A stretch of DNA of 47,396 nt, from positions 1 through 47,396 of the forward strand of contig NZ_WGDD01000035.1 in assembly GCF_015493435.1 (NCBI RefSeq). The letters run 5' to 3'. The notes beneath the pieces are model-generated. The model ran no database searches. It was not told the DNA's origin and saw nothing but the letters and a program-made list of their open reading frames with translations. Of the stretch, positions 1 through 47,396 are shown piece after piece (within the stretch, counting starts at the first letter, position 1; the number at the start of each line of letters is the position of its first letter). Position numbers and translations under genes: made by a program. The stretch comes from Sulfurovum sp. GTDB lineage: Bacteria > Campylobacterota > Campylobacteria > Campylobacterales > Sulfurovaceae.

Positions 1-120
1 CTTAGTGGTGGGGCTAGAGGGAGGGTCATACCCAGCTCCATTCCGAACCTGGAAGTCAAGCCTCCCATCGCCGATAATACTGCAGGCTACGTCTGTGGGA
101 ATGTAGGTCGCTGCCACTTT
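1..120 (+). rRNA. rrf: 5S ribosomal RNA (5' edge at window border)
   Basis: The first 120 bases have the layout of a bacterial 5S rRNA. AGTGG near position 4 pairs with CCACT at 115-119 to close the terminal stem. The loop segment around CCATTCCGAACCTGGAAGTC at 41-60 is the conserved loop B/C core. The molecule is essentially full length, though one or two 5' bases may lie outside the window. It is presumably the last gene of an rRNA operon extending to the left. Both ends are estimated from pairing and may be off by a few bases. Confidence 0.9.
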
Positions 121-274
121 GAGTTTATAACCTCCAATCCTTTTACTCTTAATTATTCAATCAACTTTTACTCTTAATCATTTTTCTTTTTATCATCACT
201 TATTGTTACTTTATTGTCTGTATTCAACGCTTTTTCGCTAAAATACCTTAATTTATTATTTACAGGATATCGCT

Positions 275-1663
275 ATGTCTAAAAAAATCGCTTCTGCAAG
301 AATTTCAGAGAAGAGTTCCCAACTTCTTCAGGATCTCAACAACTCACTTCCTTTTGACAAGGTACTCTATAGAGAGGATATTACGGGTTCATTGGCACAT
401 GCCTATATGCTGAGCGAGCAGGGGATTATCTCACAAGAGGACTATGCTCAGATAGTGTCGGGGCTTAATGAGATACTTGAAGAGATCGAATCCGGTCTGT
501 TCACACTGGATGGGGACGATGAAGATATCCACATGGCGATCGAAGGCAGACTTACTGAAAAAGTTGGGGATGCAGGCAAGCGTCTGCATACAGCAAGAAG
601 CCGTAATGATCAGGTGGCGCTCGATTTCAGGCTTTATGTGCAGAACAATACCAGAGTGATAGCTGAACTCTTGCTCGAAAACATTAGAACACTGCTAAAA
701 GTAGCGGAAGAAAATGCCGAGACAATGTTGCCAGGTATGACACACCTGCAGCATGCGCAGCCTATCAATTTCGGTTACCATATGATGGCCTATTCAAGTA
801 TGTTCAAACGCGACTATGAGCGTTTTATGAGCTCTTATAAGCGTAATAACTATTCTCCCATAGGTTGTGCCGCTTTGGCGGGTACACCCCATAATATTTC
901 TCGCCGGATCACTTCTGATAAGTTAGGGTTTACTGCGCCGACACTTAACTGTCTGGATACGGTGAGTGACCGTGATTTTGCCCTGGAAATACTCTTTAAT
1001 ATTTCTACTATGATGATGCATATGAGCCGTTTGAGTGAAGAGCTTATCCTGTGGTCCGCAGCTGAGTTTAAGTGGGTAACACTGAGTGACAGACATGCAA
1101 CAGGCAGCTCTATCATGCCGCAAAAGAAAAATCCTGACATCCCAGAACTCCTACGTGGCAAGACAGGACGGGTCAACGGAAATCTTGTTGCACTTCTGAC
1201 TGTAATGAAGGGCTTGCCGCTTGCCTACAACAAGGACATGCAGGAAGACAAAGAGGGTGTTTTCGACTCTGTACGCACAGCAATACTTAGTCTGCAAGTA
1301 CTTCAGGAGATGATAGCCTATATGACAGTGAACAAAGAGGCGATGGAAAGAGCATGTATGATTGGACATCTTTCCGCAACGGACCTTGCTGATTATCTTG
1401 TCAAAGAGCAGGGACTGCCGTTCCGTGATGCTTATCACATTACCGGAAATGTGGTAAATCTTGCCGAAAAGAAAGGGGTAGATATTTCTGAGCTTTCATT
1501 GGAAGATCTACAGAGTATAGATGAGAGGATAGGGGAGGGAGTAGTAGTACTTCTGGATAATCGTGCCTCCATGAACGCCCGTCAGTCTGAAGGTGGTACA
1601 GCTACGGTTAGGACATTGGAGCAGGTAGAGCGTCTGAAAGATTGGCTTAGTCAACAAAAATAG
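275..1663 (+). CDS. argH: Argininosuccinate lyase
   Basis: Cleaves argininosuccinate to arginine and fumarate, the last step of arginine synthesis, as a cytosolic tetramer. The 462-residue length is normal for the family. Visible family signatures are TARSRNDQ near residue 107, HLQHAQPI near 160, and the fumarase/aspartase-superfamily loop [11 protein letters not shown] at residues 277-287, whose second serine is the expected catalytic base. The ATG at 275 follows an ACAGGA ribosome-binding site at 263-268. It lies 150 bases after the 5S rRNA with no clear terminator between, so a separate promoter (TAAAAT near 238) is likely but weakly supported. A lipoprotein gene follows after 26 bases and may be co-transcribed. 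The product fumarate ties it loosely to the fumarate metabolism encoded at 38 kb. Confidence 0.97.
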
Positions 1664-1689
1664 CTATAATACATTAAAAAGCAGTATGT

Positions 1690-2340
1690 ATGAAATCTTT
1701 TATTATTTTTTTATTGGCACTTATGTTCTTTACTGCCTGCAACCAGGCCGATACAGTGAATCATGCTGCATCAATAACGGGGAATATAGAACGTATTTCT
1801 ATTCCTCTTCGTGAACATGGCTATAGCGCATTACCCTCAAAGGTTATTACGACACAAAAAGAGATGAACAGGTTTCTTTCAGCCGTGGAGAAAGAATCTG
1901 AATGGAATAACAAACAAACATTTTTGGACATGCTGCGCAATGCGCAGATAGATTTTAGTAAATATAATCTTCTTTTATACCGTATGAATGAAAATTCAGG
2001 ATCGATAAACGTTGATATATCAGCTCCACGTGTAAAGGGTAATACTGTCCTGATTCATATTAAGCGTGTAACACCGTCCATGCGAACGGCGGATATGGCA
2101 TATTATATGCTTGCATACAAAGTTGCAAAGAAGATAGGTACAATGACTTTTGATAACGGAAAACAGTCCGTGGTTATTGCCAATAAAGAGAGCAGTATGG
2201 TTGTTCCTGAAAACTGTATGGAATGGTATGACGGATGCAATCAATGTGCAAGGATGAAGAGCAGTGGTTCTGCCATATGTACACTAAGAGCATGCCGGGT
2301 ATACCGCCCTCAGGATTTTAAATGTACAAAGTGGAAGTAA
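1690..2340 (+). CDS. Putative lipoprotein with Cys-rich C-terminal tail
   Basis: A 216-residue protein that begins with a hydrophobic signal peptide ending in the lipobox FTAC, so Cys17 should be lipidated and the protein anchored in the envelope. The middle part (about residues 60-160) is a mixed alpha/beta domain with the flow DFSKYNLLLYRM followed by two strands; this faintly resembles the PrcB-type fold, an inference only. The last 45 residues hold five or six cysteines around WYDGCNQC and CTLRAC. I recall this arrangement from other bacterial lipoproteins, where disulfides or metal binding are plausible. It starts 26 bases after argH and ends in a hairpin terminator that includes its stop codon. 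The function is unknown. Confidence 0.8.
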   Translation: MKSFIIFLLALMFFTACNQADTVNHAASITGNIERISIPLREHGYSALPSKVITTQKEMNRFLSAVEKESEWNNKQTFLDMLRNAQIDFSKYNLLLYRMNENSGSINVDISAPRVKGNTVLIHIKRVTPSMRTADMAYYMLAYKVAKKIGTMTFDNGKQSVVIANKESSMVVPENCMEWYDGCNQCARMKSSGSAICTLRACRVYRPQDFKCTKWK

Positions 2341-2357
2341 AGCCGTTTCGGCTTTAC
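2337..2357. terminator. Bidirectional hairpin terminator between lipoprotein gene and HIT gene
   Basis: GTAAAGCCG (2337-2345), loop TTT, CGGCTTTAC (2349-2357): a perfect 9-bp stem that includes the stop codon of the lipoprotein gene. It lies between two convergent genes and is flanked by AT-rich sequence, so it can serve both. Confidence 0.75.
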
Positions 2358-2371
2358 ATAAAATATTCTAT

Positions 2372-2725
2372 TTAAATACTTTTATGCGGGTCCTCGTGCT
2401 GATGGCTCCAGATGAGTTTTCCTCCGCCCAACAAGTGAAAATGAAGATGTTTTATCTCTTGTCCTCCATCATGTCCGTTGTTGGTTATGAGTCTGTATCC
2501 GGTTTTGTCTATACCTACTTTTACGGCTACTTCCTGCATGAACGGAGTCATTTCTGCCATCATTTCTGCCGAGACATCCTGAAAGCAGTCAACATGCTGT
2601 TTCGGGATGATGAGTATATGGATGGGGGCTTTGGGGTAGAGGTCGTGAAACGCTAGAAAATGGTCATTCTCATGTACGGTGTTGTTTGGTATTTCACCTT
2701 TTACTATCTTGCAAAATATACACAT
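2372..2725 (-). CDS. HIT family (HINT-type) nucleotide hydrolase
   Basis: A 117-residue cytosolic protein of the histidine triad superfamily, which hydrolyses AMP-lysine-type phosphoramidates and similar adenylated compounds. The triad HLHFHLL is at residues 93-99, with the nucleophilic histidine expected at position 95. An N-terminal Cys2-x2-Cys5 pair matches the zinc site of many HINT proteins. The start is placed at the ATG at 2725 and not at the upstream one (2767), because AAGAAGGAT lies 5 bases before it and MCIFCKI is the usual HINT start. In Campylobacter a HIT gene also neighbours pheS. It is transcribed away from pheS and converges with the lipoprotein gene. Confidence 0.93.
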   Translation of the reverse strand: MCIFCKIVKGEIPNNTVHENDHFLAFHDLYPKAPIHILIIPKQHVDCFQDVSAEMMAEMTPFMQEVAVKVGIDKTGYRLITNNGHDGGQEIKHLHFHLLGGGKLIWSHQHEDPHKSI

Positions 2726-2887
2726 ATATAATCCTTCTTTGTTGATGTTTATCCCGAATGCAGCCATTTTATCGTATGATCCGGGTTTATTTCGGTCAAT
2801 TATAGCACACTAAAAATAGAATAAATCCCACTGTTAGATACATTTGGATAAAATCACGTTAATTTTAACACGTTAGATCGAGGTTTT

Positions 2888-3880
2888 ATGGATAATTTAG
2901 AAGAGAAGATCATTCAGGCGGATTCGCTTGAAGCATTGGAAAAAGTAAGGGTTGAACTCTTTGGAAAAAAAGGGGTACTTGCTGCACAGTTTGCCAAAAT
3001 GAAAGATGTGCCCGGTCCGGAAAAAAAGGCATTTGCGCAGGGACTCAACGAGCAGAAAGCGGCATTGCAAAACATTTTTGATGCACGCTATGAAGTATTG
3101 AAAGCTGAAGAAATCGAAAAGATGCTCAAGCGCGAAGCGATCGATGTTTCACTGTATGGAACAGTGGCACAAAAAGGTGCGCTGCATCCGGTAATGGAGA
3201 CCATGGACAAAATCATCGACTATTTTGTTGCCTTGAATTTCTCTGTGGAAGACGGGCCGATGGTGGAAGATGATTTTCATAATTTTGAAGCATTGAACCT
3301 TCCGAAGTATCACCCGGCAAGAGATATGCAGGATACTTTCTACTTTAAAGACGGCGGACTGCTGAGAACGCATACTTCTCCGGTACAGATCAGAACGATG
3401 CTTGAAACCAAACCTCCTATCAGGATGATCGCACCGGGTTCTGTTTTCAGACGTGACTATGACTTGACGCATACACCGATGTTCCATCAGGTGGAAGGGC
3501 TTGTGGTCGATGAAAAAGGCAAAGTAAGCTTTGCAAATCTCAAAGCGATTCTGACAGATTTTCTTCAGTATATGTTTGGGGATGTGGATGTACGTTTCAG
3601 ACCGAGTTTCTTTCCCTTTACCGAACCTTCTGCCGAAGTGGATATCAGCTGTATTTTCTGTGAGGGGAAGGGATGCCGTGTCTGTTCCCATACCGGTTGG
3701 CTGGAAGTACTCGGATGCGGAATCGTTGATCCCAATGTCTTTAAATCCGTGGAGTATGACGATGTGAGCGGCTATGCTTTTGGACTGGGTGTGGAGCGGT
3801 TTGCAATGCTGATGCACAAGATACCGGACTTAAGAAGTCTGTTTGAGGGAGATATTCGTTTGTTGGAGCAGTTCAGATGA
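2888..3880 (+). CDS. pheS: Phenylalanyl-tRNA synthetase alpha subunit
   Basis: Catalytic subunit of the alpha2-beta2 enzyme that charges tRNA-Phe. Its 330 residues comprise an N-terminal coiled-coil arm (about 1-85) and a class II synthetase core. Class II motif 2 is seen as [18 protein letters not shown] near residue 195. A C-x2-C-x4-C-x2-C cluster ([12 protein letters not shown]) near residue 257, followed by GWLEVLGCG, is typical of bacterial PheS. The start is preceded by GAGG at 2880-2883. The stop overlaps the pheT start by 4 bases (ATGA), so the two subunits are translationally coupled. Confidence 0.97.
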
Positions 3881-6210
3881 TAGTAACAAGATCGTGGTTA
3901 AATGAATTTATAGACCTTTCACAGGTGAGTAACGACAGACTGTATGAGACATTCAACGCTATCGGGCTTGAAGTTGACAGTATTGATCAGATTGAGATCG
4001 ATCCAAATGTGCTCATCGGAAAAATCATATCATGCGAGAAACATCCTGATGCAGATAAACTTAATGTGTGTCAGATCGATGTGGGGGACCGTATAGAGCA
4101 GATCGTCTGCGGTGCGGCGAATGTCGTAAATGCAGAGTATGTGGCTGTTGCAACCATAGGTGCTGTACTGCCTGGGAATTTCGAGATCAAAAATGCGGAA
4201 CTTCGCGGTGTGAAGAGTGCCGGTATGGTGTGTGCTTCTTCGGAGCTTGGTCTGCCTGAAACGGGTAAAGGCATTATGATACTCGATGAAAGTATTGGTG
4301 AACTTGAAGTGGGCAAACCTCTGGGTGAATATGCTGTCGTTGCTGATACTGTCATAGAACTTGAACTGACAGCCAACCGTGGGGACTGTTTGAGTATTTA
4401 TGGTGTAGCACGTGACCTGAGTGCGGCACTCAATATAGAGATGAAAGCTTTCGAATACAAGCAGGCTGAAAAAATGAAGCTTGGGATTGCCAGGGATGCG
4501 GAACTGCATACTGAAGGTGAAATGGATGCAGATCTGCGTTTTAAGCTTGCAACAATGGATACGATCGGTTCGACTTTTCTGATGCAGCTTCGTTTGGCAA
4601 TGGTCAAAGTAGAAGCCGAAGGAAATTTGGCAAAAATGCTTGCTTATGCGATCCATACTACCGGTGTTATTTTACGTGCGTATGATTGTACATCCCTGTG
4701 TAAAGAAAATGAAAAGATCATTGTAATACCGAAAGCAAAAGCGAAAGGAATCATTGAAGTCACTGTGAATGATAAGATCCTGAGTGTAGTCGGTGTTGAT
4801 CAGGCTGAAGCGTATGCTGCGGTTGACACTACAAAAAAGCTTTTGATTGAAGCGAGCTATATCGATCCGGACCTTTTGGTGGAAGCCGTTGCCACGAATG
4901 GATTGAAAACAGACGATCTTTACTACAAAACATCGAGAGGGGCCAATCCCGACCTTGTATTCGGTCTTCAGTTTTTAGCTTCTCTGTTGGATATTTACAG
5001 CGACATCAACTGCTATGAAGGTTCGCTGGATGTGCAGGTAGACCGTCAGAAAAAAAAGATTATTGTGTCTGCCAGCGAAGTTTCTTCTATCATAGGTATG
5101 AATGTGGAACTAAACAGGATCGTTACGATACTGCAAAAGCTTGGTTTCGGGATCACTTCTATGGATCATGAACATGTGGCAGTGACTGTACCGCTGTTCA
5201 GGCATGATATGAAAAATATTCAGGATATAACGGAAGAAGTCGTACGTATTGTCGGGATCAACAATATTGAAGCAAAGCCGTTTGTATTTGCAGAGAAAAG
5301 ACGCTTGAACCACACATTTGAACGATATAAAATCAAAAAATCATTTAAGAACAGAGCTGTAGGAAACGGCTTCTATGAGAATGTAAGTTATGTGTTTACC
5401 GAAAGGGCAGTACTGGAAAAATATGGTTTTTCAACCGTTGAAAAAGCACTTGACCTGGCAAATCCGATCGCAGAAGAATTGGATACGTTGAGAAGTACTA
5501 TTTTGATCAATCTGCTTAATGCGGTCAAGCGGAATGTCAGCTACAGTAAAAAATCGATCCCTCTTTTTGAGATCGGTGCAGTATTTGGTCCAAACAGAGA
5601 GCAGTCGGAAGTGCTCTCTTTTGTTTTTTCCGGCCAGATTGAAGGGGAGCATGTAGCCAATGCAGGTAAACCAAAACTGGTTGATTTTACCGCATTTACC
5701 AAAAAAATCGGAGGTGTCATCGGGACGTTTGAACTGCTCCCGTGCAGTCAGGACAATGCACTGATCCACCCCTACCAGTCGGCAGATATTCTTGTGAACG
5801 GAAAAGTGTGCGGGTATATGAGCAAACTGCATCCTACCGTGCAGGAGGCCTATGGAATACCTGTGACCTTTATGGCAGAGTTGTCAATGGATGTCTTGCT
5901 GCCTGAGCATATCAATGCAACGGATATTTCCAAATTTCAGGGAGTTTACAAGGATCTGAGTATAGTCATAGACAAATCGCTTTCCTATTTTGAAGTGGCA
6001 AAAATACTGAATGGACTTGACCTGCCGCTGCTTAAAGAGTATTATCCTGTCGATATTTATGAAGATGAAAAACTGGGGGACAAAAAATCCCTGACAGTCA
6101 GATTTTTGATCCAATCTATGGAAAAAACGCTTGAAGACAGCGATATTGAATCTCTTATGCAGAAAATTATGTCTGCTGTTGAAGCACAATGCAATGCGGA
6201 GCTTAGATAA
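3877..6210 (+). CDS. pheT: Phenylalanyl-tRNA synthetase beta subunit
   Basis: Structural, tRNA-binding and (in most bacteria) editing subunit of PheRS, 777 residues. The domain order is the usual one: B1 start [12 protein letters not shown]; an EMAP/tRNA-binding domain at about 40-150 with [15 protein letters not shown]; a B3/B4 region at about 200-380; B5 at about 400-470; a catalytic-like core at about 475-680; and an FDX-ACB anticodon-binding domain from about 685 to the end ([15 protein letters not shown]). The B3/B4 region is unusually divergent: the familiar NNVVDVTNYVM-type stretch is replaced by [10 protein letters not shown], and the GVMGG-type loop is not seen. Post-transfer editing of Tyr-tRNA-Phe may therefore be reduced. 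It overlaps pheS by 4 bases, and ispH follows after 2 bases. Confidence 0.95.
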
Positions 6211-6212
6211 TT

Positions 6213-7049
6213 ATGAAAATACAGCTTGCATCAAGTTACGGTTTTTGTTTTGGTGTAAAACGTGCCATTAAAATTGCAGAGGAGCATCAGGGAAGCAAGA
6301 CCTATGGTCCGCTTATCCATAATAAAGATGAGATCAAGCGCCTCAAAGAAGGGTTCAATATAGGCCTGGCGGAAAAACTTGATGATGTGACACCGGAGGA
6401 TTCCGTGGTTATTCGTACACACGGGATTCCCAAAGACGAACTTTCACAGCTTAGAGCGCAGGAAAACCAAATCATTGATGCAACCTGCCCCTATGTAACG
6501 ACACCTCAGAACATTGTCGCTCAAATGAGCGAGAAAGGCTACAGTATCGTTATTTTCGGAGACAAGGATCACCCTGAGATAAAAGGGGTTGTCAGTTATG
6601 CCAAAGATGTGCGAAATGCTTTCATTGTCAAACATGAGAATGAGCTTGAGAATCTGCCTATTCTGTCAAAAGTGGCGGTAGTGGCGCAGACGACCCGAAA
6701 GCCTGAAGACTTTCTCAAAATTGTCAATGCCCTGGTTCTGACCCATAAAGAGGTACGTGTATTCAACACCATCTGCAATGCGACCTTTGAAAACCAGGAT
6801 GCTGCTGCCGAACTGGCAAAAGATGCTGATATTATGATTGTGATCGGGGGCAAACACTCTTCCAATACCAAACAGCTGCATTCTATCTGCAAAAGTTACT
6901 GTGACGACAGTTACCTGATAGAGAATGAAAGAGAACTTGAAGCGGAATGGTTTGAGGGAAAAGAACTTTGCGGTATTTCTGCCGGTGCATCGACTCCCGA
7001 CTGGATCGTCCAGAATGTTATTGACAAGATCGAATCACTGAAAAAATAA
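6213..7049 (+). CDS. ispH: 4-hydroxy-3-methylbut-2-enyl diphosphate reductase
   Basis: Last enzyme of the MEP isoprenoid pathway. It reduces HMBPP to IPP and DMAPP with a 4Fe-4S cluster and needs ferredoxin or flavodoxin as donor. All three conserved cluster cysteines are seen: Cys12 in GFCFGVKRA, Cys96 in DATCPYV and the third in NTICNATFENQ near residue 190. The substrate-binding histidines lie in RTHGIP (near 70) and DHPEIKG (near 118). The 278-residue length is the short, unfused form; in some bacteria IspH is fused to ribosomal S1, which here is encoded separately downstream. The gene sits 2 bases after pheT and 6 bases before aroA, clearly within one operon. Confidence 0.97.
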   Translation: MKIQLASSYGFCFGVKRAIKIAEEHQGSKTYGPLIHNKDEIKRLKEGFNIGLAEKLDDVTPEDSVVIRTHGIPKDELSQLRAQENQIIDATCPYVTTPQNIVAQMSEKGYSIVIFGDKDHPEIKGVVSYAKDVRNAFIVKHENELENLPILSKVAVVAQTTRKPEDFLKIVNALVLTHKEVRVFNTICNATFENQDAAAELAKDADIMIVIGGKHSSNTKQLHSICKSYCDDSYLIENERELEAEWFEGKELCGISAGASTPDWIVQNVIDKIESLKK

Positions 7050-7055
7050 GCAGAA

Positions 7056-8342
7056 ATGATGAACAGTATTACCCTTGAATCCGTTAAATATATTGAGGGA
7101 GAAGTCAACCTTCCTGGTTCCAAAAGTCTTTCCAACAGAGCGTTGCTGATTGCGGCACTGGCAGAAGGTACAACCACTATTACCAACCTGCTTAAAAGTG
7201 ACGATACCCGTCATATGCTTCATGCACTTAAACTTTTGGGAGTAGAATACACACTTTCAGAAGACATGACAACATGTACTATAGTCGGGAACGGCGGCCC
7301 TTTTTTTACCCCGGAACCGCTGGAACTTTTTTTGGGAAATGCCGGAACGGCTATGCGTCCCTTATGTGCGGCTTTGACTCTGGGAAGCGGTACTTACGTG
7401 CTGACTGGTGAACCGCGCATGAAAGAGAGACCTATAGGTCACTTGGTAGAGGCACTCAGAGAAGCGGGGGCGCAGATCACTTACCTTGAAAATAAAGGAT
7501 ACCCGCCATTAAAGATTGAAGCTGCCGGGCTCAAAGGCGGAGAGGTCAAGATAGACGGATCAATCTCCAGCCAGTTCTTGACAGCACTGCTGATGGCGGC
7601 ACCGATGGCACAGGAAGATATGCAGATCACTATCGTGGGTGAACTTGTATCCAAACCCTATATTGACATTACCTTGCATATTATGGAACAGTTCGGTGTG
7701 AAAGTGAACAATGAGAAGTATGAGTGTTTTCATATTAAAGGTGGACAAAAATACAGGGCACCCAGAACTTTCATGGTAGAGGGGGATGCCTCGTCCGCTT
7801 CCTATTTCCTGGCAGCTGCGGCTATTAAAGGCGGAACGGTCAAGGTAACAGGTATTGGAAAGGATTCTGTGCAGGGAGATGTTGCCTTTGCCAAGGTCCT
7901 TGAGAAAATGGGTGCCAAAGTGGAATGGGGAAAAGATTCTATCGCTGTAAGCAGAGGAGAACTCAATGCGGTCGATATGGATTTTAACCACATTCCTGAT
8001 GCGGCGATGACCATTGCGACCACCGCACTTTTTGCCAAAGGCACGACCACACTGCGCAATATTTACAACTGGCGTGTCAAAGAAACAGACAGGCTCCATG
8101 CCATGGCAACTGAACTTCGGAAGGTTGGTGCAGAAGTGGAAGAAGGGGAAGATTATCTCACTGTTACTCCCCCTGTACATCTCAAGCATGCCGCCATCGA
8201 TACCTACGATGATCATCGTATGGCAATGTGCTTTTCTTTACTGGCACTTGATCCTGTTTCGGTAACGATCAATGAACCCGAATGTACGGCTAAGACCTTT
8301 CCTGATTATTTTGAGGTTCTGAAGAGTATTTCACATTATTGA
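7056..8342 (+). CDS. aroA: 3-phosphoshikimate 1-carboxyvinyltransferase (EPSP synthase)
   Basis: Transfers the enolpyruvyl group of PEP to shikimate-3-phosphate in the shikimate pathway. Its 428 residues form two similar domains. Signatures are [17 protein letters not shown] near residues 19-35, the PEP loop [14 protein letters not shown] near 92, [16 protein letters not shown] near 120 and the C-terminal DDHRMAM near 385. The PEP loop reads NAGTAMRP, with alanine in the position that is often glycine in plant-like enzymes only by alignment; no claim on inhibitor sensitivity is made. Two adjacent ATG codons are possible starts (7056, 7059). It follows ispH by 6 bases and ends before a strong terminator. 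Confidence 0.97.
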
Positions 8343-8354
8343 ATGTACATTTTT

Positions 8355-8392
8355 GTAAGTCGGGGCAGGGTACCCCGACTTACCTATTTTTC
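8355..8392 (+). terminator. Strong rho-independent terminator after aroA
   Basis: GTAAGTCGGGG (8355-8365), a 7-base loop and CCCCGACTTAC (8373-8383) make a perfect 11-bp stem, followed by CTATTTTTCT. It closes the pheS-pheT-ispH-aroA operon and separates it from rpsA. Confidence 0.88.
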
Positions 8393-8482
8393 TCTTGTAT
8401 CGAAAAAAAACCAGTAAAACGGCTATAGATATTCCAACATTGTCAATTTCCCCTTCATAAGCATTCTGATAAAAAATTTAGA

Positions 8483-8488
8483 TATAAT
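8483..8488 (+). promoter_or_regulatory. Probable rpsA promoter (-10 box)
   Basis: TATAAT at 8483-8488, 32 bases before the rpsA start, in AT-rich sequence and just after the aroA terminator. No clear -35 is seen, as is usual for sigma-70 promoters of this phylum. An AAGGATAGGT ribosome-binding segment lies at 8511-8520. Confidence 0.6.
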
Positions 8489-8520
8489 ATCGCAAAATTT
8501 GTGTACACATAAGGATAGGT

Positions 8521-10173
8521 ATGAAGTTCGAAGATATCGAAATAGAAGATGTAGATTTTGAGGCGATGCTTGAGGAATCGTTCAAAAAATCAGAATCAAG
8601 AAGTGATTTGGTTACGGGTACGGTCGTTAAGATCGATGAGAAAGACAATTTGGCAGTTGTGGATATCGGTGGCGGAAGAGATGCAAACCTGGCACTTGAC
8701 GAGATCAGGGATGAAGAAGGCAACATCAAGTTCAATGTCGGCGATACCATTGACGTTGTAAATCAGGGAAGAGGCCGAATCTCTTACAAAGCAGCGCTCA
8801 GCAGAGTGGCATTGAACGAGTTTATCTCCGAATACGATGAAGAGCAGGAATATATCATCGAGGGTGTTGTTACCAAGAAGAACAAAGGCGGATATGTTGT
8901 TGAAGTGGACGGGCTTGAATTCTTTATGCCTCGTACACTCTCTTATCTTTCATCCAAGATTGACCCGATAGGCAAGAAGGTCAAGGCTGTTATTGTCAAA
9001 GTAGATAAGGACAAGGGTTCTGTCGTCGTTTCAAGAAAAGAGCTGATTGAAAGAGACAAAGCAAAAACAGACGAGATCGTTGGTGCACTGCTTGAAAACA
9101 AAGAGCCGGTAGTCGGTACGATCAAAAAGATCACTTCTTACGGTATGTTCGTAGATGTAGGCGGAATGGACGGTCTCGTGCATTATTCACAGATATCCCA
9201 TAAAGGCCCTGTGAATCCTTCCAAGTATTTTGCTGAAGGTGACGAAGTCAATGTCATTGCACTTGACTATGATAAAAAGAAGAGGCATCTTTCTCTTTCT
9301 ATCAAAGATGCAAATCCTGATCCCTGGGCAGATATTGATTCTATTATCGGCGTAGGTGATACAGTCACTGCAACAGTTTCAAATATTGAACCTTATGGCG
9401 TATTTGTTGACCTTGGAGAAGATCTTGAAGCATTCCTTCATGTATCTGAAATTTCCTGGGACAAGAATGTCAAACACCCTAAGGACTACCTTGCAAATGG
9501 GGAAGAGATCAATGTTGAAGTGATAGAGATCGATAAAGAGGGAAGAAGACTGAGGGTAAGTCTTAAGAGTTTGCTTCCAAAACCTATGGATGCCTTTACT
9601 CAGCAATACAGAGTCGGTGATGTTGTCAAAGGAACGGTAACATCGATTACAGATTTTGGTGCATTTGTTAAAGTTGGTGCAGTGGAAGGTCTTTTGCATA
9701 ATCAGGAGATTTCATGGGACAAAAGCAAAAATGCGAAATCCGAATTGGCTGTCGGCGATGAAGTTGAAGTGAAGATCATCAAGATCGACAAAGATGCCGG
9801 CAAGATCTCTTTGAGCAAAAAAGCACTTGAAGATTCTCCGATCAAAGCATTTGCGCAGAACCACAAAAACGGTTCTATCGTAGCCGGTACAGTCAAAGAC
9901 AAAAAAGACTTCGGTGTATTTATTGCTCTGGAAGACAATGTCGATGCCTTGATCAGAACCGAAGACCTGCATCCGCTTAAATTCGATGAGATCGAAAAGG
10001 GACAGGAAATCAAAGGAGTGATCTCTTTCATTGACGAGAACAATGACAGGATCAGAGTTTCAGTCAAGAGACTTGAGCGTCAGGAAGAAAGAGAAGCGAT
10101 GGAACAGCTGAATCTTAACCAGGACGACAGCATGACCCTTGGTGATGCTTTTGGCGATAAATTTAAAAAGTAA
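8521..10173 (+). CDS. rpsA: 30S ribosomal protein S1
   Basis: Binds mRNA leaders on the small ribosomal subunit. The 550 residues contain six S1 (OB-fold) repeats, at about 35-100, 115-175, 195-262, 278-345, 365-432 and 450-517. Repeats 3-5 carry the clearest pattern (GMFVDVG..DGLVHYSQIS, GVFVDLGEDLEAFLHVSEIS, GAFVKVG..EGLLHNQEIS). The acidic N-terminus (EDIEIEDVDFEAMLEES) is typical of S1. It has its own TATAAT promoter and is followed by two hairpins before serA. This rpsA position next to ispH and aroA matches the order I recall in Campylobacter. Confidence 0.97.
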   Translation: MKFEDIEIEDVDFEAMLEESFKKSESRSDLVTGTVVKIDEKDNLAVVDIGGGRDANLALDEIRDEEGNIKFNVGDTIDVVNQGRGRISYKAALSRVALNEFISEYDEEQEYIIEGVVTKKNKGGYVVEVDGLEFFMPRTLSYLSSKIDPIGKKVKAVIVKVDKDKGSVVVSRKELIERDKAKTDEIVGALLENKEPVVGTIKKITSYGMFVDVGGMDGLVHYSQISHKGPVNPSKYFAEGDEVNVIALDYDKKKRHLSLSIKDANPDPWADIDSIIGVGDTVTATVSNIEPYGVFVDLGEDLEAFLHVSEISWDKNVKHPKDYLANGEEINVEVIEIDKEGRRLRVSLKSLLPKPMDAFTQQYRVGDVVKGTVTSITDFGAFVKVGAVEGLLHNQEISWDKSKNAKSELAVGDEVEVKIIKIDKDAGKISLSKKALEDSPIKAFAQNHKNGSIVAGTVKDKKDFGVFIALEDNVDALIRTEDLHPLKFDEIEKGQEIKGVISFIDENNDRIRVSVKRLERQEEREAMEQLNLNQDDSMTLGDAFGDKFKK

Positions 10174-10183
10174 TACCAAAAAC

Positions 10184-10230
10184 GGTATATGTCTTTACGG
10201 CATATACCTTCTTCAGAGTACTTCGTACTC
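10184..10230 (+). other. Two stem-loops in the rpsA-serA intergenic region
   Basis: First stem: GGTATATG (10184-10191) with CATATACC (10201-10208). Second stem: GAGTAC (10216-10221), loop TTC, GTACTC (10225-10230). Neither is followed by a T-run, so they look more like RNA processing or mRNA-stabilising elements, or a leaky attenuator, than a full terminator. They occupy a region that a longer serA reading frame (TTG/ATG at 10189) would otherwise claim. Confidence 0.55.
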
Positions 10231-10260
10231 GCCATAAATCCACTAATAAAAGGTTTTCAT

Positions 10261-11850
10261 ATGTCAAAAAAAACAATTGTAGTTTGTGACCATATTCACC
10301 AAAGCGGTTTGGATATTCTTGCAAATGACAGCGAAATTGAACTTATCAATGCAGCGGATGAACCTAAAGACAAACTTGTATCAGAAATTATTCCTCTTGC
10401 AGATGTTGCCATTACGCGTTCTTCTACAGATGTAGATGCAGCATTTCTTGCTGCGGCTAAAAAGATCACCGCGATAGTACGTGCCGGTGTCGGTGTGGAC
10501 AATGTGGATATTCAGGGTGCAAGCAAGCAGGGAATCGTTGTGATGAATGTACCGACTGCCAATACCATTGCAGCGGTTGAACTGACCCTGGCACATATGC
10601 TTTCCTGTGTCAGACAGTTTCCGTATGCACACAACAACCTCAAACTGGACCGTGTCTGGAGAAGACAGGACTGGTACGGTACGGAGTTGAAAGACAAGAA
10701 ACTCGGTATCATCGGTTTTGGCAATATCGGTTCGCGTGTGGGTAAAAGAGCCAAAGCATTTGAAATGGAAGTTCTTGCCTACGACCCGTATATTGATGCA
10801 AGCAAGGCAACAGATCTTGATATCGGGTATACAAAAAACTTTGAAGATATTCTTGGCTGTGACATTATTACGATCCATACTCCCAAAACAGAAGAGACCA
10901 TCGGTATGATAGGCAGAGAAGAGATCAGCAAAATGAAAGACGGTGTGATCCTTATTAACTGTGCGCGGGGCGGACTTTACAATGAAGAAGCACTTTTTGA
11001 AGGCTTGAAATCAGGCAAGATCGCTATGGCTGGTATTGATGTGTTCAATAAGGAACCGGCAACAGAAAATCCGCTGCTTGACCTGAACAATATTACGGTA
11101 ACACCGCACCTTGGAGCCAATACGAAAGAGTCTCAGAAAAACATTGCGACTCAAGCGTGTGAAAATGCAATTGCTGCGGCAAAAGGCATTGCCTATCCCA
11201 ATGCACTGAATCTTCCTATCAAGGAGAATGAGCTGCCTGATTTTGTCAGACCGTATCTTGAACTGGTCCAAAAGATGGGCCATCTTTCTGCGCAGGTGAC
11301 TAAAAGTGCGGTTAAATCAATCCGTGTAACGGCAAAAGGGCCGGTATCTGACTATCTGGCTTCTATGCAGACATTTGCTACGGTAGGGGCGCTTACCGAG
11401 TCTATTGCAGATCAGGTGAACTATGTCAATGCCGAGTTTGTAGCCAAAGAACGTGGTATTGATCTGAGTCATGAAGTTTTGCCAAATACCAGCGGATTTA
11501 CCAATAAGGTTTCGGTAAAAATGACAACAGCAGACAGTACCATTTCTATTGCGGGTACCGTTTTTGACGATACAGTGCAGCGTATTATCGAAATTGATGA
11601 TTACATTCTTGATGTTGAACCCAAAGGCAAAATGATCTTCTTCAGAAATACAGATACTCCGGGTGTCATTGGTGATGTAGGCAGAATTTTGGCTGAAAAC
11701 GGTTTGAATATTTCCGATTTCAGACTTGGACGCGATACCAAGCAGCAGGCACTTGCCGTTGTACGTGTTGACGGGCAGGTTTCAAAAAATGTACTCGATG
11801 CACTCTCTGCACTTGATGCATGCATCAGTGTAAGCTATGCATCACTCTAA
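10261..11850 (+). CDS. serA: D-3-phosphoglycerate dehydrogenase
   Basis: Oxidises 3-phosphoglycerate to 3-phosphohydroxypyruvate with NAD, the first step of serine synthesis. From the ATG at 10261 it is 529 residues, the long form: substrate and NAD domains (1-315), an intervening ASB domain (about 320-450) and a C-terminal ACT domain (about 455-529) that usually senses serine. The NAD loop GFGNIGSRVG is at 152-161 with Asp175 after it. The catalytic Arg236 (NCARGG), Glu265 (KEP) and His283 (TPHLGANT) are present. The start at 10261 is chosen over 10189 because AAAAGG precedes it, the family begins there, and the earlier stretch overlaps two hairpins. Confidence 0.96.
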   Translation: MSKKTIVVCDHIHQSGLDILANDSEIELINAADEPKDKLVSEIIPLADVAITRSSTDVDAAFLAAAKKITAIVRAGVGVDNVDIQGASKQGIVVMNVPTANTIAAVELTLAHMLSCVRQFPYAHNNLKLDRVWRRQDWYGTELKDKKLGIIGFGNIGSRVGKRAKAFEMEVLAYDPYIDASKATDLDIGYTKNFEDILGCDIITIHTPKTEETIGMIGREEISKMKDGVILINCARGGLYNEEALFEGLKSGKIAMAGIDVFNKEPATENPLLDLNNITVTPHLGANTKESQKNIATQACENAIAAAKGIAYPNALNLPIKENELPDFVRPYLELVQKMGHLSAQVTKSAVKSIRVTAKGPVSDYLASMQTFATVGALTESIADQVNYVNAEFVAKERGIDLSHEVLPNTSGFTNKVSVKMTTADSTISIAGTVFDDTVQRIIEIDDYILDVEPKGKMIFFRNTDTPGVIGDVGRILAENGLNISDFRLGRDTKQQALAVVRVDGQVSKNVLDALSALDACISVSYASL

Positions 11851-11858
11851 AGACTAAA

Positions 11859-11886
11859 AATACAGGCAAACGCCTGTATTTATTTC
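11859..11886 (+). terminator. Rho-independent terminator after serA
   Basis: AATACAGGC (11859-11867), loop AAAC, GCCTGTATT (11872-11880): a perfect 9-bp stem followed by TATTTCT and preceded by an A-run. It ends the rpsA/serA transcription unit. Confidence 0.85.
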
Positions 11887-11971
11887 TACCGCTTCCTCTC
11901 TTTTTATACGGCTTATTCAAATTATTTGATGCAAATGATGCTTTTTATTCATTAGTTTAAATTAAACTTGT

Positions 11972-11977
11972 TATAAT
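11972..11977 (+). promoter_or_regulatory. Possible upstream promoter of the efflux operon
   Basis: An extended -10, TGTTATAAT, with the TATAAT at 11972-11977. It lies 80 bases upstream of the TolC-type gene, in the 206-base gap after serA, and would act with the nearer promoter at 12025. Confidence 0.45.
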
Positions 11978-12024
11978 TCGTGCCAATTCTACAAAAATAT
12001 ACAGGATATCTCTACATCTTGTGC

Positions 12025-12030
12025 TATAAT
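12025..12030 (+). promoter_or_regulatory. Probable promoter of the efflux operon
   Basis: An extended -10, TGCTATAAT, with TATAAT at 12025-12030, 27 bases before the ATG at 12057. It is of the same TGC-TATAAT form as the promoters before efp (17685) and rnpB (46417). No regulator gene or clear operator is seen nearby. Confidence 0.6.
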
Positions 12031-12056
12031 AAACGATTATATTGAGGAGTTCAACT

Positions 12057-13448
12057 ATGATGATAAACAGAGTGATACTGCTTGTGTCTCTTTCTTTACC
12101 CCTTGTTGCAGGTGTCAAGAATCTGACACTTCACAATGCCCTTCAAATGGTGAAACATGACAACCTTGAAGTGAAAATTGCACGCTTCAATGAGCAAATG
12201 AAGCAGACAGAAGTCAAAGTGGCCGAAGGGATGAATTACGGTAAGCTTGACCTCAGTCTCAGCGGGATGCGTTCCAATGACGCAGGGAATGTGTTCGGGT
12301 TTAAACTGCAAAGCAGGGAAGCAACATTCGGAGATTTCGGTGCTGAAGAATTTATGAATAATTTCGGAGCCTGTCAAAATGGCAATATGCAGGCATGTCA
12401 TGATATGTATACGCAGCCGCCGTCAAATTTAAACTATCCGGCAGCACGGAACAATTATCAGACCAAACTCTCCTATATGCTGCCTATCTACACCGGCGGA
12501 AAACTGACAGAATATAAACATATTATGGAGTCAATGTACCGTATGAGCAAATACGATACGCAAAAACTGATTAATACAAAGATTTATGAAGTAAAAAAAG
12601 CCTTTTATGACATCTCTCTTGTAGAACGATATATCGTCAATCTTTCCAAAATCCGACACAATATCAAAAAACTTGAGACGATTGTATTGAACATGGAAAA
12701 AGAAGGTTATGCAAAAGAGACGGATATTTTGGAAGTACAGGCACGGGAAGCCGAATCTGACAGTATGTACAACCAGGCGAGACTCAACAGGGAATTGGCC
12801 TATCAGTTTCTCTCTTTTCTCCTGAACAGAGATGTCAGCTCCATCAAAAAAGTACATGCGAAAGCCCCTATGCCGCATGTGACAAAGGCTATACTGGAAT
12901 CAAACAATATTGACATACAGAAAGCCAAGCTCGGCTTGCAGATATCAGAAATGTCTGTTAAGGCAAAAGAGGCAAGTTTTTTGCCTACTATCGGTGGTTT
13001 TGCAGAGTATGGAAGTGCAGACAATACACTGTTTAACGATTTCACAGGCAAGGATTCCTATACGGTGGGGGTACAGGCCAAATGGAATATTTTCAACGGC
13101 GGACAGGATGATGCGAAACTGGAGAAAGCAAAGCTGAAACGTCTTCAGGTCCGGGACCAGGTAGCATTGGCACGAAAAGGTATTGCCCTTAAAGCCAAAA
13201 AGCTCAAAACAGAAATTTTAAGTGCCGATGACGATATCAAAAGTTATAGCAAACAGTTGAAATATGCCAAAAGAGTGTATGCAAACTATCGTACACGGTA
13301 TGAAGAAGGCATGGCTTCAATCTCTGATGTTCTGATCCAGCAGTCCAAGGAGCTTGAATCACTTTTGAAACTTTTAACAGTCGTCAATAAAAGGAATACC
13401 AAAGTATTTGAACTGGAAAGTATTGTAAATGCAGGAGGAAAAGTATGA
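12057..13448 (+). CDS. TolC-type outer membrane efflux protein
   Basis: Outer membrane channel of an RND-type export system, about 463 residues. A signal peptide (RVILLVSLSLPLVAG) is followed by two outer-membrane-factor repeats with long alpha-helices, for example EVKKAFYDISLVERYIVNLS near 180 and the closing half KAKLGLQISEMSVKAKEASF near 300. A segment near residue 105 contains two cysteines eleven apart (ACQNGNMQAC), unusual for this family and possibly a disulfide in the surface or equatorial region. The ATG at 12057 is preferred over a TTG at 12042, which is itself part of the GAGGAG ribosome-binding region. The stop overlaps the adaptor gene by 4 bases. The exported substrate cannot be read from the sequence. 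Confidence 0.88.
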   Translation: MMINRVILLVSLSLPLVAGVKNLTLHNALQMVKHDNLEVKIARFNEQMKQTEVKVAEGMNYGKLDLSLSGMRSNDAGNVFGFKLQSREATFGDFGAEEFMNNFGACQNGNMQACHDMYTQPPSNLNYPAARNNYQTKLSYMLPIYTGGKLTEYKHIMESMYRMSKYDTQKLINTKIYEVKKAFYDISLVERYIVNLSKIRHNIKKLETIVLNMEKEGYAKETDILEVQAREAESDSMYNQARLNRELAYQFLSFLLNRDVSSIKKVHAKAPMPHVTKAILESNNIDIQKAKLGLQISEMSVKAKEASFLPTIGGFAEYGSADNTLFNDFTGKDSYTVGVQAKWNIFNGGQDDAKLEKAKLKRLQVRDQVALARKGIALKAKKLKTEILSADDDIKSYSKQLKYAKRVYANYRTRYEEGMASISDVLIQQSKELESLLKLLTVVNKRNTKVFELESIVNAGGKV

Positions 13449-14242
13449 AAAAGATAATAACACTGATGGCTGTGGCATTGCTGACAACAACGCTGCAGGC
13501 CGTAGAGATTGACCTGAGCGGGTCAGTCGTTTCGGACAACCAAAAGATGATGACAAGCCGCTATATGGGATTTGTGAAAAAGATGGCTGTTTCGGAAGGC
13601 GATATCGTTAAAAAGGGACAGTTGCTGTATGAGATCGATTCCAAAGATATCGAATCGGCAGAACGCCAGGTCGAGCTGGCCATTTCACAGGCACGACTGG
13701 CCTTGCAGATGAATGAAAACCAGTACAACAATGTATTGTTGAATCTGGCAAGACACAAGCGTCTTTATGCGAAAAAGATGGTTTCCAAGTATGAACTCGA
13801 AACACTTGAACTTGCAGCGAAGAACCTGAGAGATATGGTTAAAATATCCAAGGAACAGGTCAAACAGGCTTTGGCGAAAAAAGAGGAAGTCCTCAACCAG
13901 TACAAGTATTTGCGCATTACTGCTCCGAATGCCGGAGTGATCGTTGCGAAAAAACTCAACGAGGGGGAAATGGCGATTCCCGGTATGCCGGCAGTCATTC
14001 TTACCGATCTCAGCCATTTGAAAATTTTGGCGGCCGTAGCTGAAACAGATCTTCCCTATATCAATCTTGGGAAAAAGGTAGAGGTTGAAATTCCTTCACT
14101 GGCTTTGAAAACAACCGGAAAGATATCGTCTATCATCCCAAGTTCCAATCCTATGACCCACAAGTTCAAGATCAAAATAGAGTTTGACCATAAAGGCAAA
14201 TCGGTCTATCCGGGCATGTATGCCAAAATCATAATCAGGTAA
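13445..14242 (+). CDS. Periplasmic adaptor (membrane fusion protein) of the RND system
   Basis: A HlyD/AcrA-type adaptor that bridges the inner-membrane pump and the outer-membrane channel. It has 265 residues, at the short end for the family. Parts in order: a cleavable signal peptide (MKKIITLMAVALLTTTLQA); a lipoyl half-motif (YMGFVKKMAVSEGDIVKKGQ); a coiled-coil hairpin at about 80-140; the second lipoyl half (YLRITAPNAGVIVAKKLNEG); and a beta-barrel domain ending in SVYPGMYAKIIIR. It has no lipobox, so it is probably soluble or held by the complex. It overlaps the TolC gene by 4 bases and precedes the pump by 2. A paralogue with the same plan lies at 23149-23949. Confidence 0.9.
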   Translation: MKKIITLMAVALLTTTLQAVEIDLSGSVVSDNQKMMTSRYMGFVKKMAVSEGDIVKKGQLLYEIDSKDIESAERQVELAISQARLALQMNENQYNNVLLNLARHKRLYAKKMVSKYELETLELAAKNLRDMVKISKEQVKQALAKKEEVLNQYKYLRITAPNAGVIVAKKLNEGEMAIPGMPAVILTDLSHLKILAAVAETDLPYINLGKKVEVEIPSLALKTTGKISSIIPSSNPMTHKFKIKIEFDHKGKSVYPGMYAKIIIR

Positions 14243-14244
14243 GT

Positions 14245-15873
14245 ATGATGGCTGAAAAAAACGAATATCAGGTAACAGACTATGCGGGAAAACTGGCGAA
14301 AGGTTTTTTACACAATCCTTTAACCCCCATACTGGGTATTTTCCTTTTGCTGATGGGATACCTTGCCCTCAATATTATGCCGAGAGAAGAAGATCCGCAG
14401 ATTGCCATTTCAGGCGGTGCGGTGATCGTTCCGATGCCGGGAGCTACACCGAGAGAAATTGAAAATATCATTATCAATCCTCTGGAACGTAAACTCAGGG
14501 AAGTCAAAGGGATCGAGCATATCTACGGTATGGCAATGAACAATGTCGGGATCGTGAATGTCATGTACTACATTGGCGAGAACCGGGAGGATTCCAACCT
14601 TAAACTGTATGACAAAGTCATGCAAAATATGGATCTGATGCCAAAAGGGGTGATGCAGCCGCTGATAAAACCCTTTGATATCGACATCGACATCCCTATT
14701 GTGACGGTAGCATTTTATCCGAAAAAAGGCAGTAAAGTTGATGATGTTCAGCTTTTCGATATCGTGCGCAGGATACAGCAGAAAATCAATGCAGTAAAAA
14801 ATGTCGCCAAAACAACGGTAGTGGGTGCGCGCAAGGCGCAGTACAATATCCAGGTAGATATGAGCAGACTTTCTGCCTATCACCTTTCACTGGGACAGAT
14901 CATGAAAGCGGTTCAGTCCATTGCAGTAGATGTGCCGGATGTCAAAGGGCGTACGAAAAAAAATGAACTGGTTGTTTTCGGTGTTAAAAATGCTATTGAG
15001 AGTGTGAAAGATGTAGGGTCTGTCATTGTAGCGCAGTATATGGGATCTCCGATCTATCTCAGAGATGTTGCTACGGTAACGGAAGGTGTGGATATACAGA
15101 ACTTTAAAACAGCCAAGATCCGATTTAAAAAGGATATGAAGGAAAGCAAACTGGGTACAGAACGTCATCAGGTAACACTTACCGTAGCCAAACTTGCCGG
15201 TACCAATGCCGTTTTTGTGGCAGATGATGTACTGGAACTTCTTAAAGAACACAATGCGGAATTTGCCAAAGAGGGTATCGGCTATCTTGTAACAAGAAAC
15301 TACGGGAAACGTGCGGATGAAGCGGTCAACGAACTGATGCACCACTTGATCATCACGATTGTCATTATTGCCTTGATGCTTGTTTTCGCACTGGGATGGA
15401 GAGAATCTATCATCGTTACATTTACTGTACCGGCGATCCTTGCGATCACACTTTTTGTTGCCTGGCTTACCGGGCAGACGATCAACCGTATTACACTTTT
15501 TGCCTTCCTGCTTTCACTGGGGCTTCTGGTGGATGCGGCGATTATCGTTATCGAAAATATCCACCGGCATCTGCATGCACATGATGTGGAGAAAAAAGAA
15601 ATGGATGAACTGCTGATCGAAGCCACTGACGAAATCGGTGCACCGACGAACATCGCAACACTTGCGATCATTCTGACGATGGTACCGATGGCATTTGTCG
15701 GCGGGATGATGGGGTCATTCATGAAGCCTATCCCCTACAACGTACCCGTAGCGCTTGTTGCTTCGCTTTTCGTGGCATATATTTTTACCCCGTATTTGAG
15801 TTTGAAGCTCTTGAAAAAACCTGAGCACAAACATCACCATACGAAACATAAAAAAGACAAGGAGGTTAAGTAA
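14245..15873 (+). CDS. RND efflux pump, N-terminal half (TM1-TM6)
   Basis: The first half of an RND inner-membrane transporter, 542 residues. It has TM1 at about 32-52 (PLTPILGIFLLLMGYLAL), a periplasmic porter region with PREEDPQIAISG and the MPGATPREIENIIINPLE segment, then TM2-TM6 at about 370-520. The TM4 proton-relay motif reads GLLVDAAIIVIENI, with Asp430 followed by alanine. AcrB-like pumps have two aspartates here, while metal exporters of the CusA type also have D-A. The protein stops after TM6 with a Lys/His-rich tail (KHHHTKHKKDKEVK). Full-length RND pumps are about 1040 residues, so this is half. It would have to assemble with the product of the next gene. Confidence 0.88.
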   Translation: MMAEKNEYQVTDYAGKLAKGFLHNPLTPILGIFLLLMGYLALNIMPREEDPQIAISGGAVIVPMPGATPREIENIIINPLERKLREVKGIEHIYGMAMNNVGIVNVMYYIGENREDSNLKLYDKVMQNMDLMPKGVMQPLIKPFDIDIDIPIVTVAFYPKKGSKVDDVQLFDIVRRIQQKINAVKNVAKTTVVGARKAQYNIQVDMSRLSAYHLSLGQIMKAVQSIAVDVPDVKGRTKKNELVVFGVKNAIESVKDVGSVIVAQYMGSPIYLRDVATVTEGVDIQNFKTAKIRFKKDMKESKLGTERHQVTLTVAKLAGTNAVFVADDVLELLKEHNAEFAKEGIGYLVTRNYGKRADEAVNELMHHLIITIVIIALMLVFALGWRESIIVTFTVPAILAITLFVAWLTGQTINRITLFAFLLSLGLLVDAAIIVIENIHRHLHAHDVEKKEMDELLIEATDEIGAPTNIATLAIILTMVPMAFVGGMMGSFMKPIPYNVPVALVASLFVAYIFTPYLSLKLLKKPEHKHHHTKHKKDKEVK

Positions 15874-17597
15874 TGAAAGGTTTGGAAAAATTCATTTACG
15901 GTATCCTTGGCAGCAGAAAGAAAAAAACACTGGTCATCGTATTGACCGCGATAGCATTTTTTCTCTCTTTGATGATGTTCCCTACCAAAATGGTACTGGC
16001 TAAAATGCTTCCGGGGAAAAGTGACAATACCTATTCGGTTTATGTCACAACACCGACAGGCTCTTCCATTGAACAGACAAATGCAGTCAGCCAGTGTGTG
16101 ATAGATATACTCAAAAATGAAAAACAGGTGATGAACCTTGAACTGTTCCTTGGGCAGGGAATACCGCTCGATTATGCAGGTCTGGTGAAGGGTGCTTCTA
16201 TGAAGCATACTGAAAACGTATCTGAAATTTCCGTAAATCTTACGGATAAGCATACCCGAAAAGAACCTTCTTTTTTAATGACACAAAGGCTCAGGCCTAT
16301 TGTGAAAAAGAAATGTCTTCCTATTGTAAAAGGTACCAAAATTCAGTTCATAGAACAGCCAGCGGGGCCTCCTACACTGGCATCTATCGTACTTGAAGTT
16401 CATGGTGACGATATTGATAAAATGAGAAAGATCTCGGTTCAGGCAGCCAATATACTTGCCAAAACAAAAGGGCTGGTAGATATCGATGTAATGATGGATG
16501 ACATTTATGACAAGTACGAACTCATACCGGATGAAGAAAAAATCGCTTTGAGCGGTTTGAGTGTCGAGCAGGTGAACAATATTCTCTACCTGGCTTTTGA
16601 AGGAATGGTCATTGCACACAAGAATTCCAAAAATGCACCTGACCAGATACCGATATTCCTGATATTGCAGAAAAAGAGTAAAGCTCTCAATGGAAAATCG
16701 GAGCGTATTCTCCAAAGCAAACTTTCGTCTTTGAACCTGATGAATATGAAGGGTATGATGGTGCCGCTCAGTGAAGTGGTTACGATCAGAAAAGCCAAAT
16801 CAAGTCCGATGATCATGCATAAGGATCTTTCAAGAATGATCAATGTCACAGCGGAGACGGATATGGTTTCCCAAGTCTATCCTCTGCTTGCGGCAAGAGA
16901 AAAAATGATCAAAGCTTTTTCGAAAGACTATACTATCAAAAAGGCAGGATTTACGACGTACATGTTTGACCTTTATCTGACTGACAAAAAAACAGGAGAA
17001 AAGTTTCTGCTGCGCTGGGATGGTGAAATGAAAGTGACACTTGATACCTTCAGGGACTTAGGCGGTGCATTTATTGCAGCATTGCTGCTTATTTTCCTTC
17101 TGTTGGTGATCTATTACAAGAGTTTTATGATTTCGGGTATCATCCTGCTGGGATCATTCCTTTCTCTGATCGGGGTGATCGTCGGACACTGGGTGGCCAA
17201 TTTCTTTACAAGTGAAACGTTCTTCCTTACTGCTACCTCTCTGATCGGCTTTATTGCCCTGATGGGGATTTCGTCGAGAAATTCCCTATTGCTGATAGAC
17301 TTTGCCAAATCACTGATGGAGTGCCACGGTATGGAGAAACGCGAAGCTATTGCCGTGGCAACAGCGACAAGAGCCAAGCCGATTGCCCTGACCGCTGTCG
17401 CGATCATACTGGGTTCTGCACTGCTTGCTTCCGACCCTGTATTTGGCGGGCTGGGAGTTGCACTGATCTCCGGTACAGTGGCGGCTGTCTTCGTCTCACT
17501 GCTGTTTGTTCCGGTGCTGATGCATAATGCCAAAGCGATGGATTTCGACCTGAGTGACCATTGTGATCTTAAAAACGATATCTCTATCACAAAATAG
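15873..17597 (+). CDS. RND efflux pump, C-terminal half (TM7-TM12)
   Basis: The second half of the same pump, 574 residues. It begins just before TM7 (KKTLVIVLTAIAFFLSLMMF), carries the second porter region (LPGKSDNTYSVYVTTPTG, comparable to the start of the second repeat in full-length pumps) and ends with TM8-TM12. In TM10 the segment MGISSRNSLLLIDFAKSL has Arg469 where AcrB has the relay Lys940. The start ATG shares one base with the preceding TAA, and a GGAGG ribosome-binding site lies at 15861-15865 inside the upstream gene. This is an organised two-gene arrangement, not a simple frameshift. A strong terminator follows. Confidence 0.88.
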   Translation: MKGLEKFIYGILGSRKKKTLVIVLTAIAFFLSLMMFPTKMVLAKMLPGKSDNTYSVYVTTPTGSSIEQTNAVSQCVIDILKNEKQVMNLELFLGQGIPLDYAGLVKGASMKHTENVSEISVNLTDKHTRKEPSFLMTQRLRPIVKKKCLPIVKGTKIQFIEQPAGPPTLASIVLEVHGDDIDKMRKISVQAANILAKTKGLVDIDVMMDDIYDKYELIPDEEKIALSGLSVEQVNNILYLAFEGMVIAHKNSKNAPDQIPIFLILQKKSKALNGKSERILQSKLSSLNLMNMKGMMVPLSEVVTIRKAKSSPMIMHKDLSRMINVTAETDMVSQVYPLLAAREKMIKAFSKDYTIKKAGFTTYMFDLYLTDKKTGEKFLLRWDGEMKVTLDTFRDLGGAFIAALLLIFLLLVIYYKSFMISGIILLGSFLSLIGVIVGHWVANFFTSETFFLTATSLIGFIALMGISSRNSLLLIDFAKSLMECHGMEKREAIAVATATRAKPIALTAVAIILGSALLASDPVFGGLGVALISGTVAAVFVSLLFVPVLMHNAKAMDFDLSDHCDLKNDISITK

Positions 17598-17603
17598 AGA
17601 ACA

Positions 17604-17642
17604 GGGCGGGACAGCTTAGGCTGTCCCTGCCCAAGCTTTTTA
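17604..17642 (+). terminator. Rho-independent terminator after the efflux operon
   Basis: GGGACAGC (17608-17615), loop TTAG, GCTGTCCC (17620-17627), extended on the outside by GGGC/GCCC with one bulged base, then AAGCTTTTTA. It separates the efflux operon from efp. Confidence 0.88.
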
Positions 17643-17684
17643 TCTTCCCTCTTTCCCACTATCATCTTTTTACCAACTATTTGC

Positions 17685-17690
17685 TATAAT
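17685..17690 (+). promoter_or_regulatory. Probable efp promoter
   Basis: An extended -10, TGCTATAAT, with TATAAT at 17685-17690, 28 bases before the efp ATG. GAAGGA at 17705-17710 is the ribosome-binding site. Confidence 0.65.
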
Positions 17691-17717
17691 CACCCAACTT
17701 ATTATGAAGGACAGACT

Positions 17718-18284
17718 ATGGCAACCATCGGAATGGGAGACATTAAAAAAGGCGTAAGACTTGAACTGGACGGAAACCCGTATAAAGTAACGGAGTTCCA
17801 GCATGTCAAACCCGGAAAAGGTGCGGCATTTGTACGCATTAAGATCAAAAACCTCAAAACAGGAAAAGTAATTGAAAAAACGGTACATGCAGGTGATAAA
17901 TTTGAAGTACCTGAGCTTGAACAGAAAACAATGCAGTATTTGTACGATGACGGAGAATTTCTCCAATTTATGGACACAACCACTTTTGATCAGATCGGCC
18001 TGACGCATGAGCAGGTAGGCAAAGAGACATTTGATTTTATGATAGATGGCATGGAAGCGGATATTCTTTTCCATAACGGCCAGGCAATTTCGGTAGAGAT
18101 CCCTCAAACCGTGGTACTTAAAATTGTAGAGACACCTCCGAACTTCAAAGGCGATTCACAGGGTGGAAAGAAGCCTGCAACACTTGAGAGCGGTGCAGTG
18201 GTTCAGGTACCTTTTCATGTACTTGAAGGTGAAATGATCAAGGTAGATACAGTAGAAGGCAAATACCTGGAGAAAGCCAAGTAA
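17718..18284 (+). CDS. efp: Elongation factor P
   Basis: Relieves ribosome stalling at polyproline stretches by entering the E site. The 188 residues form the three usual domains: a KOW-like N-terminal domain, a central OB domain and a C-terminal OB domain. Lys34 sits at the tip loop KPGKGAAF, the site that is beta-lysylated by EpmA/EpmB in many proteobacteria. The modifying enzymes are not encoded in this window. The C-terminal signature is divergent but recognisable ([20 protein letters not shown]). It is a single-gene unit between two hairpin regions, and convergent with the large DUF302-like gene. Confidence 0.97.
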
Positions 18285-18399
18285 TACTTTTGTGAACGCT
18301 TCTGCGTGCAGAGTGCGTATACACGCACCTTCAGATATGCATACTGAACATATTTTTTTGACCAAAGGGATAAATTCCCTTAGGTACTAAACGCTTTTT

Positions 18400-21300
18400 T
18401 TATTTAAACACTTTCCCACAATCTCTTATGATCGCACCCGGTACAGTAGCTATGGTCATGAACTCTGACATTTGAAGCAGCGGATACATAACAGAGATGT
18501 AATATTTGGGTTCCATGATCTTGGCTTCGCCGTTTTCTATGAGCACGGGGTAGGGCAGCAGTGCGGCATTGTTCGTACCGATACGGCTGATGAACTTGTT
18601 CGTGCGTCTGCCCAGCAGGACGCCGATGAGGGTTGCCCCATTATCGAGTTTTTGTTCAAAGACAACTTTTTTATTATGCTTGATCTTTTTGAGAAGATTA
18701 TTCCCTCTTGCAACTACGACCATATCCTGGTATTGAGGCATTCCGTGCATGAACTGGTATTTCGGCAAAAGCTGGAATTTCAGTTTGTCTTTGGAGTTCA
18801 ACAGATTATCGAAATTGCTTGTGATCTTTTTAAGTGTCGCTTTTGCCGCTTTGTCATTATAGTTATCCTGGAGAAATGCTTTTGCCATATAGATAGGGTT
18901 GGTAATACTGATATGATGATCTTTTTTATTGACAAGCAGGCGAAGCGATGCTGCAAATCCGCGGTTTTTTTTACTTGCTTCCTTTGTGAGTTCTTTATCG
19001 GTAAAGACAATGGAAACCAGTTTTCCTTTTTTGTCAAGCGGTGTGACGGAAAGGATGGAAAAACCTGCTTTTTTCAAACGTTTTTTAGCCTCTTTGACCT
19101 CTATGAATTTGCCTCTGATGTAAGCCGAAACCCTTCCGTGGATCACTTCGCCGATATTGGTTGCTGTATTCTGCGCTTTTTGTTTTGCCGCTCTTTGTTC
19201 AGGCGGAATGTAGTTTGGAGGCATTCGTTTTGAAAATTTGATGGAACGGTCGGCAATATCCTGGCTATTGTATGTTTCCACTTTGACAGGCTGAACCGGT
19301 TTAGGAGGCTTTGGTATGGTTATCTTAATTGTTTCGCCGCCTATTTGAATTGTTTCGCCTTCCTGCTTTGACTGTACAGCAGCTTTTTCCCCGGTTTTCT
19401 TAAGAGCTGCAGGTGCTTCTGTGCCTTTTTTCACAGGGGTGGCAGCTTCAGGTTTTGTTTTCGCTGCCGGAACATGCTCTCTGGTTTGGGTTTTGTTTGC
19501 CGTGACGGTTACAGCCAGTGGTTTGGGTGTTTCGTTGAGCGGGTTGACATTTTCTACGGCGACCATACCCATTGAAGTGAGGATTTCCGGAATTTCTTTG
19601 TCGAGTTTGTCTATCCATTCGACCCGTTTCTTGCTGGTAATGTGCAGTGTATTTTTGACATTGGCAAGTGTCGGCATCCCTATGACCATCTGGTTGGAAT
19701 CTTTTTTGATGTAGACATACATGGTACAGGGTGCAAAAAGGCCTGCATCCGGGCGTGCACCCTTTGTATCAAATACATTGTATGAATAACTCAGGTGACA
19801 GAGTGAATAACTCCAGAAGGCATCAAAACCTCCAATAACGTCTTCTGCATCATCATTATCCATAAAGTTATGGAATCCGGCTATAAGATAGTGTTTGTCA
19901 ATGAATGCAAGTTCAAATTTGTTCTGGAACTCTTCGATAAAGTCGTCCATATCGGTATCATCATCTCTTTTGAAAGTATAAATGAAGTTGAGCATTTTCT
20001 TTTTGGTGGCATTTTCATATGGTATCTGTTTTACGGTGTATTTGAGTCCTTTAGCTTTGAAAAATGTTTCAATCTTTTTATCCAGAGGGGCGAAAGAAGC
20101 GGTAAATTTTCTTTTGACCGTTTCATTGTTGATACCGAGAATATCCAGCATGGCTTCAGGTGTCAAGTGCCCTACATGGGTGACTTTGTCAGTAAGCTTT
20201 TTATAGATGAGCATATTGAAAGGTGAGAAACCTGCGATGCGCGGATCGATATTGAAAAGCGGCATGACGACACTGTCATCGACAGCGGGAAGGAAGCTTA
20301 GTACATCGAGGACAGTTGAGCCGTATTTGGCTTTGTACTGGTCATTGACCCGGTGATGCGGGTCTGCCATGTTGAAGCCGACTGATTCGATCTCTTTTTC
20401 AACCAGCTGATTGTACTGTTTCTCTGCTTTACCCTCTATCACATACATTTTAGCAAGAAATTTTTTCCCGGTTTTGGAAGCGGAAACTGCTGCAGGAGTT
20501 GTCTCTGCTGTCTTGGCAGGTGTTGTTTTTGCAGGTGTTGTTTTTTTGAGCAGCGTCAAAGGATTGACGTTTGGAATAGGCTTCATACCGATCTGTTTCA
20601 GCAGTGCGGGGATCTCCGTGTCAAGTTTTTCTACAAGCTTGACTCTTTTTTCGTCTGTAATACCCAATGTATCAGACCAGTTGTGCAACCTGTACATTCC
20701 GACGAAAAGTTTATTGCTTCCTTTGGGAATGAACATATACATGGTACACGGCGCAAACAGCCCTGCCAGGGGGTGAGCCCCTTTTGTGTCGAACATATTG
20801 TAGGAAAATTCCAGGTGGCAGAGGGAGTAGCTCCAGAATGCATCGTACCCTTTTAGGATTTTCTTGGCATCCGGTGTGCCTTCCATGAAGTTATGATATC
20901 CAGCTATCAGATAATTTTTATCGATGAATGCTGTTTCAAACTTGTCCTGGATCTCATCCATGAAATCTTCGATATCATCGACAGGTTGAAAGTCGTATTC
21001 GTATGTGAGCATAGTTTGTTTTGGCAGTTTTTTTACAGGCAGATAACGCTTTTTCCCGCCCAGCTCTTTTTCAAGCATTGCATTGAGCGGCTTGAAGCTT
21101 TCAGTAAATGTTTTTCGGACTTTGTCATTTTTGATACCCAGTATGTCAAGCATGACTTTGGGACTGAGGTGGCCTACCTGTGTATACGGCTCATCAAGCT
21201 TTTTGGCAATGAGCATATTGAACGGTCCGAAACCGGCGATGCGCGGATCGATATTCAGCAGGGGGAGCATCATTTTGTCATTGACGACAGGCATGAAGCT

Positions 21301-21549
21301 GAGTACATCAAGTACAGTCGATCCGTATTTCTTTTTGTACTGGTCGTTGACCCTCTTGTGGGGATCGGTCAAATGAAAACCGATTGTTTTGATCTTTTCT
21401 TCCATCAGAGCGTTGAACTTGTCCTGAATATTGCCGTCGACAGTGTAAATAACAGCAAGCGAGTTGTCACTTTTTTCATTAGCCGAAAAGAGTGTGGCGG
21501 GCATCAGGAGTATGATGCCAAGAAGGAGCACTTTTCTAAAAACAGACAT
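18400..21549 (-). CDS. Large exported protein with duplicated DUF302-like module
   Basis: A 1049-residue protein with a signal peptide (VLLLGIILLMPATLFSA). Residues of about 31-335 and 366-680 are tandem copies of one module; both contain RVNDQY.KYGSTVLDVLSF and NIDPRIAGF.PFNMLI. Each module has two DUF302-like segments: GPFNMLIAKK..TQVGHLSP..MLDIL, and a later one with AGLFAPCTMY followed by a basic strand. Between the two segments both copies keep FWSYSLCHL, so a Cys-His and a later Cys are invariant. A Lys/Pro/Ala-rich linker (about 680-790) leads to a different C-terminal domain (about 795-1049) shared with the 637-residue protein at 31933-33846. The function is unknown. A periplasmic or outer-envelope location is inferred from the signal peptide. 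The DUF302 assignment is from remembered family features. Confidence 0.78.
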   Translation of the reverse strand: MSVFRKVLLLGIILLMPATLFSANEKSDNSLAVIYTVDGNIQDKFNALMEEKIKTIGFHLTDPHKRVNDQYKKKYGSTVLDVLSFMPVVNDKMMLPLLNIDPRIAGFGPFNMLIAKKLDEPYTQVGHLSPKVMLDILGIKNDKVRKTFTESFKPLNAMLEKELGGKKRYLPVKKLPKQTMLTYEYDFQPVDDIEDFMDEIQDKFETAFIDKNYLIAGYHNFMEGTPDAKKILKGYDAFWSYSLCHLEFSYNMFDTKGAHPLAGLFAPCTMYMFIPKGSNKLFVGMYRLHNWSDTLGITDEKRVKLVEKLDTEIPALLKQIGMKPIPNVNPLTLLKKTTPAKTTPAKTAETTPAAVSASKTGKKFLAKMYVIEGKAEKQYNQLVEKEIESVGFNMADPHHRVNDQYKAKYGSTVLDVLSFLPAVDDSVVMPLFNIDPRIAGFSPFNMLIYKKLTDKVTHVGHLTPEAMLDILGINNETVKRKFTASFAPLDKKIETFFKAKGLKYTVKQIPYENATKKKMLNFIYTFKRDDDTDMDDFIEEFQNKFELAFIDKHYLIAGFHNFMDNDDAEDVIGGFDAFWSYSLCHLSYSYNVFDTKGARPDAGLFAPCTMYVYIKKDSNQMVIGMPTLANVKNTLHITSKKRVEWIDKLDKEIPEILTSMGMVAVENVNPLNETPKPLAVTVTANKTQTREHVPAAKTKPEAATPVKKGTEAPAALKKTGEKAAVQSKQEGETIQIGGETIKITIPKPPKPVQPVKVETYNSQDIADRSIKFSKRMPPNYIPPEQRAAKQKAQNTATNIGEVIHGRVSAYIRGKFIEVKEAKKRLKKAGFSILSVTPLDKKGKLVSIVFTDKELTKEASKKNRGFAASLRLLVNKKDHHISITNPIYMAKAFLQDNYNDKAAKATLKKITSNFDNLLNSKDKLKFQLLPKYQFMHGMPQYQDMVVVARGNNLLKKIKHNKKVVFEQKLDNGATLIGVLLGRRTNKFISRIGTNNAALLPYPVLIENGEAKIMEPKYYISVMYPLLQMSEFMTIATVPGAIIRDCGKVFK

Positions 21550-21639
21550 AGGGATATCCTTTTGTAATTAATAATATAGGATAGCATAAAGTATATGGAT
21601 AAAATTAATGAAATTAATGATTTTTGATCAATAGAAGTG

Positions 21640-21668
21640 AAAAGCTACCAAAAGTTACGGCAGCTTTT
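21640..21668 (-). terminator. Terminator after the LEA-like repeat gene
   Basis: On the minus strand AAAAGCTGCC, a 9-base loop and GGTAGCTTTT form a 10-bp stem (one G-U pair) ending in a short T-run. It lies just downstream of the stop at 21690 and separates this gene from the DUF302-like gene that starts at 21549. Confidence 0.7.
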
Positions 21669-21689
21669 CGGGGAAAATATGCGGGAAGA

Positions 21690-22445
21690 TTATTTGTGTG
21701 CTTCGTTGTCGTCAGCTACTTCTTTTACAGATTTTCTTGACTCTTTTGAAATTGTCTTAGTAGAGTCGTTGGCATTGTCAGAGATTGTTTTAGTAGAGTC
21801 ATTGGCATTGTCAGAAACATCTTTTACAGATTTTCTTGTCTCTTTTGAAATTGTTTTAGTAGAGTCATTGGCATTGTCAGAAACATCTTTTACAGAATCT
21901 CGTGAATCATTGGAAATTGTTTTGGTGGAATCATTGGCATTGTCAGAAACATCTTTTACGGAATCTCTTGAGTCATTGGAGACTGTTTTGACAGAATCTC
22001 TTGAATCGTTGGATACAGTTTTTGTTGCATCATTGATGTCTTTGGAGACAGAGACAGCAGAATCTTTCATGTCTTTTGATGCGATAGTGGTAGAATCTTT
22101 AAGATCTTTCGTTGTATTGGTAATGGAATCTTTTGTATCTTCTGATACTTCTACTGTTGCGTCCCTGACATCTTTGCTGGTAGATACCTGAGCTGTTTTA
22201 AGGTCGTCAGATACTTTAACACCTGTGTCTTTTGCGTCGGCACTGACGTTTGTTACCGTTCTTTCTGCACTTTTACTGGTTTCAACCGCACCGTCTTTCA
22301 TAGATTCGACACTGTCTTTCGCATCTTTACTCATACTGATACTTGCTTCTTTCATATCTTTGAACATATCTCCAAAGCTGAAGTCTGCATGTACACTTGT
22401 AAAAAGTGCTGCCGCTGCTACACATGAAATTACTATTTTTTTCAT
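21690..22445 (-). CDS. Exported LEA-like protein built of 11-residue repeats
   Basis: A 251-residue protein with a signal peptide (KKIVISCVAAAALFTSVHA). The rest is almost wholly low-complexity and hydrophilic, made of 11-residue units near D-x-x-D-S-x-K-x-[VI]-S-x, for example NDSRDSVKDVS and DNANDSTKTIS. It has no proline, cysteine or aromatic residue in the repeat part. This pattern resembles group 3 LEA proteins, which are disordered in water and form amphipathic helices on drying or near membranes. The start at 22445 (ATG after AAGGAAACC) is chosen over 22490, which would add 15 residues before a good signal peptide. A role in envelope stress protection is inferred; a coiled-coil surface filament is an alternative. 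Confidence 0.82.
   Translation of the reverse strand: MKKIVISCVAAAALFTSVHADFSFGDMFKDMKEASISMSKDAKDSVESMKDGAVETSKSAERTVTNVSADAKDTGVKVSDDLKTAQVSTSKDVRDATVEVSEDTKDSITNTTKDLKDSTTIASKDMKDSAVSVSKDINDATKTVSNDSRDSVKTVSNDSRDSVKDVSDNANDSTKTISNDSRDSVKDVSDNANDSTKTISKETRKSVKDVSDNANDSTKTISDNANDSTKTISKESRKSVKEVADDNEAHK
21744..21985 (-). repeat. Tandem 33/66-bp DNA repeats coding 11-residue units
   Basis: The segment GGCATTGTCA recurs at 21771, 21804, 21870 and 21936, that is with spacings of 33, 66 and 66 bases, equal to 11 and 22 codons. Near-identity at the DNA level shows recent expansion. Copy number is likely to vary between strains by slippage or recombination without breaking the frame. Confidence 0.85.
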
Positions 22446-22627
22446 CTGGTTTCCTTTTAATTGATTTTTTGGGTTCCACCATCTTAGCACCTAAACTTTA
22501 AATAAAAACTTAAATATTATAAAAAAATGTAATTAAATTTTATGATGATAATCAATGGAACTGTGTTATTAAAGATAATTGGTTACAATGTCAAAACAAA
22601 ATACCAAAGTATAAAGGAGATGTATAA

Positions 22628-23050
22628 ATGGAAAGGTTTTTACGTCACATTACGATGCTGACAGCAGCAACAACAGTGCTTGTCATGGCAGAAGGATACA
22701 CACAGGCGGACAGAATAGCGGACATGCAAAAGATGGCACAAGCCATGCAGGATATACAGTCCGGCTTTTTTTACAATAATGTCGATATTGTCAAAGCAGG
22801 GACAAAAGTGCTGAAAAACACGATCGTCAATGTAAGACCGATCGATTCAGAAGTGAACAATAAAGATATTTATGAAAAATGGCTCAACAATGATTTGAAA
22901 ATGACACATAAAATTCAAAAGAAGATCAAAAAGAAAGCAACAGTACTCGAAGAGCGTTTTGCAGACGGCGATGCGATTCAGGCTTTACAGGAATACAGCA
23001 GAATCGCGCAGCAGTGTATGAAATGCCATGTCCGTTTGAGAAAATGGTAA
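22628..23050 (+). CDS. Small periplasmic c-type cytochrome
   Basis: A 140-residue protein with an N-terminal signal segment (RHITMLTAATTVLVMAEG). It carries one heme-binding motif, CMKCH, about ten residues from its C-terminus (QQCMKCHVRLRKW). Mostly helical sequence with a single C-terminal CxxCH resembles the cytochrome c-prime/c556 layout; the exact subfamily is uncertain. A methionine-rich stretch (ADMQKMAQAMQDIQ) near residue 35 could supply an axial ligand. AAAGGAGATG gives a good ribosome-binding site. It is followed after 98 bases by the second adaptor gene, with no clear terminator between. The electron partner is unknown. Confidence 0.8.
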   Translation: MERFLRHITMLTAATTVLVMAEGYTQADRIADMQKMAQAMQDIQSGFFYNNVDIVKAGTKVLKNTIVNVRPIDSEVNNKDIYEKWLNNDLKMTHKIQKKIKKKATVLEERFADGDAIQALQEYSRIAQQCMKCHVRLRKW

Positions 23051-23148
23051 TATCCTGCATAACGATTAACCATAAAGCAGTAAAATAGCCTTATGAATTT
23101 CCTTGGGCAAAGAGGATTTTAAAACTTTAGAATGAAAAGAAACACTAT

Positions 23149-23949
23149 ATGTTGAAACTAAAAAATACTATTCTGTTCATACTTCTTTTTGGAAGCACAG
23201 TCTATGCAGGCGGAATTTCTCTGACCGGTACCATTGTGTCTGACGGACAGAAAATGATCGGAAGCCGCTATATGGGGTATGTCAAAAAGGTGTATGTCAA
23301 ACTCGGAGACAAGGTCAAGCGCGAAGATGATCTTTATGAAATGGAATCAGCAGAATTTGACATTATGAAGACACAGGCCAATCTGATGCTTGAACAGTCT
23401 CAGATCGCTTTGGAATACTGGAAAGACCGCTTGCGTGTGATCAATAAAAAGAAAGAGAATGTCAAAAAGAAATACGGCATGACCGGGTTTGGCATGGACG
23501 ATCTTGAAGGACAGATTGAAACAGTCAAGGCAATGCTCGAATCTACCAAAATTATGGTTAAACATGCGGCAGAACAGGTAAAACAGATGGCTATAGTGTT
23601 TAATTATCTTAAAATGAAAGCACCGGCAGACGGTGTTGTGGTACAAAAAAATATCAAAGTGGGAGATATGGTCATGCCCGGTATGCTGACCATAATGATC
23701 GTTGATACGGAACATCTTGAAATCGATGTTTCGCTTCCTGCGGGAATTATAGGAAAAATACACGAAGGCCAGCGGCTTGCAGTGGAAATACCTGCAATCA
23801 AGTACAATACGATCGGGAAGATAAAGGCCATTATTCCCGATGCAAACCCTATGACACACAAGATCAAAATGCGTGTCTCTTTTGACAAGGGAAAGAAAAA
23901 TATCTTCCCCGGAATGTATGCAAAAGTAATCATCCCGGAAGGTACGTAA
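23149..23949 (+). CDS. Second RND-type periplasmic adaptor without an adjacent pump
   Basis: A 266-residue HlyD/AcrA-type adaptor with a signal peptide (NTILFILLFGSTVYA) and the same plan as the protein at 13445-14242. Shared marks include SGSVVSDNQKMM versus TGTIVSDGQKMI, SRYMG(F/Y)VKK, the second lipoyl half (YLKMKAPADGVVVQKNIKVG) and the C-terminal FPGMYAKVII. The coiled-coil hairpin is longer and more basic (INKKKENVKKKYGMTG). No pump or outer-membrane gene is next to it. It may serve the pump at 14245-17597 as an alternative adaptor or work with a distant one. It follows a cytochrome gene and precedes an oxidoreductase. Confidence 0.85.
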   Translation: MLKLKNTILFILLFGSTVYAGGISLTGTIVSDGQKMIGSRYMGYVKKVYVKLGDKVKREDDLYEMESAEFDIMKTQANLMLEQSQIALEYWKDRLRVINKKKENVKKKYGMTGFGMDDLEGQIETVKAMLESTKIMVKHAAEQVKQMAIVFNYLKMKAPADGVVVQKNIKVGDMVMPGMLTIMIVDTEHLEIDVSLPAGIIGKIHEGQRLAVEIPAIKYNTIGKIKAIIPDANPMTHKIKMRVSFDKGKKNIFPGMYAKVIIPEGT

Positions 23950-24029
23950 AAAAAGAGACCCTTTTTGTAGATTTATCGCTGAAAAAATGCTACACTATTC
24001 TATAAAAATACTTTGAAGGATAGCGTCTG

Positions 24030-24983
24030 ATGGAAAATGTATATGATCTTATAATAATAGGCGGCGGACCCGGAGGCATAGGGTCCGCAGTAGAAGCAAA
24101 TGTACTGGGGCTTAAAAAAGTACTGATGATAGAAAAAACGGATAATCATTCCCATACGATACGCAAATTTTACAAAGATCAAAAACGTGTTGATAAGGAT
24201 TGGCAGGGGCAAGCAGTGGACCTTGAAGGCAATGTCGAATTTACAGACGGTACCAAAGAGAGCACGCTTGACTACTTTGACAGGCTTCTTGACGATGAAT
24301 CGATCGATACACGTTTTAACTGCGCTGTGGAAAAAGTTGAGAAGATCGACGGACTTTTCCATGTCACTTCGGGCTGCGGTACGGATCTGGCTAAAAATAT
24401 CATTGTTTCCATCGGACGCATGGGAAAACCCAATAAACCTTCCTATAAAATCCCTGCATCACTCAGGCAGCAGGTCAATTTTAACCTGGACAAATGCAGC
24501 AACGGCGAAAAGATACTTGTTGTAGGGGGCGGTGATACCGCTGTGGAGTATGCCTGTGATTTGAGCAGTACGAATGAAGTGGTATTGAATTACAGAAGAG
24601 AAGAGCTTACCCGACCCAATCCGACCAATCAGGAAATGATAAGTGAGTATTGTGAGAATGATGCTGTCAGGGTCAGGCTTGGTGTTGACATTGAAGGTTT
24701 GGAGAATATGCACGGACAGGTCCAGGTCAATTTCACGGACGGGCCGGAACTTTTTGACAGAGTGATCTATGCCATAGGCGGAACAACGCCGGTTGATTTT
24801 CTCAAAAGCTGCAACATCCCGCTTGATGAGACGGGAGAACCTATGTTTGATGAAAATTACGAAAGCGGTGTTGATGGGATGTATATCGCCGGTGATATTG
24901 CATTTAAAAGCGGCGGGAGTATTGCAATTGCTCTTAATCACGGTTATCGTATCGTAACACATATTTTAAGCAAGGAGAACTAA
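24030..24983 (+). CDS. fqrB: FqrB-like flavoprotein (flavodoxin/ferredoxin:NADPH or quinone reductase)
   Basis: A 317-residue FAD/NAD(P)-binding protein of the thioredoxin-reductase fold but without the CxxC redox pair. FAD binds at IIIGGGPGGIG (9-18), NAD(P) at LVVGGGDTAVEYA (near 165), and the second FAD motif is GMYIAGDIAFKSGGSIAIA near 290. Overall it matches closely what I remember of Helicobacter HP1164 and Campylobacter Cj0559 (FqrB), including RIDKD-like, KPNKP and AIGGTTPVDFLK segments. Those enzymes move electrons between NADPH and flavodoxin or ferredoxin, linked to 2-oxoacid oxidoreductases. The same role here would feed the Oor enzyme at 42.3-45.2 kb. It ends with TAA directly joined to the ATG of the DJ-1 gene. 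Confidence 0.85.
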   Translation: MENVYDLIIIGGGPGGIGSAVEANVLGLKKVLMIEKTDNHSHTIRKFYKDQKRVDKDWQGQAVDLEGNVEFTDGTKESTLDYFDRLLDDESIDTRFNCAVEKVEKIDGLFHVTSGCGTDLAKNIIVSIGRMGKPNKPSYKIPASLRQQVNFNLDKCSNGEKILVVGGGDTAVEYACDLSSTNEVVLNYRREELTRPNPTNQEMISEYCENDAVRVRLGVDIEGLENMHGQVQVNFTDGPELFDRVIYAIGGTTPVDFLKSCNIPLDETGEPMFDENYESGVDGMYIAGDIAFKSGGSIAIALNHGYRIVTHILSKEN

Positions 24984-25544
24984 ATGGCAAGTGTATTGCT
25001 GCCTATGGCAGAAGGATTTGAAGAGGTGGAAGCCGTTGCGCTGATCGATGTTATGCGCCGAGGCGGTATTGATGTGCGTGTGGCGTATCTTGAAGATGAA
25101 ATGCAAGGCAATCTTGTACTTGGAGCGCACGGTATTACGATTCAGGCGGATACGTCCATTAAAAACGTTATTTCTGATGATTTTGATATGATCGTCCTTC
25201 CTGGCGGCTGGGGAGGTACGCAGGCATTGGCCGAAAATGCAAGGATACTGGAACTGCTGAGAGAATTCAAAGAGAATAAAGCAGTGGGTGCAATGTGTGC
25301 CGCCCCGTATGCGTTAAAAAAAGCGGGTGTACTCGGAGAACGCTATACGGCGTATCCCGGAGTGGAGAAAGAGATCGATCAGCCAGGTTATGTTGCAGAT
25401 GAAAAAGTGGTAGTGGACGGAAACATCATGACTTCCCAGGGACCGGGGACGGCTGTCTGTTTCGGTCTGGCTATCGTAAAACGTCTCGTCGGTGAAGAAA
25501 GTATGCAGAATGTCAAAGATGCTATGCTGCTGAGCTACTGCTGA
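24984..25544 (+). CDS. DJ-1/PfpI family protein (YajL-like)
   Basis: A 186-residue protein of the DJ-1/ThiJ/PfpI superfamily, nearest in form to YajL. The nucleophile Cys105 sits in the elbow GAMCAAP, with the partner glutamate in EGFEEVEA (Glu14 or Glu16). The loop GGWGGTQAL near residue 75 replaces the usual GG..G motif, and SQGPGTAVCFGLAIV near 150 is typical. Members act as chaperones, deglycases or oxidative-stress sensors; which applies here cannot be told. The start ATG follows the fqrB stop with no gap and has an AAGGAGA ribosome-binding site, so the two genes are co-translated. Confidence 0.92.
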   Translation: MASVLLPMAEGFEEVEAVALIDVMRRGGIDVRVAYLEDEMQGNLVLGAHGITIQADTSIKNVISDDFDMIVLPGGWGGTQALAENARILELLREFKENKAVGAMCAAPYALKKAGVLGERYTAYPGVEKEIDQPGYVADEKVVVDGNIMTSQGPGTAVCFGLAIVKRLVGEESMQNVKDAMLLSYC

Positions 25545-25656
25545 AGCCCGTTTAATTATAAGTATAAATTTACTAAATCATTAGTTTAATTTATATTTGT
25601 CTAAGTTTCCTTTTGTTATAGTATTTTCTATCCTGTAGAGAGAGGAAAGGAACCTG

Positions 25657-25929
25657 ATGAAAAAAATATTGATTATTCTAATGTTGTGCGGTTTATCTGT
25701 CAGAGTATGTGCGAATGAAAATAATAGTTCGGGAGAAAACAACCGAACAAAAGAAGCTGTCCGAAAAGCGATGGAACTTGAAAAAAAATATGCCAAAGAG
25801 CAACGATTCTATTCGGGGGATGAGTATGATTTCAAAGGGGCTGAAGTAAACAAAGACAGCCTGAAGAGTGTACCTGTCATTAAGCCTGACTATGATTTTG
25901 ACATGGATACGGGTGTTTATGATGACTGA
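25657..25929 (+). CDS. Small exported protein of unknown function
   Basis: A 90-residue protein beginning with a clear signal peptide (KKILIILMLCGLSVRVCA). The mature part is about 72 residues and highly charged, with a helical stretch (KEAVRKAMELEKKYAKEQ) followed by an acidic tail (PDYDFDMDTGVYDD). A promoter-like TGTTATAGT is at 25615-25622 and GAAAGGAA precedes the ATG, which supports real expression. No family is recognised. It ends before a hairpin shared with the convergent channel gene. Confidence 0.65.
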   Translation: MKKILIILMLCGLSVRVCANENNSSGENNRTKEAVRKAMELEKKYAKEQRFYSGDEYDFKGAEVNKDSLKSVPVIKPDYDFDMDTGVYDD

Positions 25930-25984
25930 GAGGAATGAAAACTTTTTTCTGCTTTAAGTGTTGGAAATTTTTTGGAGACGAGGA

Positions 25985-26008
25985 AACAGGCGGTAATAAC
26001 AGCCTGTT
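25985..26008. terminator. Hairpin between convergent genes
   Basis: AACAGGC (25985-25991) and GCCTGTT (26002-26008) form a 7-bp stem between the small exported gene and the channel gene ending at 26026. The T-runs are short, so efficiency is uncertain. Confidence 0.5.
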
Positions 26009-26025
26009 ATATCAATCGCCGTACT

Positions 26026-27696
26026 TCACAGTATACCAAATTCCTTTTCTTTGCCTGTCATGGCATAGTAAAGTTCATAGTAATTGTTGCTAATATATTC
26101 AAAATCACTCTGGGCTTCAGAAGTAGAGGCTATAAGGAACTGCATGCCGGGTTTGAGTTCCAGTTCTCCTTTGGGAAGCAATATGACAGAATCGTTTTCA
26201 ACCGCAAGCAGAAAGATCAATTTTAATGATTTTCGGTAGTCGGACCGTGAACGTTTCAGCATATCCAGCGTGATCGTTGTGCCTCTTTTCAGTTCATGAT
26301 AGAGGGCGTAGGTTTGTTCTTCACTGACCGTGATCTCAAAATGCTCCGGATTGTCTCCTATTTTTTTCTGCATCCTTTCCACAAGTGTTTTCCCCCACAT
26401 CTCGTTTTGCGTGTGGATCAGCCGTACAAATCTATAGGCGAGGGGACGGGCAATAAAAAGATAGGTAAATTCGGAAAGGATCTGTTCAAGAATGTAGACA
26501 CGGTTGATGCGTGCCGACTTGAAGATGCTGAGGTCATCAAGGGTGTTTTCCCTCGCAATGGTATAAATGTGTTTATTGAATTTTTTTGCTGTGGAAAGAA
26601 TGGTCAGATTAATAAGATCATCTTTTGTGGCGGCAATGATACCTGCTGCATCCTTGATGCCTGCCTGAAGCAGCACGTCATGGTCTTCCGCATCACCGAA
26701 TATGGCGCTCTCCTTTTTGCTTTTGTATTCCGATGATTTGAGATCGATATAGGTATAGGGGATATCCGCTTTTTCCAGTGCAGCTCCCAGTGCTTGCCCC
26801 ATCCGACCGTAACCGCAGAGAATATAGGTGCCTTTTGGCAGTATTTCGCGATCCCTGATTTTAAGAATGTGTCCAAATATCCACATTTCCAGCAGCCACA
26901 GATCCGGTGAGGTGAGTGCCAGATAAAAACGGTTTGAAACAAAACGAAAAGGGTCCTCAATATAGCGGATACCAAGATTATGCAAGTGTTCTGTTTGACT
27001 GGGGGTCGTTGATTTGATAACAAGCTTGAGATGTTTATTGAGAAGACGGCACATCAGTGCGATTTTGGTATTTTTCAAGTCATTGTCAAAAAGAGAGATG
27101 ACTCCTTCGCAGTTCTTTTTGTGGATACCGGCCAGTTTGAGTACTTCCGGCTGTGTTACATCTGCTGCAAGTGCCGGAACTTCAGGGATAAAATTTTCCA
27201 GTTCCAGTGCATTGATCTTTTCGTTGTTCTTGTCTACCACGACGACCCTGACTGCTGCCTTGTTGAGCCACTCTATGATCTTATGTGTGACATTGTTGTA
27301 TCCCAGGATGATGATAAAAGGTTCACTGATCTTCGAAATTTTACTGCGGAACCGTGCAATGGAAAGTTCACGTGCCAGTTTTTGGTCCTGTATGAGTGCA
27401 ATAATGGTTCCAATGCCGTAAAACCATCCGATAACGGTGAGGTAGATGCAAAACGAAACCCAGAGACGCTGGGGATAGGTGAAGGTATAGGGTGCTTCTC
27501 CGAAACCAATGGTTGAAGCCATGTAGCTGACGAAATAAAATGCATCAAAGAAGCTCATGTGGTAAGGCTTGCCCTGGTCATCCATCCCCGGGATCAGCGT
27601 CAGTCCGAGAATGGAGACGGAAAATGTAATGATGATCACCAAAAAGGGCATCCGCATTCGGCGGATAATGATCCAGATGGTGTTATTTCCTTCCAT
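26026..27696 (-). CDS. K+-channel-like membrane protein with two RCK/TrkA domains
   Basis: A 556-residue protein with a two-TM pore module at the N-terminus: TM1 at about 18-38, a pore loop with ASTIGFGEAPY at about 57-67 and TM2 at about 77-100. Two TrkA-N (RCK) domains follow. The first (FIIILGYNNVTHKI, near 126) lacks a clean GxGxxG. The second (YILCGYGRMGQALG, near 290) has it and should bind a nucleotide. A TrkA-C-like domain closes the protein (ILLPKGELELKPGMQFLIAS). The filter TIGFGE departs from the standard TVGYGD, so ion selectivity could differ. It starts 3 bases after the stop of the small membrane gene upstream and is probably translated by coupling, since no strong ribosome-binding site is visible. 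Confidence 0.88.
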   Translation of the reverse strand: MEGNNTIWIIIRRMRMPFLVIIITFSVSILGLTLIPGMDDQGKPYHMSFFDAFYFVSYMASTIGFGEAPYTFTYPQRLWVSFCIYLTVIGWFYGIGTIIALIQDQKLARELSIARFRSKISKISEPFIIILGYNNVTHKIIEWLNKAAVRVVVVDKNNEKINALELENFIPEVPALAADVTQPEVLKLAGIHKKNCEGVISLFDNDLKNTKIALMCRLLNKHLKLVIKSTTPSQTEHLHNLGIRYIEDPFRFVSNRFYLALTSPDLWLLEMWIFGHILKIRDREILPKGTYILCGYGRMGQALGAALEKADIPYTYIDLKSSEYKSKKESAIFGDAEDHDVLLQAGIKDAAGIIAATKDDLINLTILSTAKKFNKHIYTIARENTLDDLSIFKSARINRVYILEQILSEFTYLFIARPLAYRFVRLIHTQNEMWGKTLVERMQKKIGDNPEHFEITVSEEQTYALYHELKRGTTITLDMLKRSRSDYRKSLKLIFLLAVENDSVILLPKGELELKPGMQFLIASTSEAQSDFEYISNNYYELYYAMTGKEKEFGIL

Positions 27697-27699
27697 AGG

Positions 27700-28080
27700 C
27701 TACCGCTTGGATTTAAGTGTGTCTCCAATGAAGAGGAGGACAGATACGATGTTGGCAAGCAGTGCACCGCCGGAAAGGGAGACAACGGCCAGTGTACTTT
27801 CATTGTCCAGTCCGTGTCCGATGTAGAGGGCGATCGCCCAGACGCTTGCCGAAGCGATCAGCTGAATATCGGCAACAAGACTGGTCGCGAGCAAAACCGA
27901 ACCCAGCTGAGTTTTATCTCCCAGTTTCAGTACCGTGGCGATCAGGTTGATAATAATGGCAGCGAAAAGTTCATAGGCGCTGTGGTATTCGATGTTGGAC
28001 GGGTCTCCATAGAAAAACCCGAAGTTGATTGTCATGGCGAGGATAAAGAAAAACCCCGATATTACCTTTTCTGTATTCAT
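27700..28080 (-). CDS. Small four-TM membrane protein (DUF6394-like)
   Basis: A 126-residue hydrophobic protein with about four membrane helices (KVISGFFFILAMTINFGFF; AAIIINLIATVLKLG; VLLATSLVADIQLIAS; ALLANIVSVLLFIG). The segments NLIATVLKLG and LLATSLVADIQLI recall DUF6394, a family of small membrane proteins that I associate with this phylum; this is a memory-based assignment. GGGAGAATC gives a fair ribosome-binding site before the ATG at 28080. It is the first gene of a two-gene operon with the K+-channel-like protein, suggesting an accessory or partner role. The region 28081-28238 is the divergent promoter shared with dnaE. Confidence 0.75.
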   Translation of the reverse strand: MNTEKVISGFFFILAMTINFGFFYGDPSNIEYHSAYELFAAIIINLIATVLKLGDKTQLGSVLLATSLVADIQLIASASVWAIALYIGHGLDNESTLAVVSLSGGALLANIVSVLLFIGDTLKSKR

Positions 28081-28238
28081 TATGATTCTCCCTCTTCGGC
28101 CTTTGTATATGCAGCGTATAGTATAGCTAAAAACAATTTTAAAAATAGAGAGGTACTATGAATAGAAAGTTTCAACCCGGTTTCACCAAATCTCTGCTAT
28201 ATTAAAAATTTCCGAGAATAATCAGAAGGTCAATAGTC

Positions 28239-31200
28239 ATGTCAGAAGAACCGAAATCAAAGCCGCAGTTTACCCATTTGCACCTCCATACAGAATATTC
28301 TCTGCTTGACGGTGCCAACAAAATCAAAGCCCTTGCCCAGAAGGTCAAAGCACTTGGTATGACTTCTGTGGCGATGACAGATCACGGCAATATGTTCGGA
28401 ACCATCGACTTTTACAATACGATGCGAAAAGAGGGGATCAAACCGATCATTGGTATGGAAGCCTATGTCCACAATCAGCCGGAACTGGGTGACAAATCGG
28501 TACGTCAGCGTTTTCACCTTTGTCTGTATGCCAAAAATGAAGCAGGCTACAAAAACCTTATGTTCCTTTCTTCAAAAGCCTATCTTGAAGGTTTCTATTA
28601 CTATCCGCGTATCAACTGGGACCTTTTGAAAGAGCATGCAGAGGGGCTTGTCTGCTCTTCTGCCTGTCTACAGGGGGAAGTGAACTGGCATCTCAACCTC
28701 TCCGAGCGTAATTTAAAGTTCGGTGCCAAAGGGTATGAGGAGGCCAAACGTGTCGCATTGAAATACCAAGAAGTTTTCGGCGATGATTTTTACCTTGAGC
28801 TGATGCGTCACGGTATTGGTGATCAGCATCGCATCGACAAACAGATCCTTCAGATTTCCCGCGAAACGGGCATTAAGATCATTGCGACCAATGATACCCA
28901 CTATACTAATCCACAGGATGCGGATGCACATGAAGCTTTCATGTGTATTGCAATGAACAAACTCTATGATGATCCCAACCGTCTGCGCCACTCGGTTCAT
29001 GAGTTCTATGTCAAGTCTCCCGAACAGATGGCAGAACTTTTTGCCGATATTCCGGAGGCTTTGGAAAATACACAGGAGATTGCAGCAAAATGCAACCTGG
29101 AGATCAAACTTGGCAACCCGACACCTCCGAATTTTAAATTTGCCAGAGAACGTGCTGCGGATATCGGCCTTCTCCTTCCCGAACCGGAAAAAGAATATTC
29201 GCTTCAAAACGATATTACATTGTTCATAGAAGAATCGCGCAGAGGACTTGAACGCCGCCTGAAGATCGTTCCCGAAGAGAAACATCAGGACTATCGAGAG
29301 CGGCTTCAGGTTGAGATAGATATTATCAACAATATGAAATTCCCGGGCTATATGCTTATTGTATGGGATTTTGTCAAAGCAGCCAAAGATATGGGCATAC
29401 CGGTAGGTCCGGGACGGGGGTCGGCAGCCGGGTCTCTGGTGGCATACTCGCTGGAGATCACCGATATCGATCCTATGCCGTACGGACTGCTTTTTGAACG
29501 TTTCCTGAACCCGGAACGTGTATCGATGCCCGATATTGATATGGATTTCTGTCAGGCACGCCGTCAGGAGATACTTGATTATGTTATAGAGAAATACGGC
29601 CGCGTGAACGTTGCCCAGATCATTACTTTCGGTAAACTGCTTGCCAAAGGAGTCATCCGTGATGTGGCACGTGTTCTTGATATGCCGTACGCCAAGGCGG
29701 ATGCTATGGCAAAGCTTATTCCCGACGAACTTGGTATTGATTTGAAAGCATCCTATGAAAAAGAACCCAAGATCAAAGCACTTCTCGAAAGTGATCCTAC
29801 GGCCAAGAGGACATGGGAATATGCTCTGGCGCTTGAAGGACTGAACAGGAATGCAGGAACACATGCCGCGGGTGTGGTCATTTCGAATGAACCGCTCTGG
29901 CAGAAAACACCGCTCTTCAAGCCTTCCGGTATGGATACACTGGCAACCCAGTACAGCGGAAAATATGTGGAAGATGTTGACCTGATCAAGTTTGACTTCC
30001 TTGGACTCAAGACACTGACCGTTATTGAAGAGGCGCTTCAGCTGGTTGAAAAACGGCATGGAAAGCGTATTAACTTTGTCGAAGAGAATATTGAAGATCC
30101 CAACGTTTACGAATACATCTCAACCGGTGAAACACTGGGACTTTTTCAAATTGAATCGGCAGGTATGCAGGATCTGGCCAAAAAGCTCAAGCCCAACGGA
30201 TTTGAAGACATTATTGCGATGCTTGCACTCTATCGTCCGGGCCCGATGGAGTCGGGTATGCTCGATGATTTTGTCGACAGAAAACACGGCCGGGCGGAAA
30301 TTACTTATGATTTCCCGGAACTCGAACCGATCCTCAAGCCAACGTACGGGGTTATTGTCTATCAGGAGCAGGTAATGCAGATCGTGCAGACGATCGGCGG
30401 TTTTTCTCTTGGCGGAGCCGACCTTGTACGTAGAGCAATGGGTAAAAAGATCAAAGCAGAGATGGATAAGCTTAAAGGTGAATTTGCAGAGGGGGCAGCC
30501 AAGAAAGGTTTTGACAAAGCCAAAGCGGAAAACCTCTTTGACCTGATCGTGAAATTTGCCGGTTACGGATTCAATAAATCACACTCAGCCGCCTATGCGA
30601 TGGTAACCTTCTATACTTCTTATCTGAAGTATTATTATCCGACAGAATTCATGGCGGCTATTTTGACTCTGGAAAAGAACAATACGGATAAAGTTGTTAA
30701 ATATGTCGATGAACTCAAACGTATGGGCATCAAACTTCTGCCACCCGATATCAACCGTTCGGGTCTGGTTTTTGAAGCGACCGAGATTGACGGTGACGAA
30801 GTGGTCATGTTCGGTATGGGTGCGATCAAAGGAGCAGGGGATATCGCGATCAATACGATGCTTGAAGCAAGAGAAGGGGAACAGTTTAAAGATTTTTCCG
30901 ATTTTGTATCACGTATCGACTCAAGCAAGGTCAACAAAAAGGTTATAGAATCACTTATTAAAGCCGGTGCACTGGACAGTTTTGGCTACAGCCGAAAGGC
31001 AATGCTCTCGCAGATCGAAGAAATCATCGATACGGCCAAGAAAGCGGGAGAAGCCAAGAAAATGGCAGTGGGTTCACTCTTTGGCGAGGGAGCGGAAATG
31101 ACGTCTGTGGCATTGGTACTTCAGCCTATGGAAGAATTCGAGCCGATGGAGATACTGGAAATGGAAAAAGAGTCTCTCGGTTTTTATGTGTCGGGACACC

Positions 31201-31808
31201 CTTTGGATAAATACCGTGAAACGCTGGATGGTATCAGCTATACGCTCAGTTCCGAAATTGATGACCTCGCTGATGGTTCGCAGGCGCTTTTCATAGGAAA
31301 GATTGAAAATATCACTGAAAAGATTTCCAAGAAAGGAAACAAGTTCGGTATTGCCAGTATTATGGACCTGCACGGCAATATCGAACTGATGCTTTTTGAG
31401 AACAGGCTCAAAGAACTTGAAGAAGATTTTGACATGACCAAGCCGATTGCTTTTAAAGTCAAGGTCAGCAAAGACGGTGATTTTACCCGCATGAATATTC
31501 TCAAGATCGAATCTCTCAAAGATGCCAAAAAAGAAAAAGTAAAAGTCAAAAAAGAGGAAAAACATACACCTGAACCCGAACAGCCGCCGCTGATTTTGGC
31601 ACTCAATCTTATGCCTGATGCCAAAACAGTGGAAGAGCTGATGTGTCTGGTGGAACGCTATCCGGGGAAACGGCCGCTGGAACTGCATATCAAATCCAAG
31701 CTTGCTGATGTCATTATCGAGTCAAAGTGGAAAGTCAGTGAAATGCTGCTTGAAGAGGCAAAAGATCTCGGTATTTATCTTGAAGAAAATTTGGTACTGG
31801 AACAGTAG
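28239..31808 (+). CDS. dnaE: DNA polymerase III alpha subunit
   Basis: Replicative polymerase catalytic subunit, 1189 residues, of the DnaE1 type. Domains in order: PHP at about 10-280, with the metal-type histidines THLHLHTEYSLLDG (His13, 15, 17); palm, with GPGRGSAAGSLVAY near 388 and the catalytic Asp432 and Asp434 in PDIDMDF; fingers; a helix-hairpin-helix region near 870; an OB domain around 1015-1090 (FIGKIENITEKISKKGNKFG); and a short C-terminal tau-binding-like domain. No 3'-5' exonuclease domain is inserted, so a separate epsilon subunit is expected. The promoter lies in 28081-28238, with candidate TATATT near 28198. Confidence 0.97.
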   Translation: MSEEPKSKPQFTHLHLHTEYSLLDGANKIKALAQKVKALGMTSVAMTDHGNMFGTIDFYNTMRKEGIKPIIGMEAYVHNQPELGDKSVRQRFHLCLYAKNEAGYKNLMFLSSKAYLEGFYYYPRINWDLLKEHAEGLVCSSACLQGEVNWHLNLSERNLKFGAKGYEEAKRVALKYQEVFGDDFYLELMRHGIGDQHRIDKQILQISRETGIKIIATNDTHYTNPQDADAHEAFMCIAMNKLYDDPNRLRHSVHEFYVKSPEQMAELFADIPEALENTQEIAAKCNLEIKLGNPTPPNFKFARERAADIGLLLPEPEKEYSLQNDITLFIEESRRGLERRLKIVPEEKHQDYRERLQVEIDIINNMKFPGYMLIVWDFVKAAKDMGIPVGPGRGSAAGSLVAYSLEITDIDPMPYGLLFERFLNPERVSMPDIDMDFCQARRQEILDYVIEKYGRVNVAQIITFGKLLAKGVIRDVARVLDMPYAKADAMAKLIPDELGIDLKASYEKEPKIKALLESDPTAKRTWEYALALEGLNRNAGTHAAGVVISNEPLWQKTPLFKPSGMDTLATQYSGKYVEDVDLIKFDFLGLKTLTVIEEALQLVEKRHGKRINFVEENIEDPNVYEYISTGETLGLFQIESAGMQDLAKKLKPNGFEDIIAMLALYRPGPMESGMLDDFVDRKHGRAEITYDFPELEPILKPTYGVIVYQEQVMQIVQTIGGFSLGGADLVRRAMGKKIKAEMDKLKGEFAEGAAKKGFDKAKAENLFDLIVKFAGYGFNKSHSAAYAMVTFYTSYLKYYYPTEFMAAILTLEKNNTDKVVKYVDELKRMGIKLLPPDINRSGLVFEATEIDGDEVVMFGMGAIKGAGDIAINTMLEAREGEQFKDFSDFVSRIDSSKVNKKVIESLIKAGALDSFGYSRKAMLSQIEEIIDTAKKAGEAKKMAVGSLFGEGAEMTSVALVLQPMEEFEPMEILEMEKESLGFYVSGHPLDKYRETLDGISYTLSSEIDDLADGSQALFIGKIENITEKISKKGNKFGIASIMDLHGNIELMLFENRLKELEEDFDMTKPIAFKVKVSKDGDFTRMNILKIESLKDAKKEKVKVKKEEKHTPEPEQPPLILALNLMPDAKTVEELMCLVERYPGKRPLELHIKSKLADVIIESKWKVSEMLLEEAKDLGIYLEENLVLEQ

Positions 31809-31894
31809 GTATACCAAAAGAAGCAATTATTTTGAAAATAAGGCAAATTGATCCTTTTTGCCAAAAAGTATATTTTTTCTTAAATTATATCTGA

Positions 31895-31900
31895 TAGAAT
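31895..31900 (+). promoter_or_regulatory. Possible promoter of the 637-residue DUF302-like gene
   Basis: An extended -10, TGATAGAAT, with TAGAAT at 31895-31900, 33 bases before the ATG at 31933; AGAGGGA at 31921-31927 is the ribosome-binding site. It indicates separate expression from dnaE. Confidence 0.45.
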
Positions 31901-31932
31901 AGTATTAGAAAATTTAAAGAAGAGGGATCAAA

Positions 31933-33846
31933 ATGAAACTGTATAGATTTGTATTGTCATTTTTGCTGATTGTCGGGTACCTGCAGGCCGATGTACATTC
32001 CAATGAAGCCAAAACGGAACTGACCGGTGAACTGTACGGTTCAAAAGGGAATCAGGAAGCCCGGATCGATGCCCTGATCCAAAAGATCGGTTCGATCGGC
32101 TTCAGTACGGTTGCGGCAAACAAACATATAGAAGTGCATTATTTGAATAAATTCAAAGAGAAAAATGTAGAAATGATCTCTTTTTTCGATATTGTGAACA
32201 AAAAGAAAATGAGACCTCTTTTACTTAAAAATCCTGATTTCGGAGCCTATGCTCCTTTTAATTTCCTCGTGTATAAAACGCTTGATACCAAAGAAGACAA
32301 CAATACCTGGTACGGACATCTTGCTCCGGATACAATGTTGAATATCATCGGAGAGAAGGATCCTGCGACAAGAGATCAATTCAAAGCGATGGTACAAGGG
32401 TTTGATGACCTGGTCGTCAAAGAGATGCAGCCTACCATGACAAAGAAATTCGTACATTCCAAACCACTGCCCGAACATGGTTTGACAAAGATGGTCATGA
32501 AGTTTGATGCGCCGGATGATATGGAAGAGTTCATTGAAGATTTTGTGATGAAGCATGACGGTGCTTTTTCCAAACATGATTTTATCATTGCAGGGTTTGT
32601 GGACTATAAATTTGAATATAGTGATATGGATCTTGATTTTGACAAATATGATGCCTACTGGGTTTCACTGCTGTGCCATTTTAAATTTTCCAATTCTATT
32701 TTCAACAGAGGCATTCCTGAAGCAGGTATGTTCGCACCGTGTTCGATCTACTTCTATATCCCCAAAGGCAAAAATGAATTGCATGTGGGCTATGCCAGTG
32801 TCGATAACTGGATCAATGCACTTAACTTCAAAGACCAGAAGACCATCGACTATATGAGAGCGATCGATGCTGAAGTGATCGAGACGTTCAGAGAACTTGG
32901 TTTTGAACTGGAAGCCCAGGGTGCGAAGGTGCCTGAAGTGATGTCCCTGGATGAAGAGAACCGACAGCTTAAGGCAAAGGTCAAAGCACTGGAAGCACAG
33001 ATAGAAGCGATGAAAAAAGGTGAGACCACAGTAGAAACAAGACCGCAGGCAGCTGCGGTAAAAGCAGTACCTCAAAAGGTTTTCAGAGGAGCCAAACTGC
33101 AAATAGGCGCAAAGGCACCCAAAAAACTTTCAACCTATTATGCGGCCAAGTACCAAACCGTAGATGCGCTCAAGGCAAAACTTGAAGCCAACGGATTCAC
33201 CGTACTGGCTGTGACACCTATATTGGCAGGCAAAACGGTGGTAACGATTACCAATGAGGAATTGCAGAAAACCAATACCTTTCTTGCCACACTGCATGTG
33301 CTTGTCAACGAAGGAAATGAGATACGTGTGCAGAACCCCTCCTATTTCGGAGCAGCCTACCTTCAGGACAAATACAAATATGGACAATTCGTTAAAACAC
33401 TGGAAGCATTGCAGGCTGCTTTGGGCGATATGTACGAAGTCAAAGAGCAGTATGAACTTGCCGATCTCCCCAAATACCAGTTTATGTTCGGCATGCCGTA
33501 CCTGAACGATACCATTACTGTAGCAAAAGGAGATAATCTGGCTGCAAAGGTCACAGGCAAAGATGCAGTCAAATATGTAGCCTATACGCTCAAACTGCCG
33601 AACGGTGACATGATCGTCGGGCATAAGCTGAGAAACAGGACCAACAAGTTCCTGTTGAAAGTCAATGCGGCACGTGATGCGGATATTCTTCCCTATGAAT
33701 CGATGATCAAGGGGAAGAAAGCAGTGATGCTTGATCCCAAATATTATCTTGCACTGTCTCTGCCTCTTTTGAGTATGTCTGACTTTATGAAAATCGCTTC
33801 TGCTCCCGGAGAGATTGAAAAAGATGTCAAAAGAGCCTACAAATAA
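31933..33846 (+). CDS. Exported DUF302-like protein, single-module paralogue
   Basis: A 637-residue protein with a signal peptide (YRFVLSFLLIVGYLQA). Residues of about 30-330 are one copy of the module that occurs twice in the 1049-residue protein at 18400-21549, with YAPFNFLVYKT..WYGHLAPDTMLNI, LLCHFKFS and AGMFAPCSIY; the Cys-His and later Cys are again conserved. A coiled coil follows (EENRQLKAKVKALEAQIEAM, about 340-365). The C-terminal domain (about 395-637) matches that of the larger paralogue: LPKYQFMFGMP, LRNRTNKFLLKV, DILPYESMI, LDPKYYLALSLPLLSMSDFM. The shared C-terminal domain suggests a common binding or anchoring role. No enzyme motif is recognised. It stands alone between dnaE and icd. 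Confidence 0.8.
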   Translation: MKLYRFVLSFLLIVGYLQADVHSNEAKTELTGELYGSKGNQEARIDALIQKIGSIGFSTVAANKHIEVHYLNKFKEKNVEMISFFDIVNKKKMRPLLLKNPDFGAYAPFNFLVYKTLDTKEDNNTWYGHLAPDTMLNIIGEKDPATRDQFKAMVQGFDDLVVKEMQPTMTKKFVHSKPLPEHGLTKMVMKFDAPDDMEEFIEDFVMKHDGAFSKHDFIIAGFVDYKFEYSDMDLDFDKYDAYWVSLLCHFKFSNSIFNRGIPEAGMFAPCSIYFYIPKGKNELHVGYASVDNWINALNFKDQKTIDYMRAIDAEVIETFRELGFELEAQGAKVPEVMSLDEENRQLKAKVKALEAQIEAMKKGETTVETRPQAAAVKAVPQKVFRGAKLQIGAKAPKKLSTYYAAKYQTVDALKAKLEANGFTVLAVTPILAGKTVVTITNEELQKTNTFLATLHVLVNEGNEIRVQNPSYFGAAYLQDKYKYGQFVKTLEALQAALGDMYEVKEQYELADLPKYQFMFGMPYLNDTITVAKGDNLAAKVTGKDAVKYVAYTLKLPNGDMIVGHKLRNRTNKFLLKVNAARDADILPYESMIKGKKAVMLDPKYYLALSLPLLSMSDFMKIASAPGEIEKDVKRAYK

Positions 33847-33854
33847 CAAAAATG

Positions 33855-33892
33855 TTACACATAGAAAAGAGAGAAGATTCTTTTCTGTGTAA
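33855..33892 (+). terminator. Stem-loop after the 637-residue gene
   Basis: TTACACA-T-AGAAAAGA pairs with TCTTTTCT-GTGTAA (one bulged base) around an 8-base loop. It is the only candidate terminator between this gene and icd. It lacks a good T-run. Confidence 0.5.
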
Positions 33893-33962
33893 AATAGGAA
33901 CAAATAACTAACATAAGTTTTTAAAAATACTTAATTTATCTGCCTTCATACTAAATCAGTGC

Positions 33963-33968
33963 TACAAT
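33963..33968 (+). promoter_or_regulatory. Probable icd promoter
   Basis: An extended -10, TGCTACAAT, with TACAAT at 33963-33968, 33 bases before the icd ATG; AAGGAAC at 33992-33998 is the ribosome-binding site. Confidence 0.55.
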
Positions 33969-34001
33969 CTTTCCACATAAATCTTAATTTAAGGAACATA
34001 C

Positions 34002-36203
34002 ATGTCTAAACCAACTATTATTTGGTCAAAAATCGATGAAGCTCCGGCTTTGGCAACCTATTCACTTCTCCCGATCGTAAGCAAATTTACGAATGCCGCA
34101 GGTGTTGATGTGAAAACAAGCGATATCTCACTTGCAGGAAGAGTGATCGCTACAATGTCTGAGTATCTGAATGATGATCAGAAAATGGAAAATGAGTTGG
34201 CAAAACTGGGGGAACTGGTACAGAAACCGGAAGCAAACATTATAAAGCTTCCGAATATTTCAGCGTCAATTCCACAGCTCAAAGAGTGTATTGCAGAACT
34301 TCAGGAGCAGGGTTATACACTCCCTGATTTTCCTGAAGCACCTCAGACCGCTGAAGAAAAAGCAGTAAGAGAAAAGTATGCAACATGTCTCGGTTCTGCC
34401 GTAAACCCTGTCCTTAGAGAAGGAAACTCCGACAGACGTGCTGCTTCCGCAGTGAAAAAATTCGCACAGGAACATCCCCATAAGCTCAGACCATTCTCGG
34501 AAAACTCAAAAACCTATGTAGCACATATGGATCATGGCGATTTTTACGGGAATGAAAAGTCTGTCATTATGGAAGGTGCACAAAAAGTCAAGATCGAACT
34601 TAACGGTAAACTTCTTGCAGAGATTGATGCCCTGGACAAAGAAATCCTTGATGCAACATTCATGTCCGCTAAAGCACTTAGAGCATTCCTTGCAAAATCT
34701 ATCGAAGATGCAAAAGCAAACGGTGTGCTCTGGTCGATTCACCTCAAGGCGACCATGATGAAAGTATCGGATCCTATCATGTTCGGTCATGCGGTAGAAG
34801 TATTCTTCAAAGACGTATTTGAAAAGTATGCCGATGAGTTTGAAAAGCTTGGTGTCAATCCAAATCTCGGTCTTGGTGATCTTGAGAAAAAACTTGAGAA
34901 CTCCGATAAAAAGGATGAAATCATGGCTGCCCTGAAAGCTGTAGTAGAGCAGGGTAACCCCAACATTGCAATGGTTGATTCCGACAACAGTATTACGAAT
35001 CTTCATGCATCCAATGATATCATCATCGATGCTTCCATGCCGGTAGTGATAAGAGACGGCGGTAAAATGTGGAACAAAGACGGCAATACGGAAGAGTGTG
35101 TTGCGGTTATCCCTGACAGATGTTACGCTACTTTTTATAAAGAGTGTGTAGACGACTGTGTGAAGAACGGTCAGTTTGATGTCACAACCATGGGAAGTGT
35201 GTCAAATGTCGGTCTGATGGCACAAAAAGCAGAAGAATACGGTTCTCACCCGACAACATTTGAAATTGCTGAAGCAGGAACGGTAGAAGTCGTGGATGCA
35301 AACGGCAATGTGTTGATGAGCAATAATGTAGAAGCCGGAGATATCTGGAGAATGTCACGTGCAAAAGACATTCCGATCAAAGACTGGGTAAGACTGGCGG
35401 TTGAAAGAGCAAAACTGACAGGCGACCCGGCAATTTTCTGGCTGGACGAGAATAGAGCACATGATGCAAATATGATCAAAAAAGTGAATACATATCTGAA
35501 TGAACATGATACGACCGGTCTGGATATCAAGATTATGGATCCTCAGGCTGCGATGGCATATACGCTTGAGAGAGTAAGAGCAGGCAAAGATACGATTTCG
35601 GTGACAGGAAATGTATTGAGAGATTATCTGACTGATCTTTTCCCTATTTTGGAACTTGGCACTTCTGCCAAAATGCTTTCGATCGTTCCACTGCTTGCTG
35701 GCGGCGGTCTGTTTGAAACAGGTGCGGGCGGTTCTGCGCCTAAGCACGTAGACCAGTTCCTCGCAGAGGGACACCTCAGATGGGATTCCCTCGGTGAATT
35801 CCTTGCCCTGGCAGAATCACTCAGAATGGAATACCGGAAGTCTGAAGACAGCAAGATCGGTGCATTGACCGAAGCACTTGACAAAGCGAACCAGGGCTAC
35901 CTTGACAACAACAAAGCACCGTCAAGAAAAGCGGGAGAGCCTGACAATAAAGCATCACATTACTATGTGGCACTTTACTGGGCAGAAGCACTTGAAACAC
36001 AGACAGCAGACAGTGAACTGGCTGCAAAATTCACTCCTGTGGCAGATGCACTCAGAAAGAATGAAGAGAAGATCCTTGCCGAACTGCTTGCGGCTGAAGG
36101 TTCTGCAAAAGATATCGGTGGTTACTACCATCCAAATCATGCCAAGGCAGAAGCGGCTATGCGACCGTCTGAAACACTCAATAGTATCATTGACGCTATT
36201 TAA
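34002..36203 (+). CDS. icd: Monomeric NADP-dependent isocitrate dehydrogenase
   Basis: Interconverts isocitrate and 2-oxoglutarate plus CO2 using NADP. In the reductive TCA cycle it can work as the carboxylating enzyme. At 733 residues it belongs to the single-chain (about 740-residue) class, unrelated in length to the 400-residue dimeric enzymes. Recognisable segments are [23 protein letters not shown]-type N-terminus (quoted in part: [15 protein letters not shown]), [15 protein letters not shown] near 127, [14 protein letters not shown] near 173, and [17 protein letters not shown] near 570. It heads the reductive TCA gene block and is separated from mdh by 235 bases containing a hairpin. 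Its reducing partner NADPH matches the predicted cofactor of the next gene. Confidence 0.97.
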
Positions 36204-36264
36204 CAGACAAAGAAGCAAAATCAGAGCGGTCTGATATTACTTATCGATACAGGTAAGTACTTCG

Positions 36265-36295
36265 CACAGGGCAATATGTCCCTGTGTAACACTTT
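36265..36295 (+). terminator. Hairpin between icd and the first malate dehydrogenase gene
   Basis: CACAGGG (36265-36271) and CCCTGTG (36280-36286) form a 7-bp stem, followed by TAACACTTTTATAA. It is probably a terminator for icd or an attenuator, as a new AT-rich promoter region follows (36296-36420). Confidence 0.6.
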
Positions 36296-36438
36296 TATAA
36301 TAATTTTCCAGTATTATTATACGTAAACATGGGGTTTTACGCTTCACAGGCATTGCAAAACATTATTGATAATGATCCAAGTTATGAATTATGTTTTGTT
36401 TGAAGATAGTTCCATGATTCTCATATTAAAGGAAATCA

Positions 36439-37398
36439 ATGGCAAAAGGAAAAAAAGTAACGGTAATCGGAACGGGTAATTTCGGTTCGACGGTCGCATT
36501 CATCCTGGCAATGAACGGTTCATGCCATCATGTTGTGCTTCGCGGCAGAAACTATGATGTAGCCAAAGGCAAATCGCTTGACATGTCCCAGGCTGCCAAT
36601 GCAGCAAGACAGCACACTATTGTAAAGGCCGCCAAAGGCCCTGAAGATATGGCGGGTTCCGATGTGGTCATCATTACTGCGGGAGCACCCAGAACACCGG
36701 GTATGAGCAGAGACGATCTTCTCTTTAAAAATGCAGAGATCGTCAAGTGCTATGCCCGGGAAATCAAAGAATTTGCTCCCGATTCGATCGTGATCGTGGT
36801 TTCCAATCCTCTGGATGTGATGACTTACGTGGCACTGAAAGAGACCGGCTTCCCGAGAGAACGTGTTCTTGGGATGGCAGGTATTCTCGATGCAGCGAGA
36901 ATGGCACATTTTATTTATGAAAAACTTGAATACGGTGCAGGACAGATCCGTGCAACAGTCATGGGAGGGCATGGAGATACGATGGTGCCGCTTCCGAAGT
37001 TTACCACAGTCGCAGGTGTGCCTATTGAAGACCTTCTGGATTCTGAAGAAATTGGTGAAATTGTAAGAAAGACAAGAAACGGCGGTGCAGAAATTGTCAA
37101 TCTTCTCGGCGACGGGTCTGCTTATTATGCGCCTGCAAAATCAACGACGGTAATGGTGGAAGCGATCTTGAAAGATACCAATCAGATCCATTCCTGTGCA
37201 GTGATGCTGAAAGATGACTATGGGTATTCGGATATTGTTTCCGGTGTACCTGTGATGATAGGTGCCGGGGGTGCAGAACAGGTGATCAATATGACACTCA
37301 AACCGCTTCAGCAGACGCGTTTCAAGAATTCTGTTGCTTCAGTGAGAGAGATGGTAGACACCCTTTACAAGGCAAATTTTTTTGATGATGAGAAATAG
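36439..37398 (+). CDS. mdh: Malate dehydrogenase, LDH-like type, predicted NADP(H)-preferring
   Basis: A 319-residue enzyme of the LDH-like malate dehydrogenase group, interconverting oxaloacetate and malate. Active-site residues are all present: Arg85 and Arg91 (PRTPGMSR), Asn123 (VSNPLD), Asp151 and Arg154 (ILDAAR), His178 (GGHGDTM). Arg85 marks malate rather than lactate specificity. At the end of the second strand, where NAD enzymes have aspartate, it reads VVLRGRNYD with Gly36 flanked by Arg35 and Arg37. That is the kind of change seen in NADP enzymes, so NADPH preference is predicted. The dinucleotide loop GTGNFGS is intact. It has a TTAAAGGAAAT ribosome-binding region. The second, clearly different dehydrogenase follows after 4 bases. 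Confidence 0.93.
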   Translation: MAKGKKVTVIGTGNFGSTVAFILAMNGSCHHVVLRGRNYDVAKGKSLDMSQAANAARQHTIVKAAKGPEDMAGSDVVIITAGAPRTPGMSRDDLLFKNAEIVKCYAREIKEFAPDSIVIVVSNPLDVMTYVALKETGFPRERVLGMAGILDAARMAHFIYEKLEYGAGQIRATVMGGHGDTMVPLPKFTTVAGVPIEDLLDSEEIGEIVRKTRNGGAEIVNLLGDGSAYYAPAKSTTVMVEAILKDTNQIHSCAVMLKDDYGYSDIVSGVPVMIGAGGAEQVINMTLKPLQQTRFKNSVASVREMVDTLYKANFFDDEK

Positions 37399-37402
37399 AT
37401 AG

Positions 37403-38347
37403 ATGCACAGACGAAAAGTAGGGATAATCGGTGCCGGGGCTGTAGGTGCTACGGCAGCATACAGCTTAAGTATGATGGGAACGTGCAATGAAATCGTTCT
37501 TTTTGATATTGCAGAAGGGGTGGCAAAAGGCAAAGCGATCGATATCGCACAGTCGAGCCACTATGCCCCCAACAGTACAATCATCACTGCGGCAGAGAAT
37601 CCGGCTGATGTTAATGAGTGTGATATCGTGGTCATTACGGCAGGTGTGCCCCGCAAAGGGGAGATGACACGTGAAGATCTGCTGATGATCAATGCCAAGA
37701 TCATGAAATCTGTAGTCGAAGATGTGATGAAATATTCACCTGAAGCAGTGATCATCTGTGTTTCCAATCCGCTTGATGTAATGACCTATGTGATCCACAA
37801 AATGACAGGATGGGAACGCAGCCGCATCATTGGTTTGGCAGGTGCACTTGACGGTGCAAGAATGGCATACCAGATCTACAACAGACTTGGGTACGGTGCA
37901 GGACAGATAGGAACACTGGTGATAGGGGACCATGGCCAGAATATGATCCCGCTTCCCCAAAAAGTACAGGTAGGAGATGTTCCGGTTGATGAGCTTTTGA
38001 ACCGGGAAGAGATGGCTGAGATCGTTGAGCGTACACGGACAGGCGGTGCTGAAATCGTCAAATACCTTGGTACTTCAGGCTACTATGCACCGGGACGCGC
38101 CATTGCCTATATGGTGGAAGCACTGTTAAACGACAGTAAGATCGTTGTCTCTTCTTCCGTTCTGCTTCAAGGTGAATATGGCTATAATGACATAAGCGTG
38201 GGTGTACCGGTGATCTTGGGAAAGAACGGTGCAGAGAAAATCATTGAGATAGAACTCGATGAGGAAACGCAGGCAAAATTCAAGATTTCGGTAGAGGGTA
38301 TTCGGGAAGGAATCAATATACTGAAATCAAATCAATTTTTTGAATAA
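37403..38347 (+). CDS. Second malate (or related 2-hydroxyacid) dehydrogenase, predicted NAD(H)-type
   Basis: A 314-residue paralogue of the preceding enzyme, but only moderately similar. Catalytic residues are conserved: Arg84 and Arg90 (PRKGEMTR), Asn122, Asp150 and Arg153 (LDGAR), His177. The catalytic-loop context is GDHGQNM, not the common GGHGDTM. The cofactor position reads IVLFDIAEG with Asp35, as in NAD-dependent enzymes. Arg84 favours malate over lactate. It starts 4 bases after the first mdh with only a weak ribosome-binding site, so coupled translation is likely, and fumC follows after 14 bases. A physiological lactate dehydrogenase role cannot be excluded from sequence alone. Confidence 0.9.
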   Translation: MHRRKVGIIGAGAVGATAAYSLSMMGTCNEIVLFDIAEGVAKGKAIDIAQSSHYAPNSTIITAAENPADVNECDIVVITAGVPRKGEMTREDLLMINAKIMKSVVEDVMKYSPEAVIICVSNPLDVMTYVIHKMTGWERSRIIGLAGALDGARMAYQIYNRLGYGAGQIGTLVIGDHGQNMIPLPQKVQVGDVPVDELLNREEMAEIVERTRTGGAEIVKYLGTSGYYAPGRAIAYMVEALLNDSKIVVSSSVLLQGEYGYNDISVGVPVILGKNGAEKIIEIELDEETQAKFKISVEGIREGINILKSNQFFE

Positions 38348-38361
38348 GGAGAAAGTAAAAA

Positions 38362-39759
38362 ATGCAATACAGAATAGAAAAAGACACAATGGGTGAAATG
38401 CAGGTTCCTGCAGATAAATACTGGGCTGCACAGACACAGCGTTCTGTACAGAATTTTCAGATCGGGATCGAGAAAATGCCGCTTGAAGTGGTTTATGGCT
38501 TTGCAAACCTGAAAAAAGCATGCGCTCTGGTCAACAATGAGCTTGGACGTTTGGATGATGCCAAAACAAAAGCCATCACTGAAGCCTGTGATATTGTGCT
38601 TTCCGGAGAACTTGACGACAACTTTCCTTTGGTGGTATGGCAGACCGGCTCAGGGACACAGTCAAATATGAATATGAATGAAGTCGTAGCCAACAAAGCG
38701 ACAGAGCTTATGGGTGCTGATTTTACCAAAGAGCATCTGGTACATCCCAATGACGATGTCAACAAAGGACAAAGCTCCAACGATACCTATCCGACAGGTA
38801 TGCGTATTGCCGAAGTGGTTGCCGTAACGGACAATCTCATTCCTGCGCTCAAACAGCTTAAAGGAACGCTCGAAGCAAAATCTGAAGCATTTGCAGATAT
38901 TGTAAAGATCGGACGTACACACCTTCAGGATGCGACACCCCTGACACTCGGCCAGGAGATCAGCGGTTATGTTGCGATGCTCGAAACGAACCTCAAACAG
39001 ATAGAAGATGCTCTGGTATACTGCAGACAGCTTGCTATCGGAGGTACGGCTGTAGGAACAGGATTGAATTCGCATCCTGAGTTTTCCCAAAAAGTTTCGG
39101 CGAAACTTAACAGTTTCATGGCAGAAAATTACGGATTTGTTTCTCAGCCGAACAAATTCCATGCATTGACCGGACATGATGCAGAAGTGGTACTTTCCGG
39201 TGCATTAAAGGCACTCGCAGCCAACCTGATGAAAATAGCCAATGATGTTCGCTGGCTTGCTTCGGGACCACGCTGCGGCCTTGGTGAGATCGAGATCCCT
39301 GCGAATGAACCGGGCTCATCCATTATGCCCGGAAAAGTAAATCCGACACAGGCCGAAGCGATCACTATGGTAGCAGTGCAGGTGATGGGTAACGATGCCG
39401 CTGTAGGTATTGCGGCTTCTCAGGGTAACTTTGAACTGAACGTGTTCAAACCGGTCATTGCATATAATATTCTTCAGTCAGTCAGACTGCTGGCTGACTC
39501 AATGAGAAGTTTCGATGTCAATTGTGCCGTAGGTATCCAGCCGATCGAAGAGAATATTGAGAAATTCCTAAACGATTCGTTGATGCTTGTTACAGCGCTC
39601 AACCCGTATATCGGGTATGAGAATGCAGCCAAAATCGCTAAAACAGCACATGCCAACGGTACAACGCTCAAAGAAGAAGCAGTTGCACTCGGTTTTCTTA
39701 CGCCTGAGGAATTCGACCGTTATGTACAGCCACAGGATATGATCGCTCCTAAGGCTTAA
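38362..39759 (+). CDS. fumC: Fumarate hydratase, class II
   Basis: Interconverts malate and fumarate without an iron-sulfur cluster. The 465-residue length is typical. Signatures are [12 protein letters not shown] near residue 98, [16 protein letters not shown] near 185, and the superfamily loop [11 protein letters not shown] at residues 318-328 with the catalytic serine. It is co-transcribed with both malate dehydrogenases (14-base gap, AAGGAGA ribosome-binding site). Having a class II rather than an oxygen-sensitive class I enzyme in the reductive TCA block is worth noting. Its last codons lie within a 47-bp tandem repeat. Confidence 0.96.
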
Positions 39760-39853
39760 AAGCCAATGCAAGTGAGGCACTAAATGCCGAATCGTATAAG
39801 GCTTAAAAGCCAATGCAAGTGAGGCACTAAATGCCGAATCGCATAAGGCTTAA
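39751..39853 (+). repeat. 47-bp tandem repeat covering the fumC stop codon
   Basis: Unit 1 is 39751-39797 and unit 2 is 39798-39844, differing at one base; a partial third copy starts AAGGCTTAA at 39845. Each unit contains the last three codons and stop of fumC and two short hairpins, GGCTTAAAAGCC and GGCACTAAATGCC. The intact stop in unit 1 means fumC itself is not changed. Confidence 0.9.
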
Positions 39854-39870
39854 GTTCTATATACTTTACA

Positions 39871-39897
39871 AAAGGTAGCATTTCGCTGCCTTTTTTC
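39871..39897 (+). terminator. Rho-independent terminator after fumC
   Basis: AAAGGTAGC (39871-39879), loop ATTTC, GCTGCCTTT (39885-39893; one G-U pair), then TTTT. It closes the mdh-mdh-fumC operon. Confidence 0.88.
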
Positions 39898-39991
39898 CAT
39901 TTTTTCTCTTCAAACTGTGTAAAAATTTAACACTTTTCTAAAATCACCTCTCATAATAATTCAATTAATAAAATATTATCACTAATGGGCG

Positions 39992-39997
39992 TATAAT
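39992..39997 (+). promoter_or_regulatory. Probable sucCD promoter
   Basis: TATAAT at 39992-39997, 31 bases before the sucC start, after the fumC terminator. AAAAAAGGAGA at 40014-40024 is the ribosome-binding site. Confidence 0.6.
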
Positions 39998-40028
39998 AAA
40001 GGAACTTATTGTAAAAAAAGGAGACTAT

Positions 40029-41204
40029 GTGAACGTACATGAATATCAGGCAAAACAGATCTTTGCTGAATATGGTGTTCCCACACCAAAAGGTATAATG
40101 GCTGAAACTGTTGATGCAGCTGTTGAGGCAGCAAAAGAACTGGGTGGACCTATCTGGGTCGTGAAAGCCCAGATTCATGCAGGAGGACGTGGGCTTGGCG
40201 GTGGTGTCAAGCTTGCAAAATCACTGGATGAAGTAAGAGAATTGGCAGATGAAATCCTTGGGATGACACTGGTAACGCATCAGACAGGCCCTGAAGGAAA
40301 GCTGGTTCAGAAACTGTATATTGAAGACGGTGCGGATATCAAAGATGAGTTCTACCTTTCTGTCATTCTGGACAGAAAACTGGAAATGCCTTTGATCATG
40401 GCGTCTACGGAAGGCGGAATGAACATTGAGGATGTGGCGGAAAAAACACCGGAAAAGATCATTACCGTTCCTGTAGACCCGACGATCGGTTTCCAGGGAT
40501 TCCACGGGCGTGAACTGGCATTCGGTCTTGGTATCACTGACAAGGGTGAACAGAAAAATATTATTACCTTTGCACAAAAACTGTATAAACTCTATATGGA
40601 TAAAGATGCAGAGATGATCGAGATCAACCCGCTTGTAAGAACGGGTTCAGGTGAATTCCTGGCGCTTGACGGAAAAATGGGCTTTGACAACTCTGCACTC
40701 TACAGACAGCCGGAAATTGCAGCTATGAGAGATTTGAGTGAAGAAGACCCTGATGAAGTTGAAGCAGCGAAGTACGGTCTTTCCTATGTAGCACTTGACG
40801 GTGAGATCGGCTGTATGGTAAACGGTGCCGGCCTTGCTATGGGTACTATGGATACGATCAACCACATGGGCGGAACACCTGCGAATTTCCTTGATGTAGG
40901 TGGTTCGGCAAATGCTGAAACTGTCTCCAAAGGCTTTGAGATCATTCTGAAAAACCCCAATGTCAAAGCGATCTTTGTCAATATTTTTGGTGGTATCGTA
41001 CGTTGTGACCGTATTGCAAACGGTATTATTGAAGCAACAAAGATCACGGATGTCAATGTCCCGGTTGTGGTACGTCTTGACGGAACGAATGCGCCAGAGG
41101 CAGCAGAAATTCTTAAAAATGCGCATATTGCAAACCTGATCGTAGCGGATGATCTGGGTGACGGCGCTGCAAAAGCAGTCGCTGCGGCGAAAGGAGAGAT
41201 ATAA
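40029..41204 (+). CDS. sucC: Succinyl-CoA synthetase beta subunit
   Basis: Beta subunit of the ADP-forming ligase that makes succinyl-CoA from succinate in the reductive TCA direction. The 391 residues form an ATP-grasp domain (1-240; WVVKAQIHAGGRGLGGG near 43) and a CoA-ligase domain with the NIFGGIVRCDRIANGI segment near 320. The start is GTG at 40029: an ATG two bases earlier runs straight into TGA (ATGTGA), while GTG-AAC-GTA-CAT gives the family start NVHEYQAK. sucD begins directly after its TAA. Substrate from fumarate reduction must come from genes outside the window. Confidence 0.96.
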   Translation: MNVHEYQAKQIFAEYGVPTPKGIMAETVDAAVEAAKELGGPIWVVKAQIHAGGRGLGGGVKLAKSLDEVRELADEILGMTLVTHQTGPEGKLVQKLYIEDGADIKDEFYLSVILDRKLEMPLIMASTEGGMNIEDVAEKTPEKIITVPVDPTIGFQGFHGRELAFGLGITDKGEQKNIITFAQKLYKLYMDKDAEMIEINPLVRTGSGEFLALDGKMGFDNSALYRQPEIAAMRDLSEEDPDEVEAAKYGLSYVALDGEIGCMVNGAGLAMGTMDTINHMGGTPANFLDVGGSANAETVSKGFEIILKNPNVKAIFVNIFGGIVRCDRIANGIIEATKITDVNVPVVVRLDGTNAPEAAEILKNAHIANLIVADDLGDGAAKAVAAAKGEI

Positions 41205-42077
41205 ATGTCAATTTTGGTAAATAAAGATACAAAAGTAATCGTTCAGGGCTTTACAGGTAAAGAAGGTTCTTTCCATGCGGAACAGTGCATTGACTACGGT
41301 ACGAATATCGTAGGCGGTGTTACACCCAATAAAGGCGGCCAGGTACATTTGGGCAAGCCGGTATTCAATACGGTTGCAGAAGCGGTTGCTTCGACAGGTG
41401 CTACAGTTTCCATGATCTTTGTTCCTCCTGCATTTGTAGGTGATGCTGTAATGGAAGCGGCAGAAGCGGGGATTGAGCTTGCGGTCATCATTACAGAAGG
41501 TGCTCCGGTGAAAGATATGCAGGCGGCTAAAGCCTATGCGACAAAACACGGTATGAAGACCATTGGACCAAACTGTCCGGGTATTATTACAGCGGAAGAA
41601 TGCAAGATAGGGATCATGCCGGGTATGATCTTTAAAAAAGGAAATGTCGGACTTATCTCCAAGTCCGGAACTTTGACCTATGAAGGTGCAAACCAGGTTT
41701 GTAATGTAGGGTATGGTATTACTACAGCTGTAGGTATTGGCGGGGATCCGATCATAGGACTTTCCTATAAGCAGATCCTTCCCATGTTTGAAGCGGACCC
41801 CGATACTGAGTGTATCGTAATGATCGGTGAGATCGGCGGGGATCTTGAAATTCAGGCGGCAAAACTGATCAAAGAGCAGATCACCAAGCCGGTGGTTGCC
41901 TTTATTGCAGGGCAGACCGCGCCAAAAGGTAAAACAATGGGGCATGCCGGTGCGATCGTATCGGGAAGTGCAGGTACGGCAAAAGAAAAGATGGAAGCAC
42001 TGGAGGCGGCTGGTGTAAAAGTGGTTGTTTCTCCGGCTGAGATCGGCAAAGCTGTCAAAGAAGTATTGTCAAAATAA
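41205..42077 (+). CDS. sucD: Succinyl-CoA synthetase alpha subunit
   Basis: CoA-binding and phosphohistidine-bearing subunit, 290 residues. CoA contacts are in [15 protein letters not shown] near 14. The phosphorylated histidine is His247 in [10 protein letters not shown], and the second signature [20 protein letters not shown] lies near 121. The ATG touches the sucC stop codon. A perfect CCGGGG/CCCCGG terminator follows, so sucCD forms its own unit between fumC and oorD. Confidence 0.97.
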
Positions 42078-42097
42078 TATTCGCCTTCAGTCTCTTT

Positions 42098-42125
42098 CCG
42101 GGGTTCCTGCCCCGGTCTTCTCTTC
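42098..42125 (+). terminator. Rho-independent terminator after sucD
   Basis: CCGGGG (42098-42103), loop TTCCTG, CCCCGG (42110-42115), then TCTTCTCTTC. The stem is strong; the T-run is broken by C residues. Confidence 0.75.
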
Positions 42126-42168
42126 TTATTCCCAATTATTATAAATTTTTCTAAATATTACGCTTTTT

Positions 42169-42193
42169 GGGTTGCTTCAAATGGTAACAACCC
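42169..42193. promoter_or_regulatory. Imperfect palindrome upstream of the oor operon
   Basis: GGGTTG (42169-42174) and CAACCC (42188-42193) flank a partly symmetrical core, 117 bases upstream of oorD, in the 232-base gap after sucD. It could be an operator or an RNA hairpin. The rest of the gap is AT-rich; TATAGT at 42224-42229 is a possible -10. No known regulator motif is recognised. Confidence 0.3.
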
Positions 42194-42309
42194 CTCTTAT
42201 ACTCCACATAATTACCACTTATTTATAGTTACATTATTAAAACTAAGCTATCCTAATTTTAGTGAATAGTAAATCTCACTTAATATTTCAAAAATAAAAA
42301 GGGGAAAAT

Positions 42310-42642
42310 ATGGCAGCAATGGTAGCTCCGGAAAATACTCCGGTATGGGTTAATACCGATAGATGTAAAGCCTGTGATATCTGTGTGGATTCATGTCCTG
42401 CAGGTGTCCTCTCAATGAAACAGGAACCAACTTCAATTTTAGGTGCAATGATCAGTATCGTCGCACCTGAGTCGTGTATAGGATGTAACGAGTGCGAGCT
42501 TGTTTGTCCGGATTTCGCAATTTATGTAGCAGAGAGAAAAGAGTTTAAATTTGCAAAATTGACTGATGCATCCAAAGCAAGACAGGAAGCAATTATTAAT
42601 AATGGGTGGAGATTGCCCGCAGATTATAAGGAGGCTAACTAA
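42310..42642 (+). CDS. oorD: 2-oxoglutarate:ferredoxin oxidoreductase, ferredoxin-like delta subunit
   Basis: A 110-residue 2x[4Fe-4S] subunit that carries electrons between the active site and external ferredoxin or flavodoxin. Cluster cysteines are Cys19, 22, 25, 29 and Cys56, 59, 62, 66, both in C-x2-C-x2-C-x3-C(P) spacing. The first gene of oorDABC, the order known from Helicobacter and Campylobacter. GGGGAAAA precedes the ATG. The TAA overlaps the oorA start by one base. Confidence 0.95.
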   Translation: MAAMVAPENTPVWVNTDRCKACDICVDSCPAGVLSMKQEPTSILGAMISIVAPESCIGCNECELVCPDFAIYVAERKEFKFAKLTDASKARQEAIINNGWRLPADYKEAN

Positions 42643-43781
42643 TGTCAGCAACAAGAGAAGTAATATCCAGTGGAAATGAACTGTCAGCAATGGCAGCAGT
42701 AGATGCCGGGTGTATGTTTTTTGCCGGATATCCACTGACACCCTCAAGTGAGGTTATGCATGTCAGTTCTGATTTACTGCCCAAAAAAGGCGGTACAGCA
42801 ATTCAAATGGAAGATGAAATCGCAGGTATTTGTGCAGCAATAGGTGCAAGTATGAGCGGTATAAGAGCATTTACTGCTACTTCGGGACCAGGTATATCGC
42901 TTAAAGCGGAAAACCTTGGACTCGCTCAAATGGCTGAAGTTCCTTTGGTTGTGATTAACGTTATGAGAGGGGGGCCTTCAACAGGTCTTCCTACCCGTGT
43001 ATCCCAGGGGGATGTCGCTCAGGCAAAGAATCCAAGTCATGGTGACTACAAATCAATTACATTATGCGCGGGTAACCTGGAAGAGTGTTATACTGAAACA
43101 GTAAGAGCATTTAACCTGGCAGACAGATTTATGCAGCCTATTATTGTATTGCTGGATGAAACACTTGGCCATATGCATGCCAAAGCAGTTATTCCTACCG
43201 TAGAAGCAGTAGAGGCAGACATCAAACTGAGAAAAACATTTGACGGACCGGCAGAAGAATACAAGCCCTATGGTGTGGCACAGGATGAACCGGCAGTGCT
43301 CAATCCGATGTTTACCGGATACCGATACCACTTTACCGGATTGCATCATGATGCATCAGGTTTCCCGACTGAAGAAATAGAAACATGTAGAAAACTGATC
43401 GACAGACTGTTTAGAAAAGTGGAAGAACATGAAGATGAACTGGAAAGCTATGAAGAGTATATGCTTGACGATGCAGATATTCTTCTTATTGGTTACGGTT
43501 CGGCATCACTTGCTATCAGAGAAGCAGTAAATGTGCTTAGAGAACAGGGTGTGAAAGCCGGTATGTTCAGACCTATTACATTATGGCCGAGTCCGGAAGC
43601 AAAAATGCATGAATTGGGACAAAAGTTTGATAAAGTCCTTTCTGTTGAATTGAATATGGGTCAATATCTTGAAGAGATCCAAAGATCCATGGGAAGACTC
43701 GATATAGAAAAATTGGTAAAAGTTAATGGCCGCCCATTCTCGCCAGCGGATATTATAGAAAAAGTTAAGGAGGTATTTTAG
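42642..43781 (+). CDS. oorA: 2-oxoglutarate:ferredoxin oxidoreductase, alpha subunit
   Basis: A 379-residue subunit with the pyrimidine-binding domain of the PFOR superfamily. Marks are SAMAAVDAGCMFFAGYPLTPSSE near residue 15 (quoted in part: GCMFFAGYPLTPSSE), a TSGPGISLKAENLG loop near 80 and a transketolase C-terminal-like domain from about 270. With OorB it forms the catalytic pair that carboxylates succinyl-CoA to 2-oxoglutarate when ferredoxin is reduced, a key CO2-fixing step of the reductive TCA cycle. It overlaps oorD by one base, with AAGGAGG as ribosome-binding site, and is 2 bases from oorB. Confidence 0.96.
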   Translation: MSATREVISSGNELSAMAAVDAGCMFFAGYPLTPSSEVMHVSSDLLPKKGGTAIQMEDEIAGICAAIGASMSGIRAFTATSGPGISLKAENLGLAQMAEVPLVVINVMRGGPSTGLPTRVSQGDVAQAKNPSHGDYKSITLCAGNLEECYTETVRAFNLADRFMQPIIVLLDETLGHMHAKAVIPTVEAVEADIKLRKTFDGPAEEYKPYGVAQDEPAVLNPMFTGYRYHFTGLHHDASGFPTEEIETCRKLIDRLFRKVEEHEDELESYEEYMLDDADILLIGYGSASLAIREAVNVLREQGVKAGMFRPITLWPSPEAKMHELGQKFDKVLSVELNMGQYLEEIQRSMGRLDIEKLVKVNGRPFSPADIIEKVKEVF

Positions 43782-43783
43782 TC

Positions 43784-44641
43784 ATGGCATTTAATTACGA
43801 TCAGTATTTAAGAACTGAAAAAATGCCAACACTGTGGTGTTGGGGATGTGGTGATGGTGTTATACTTAAATCATTTATCAGAGCGGTAGATAAACTAGGT
43901 ATTGACAAAGATGAAATGTGCGTTGTATCTGGAATCGGCTGTTCAGGAAGATTCTCTTCTTATGTCGATTTCAATACGGTACACACTACCCACGGTAGAA
44001 CGGTAGCATATGCAACGGGTATCAAACTGGCCAATCCGGACAAATATGTTGTGTGTGTTGCCGGTGACGGTGATGCCCTGGCGATCGGGGGTAACCATAC
44101 GATACATGGTTGCAGAAGAAACATTGATATTACTATGATTATTATTCAAAACTTTATTTATGGTCTGACCAACTCACAAACAAGTCCAACTACCCCAAGA
44201 GGTATGTGGACCGTTTCTCAGAAGGCAGGTAATATTGACCCTACATTCGATGGTTGTGAACTTGCTATTGCCGCAGGCGCTTCATTTGTTGGTAGAGAAA
44301 ATGTTACAGCACCTAAGAAACTCGAAAAACTTTTCGTAGAAGCACTCAAACACAAAGGTTTTGCGTATGTAGAAGCACTTTCCAACTGCCATATCAACCT
44401 TGGTAGAAAAAATAAAATGGCAAATGCCATGGAAAACCTTGACTGGATCGACAGTATCACTATTTCTAAAAAGAAATATGATACATTAAGTCCGGAAGAG
44501 CAGCTTAACCTACTTCCTACAGGTATCTTGAAACAAGACACCGAAGCAGATGAGTATTGTGATATGTATAAAGAAATTCAAGAAGTTCATCAAGGTCTAA
44601 GAGGTAAAATAACCCAAGATGACTTTAAGAAAAAGATATAA
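43784..44641 (+). CDS. oorB: 2-oxoglutarate:ferredoxin oxidoreductase, beta subunit (TPP-binding)
   Basis: A 285-residue subunit that binds thiamine diphosphate and one 4Fe-4S cluster. The TPP/Mg motif starts GDGDALAIGG at residue 94 and ends at Asn123 (IIIQNFIYG). Likely cluster cysteines are Cys19 and Cys22 (LWCWGCG), Cys53 (SGIGCSGR) and Cys202 (SNCHINLG). The segment NSQTSPTTPRG near 130 is typical. Tightly packed within oorDABC, with AAGGAGGTAT before the start. Confidence 0.97.
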   Translation: MAFNYDQYLRTEKMPTLWCWGCGDGVILKSFIRAVDKLGIDKDEMCVVSGIGCSGRFSSYVDFNTVHTTHGRTVAYATGIKLANPDKYVVCVAGDGDALAIGGNHTIHGCRRNIDITMIIIQNFIYGLTNSQTSPTTPRGMWTVSQKAGNIDPTFDGCELAIAAGASFVGRENVTAPKKLEKLFVEALKHKGFAYVEALSNCHINLGRKNKMANAMENLDWIDSITISKKKYDTLSPEEQLNLLPTGILKQDTEADEYCDMYKEIQEVHQGLRGKITQDDFKKKI

Positions 44642-44652
44642 GGAGCCAGACT

Positions 44653-45207
44653 ATGAGTAGAATAGTAATGAGATTTACCGGTGTCGGTGGTCAGGGTGTT
44701 CTTCTCGCCGGTGAGATCTTTGCAGCTGCAAAGATCAAAGCAGGCGGGTATGGAGTCAAAACGGCAACATATACCTCACAGGTACGTGGAGGTCCAACGG
44801 TTGTCGATATTCAATTGGATGACAAAGAGATATTTTATCCCTATGCTATAGACGGACAGGTAGACTTTATGCTTTCAGTTGCAGAAGCAAGTTATAAACT
44901 TTTTAAAAACGGTGTTAAAGAAGGCGGAACGATCGTAGTTGAGCCAAATCTGGTTCACCCGACAGAAGAAGATAGAAAAAAATGGAATATTGTTGAAATA
45001 CCTATTATTACCATCGCTAAAGAAGAAGTGGGGAATGTGATTACACAATCAGTGGTCGCACTTGCCATTGCGAACACATTTACACAGGCATTGGATGAGC
45101 AGATACTTATCGATACAATGCTTTCTAAAGTACCTAAAAAGGTACACGAGCTGAACCTAAAAGCCTATGAGTTAGGAAAAAAATACGCACTCGAAGCAAT
45201 GAAGTAA
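44653..45207 (+). CDS. oorC: 2-oxoglutarate:ferredoxin oxidoreductase, gamma subunit
   Basis: A 184-residue gamma-domain subunit of the PFOR superfamily. The N-terminal FTGVGGQGVLLAGEIFAAA and the TSQVRGGPTVVDIQL segment near 43 are the family marks. It is the last gene of the operon, 11 bases after oorB with an AAGGAGCC ribosome-binding site. Its final codons lie within one arm of a long inverted repeat. Confidence 0.96.
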   Translation: MSRIVMRFTGVGGQGVLLAGEIFAAAKIKAGGYGVKTATYTSQVRGGPTVVDIQLDDKEIFYPYAIDGQVDFMLSVAEASYKLFKNGVKEGGTIVVEPNLVHPTEEDRKKWNIVEIPIITIAKEEVGNVITQSVVALAIANTFTQALDEQILIDTMLSKVPKKVHELNLKAYELGKKYALEAMK

Positions 45208-45322
45208 TCTTTCTTCTTGTTTCACTGCACCTGCGAGGGAGTTCGTTCGGTCATGTACTGACGTACACTCCCTCGCGACAACCCTCACATCTAGAGCAAA
45301 CCAAGAAGAAATATTTACTTCA
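45202..45322. repeat. Nested inverted repeats after oorC
   Basis: Outer arms: GAAGTAATCTTTCTTCTTG (45202-45220) and CAAGAAGAAATATTTACTTC (45303-45322), complementary with few mismatches. Inner arms: GCGAGGGAGT (45233-45242) and ACTCCCTCGC (45267-45276), a perfect 10-bp stem with GTCA/TGAC inside its loop. A third, direct copy of the outer motif (CAAGAAGAAATCTTTATTTC) lies at about 45384-45403. It could be a terminator complex or the remains of a small non-coding element. Confidence 0.6.
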
Positions 45323-45479
45323 TTTTTTGTGGTGTTTTTAGAATGCTTCTTTCCTTTCTTGCAACCTCAAAATCCACATAAAATCAAGAAGAAATCTTTA
45401 TTTCATTTTTGCAACTAACAATTACTTCTCTCTAACCTTCCTCTTTTTACAGTATAATCATTCTAAAAAAGTATGAATC

Positions 45480-46403
45480 ATGAATTACCAGGCTATATTG
45501 GACGAAATCTACGATGAAGTGCAGCCTGAACTGCACAAAGGGAAAGTGGCTGACTATATTCCTGCTTTGGCAGAGGTGGGGAAAGGCCAGTTTGCTATGA
45601 CGGTGACGTTGGATAATGGACAAGTGTTTTCCGTAGGTGACAGCGGTAAACAGTTTTCGATTCAGAGTATTTCCAAAGTTTTTACCTTTACACTGGCACT
45701 TGATGTTTATTCCCGTGAACTCTACAAAAGAGTAGGAGTGGAACCGTCAGGAAATCCTTTCAACTCTCTGGTGCAGCTCGAATATGAGAACGGCATTCCC
45801 CGAAATCCTTTTATTAACGCCGGGGCTATTGCCATTACGGATGCTTTGATAAGCTATTACAGAGACGAATATATGACACTGGAAGTGATCATGAATTTTG
45901 TAAGGGAAATATCGAATAATCCCAAGCTTTCCTTTGATCCTCTTGTTGCAAATTCCGAAATGGAGCATGGTGACAGAAATCTGGCATTGGCAAGGCTGAT
46001 GAAAAGTTTCGGAAATTTTGAGAATGATGTACTGGGAACAGTATTTACCTATTTTAAACACTGTTCCATTACCATGAATACGGAAGAACTTTCACGTGCT
46101 ATGTTGTTCCTGGCATTTGGAGGTACCGATCCTGTTTCCCAAAAACAATTTATTACCCCTTCCCAAACCAAACGTATCAATGCTGTAATGCTTACCTGTG
46201 GACATTATGATGCCAGTGGTGAATTCGCTTATCATGTGGGGCTGCCTGCCAAAAGTGGAGTAGGAGGCGGTATAGCGGCTATCGTACCGGGGAAGATGTC
46301 TATTGCCGTATGGTCCCCGGCATTGAACAGATATGGTAATTCCCATGCAGGGACACTGGCATTGGAAAAATTTACAACAAAGACGGGATTGTCTATTTTT
46401 TAG
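45480..46403 (+). CDS. glsA: Glutaminase
   Basis: Hydrolyses glutamine to glutamate and ammonia. The 307-residue length is that of bacterial GlsA enzymes of the serine beta-lactamase-like fold. The catalytic Ser63 and Lys66 are in QSISK. Other family segments are GNPFNSLVQLEYENGIPRNP (near 95; 20 residues), NAGAIAITD, and the C-terminal AKSGVGGGIAAIVPG. It is a single gene between the oor operon and rnpB. The ATG at 45480 is preceded by an AT-rich region with TATAAT at 45454-45459, but only a weak ribosome-binding site. Confidence 0.95.
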   Translation: MNYQAILDEIYDEVQPELHKGKVADYIPALAEVGKGQFAMTVTLDNGQVFSVGDSGKQFSIQSISKVFTFTLALDVYSRELYKRVGVEPSGNPFNSLVQLEYENGIPRNPFINAGAIAITDALISYYRDEYMTLEVIMNFVREISNNPKLSFDPLVANSEMEHGDRNLALARLMKSFGNFENDVLGTVFTYFKHCSITMNTEELSRAMLFLAFGGTDPVSQKQFITPSQTKRINAVMLTCGHYDASGEFAYHVGLPAKSGVGGGIAAIVPGKMSIAVWSPALNRYGNSHAGTLALEKFTTKTGLSIF

Positions 46404-46416
46404 TGATAAAATATGC

Positions 46417-46422
46417 TATAAT
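46417..46422 (+). promoter_or_regulatory. rnpB promoter (-10 box)
   Basis: An extended -10, TGCTATAAT, with TATAAT at 46417-46422, which would place the transcription start at about 46430, exactly where RNase P RNA begins by base pairing. Confidence 0.75.
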
Positions 46423-46429
46423 CCGCTCA

Positions 46430-46775
46430 AGGTGTAACAGGTAGTTGCTGGTGACATGTATGTCACGAGAGGAAAGTCCGGGCTGCAAGTGAGACAGGAC
46501 TCCATCTAACGGATGGCCAGAGTAATCTGAGGGCAAGTGCAACAGAAAGTAAACCGCCGGACCTCGGTCCGGTAAGGGTGAAAGGGTGGGGCAAGAGCCC
46601 ACCGGTGAGCGTGGTAACACGCTCAGCCAGGTAAACCCTGTCCGCAGCAAGAAGTATATGGTACAAGTCTCACAAGCCGTTCAATCGGCACTCATACTTC
46701 GCTCGAGCCTGTTGGCAACAACAGGCCTAGATAAATAACTACCCAATGACAGAACCCGGCTTATCGTTGCACCTG
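46430..46775 (+). ncRNA. rnpB: RNase P RNA (M1-type, class A)
   Basis: Catalytic RNA that trims the 5' ends of tRNA precursors. Conserved blocks are seen in order: GAGGAAAGTCCGGGCT (46469-46484), ACAGAAAGTAAACCGCC near 46543, GTAAGGGTGAAAGGGTG near 46572, GTCCGCAGCAAGAAG near 46640, and ACAGAACCCGGCTTAT near 46749. The 5' end AGGTGTAAC (46430-46438) pairs with GTTGCACCT (46766-46774) to close helix P1, which fixes both ends well. About 346 nucleotides. The CCTAGATAAAT segment near 46726 belongs to the P4 pairing region. The protein partner is not in the window. Confidence 0.97.
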
Positions 46776-46881
46776 GCTAATATACGAGGTCTTTTGAGCT
46801 TAATTAGTCTCTTAATAGTTTGTTATCTATAACATATTTTCCCAATAATCGTATTGTATTACAACTAATATTATGATAAAA

Positions 46882-46947
46882 TGGTATTACATTACCATAG
46901 AGGTGGATTGAATCTCCTTCGGGAATAATTCCCCGACCCTTGGGTCG
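46882..46947 (+). mobile_element. Hairpin cluster at the likely left end of an IS200/IS605-type element
   Basis: Three short palindromes lie within 66 bases: TGGTA/TACCA (46882-46897), GGGAAT-A-ATTCCC (46921-46933) and CGACCC-TT-GGGTCG (46934-46947). They stand directly before a decayed Y1 transposase gene. Elements of this group carry subterminal hairpins, not inverted terminal repeats, so these mark the probable left end; the exact boundary is not defined. Confidence 0.5.
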
Positions 46948-46971
46948 TAACCATGTGATATAATGTGATGG

Positions 46972-47396
46972 ATGAAAGAAAAAGACCAACATATATACAA
47001 AAGCCATAATAAGATACTGTTATTGTACCACTTGGTATTTTTCCTGCAAAATATCGAAAGAAAGTTTTTGATGAGGCAGTAGATATTATCCTGATAGATG
47101 TATGTCTGGAGATCAGTGATCGATATGAAATAGATTTTATAGAAATAGGGAATGATTTGGATCATGTACATTTTCTTGTGCAAAGTGTGCCAACACTTTC
47201 AGTCACAAGAATTGTGACCATCATCAAAAGTATCACCGCAAGGGAGATCTTTGCCAAACATAAAGAAGTTGAAGAAATATTGTGGGGTGGAAATTTGCGG
47301 ACAAGTGGTTTTTATGCAAGATACAGTTGAACTGTACAGTAATCAAGATGTGATCAAAAAGTATATTCAAAATCAGGGAAAAGATATGGAGTATAC
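46972..47396 (+). pseudogene. tnpA: Decayed IS200/IS605-type Y1 transposase (tnpA), cut by window end
   Basis: Read across frames the sequence gives the TnpA order: SHNKILLLYHLVF, then AKYRKKVFDEAV, EISDRYEIDFIEIG, the catalytic-type DHVHFLVQSVP (the HUH motif His-x-His), RIVTIIKSITAREIF, EEILWGGNL, TSGFYA, and finally YSNQDVIKKYIQNQG. The nucleophilic tyrosine is expected in the last block. A one-base loss near 47035 and a one-base gain near 47323 put these into different frames, and a stop TGA follows RYS. The copy is therefore inactive unless rescued. It extends beyond the right edge. ATG 46972 is the natural start. Confidence 0.85.

Follow-up and report, generated by a model that had tools for sequence, protein, structure and literature searches.

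Fused DUF302 repeats with an invariant cysteine pair in predicted exported proteins of Sulfurovum and their genomic association with sulfur oxidation

Two related proteins encoded in a Sulfurovum contig

The window analysed here, a stretch of 47,396 nucleotides from Sulfurovum sp. (contig NZ_WGDD01000035.1), encodes two paralogous proteins of 1049 and 637 amino acids, both of which look exported as judged from their sequences; a hydrophobic, export-signal-like N-terminus can be read in ORF 18400-21549. The proteins are built of modules of about 300 residues, followed by a linker and a C-terminal domain (CTD) (Table 1). The two modules of the larger protein are 53% identical over 333 aa (BLASTP, E 1.6e-127), the module of the paralogue (ORF 31933-33846) is 29-31% identical to either of them (E 2e-45 to 2e-55), and the CTDs of the two proteins share 36% identity (E 1.6e-50). 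The original prediction, made from the DNA alone, had described such a tandem pair of related modules, and its details were found in place: the almost identical stretch, with DPRIAGF at residues 101 and 435, is present in both modules, LCHL lies at residues 243 and 583 and AGLFAPC at residues 262 and 602, and the third copy, in the paralogue, keeps both motifs as LCHF at 247 and AGMFAPC at 264. In a phylogenetic tree of the modules, for which deep support is poor, modules 1 and 2 do not group as nearest neighbors, and separate module duplications are seen in loci L068 and L069/L070. The same genome, whose closest named matches include a Sulfurovum MAG at 86% identity, contains a fourth module, encoded by a solitary 309-aa gene on another contig (C3), and a stand-alone CTD gene on contig C20. 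The CTD had been considered special to the 1049-aa protein, which does not hold given its presence in the paralogue and on C20.

Of 81 loci, 33 contain relatives of the exported repeat protein encoded next to the larger gene, for which no Pfam match was found; most often these lie immediately upstream of module-CTD genes, and some loci have more than one copy. The RND permease of the window is split into two adjoining genes (14245-17597, forward strand; 542 and 574 aa), each corresponding to a part of the ACR_tran model, and this split is conserved in the relatives.

Table 1. Positions of the module-containing proteins, their domains and neighboring genes in the window
Feature	Position	Strand	Description
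1049-aa protein, predicted exported	18400..21549	-	Signal-like N-terminus, module 1, module 2, Lys/Pro/Thr-rich linker, CTD
Module 1, fused pair of DUF302 folds	20578..21474	-	Cys244 codon 20818-20820, Cys268 codon 20746-20748
Module 2, second fused DUF302 pair	19558..20469	-	Cys584 codon 19798-19800, Cys608 codon 19726-19728
CTD of the 1049-aa protein	18403..19164	-	First half of DUF302 fold, second half with the same secondary-structure order; no conserved Cys
637-aa paralogue	31933..33846	+	Signal-like N-terminus, one module, coiled-coil-like linker, CTD
Module of the 637-aa paralogue	32005..32910	+	Cys248 and Cys270
CTD of the 637-aa paralogue	33094..33843	+	
Exported repeat protein	21690..22445	-	Directly upstream of 18400-21549 on the same strand; repeats such as DSTKTISNDSRDSVKDVSDNAN in 21690-22490; conserved neighbor in Sulfurovum and relatives
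Small exported protein with one CxxCH	22628..23050	+	Divergent from the repeat protein; conserved neighbor; no Pfam match
HlyD-type membrane fusion protein	23149..23949	+	Conserved neighbor
TolC-type protein, membrane fusion protein and RND permease in two genes	12042..17597	+	Synteny kept in Sulfurovum and near relatives

The modules and at least half of the CTD have DUF302 folds

The suggested assignment of the modules to DUF302 was borne out by profile and structure comparisons. The PF03625 profile has a curated cut-off of 23 bits, which the 1049-aa protein passes with 33.4 bits from two matched stretches, the best at residues 584-624 in module 2; the 637-aa paralogue, at 21.2 bits, falls just under the cut-off and yet is homologous to the larger protein. 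The matches are located in different halves of the module, near PFNFLV in the 637-aa protein and over LCHL...APC in the 1049-aa protein. An AlphaFold2 model of the module, built on 90 sequences, had a mean pLDDT of 97.3. Its first half matched the DUF302 structure 1q9u with Z 10.5 and rmsd 1.9 over 128 residues, followed by 7tj1 (Z 9.7) and 1j3m (Z 9.3), the next unrelated entry scoring Z 6.0, and a Foldseek comparison of the module model with 1q9u gave E 4e-6 and TM 0.85 on the 1q9u length. The two halves of the module are homologous at the profile level (hhalign, 97.5%, E 8.2e-12). The module is therefore a fused pair of DUF302 domains, the second of which is assigned to DUF302 by sequence, from the PF03625 stretch at 584-624 and the half-to-half alignment; what had been taken for a single unit of roughly 300 residues is two repeats. 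The alignment of the halves sets PFNMLI opposite APCTMYMF, so the PFNMLI stretch that had drawn attention to the duplication corresponds, in the cysteine-less half, to the APC segment. Searches for relatives of solved structure by sequence, and for credible Pfam or NCBIfam families matching the 1049-aa and 637-aa proteins, returned none beyond DUF302, and no well-characterised enzyme family was found in this way. PDB entry 7tj1 is titled putative fluoride transporter CrcB; its match to the DUF302 folds is about as close as that of 1j3m, and the title looks like a misannotation.

The CTD was modelled with a pLDDT of 93, and its residues 15-116 matched 1j3m (Z 10.2, rmsd 2.2 over 98 residues), 1q9u (Z 10.1) and 7tj1 (Z 9.2), with the next entry at Z 6.7. 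According to the model, the first half of the CTD has the DUF302 fold; by sequence, its comparison with single DUF302 proteins gave an hhalign p of only 0.003. Helices and strands follow one another in the second half as they do in the first, and on this ground the second half may be a DUF302 domain as well, the hhalign p being 0.17 against the first half and 0.08 against single DUF302 proteins, within a range of 0.08-0.2 for these comparisons. The stand-alone CTD had no Pfam match, and the alignment of CTDs contains no conserved cysteine. A unique new C-terminal domain was rejected, as the CTD occurs as a gene of its own beside module genes and its first half has the DUF302 fold. Taken with the fold of the modules, this suggests an architecture of DUF302 repeats throughout, presumably including the second half of the CTD. 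The seemingly undescribed combination of two modules and a special domain thus comes down to DUF302-based parts that are encoded by separate neighboring genes in other genera.

The cysteine pair is invariant whereas the following residue marks a clade

Conservation of the cysteines in orthologues was checked in 90 aligned modules, which reach down to 18-19% identity to the first module. C217 and C241 (model numbering), which in the modules of the window lie in LCH[LF] and APC, 22-24 residues apart, are invariant in all 90, and the other invariant columns are P75, P82, A239 and P240. C217 is followed by His in 79 modules and by Lys in 11, and the two types form separate clades with support of 0.99 and 0.97 in a tree of 134 modules. 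Of the marks originally proposed as invariant, the two cysteines stand, whereas the histidine characterizes one clade. Similarly, the importance attributed to the cysteines is upheld and the suggested heme-type site is not: such a site is unlikely, since the modules contain no CxxCH motif and an entire clade has Lys in place of His.

Only the second DUF302 domain of the module keeps the cysteines. The pair aligns with ELCNP...LPC in the product of a 128-aa single-DUF302 gene of the Sulfurovum genome that has no export signal and, in a weak match (E 0.16), with EVCNP...LPC of Bacillus 1q9u. As both of these proteins seem not to be exported, judging by sequence and source, a chemical rather than an exclusively structural role of the cysteines is favoured. 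The obvious alternative is that they form a structural disulfide stabilising an exported protein, and that the module, free of thiol chemistry, does no more than bind partners or lipids. This explanation agrees with the apparent export of the protein and with the DUF302 topology, which we take to be TBP-like: with the strand order of the model, C217 at the end of the third strand and C241 at the start of the fourth would be neighbors. Structural disulfides are, however, rare in cytoplasmic proteins, and the same pair is found in the two cytoplasmic-looking DUF302 proteins; moreover, the paralogous first half, which has lost both cysteines, folds alike, and a disulfide would leave the association with sox genes described below unexplained. 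We consider this explanation unlikely.

Exported single-DUF302 proteins of the relatives mostly retain the first cysteine only. One such protein is encoded in the same genome (C51:21341-21529, L001) and has CNP but LPL in place of LPC; this half-site form is common in relatives of Sulfurovum.

Distribution and genomic context of the modules

Among 298 Campylobacterota genomes, 44 hold modules and 30 hold CTDs; of 280 candidate loci for the module, the 80 that were retained belong to Campylobacterota by name or carry no finer name. A related DUF302 gene is present in a plasmid record of Sulfurovum mangrovi. Of the 84 modules in the 298 genomes, 45 have soxB or soxC at a distance of no more than 15 kb, 30 of them being near soxB, where uniform placement would yield about 0.9 by chance, and 15 more near soxC. 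At least one of these two genes is present in 36 of the 44 module-bearing genomes and in 28 of the 254 genomes without a module (Fisher p 2e-21, a value inflated by the relatedness of the genomes). The remaining eight module-bearing genomes have neither gene, which leaves room for a different function of the CTD-linked branch, in another sulfur process or elsewhere. Proteins identified by HMM next to the modules include SoxB (843 bits), SoxC, SoxY, SoxZ, a SoxH-related metallohydrolase, DsrE, thioredoxin, OprD and FadL.

Four arrangements were distinguished. (i) A module of the Lys clade ends a series that runs from soxB through genes for an OprD porin, the SoxH-related metallohydrolase, a thioredoxin or cytochrome, and DsrE, in this order. 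(ii) In Sulfurimonas and Sulfuricurvum, soxC, soxD, soxY, soxZ and genes for a thioredoxin and a MOSC protein are followed by adjacent Lys-type and His-type modules. (iii) In the same two genera, FadL, a His-type module and the CTD are encoded by neighboring genes. (iv) In Sulfurovum and its relatives, a module-CTD fusion, sometimes with a second module, lies beside the genes for the repeat, small CxxCH and HlyD proteins. In short, Sulfurimonas and Sulfuricurvum encode module and CTD side by side and Sulfurovum encodes them as a fusion, and three loci of near Sulfurovum relatives (L069, L070 and L072) combine (iii) and (iv), with fused genes followed by FadL. In the genome of the window, soxCDYZ are located on contig C47, soxB had no match, and no sox genes were found near the two module genes of the window.

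Two further loci deserve mention. In a single-contig relative (L135; G221:C1:1763645-1772259), a unit of about 3.9 kb comprising a module, a DsrE-like protein, two cytochromes and a part of the metallohydrolase is repeated three times in a row beside soxB, with equal match scores of the module copies and equal spacing of 3,883 bp; this is either a recent amplification or an assembly effect. In L126 (4205-10031), a solitary module has soxZ on one side and a thioredoxin gene on the other, and so stands inside the run of sox genes and not at its end.

The statement that DUF302 lacks a settled function was right; it is the genome context that now suggests a part in periplasmic sulfur oxidation. 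The context of the window itself could suggest that the cysteine pair, joined by His in one clade, binds a metal such as copper or zinc, and that the protein is a metallochaperone tied to the RND/TolC/HlyD exporter and the small CxxCH protein. The exporter genes and the CxxCH protein are conserved neighbors in Sulfurovum, the neighboring HlyD genes match the CusB/HlyD barrel-sandwich model, and the cysteine is followed by His in every one of the 50 modules that are fused or in tandem and in 27 of the 29 that lie beside a CTD gene. Against this, Lys replaces His in the sister clade next to soxB, and the exporter is a neighbor only in Sulfurovum and its near relatives, its place being taken elsewhere by FadL or sox genes, which makes a metal site quite unlikely. 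Also in line with the location of modules in sox clusters would be an enzyme of polythionate metabolism, such as a hydrolase, and a role in trithionate oxidation has been speculated upon in print for the Acidithiobacillia gene located between soxA and soxB (PMC5037610). The invariant positions (prolines, one alanine and the two cysteines) do not, however, form an enzyme-like polar set, and a role confined to polythionates would not explain the FadL-module-CTD operons; we regard this explanation as highly improbable.

A possible role in sulfur relay

The window proteins probably bind and pass on sulfur on the outer side of the inner membrane, since they consist of DUF302 repeats with an unchanging cysteine pair and their relatives are encoded in sulfur-oxidation clusters. 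In the reading we favour, and to which we give an even chance, they act in the periplasm of Campylobacterota as accessories to sulfur oxidation, with a thiol site that takes up or relays sulfane sulfur; the context is observed, whereas the chemistry is deduced from it. The module would act like a DUF302 dimer in a single chain with one thiol site, which may bind zero-valent or sulfane sulfur, as a persulfide or polysulfide, derived from S8 or sulfide. The sulfur would reach the thiol through an outer-membrane channel of the FadL or OprD type, and the next carrier in the periplasm (DsrE-like, thioredoxin-like or SoxYZ) would then accept it so that it can be oxidised. The CTD, like the doubling of modules in some Sulfurovum, might give each molecule additional docking surface or a larger number of sites that carry sulfur.

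Published data on Sulfurovum indicum bear on several of these steps. According to the parts of that study considered here, dsrE, soxW and soxH1 beside soxB are up 2.2-3.8-fold on thiosulfate, in a gene order (dsrE, soxW, soxH1, soxB) that fits arrangement (i), soxCDY2 are highly expressed and induced on S0, and OprD-like porins are proposed for sulfur uptake; the opening of S8 and the activation and uptake of elemental sulfur are there called unknown (PMC10045233). These expression data concern neighboring genes, and a module beside dsrE, which arrangement (i) would lead one to expect, is not mentioned in these parts. More specifically, the FadL channel, the double-DUF302 thiol protein and its CTD partner could form a previously undescribed relay that brings zero-valent sulfur of S8 or polysulfide into the periplasm and loads it onto Sox carriers, a proposal that we put forward as tentative and rather unlikely. 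If true, it would fill the "currently unknown" step of S8 use in Campylobacterota. Sulfurovum and Sulfurimonas, both members of this phylum, are dominant among the sulfur oxidisers at vents and in redoxclines. With its single invariant thiol pair and its ties to soxB, soxCDYZ and FadL, the family offers a concrete protein and two residues to test.

Comparison with known systems

The solved DUF302 (PF03625) structures 1q9u, 1j3m and 7tj1 share the fold of the first half of the module (Z 9.3-10.5) and of the first half of the CTD (Z 9.2-10.2), and the cysteine pair of the module stands where ELCNP...LPC does. These solved proteins are single domains of about 130 aa, whereas here two domains are fused per module, one of them with cysteines, and a second, cysteine-less DUF302-like unit, the CTD, is attached.

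DUF302 genes in sox clusters have already been published, with no assigned function (PMC5037610, PMC11034169). In Acidithiobacillia, a 191-aa DUF302 protein, predicted to be a homodimer and speculated to take part in trithionate oxidation, is encoded between soxA and soxB (PMC5037610, PMC5248467), and in Sulfitobacter a DUF302 gene lies between soxF and soxH (PMC11034169). The family described here shares with both its place inside a sulfur-oxidation cluster. The Acidithiobacillia protein is found in clusters lacking soxCD, whereas here double-DUF302 modules lie beside soxB and beside soxCDYZ. The family also differs from the published cases in that the presumed dimer is fused in one chain with one thiol half, and in its CTD partner and its links with soxCDYZ and FadL. 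Among the papers searched, none joins DUF302 with Sulfurimonas or with sulfane sulfur. SoxYZ and DsrE-like carriers are encoded by neighboring genes, and cysteine-bound carriage of sulfur between partners is proposed in both cases; the fold of the module is, however, unrelated to theirs, it has no GGCGG swinging arm, and its sulfur binding is a deduction. DUF302 has been noticed in the sox clusters of other phyla for years, and the present family makes this old puzzle testable.
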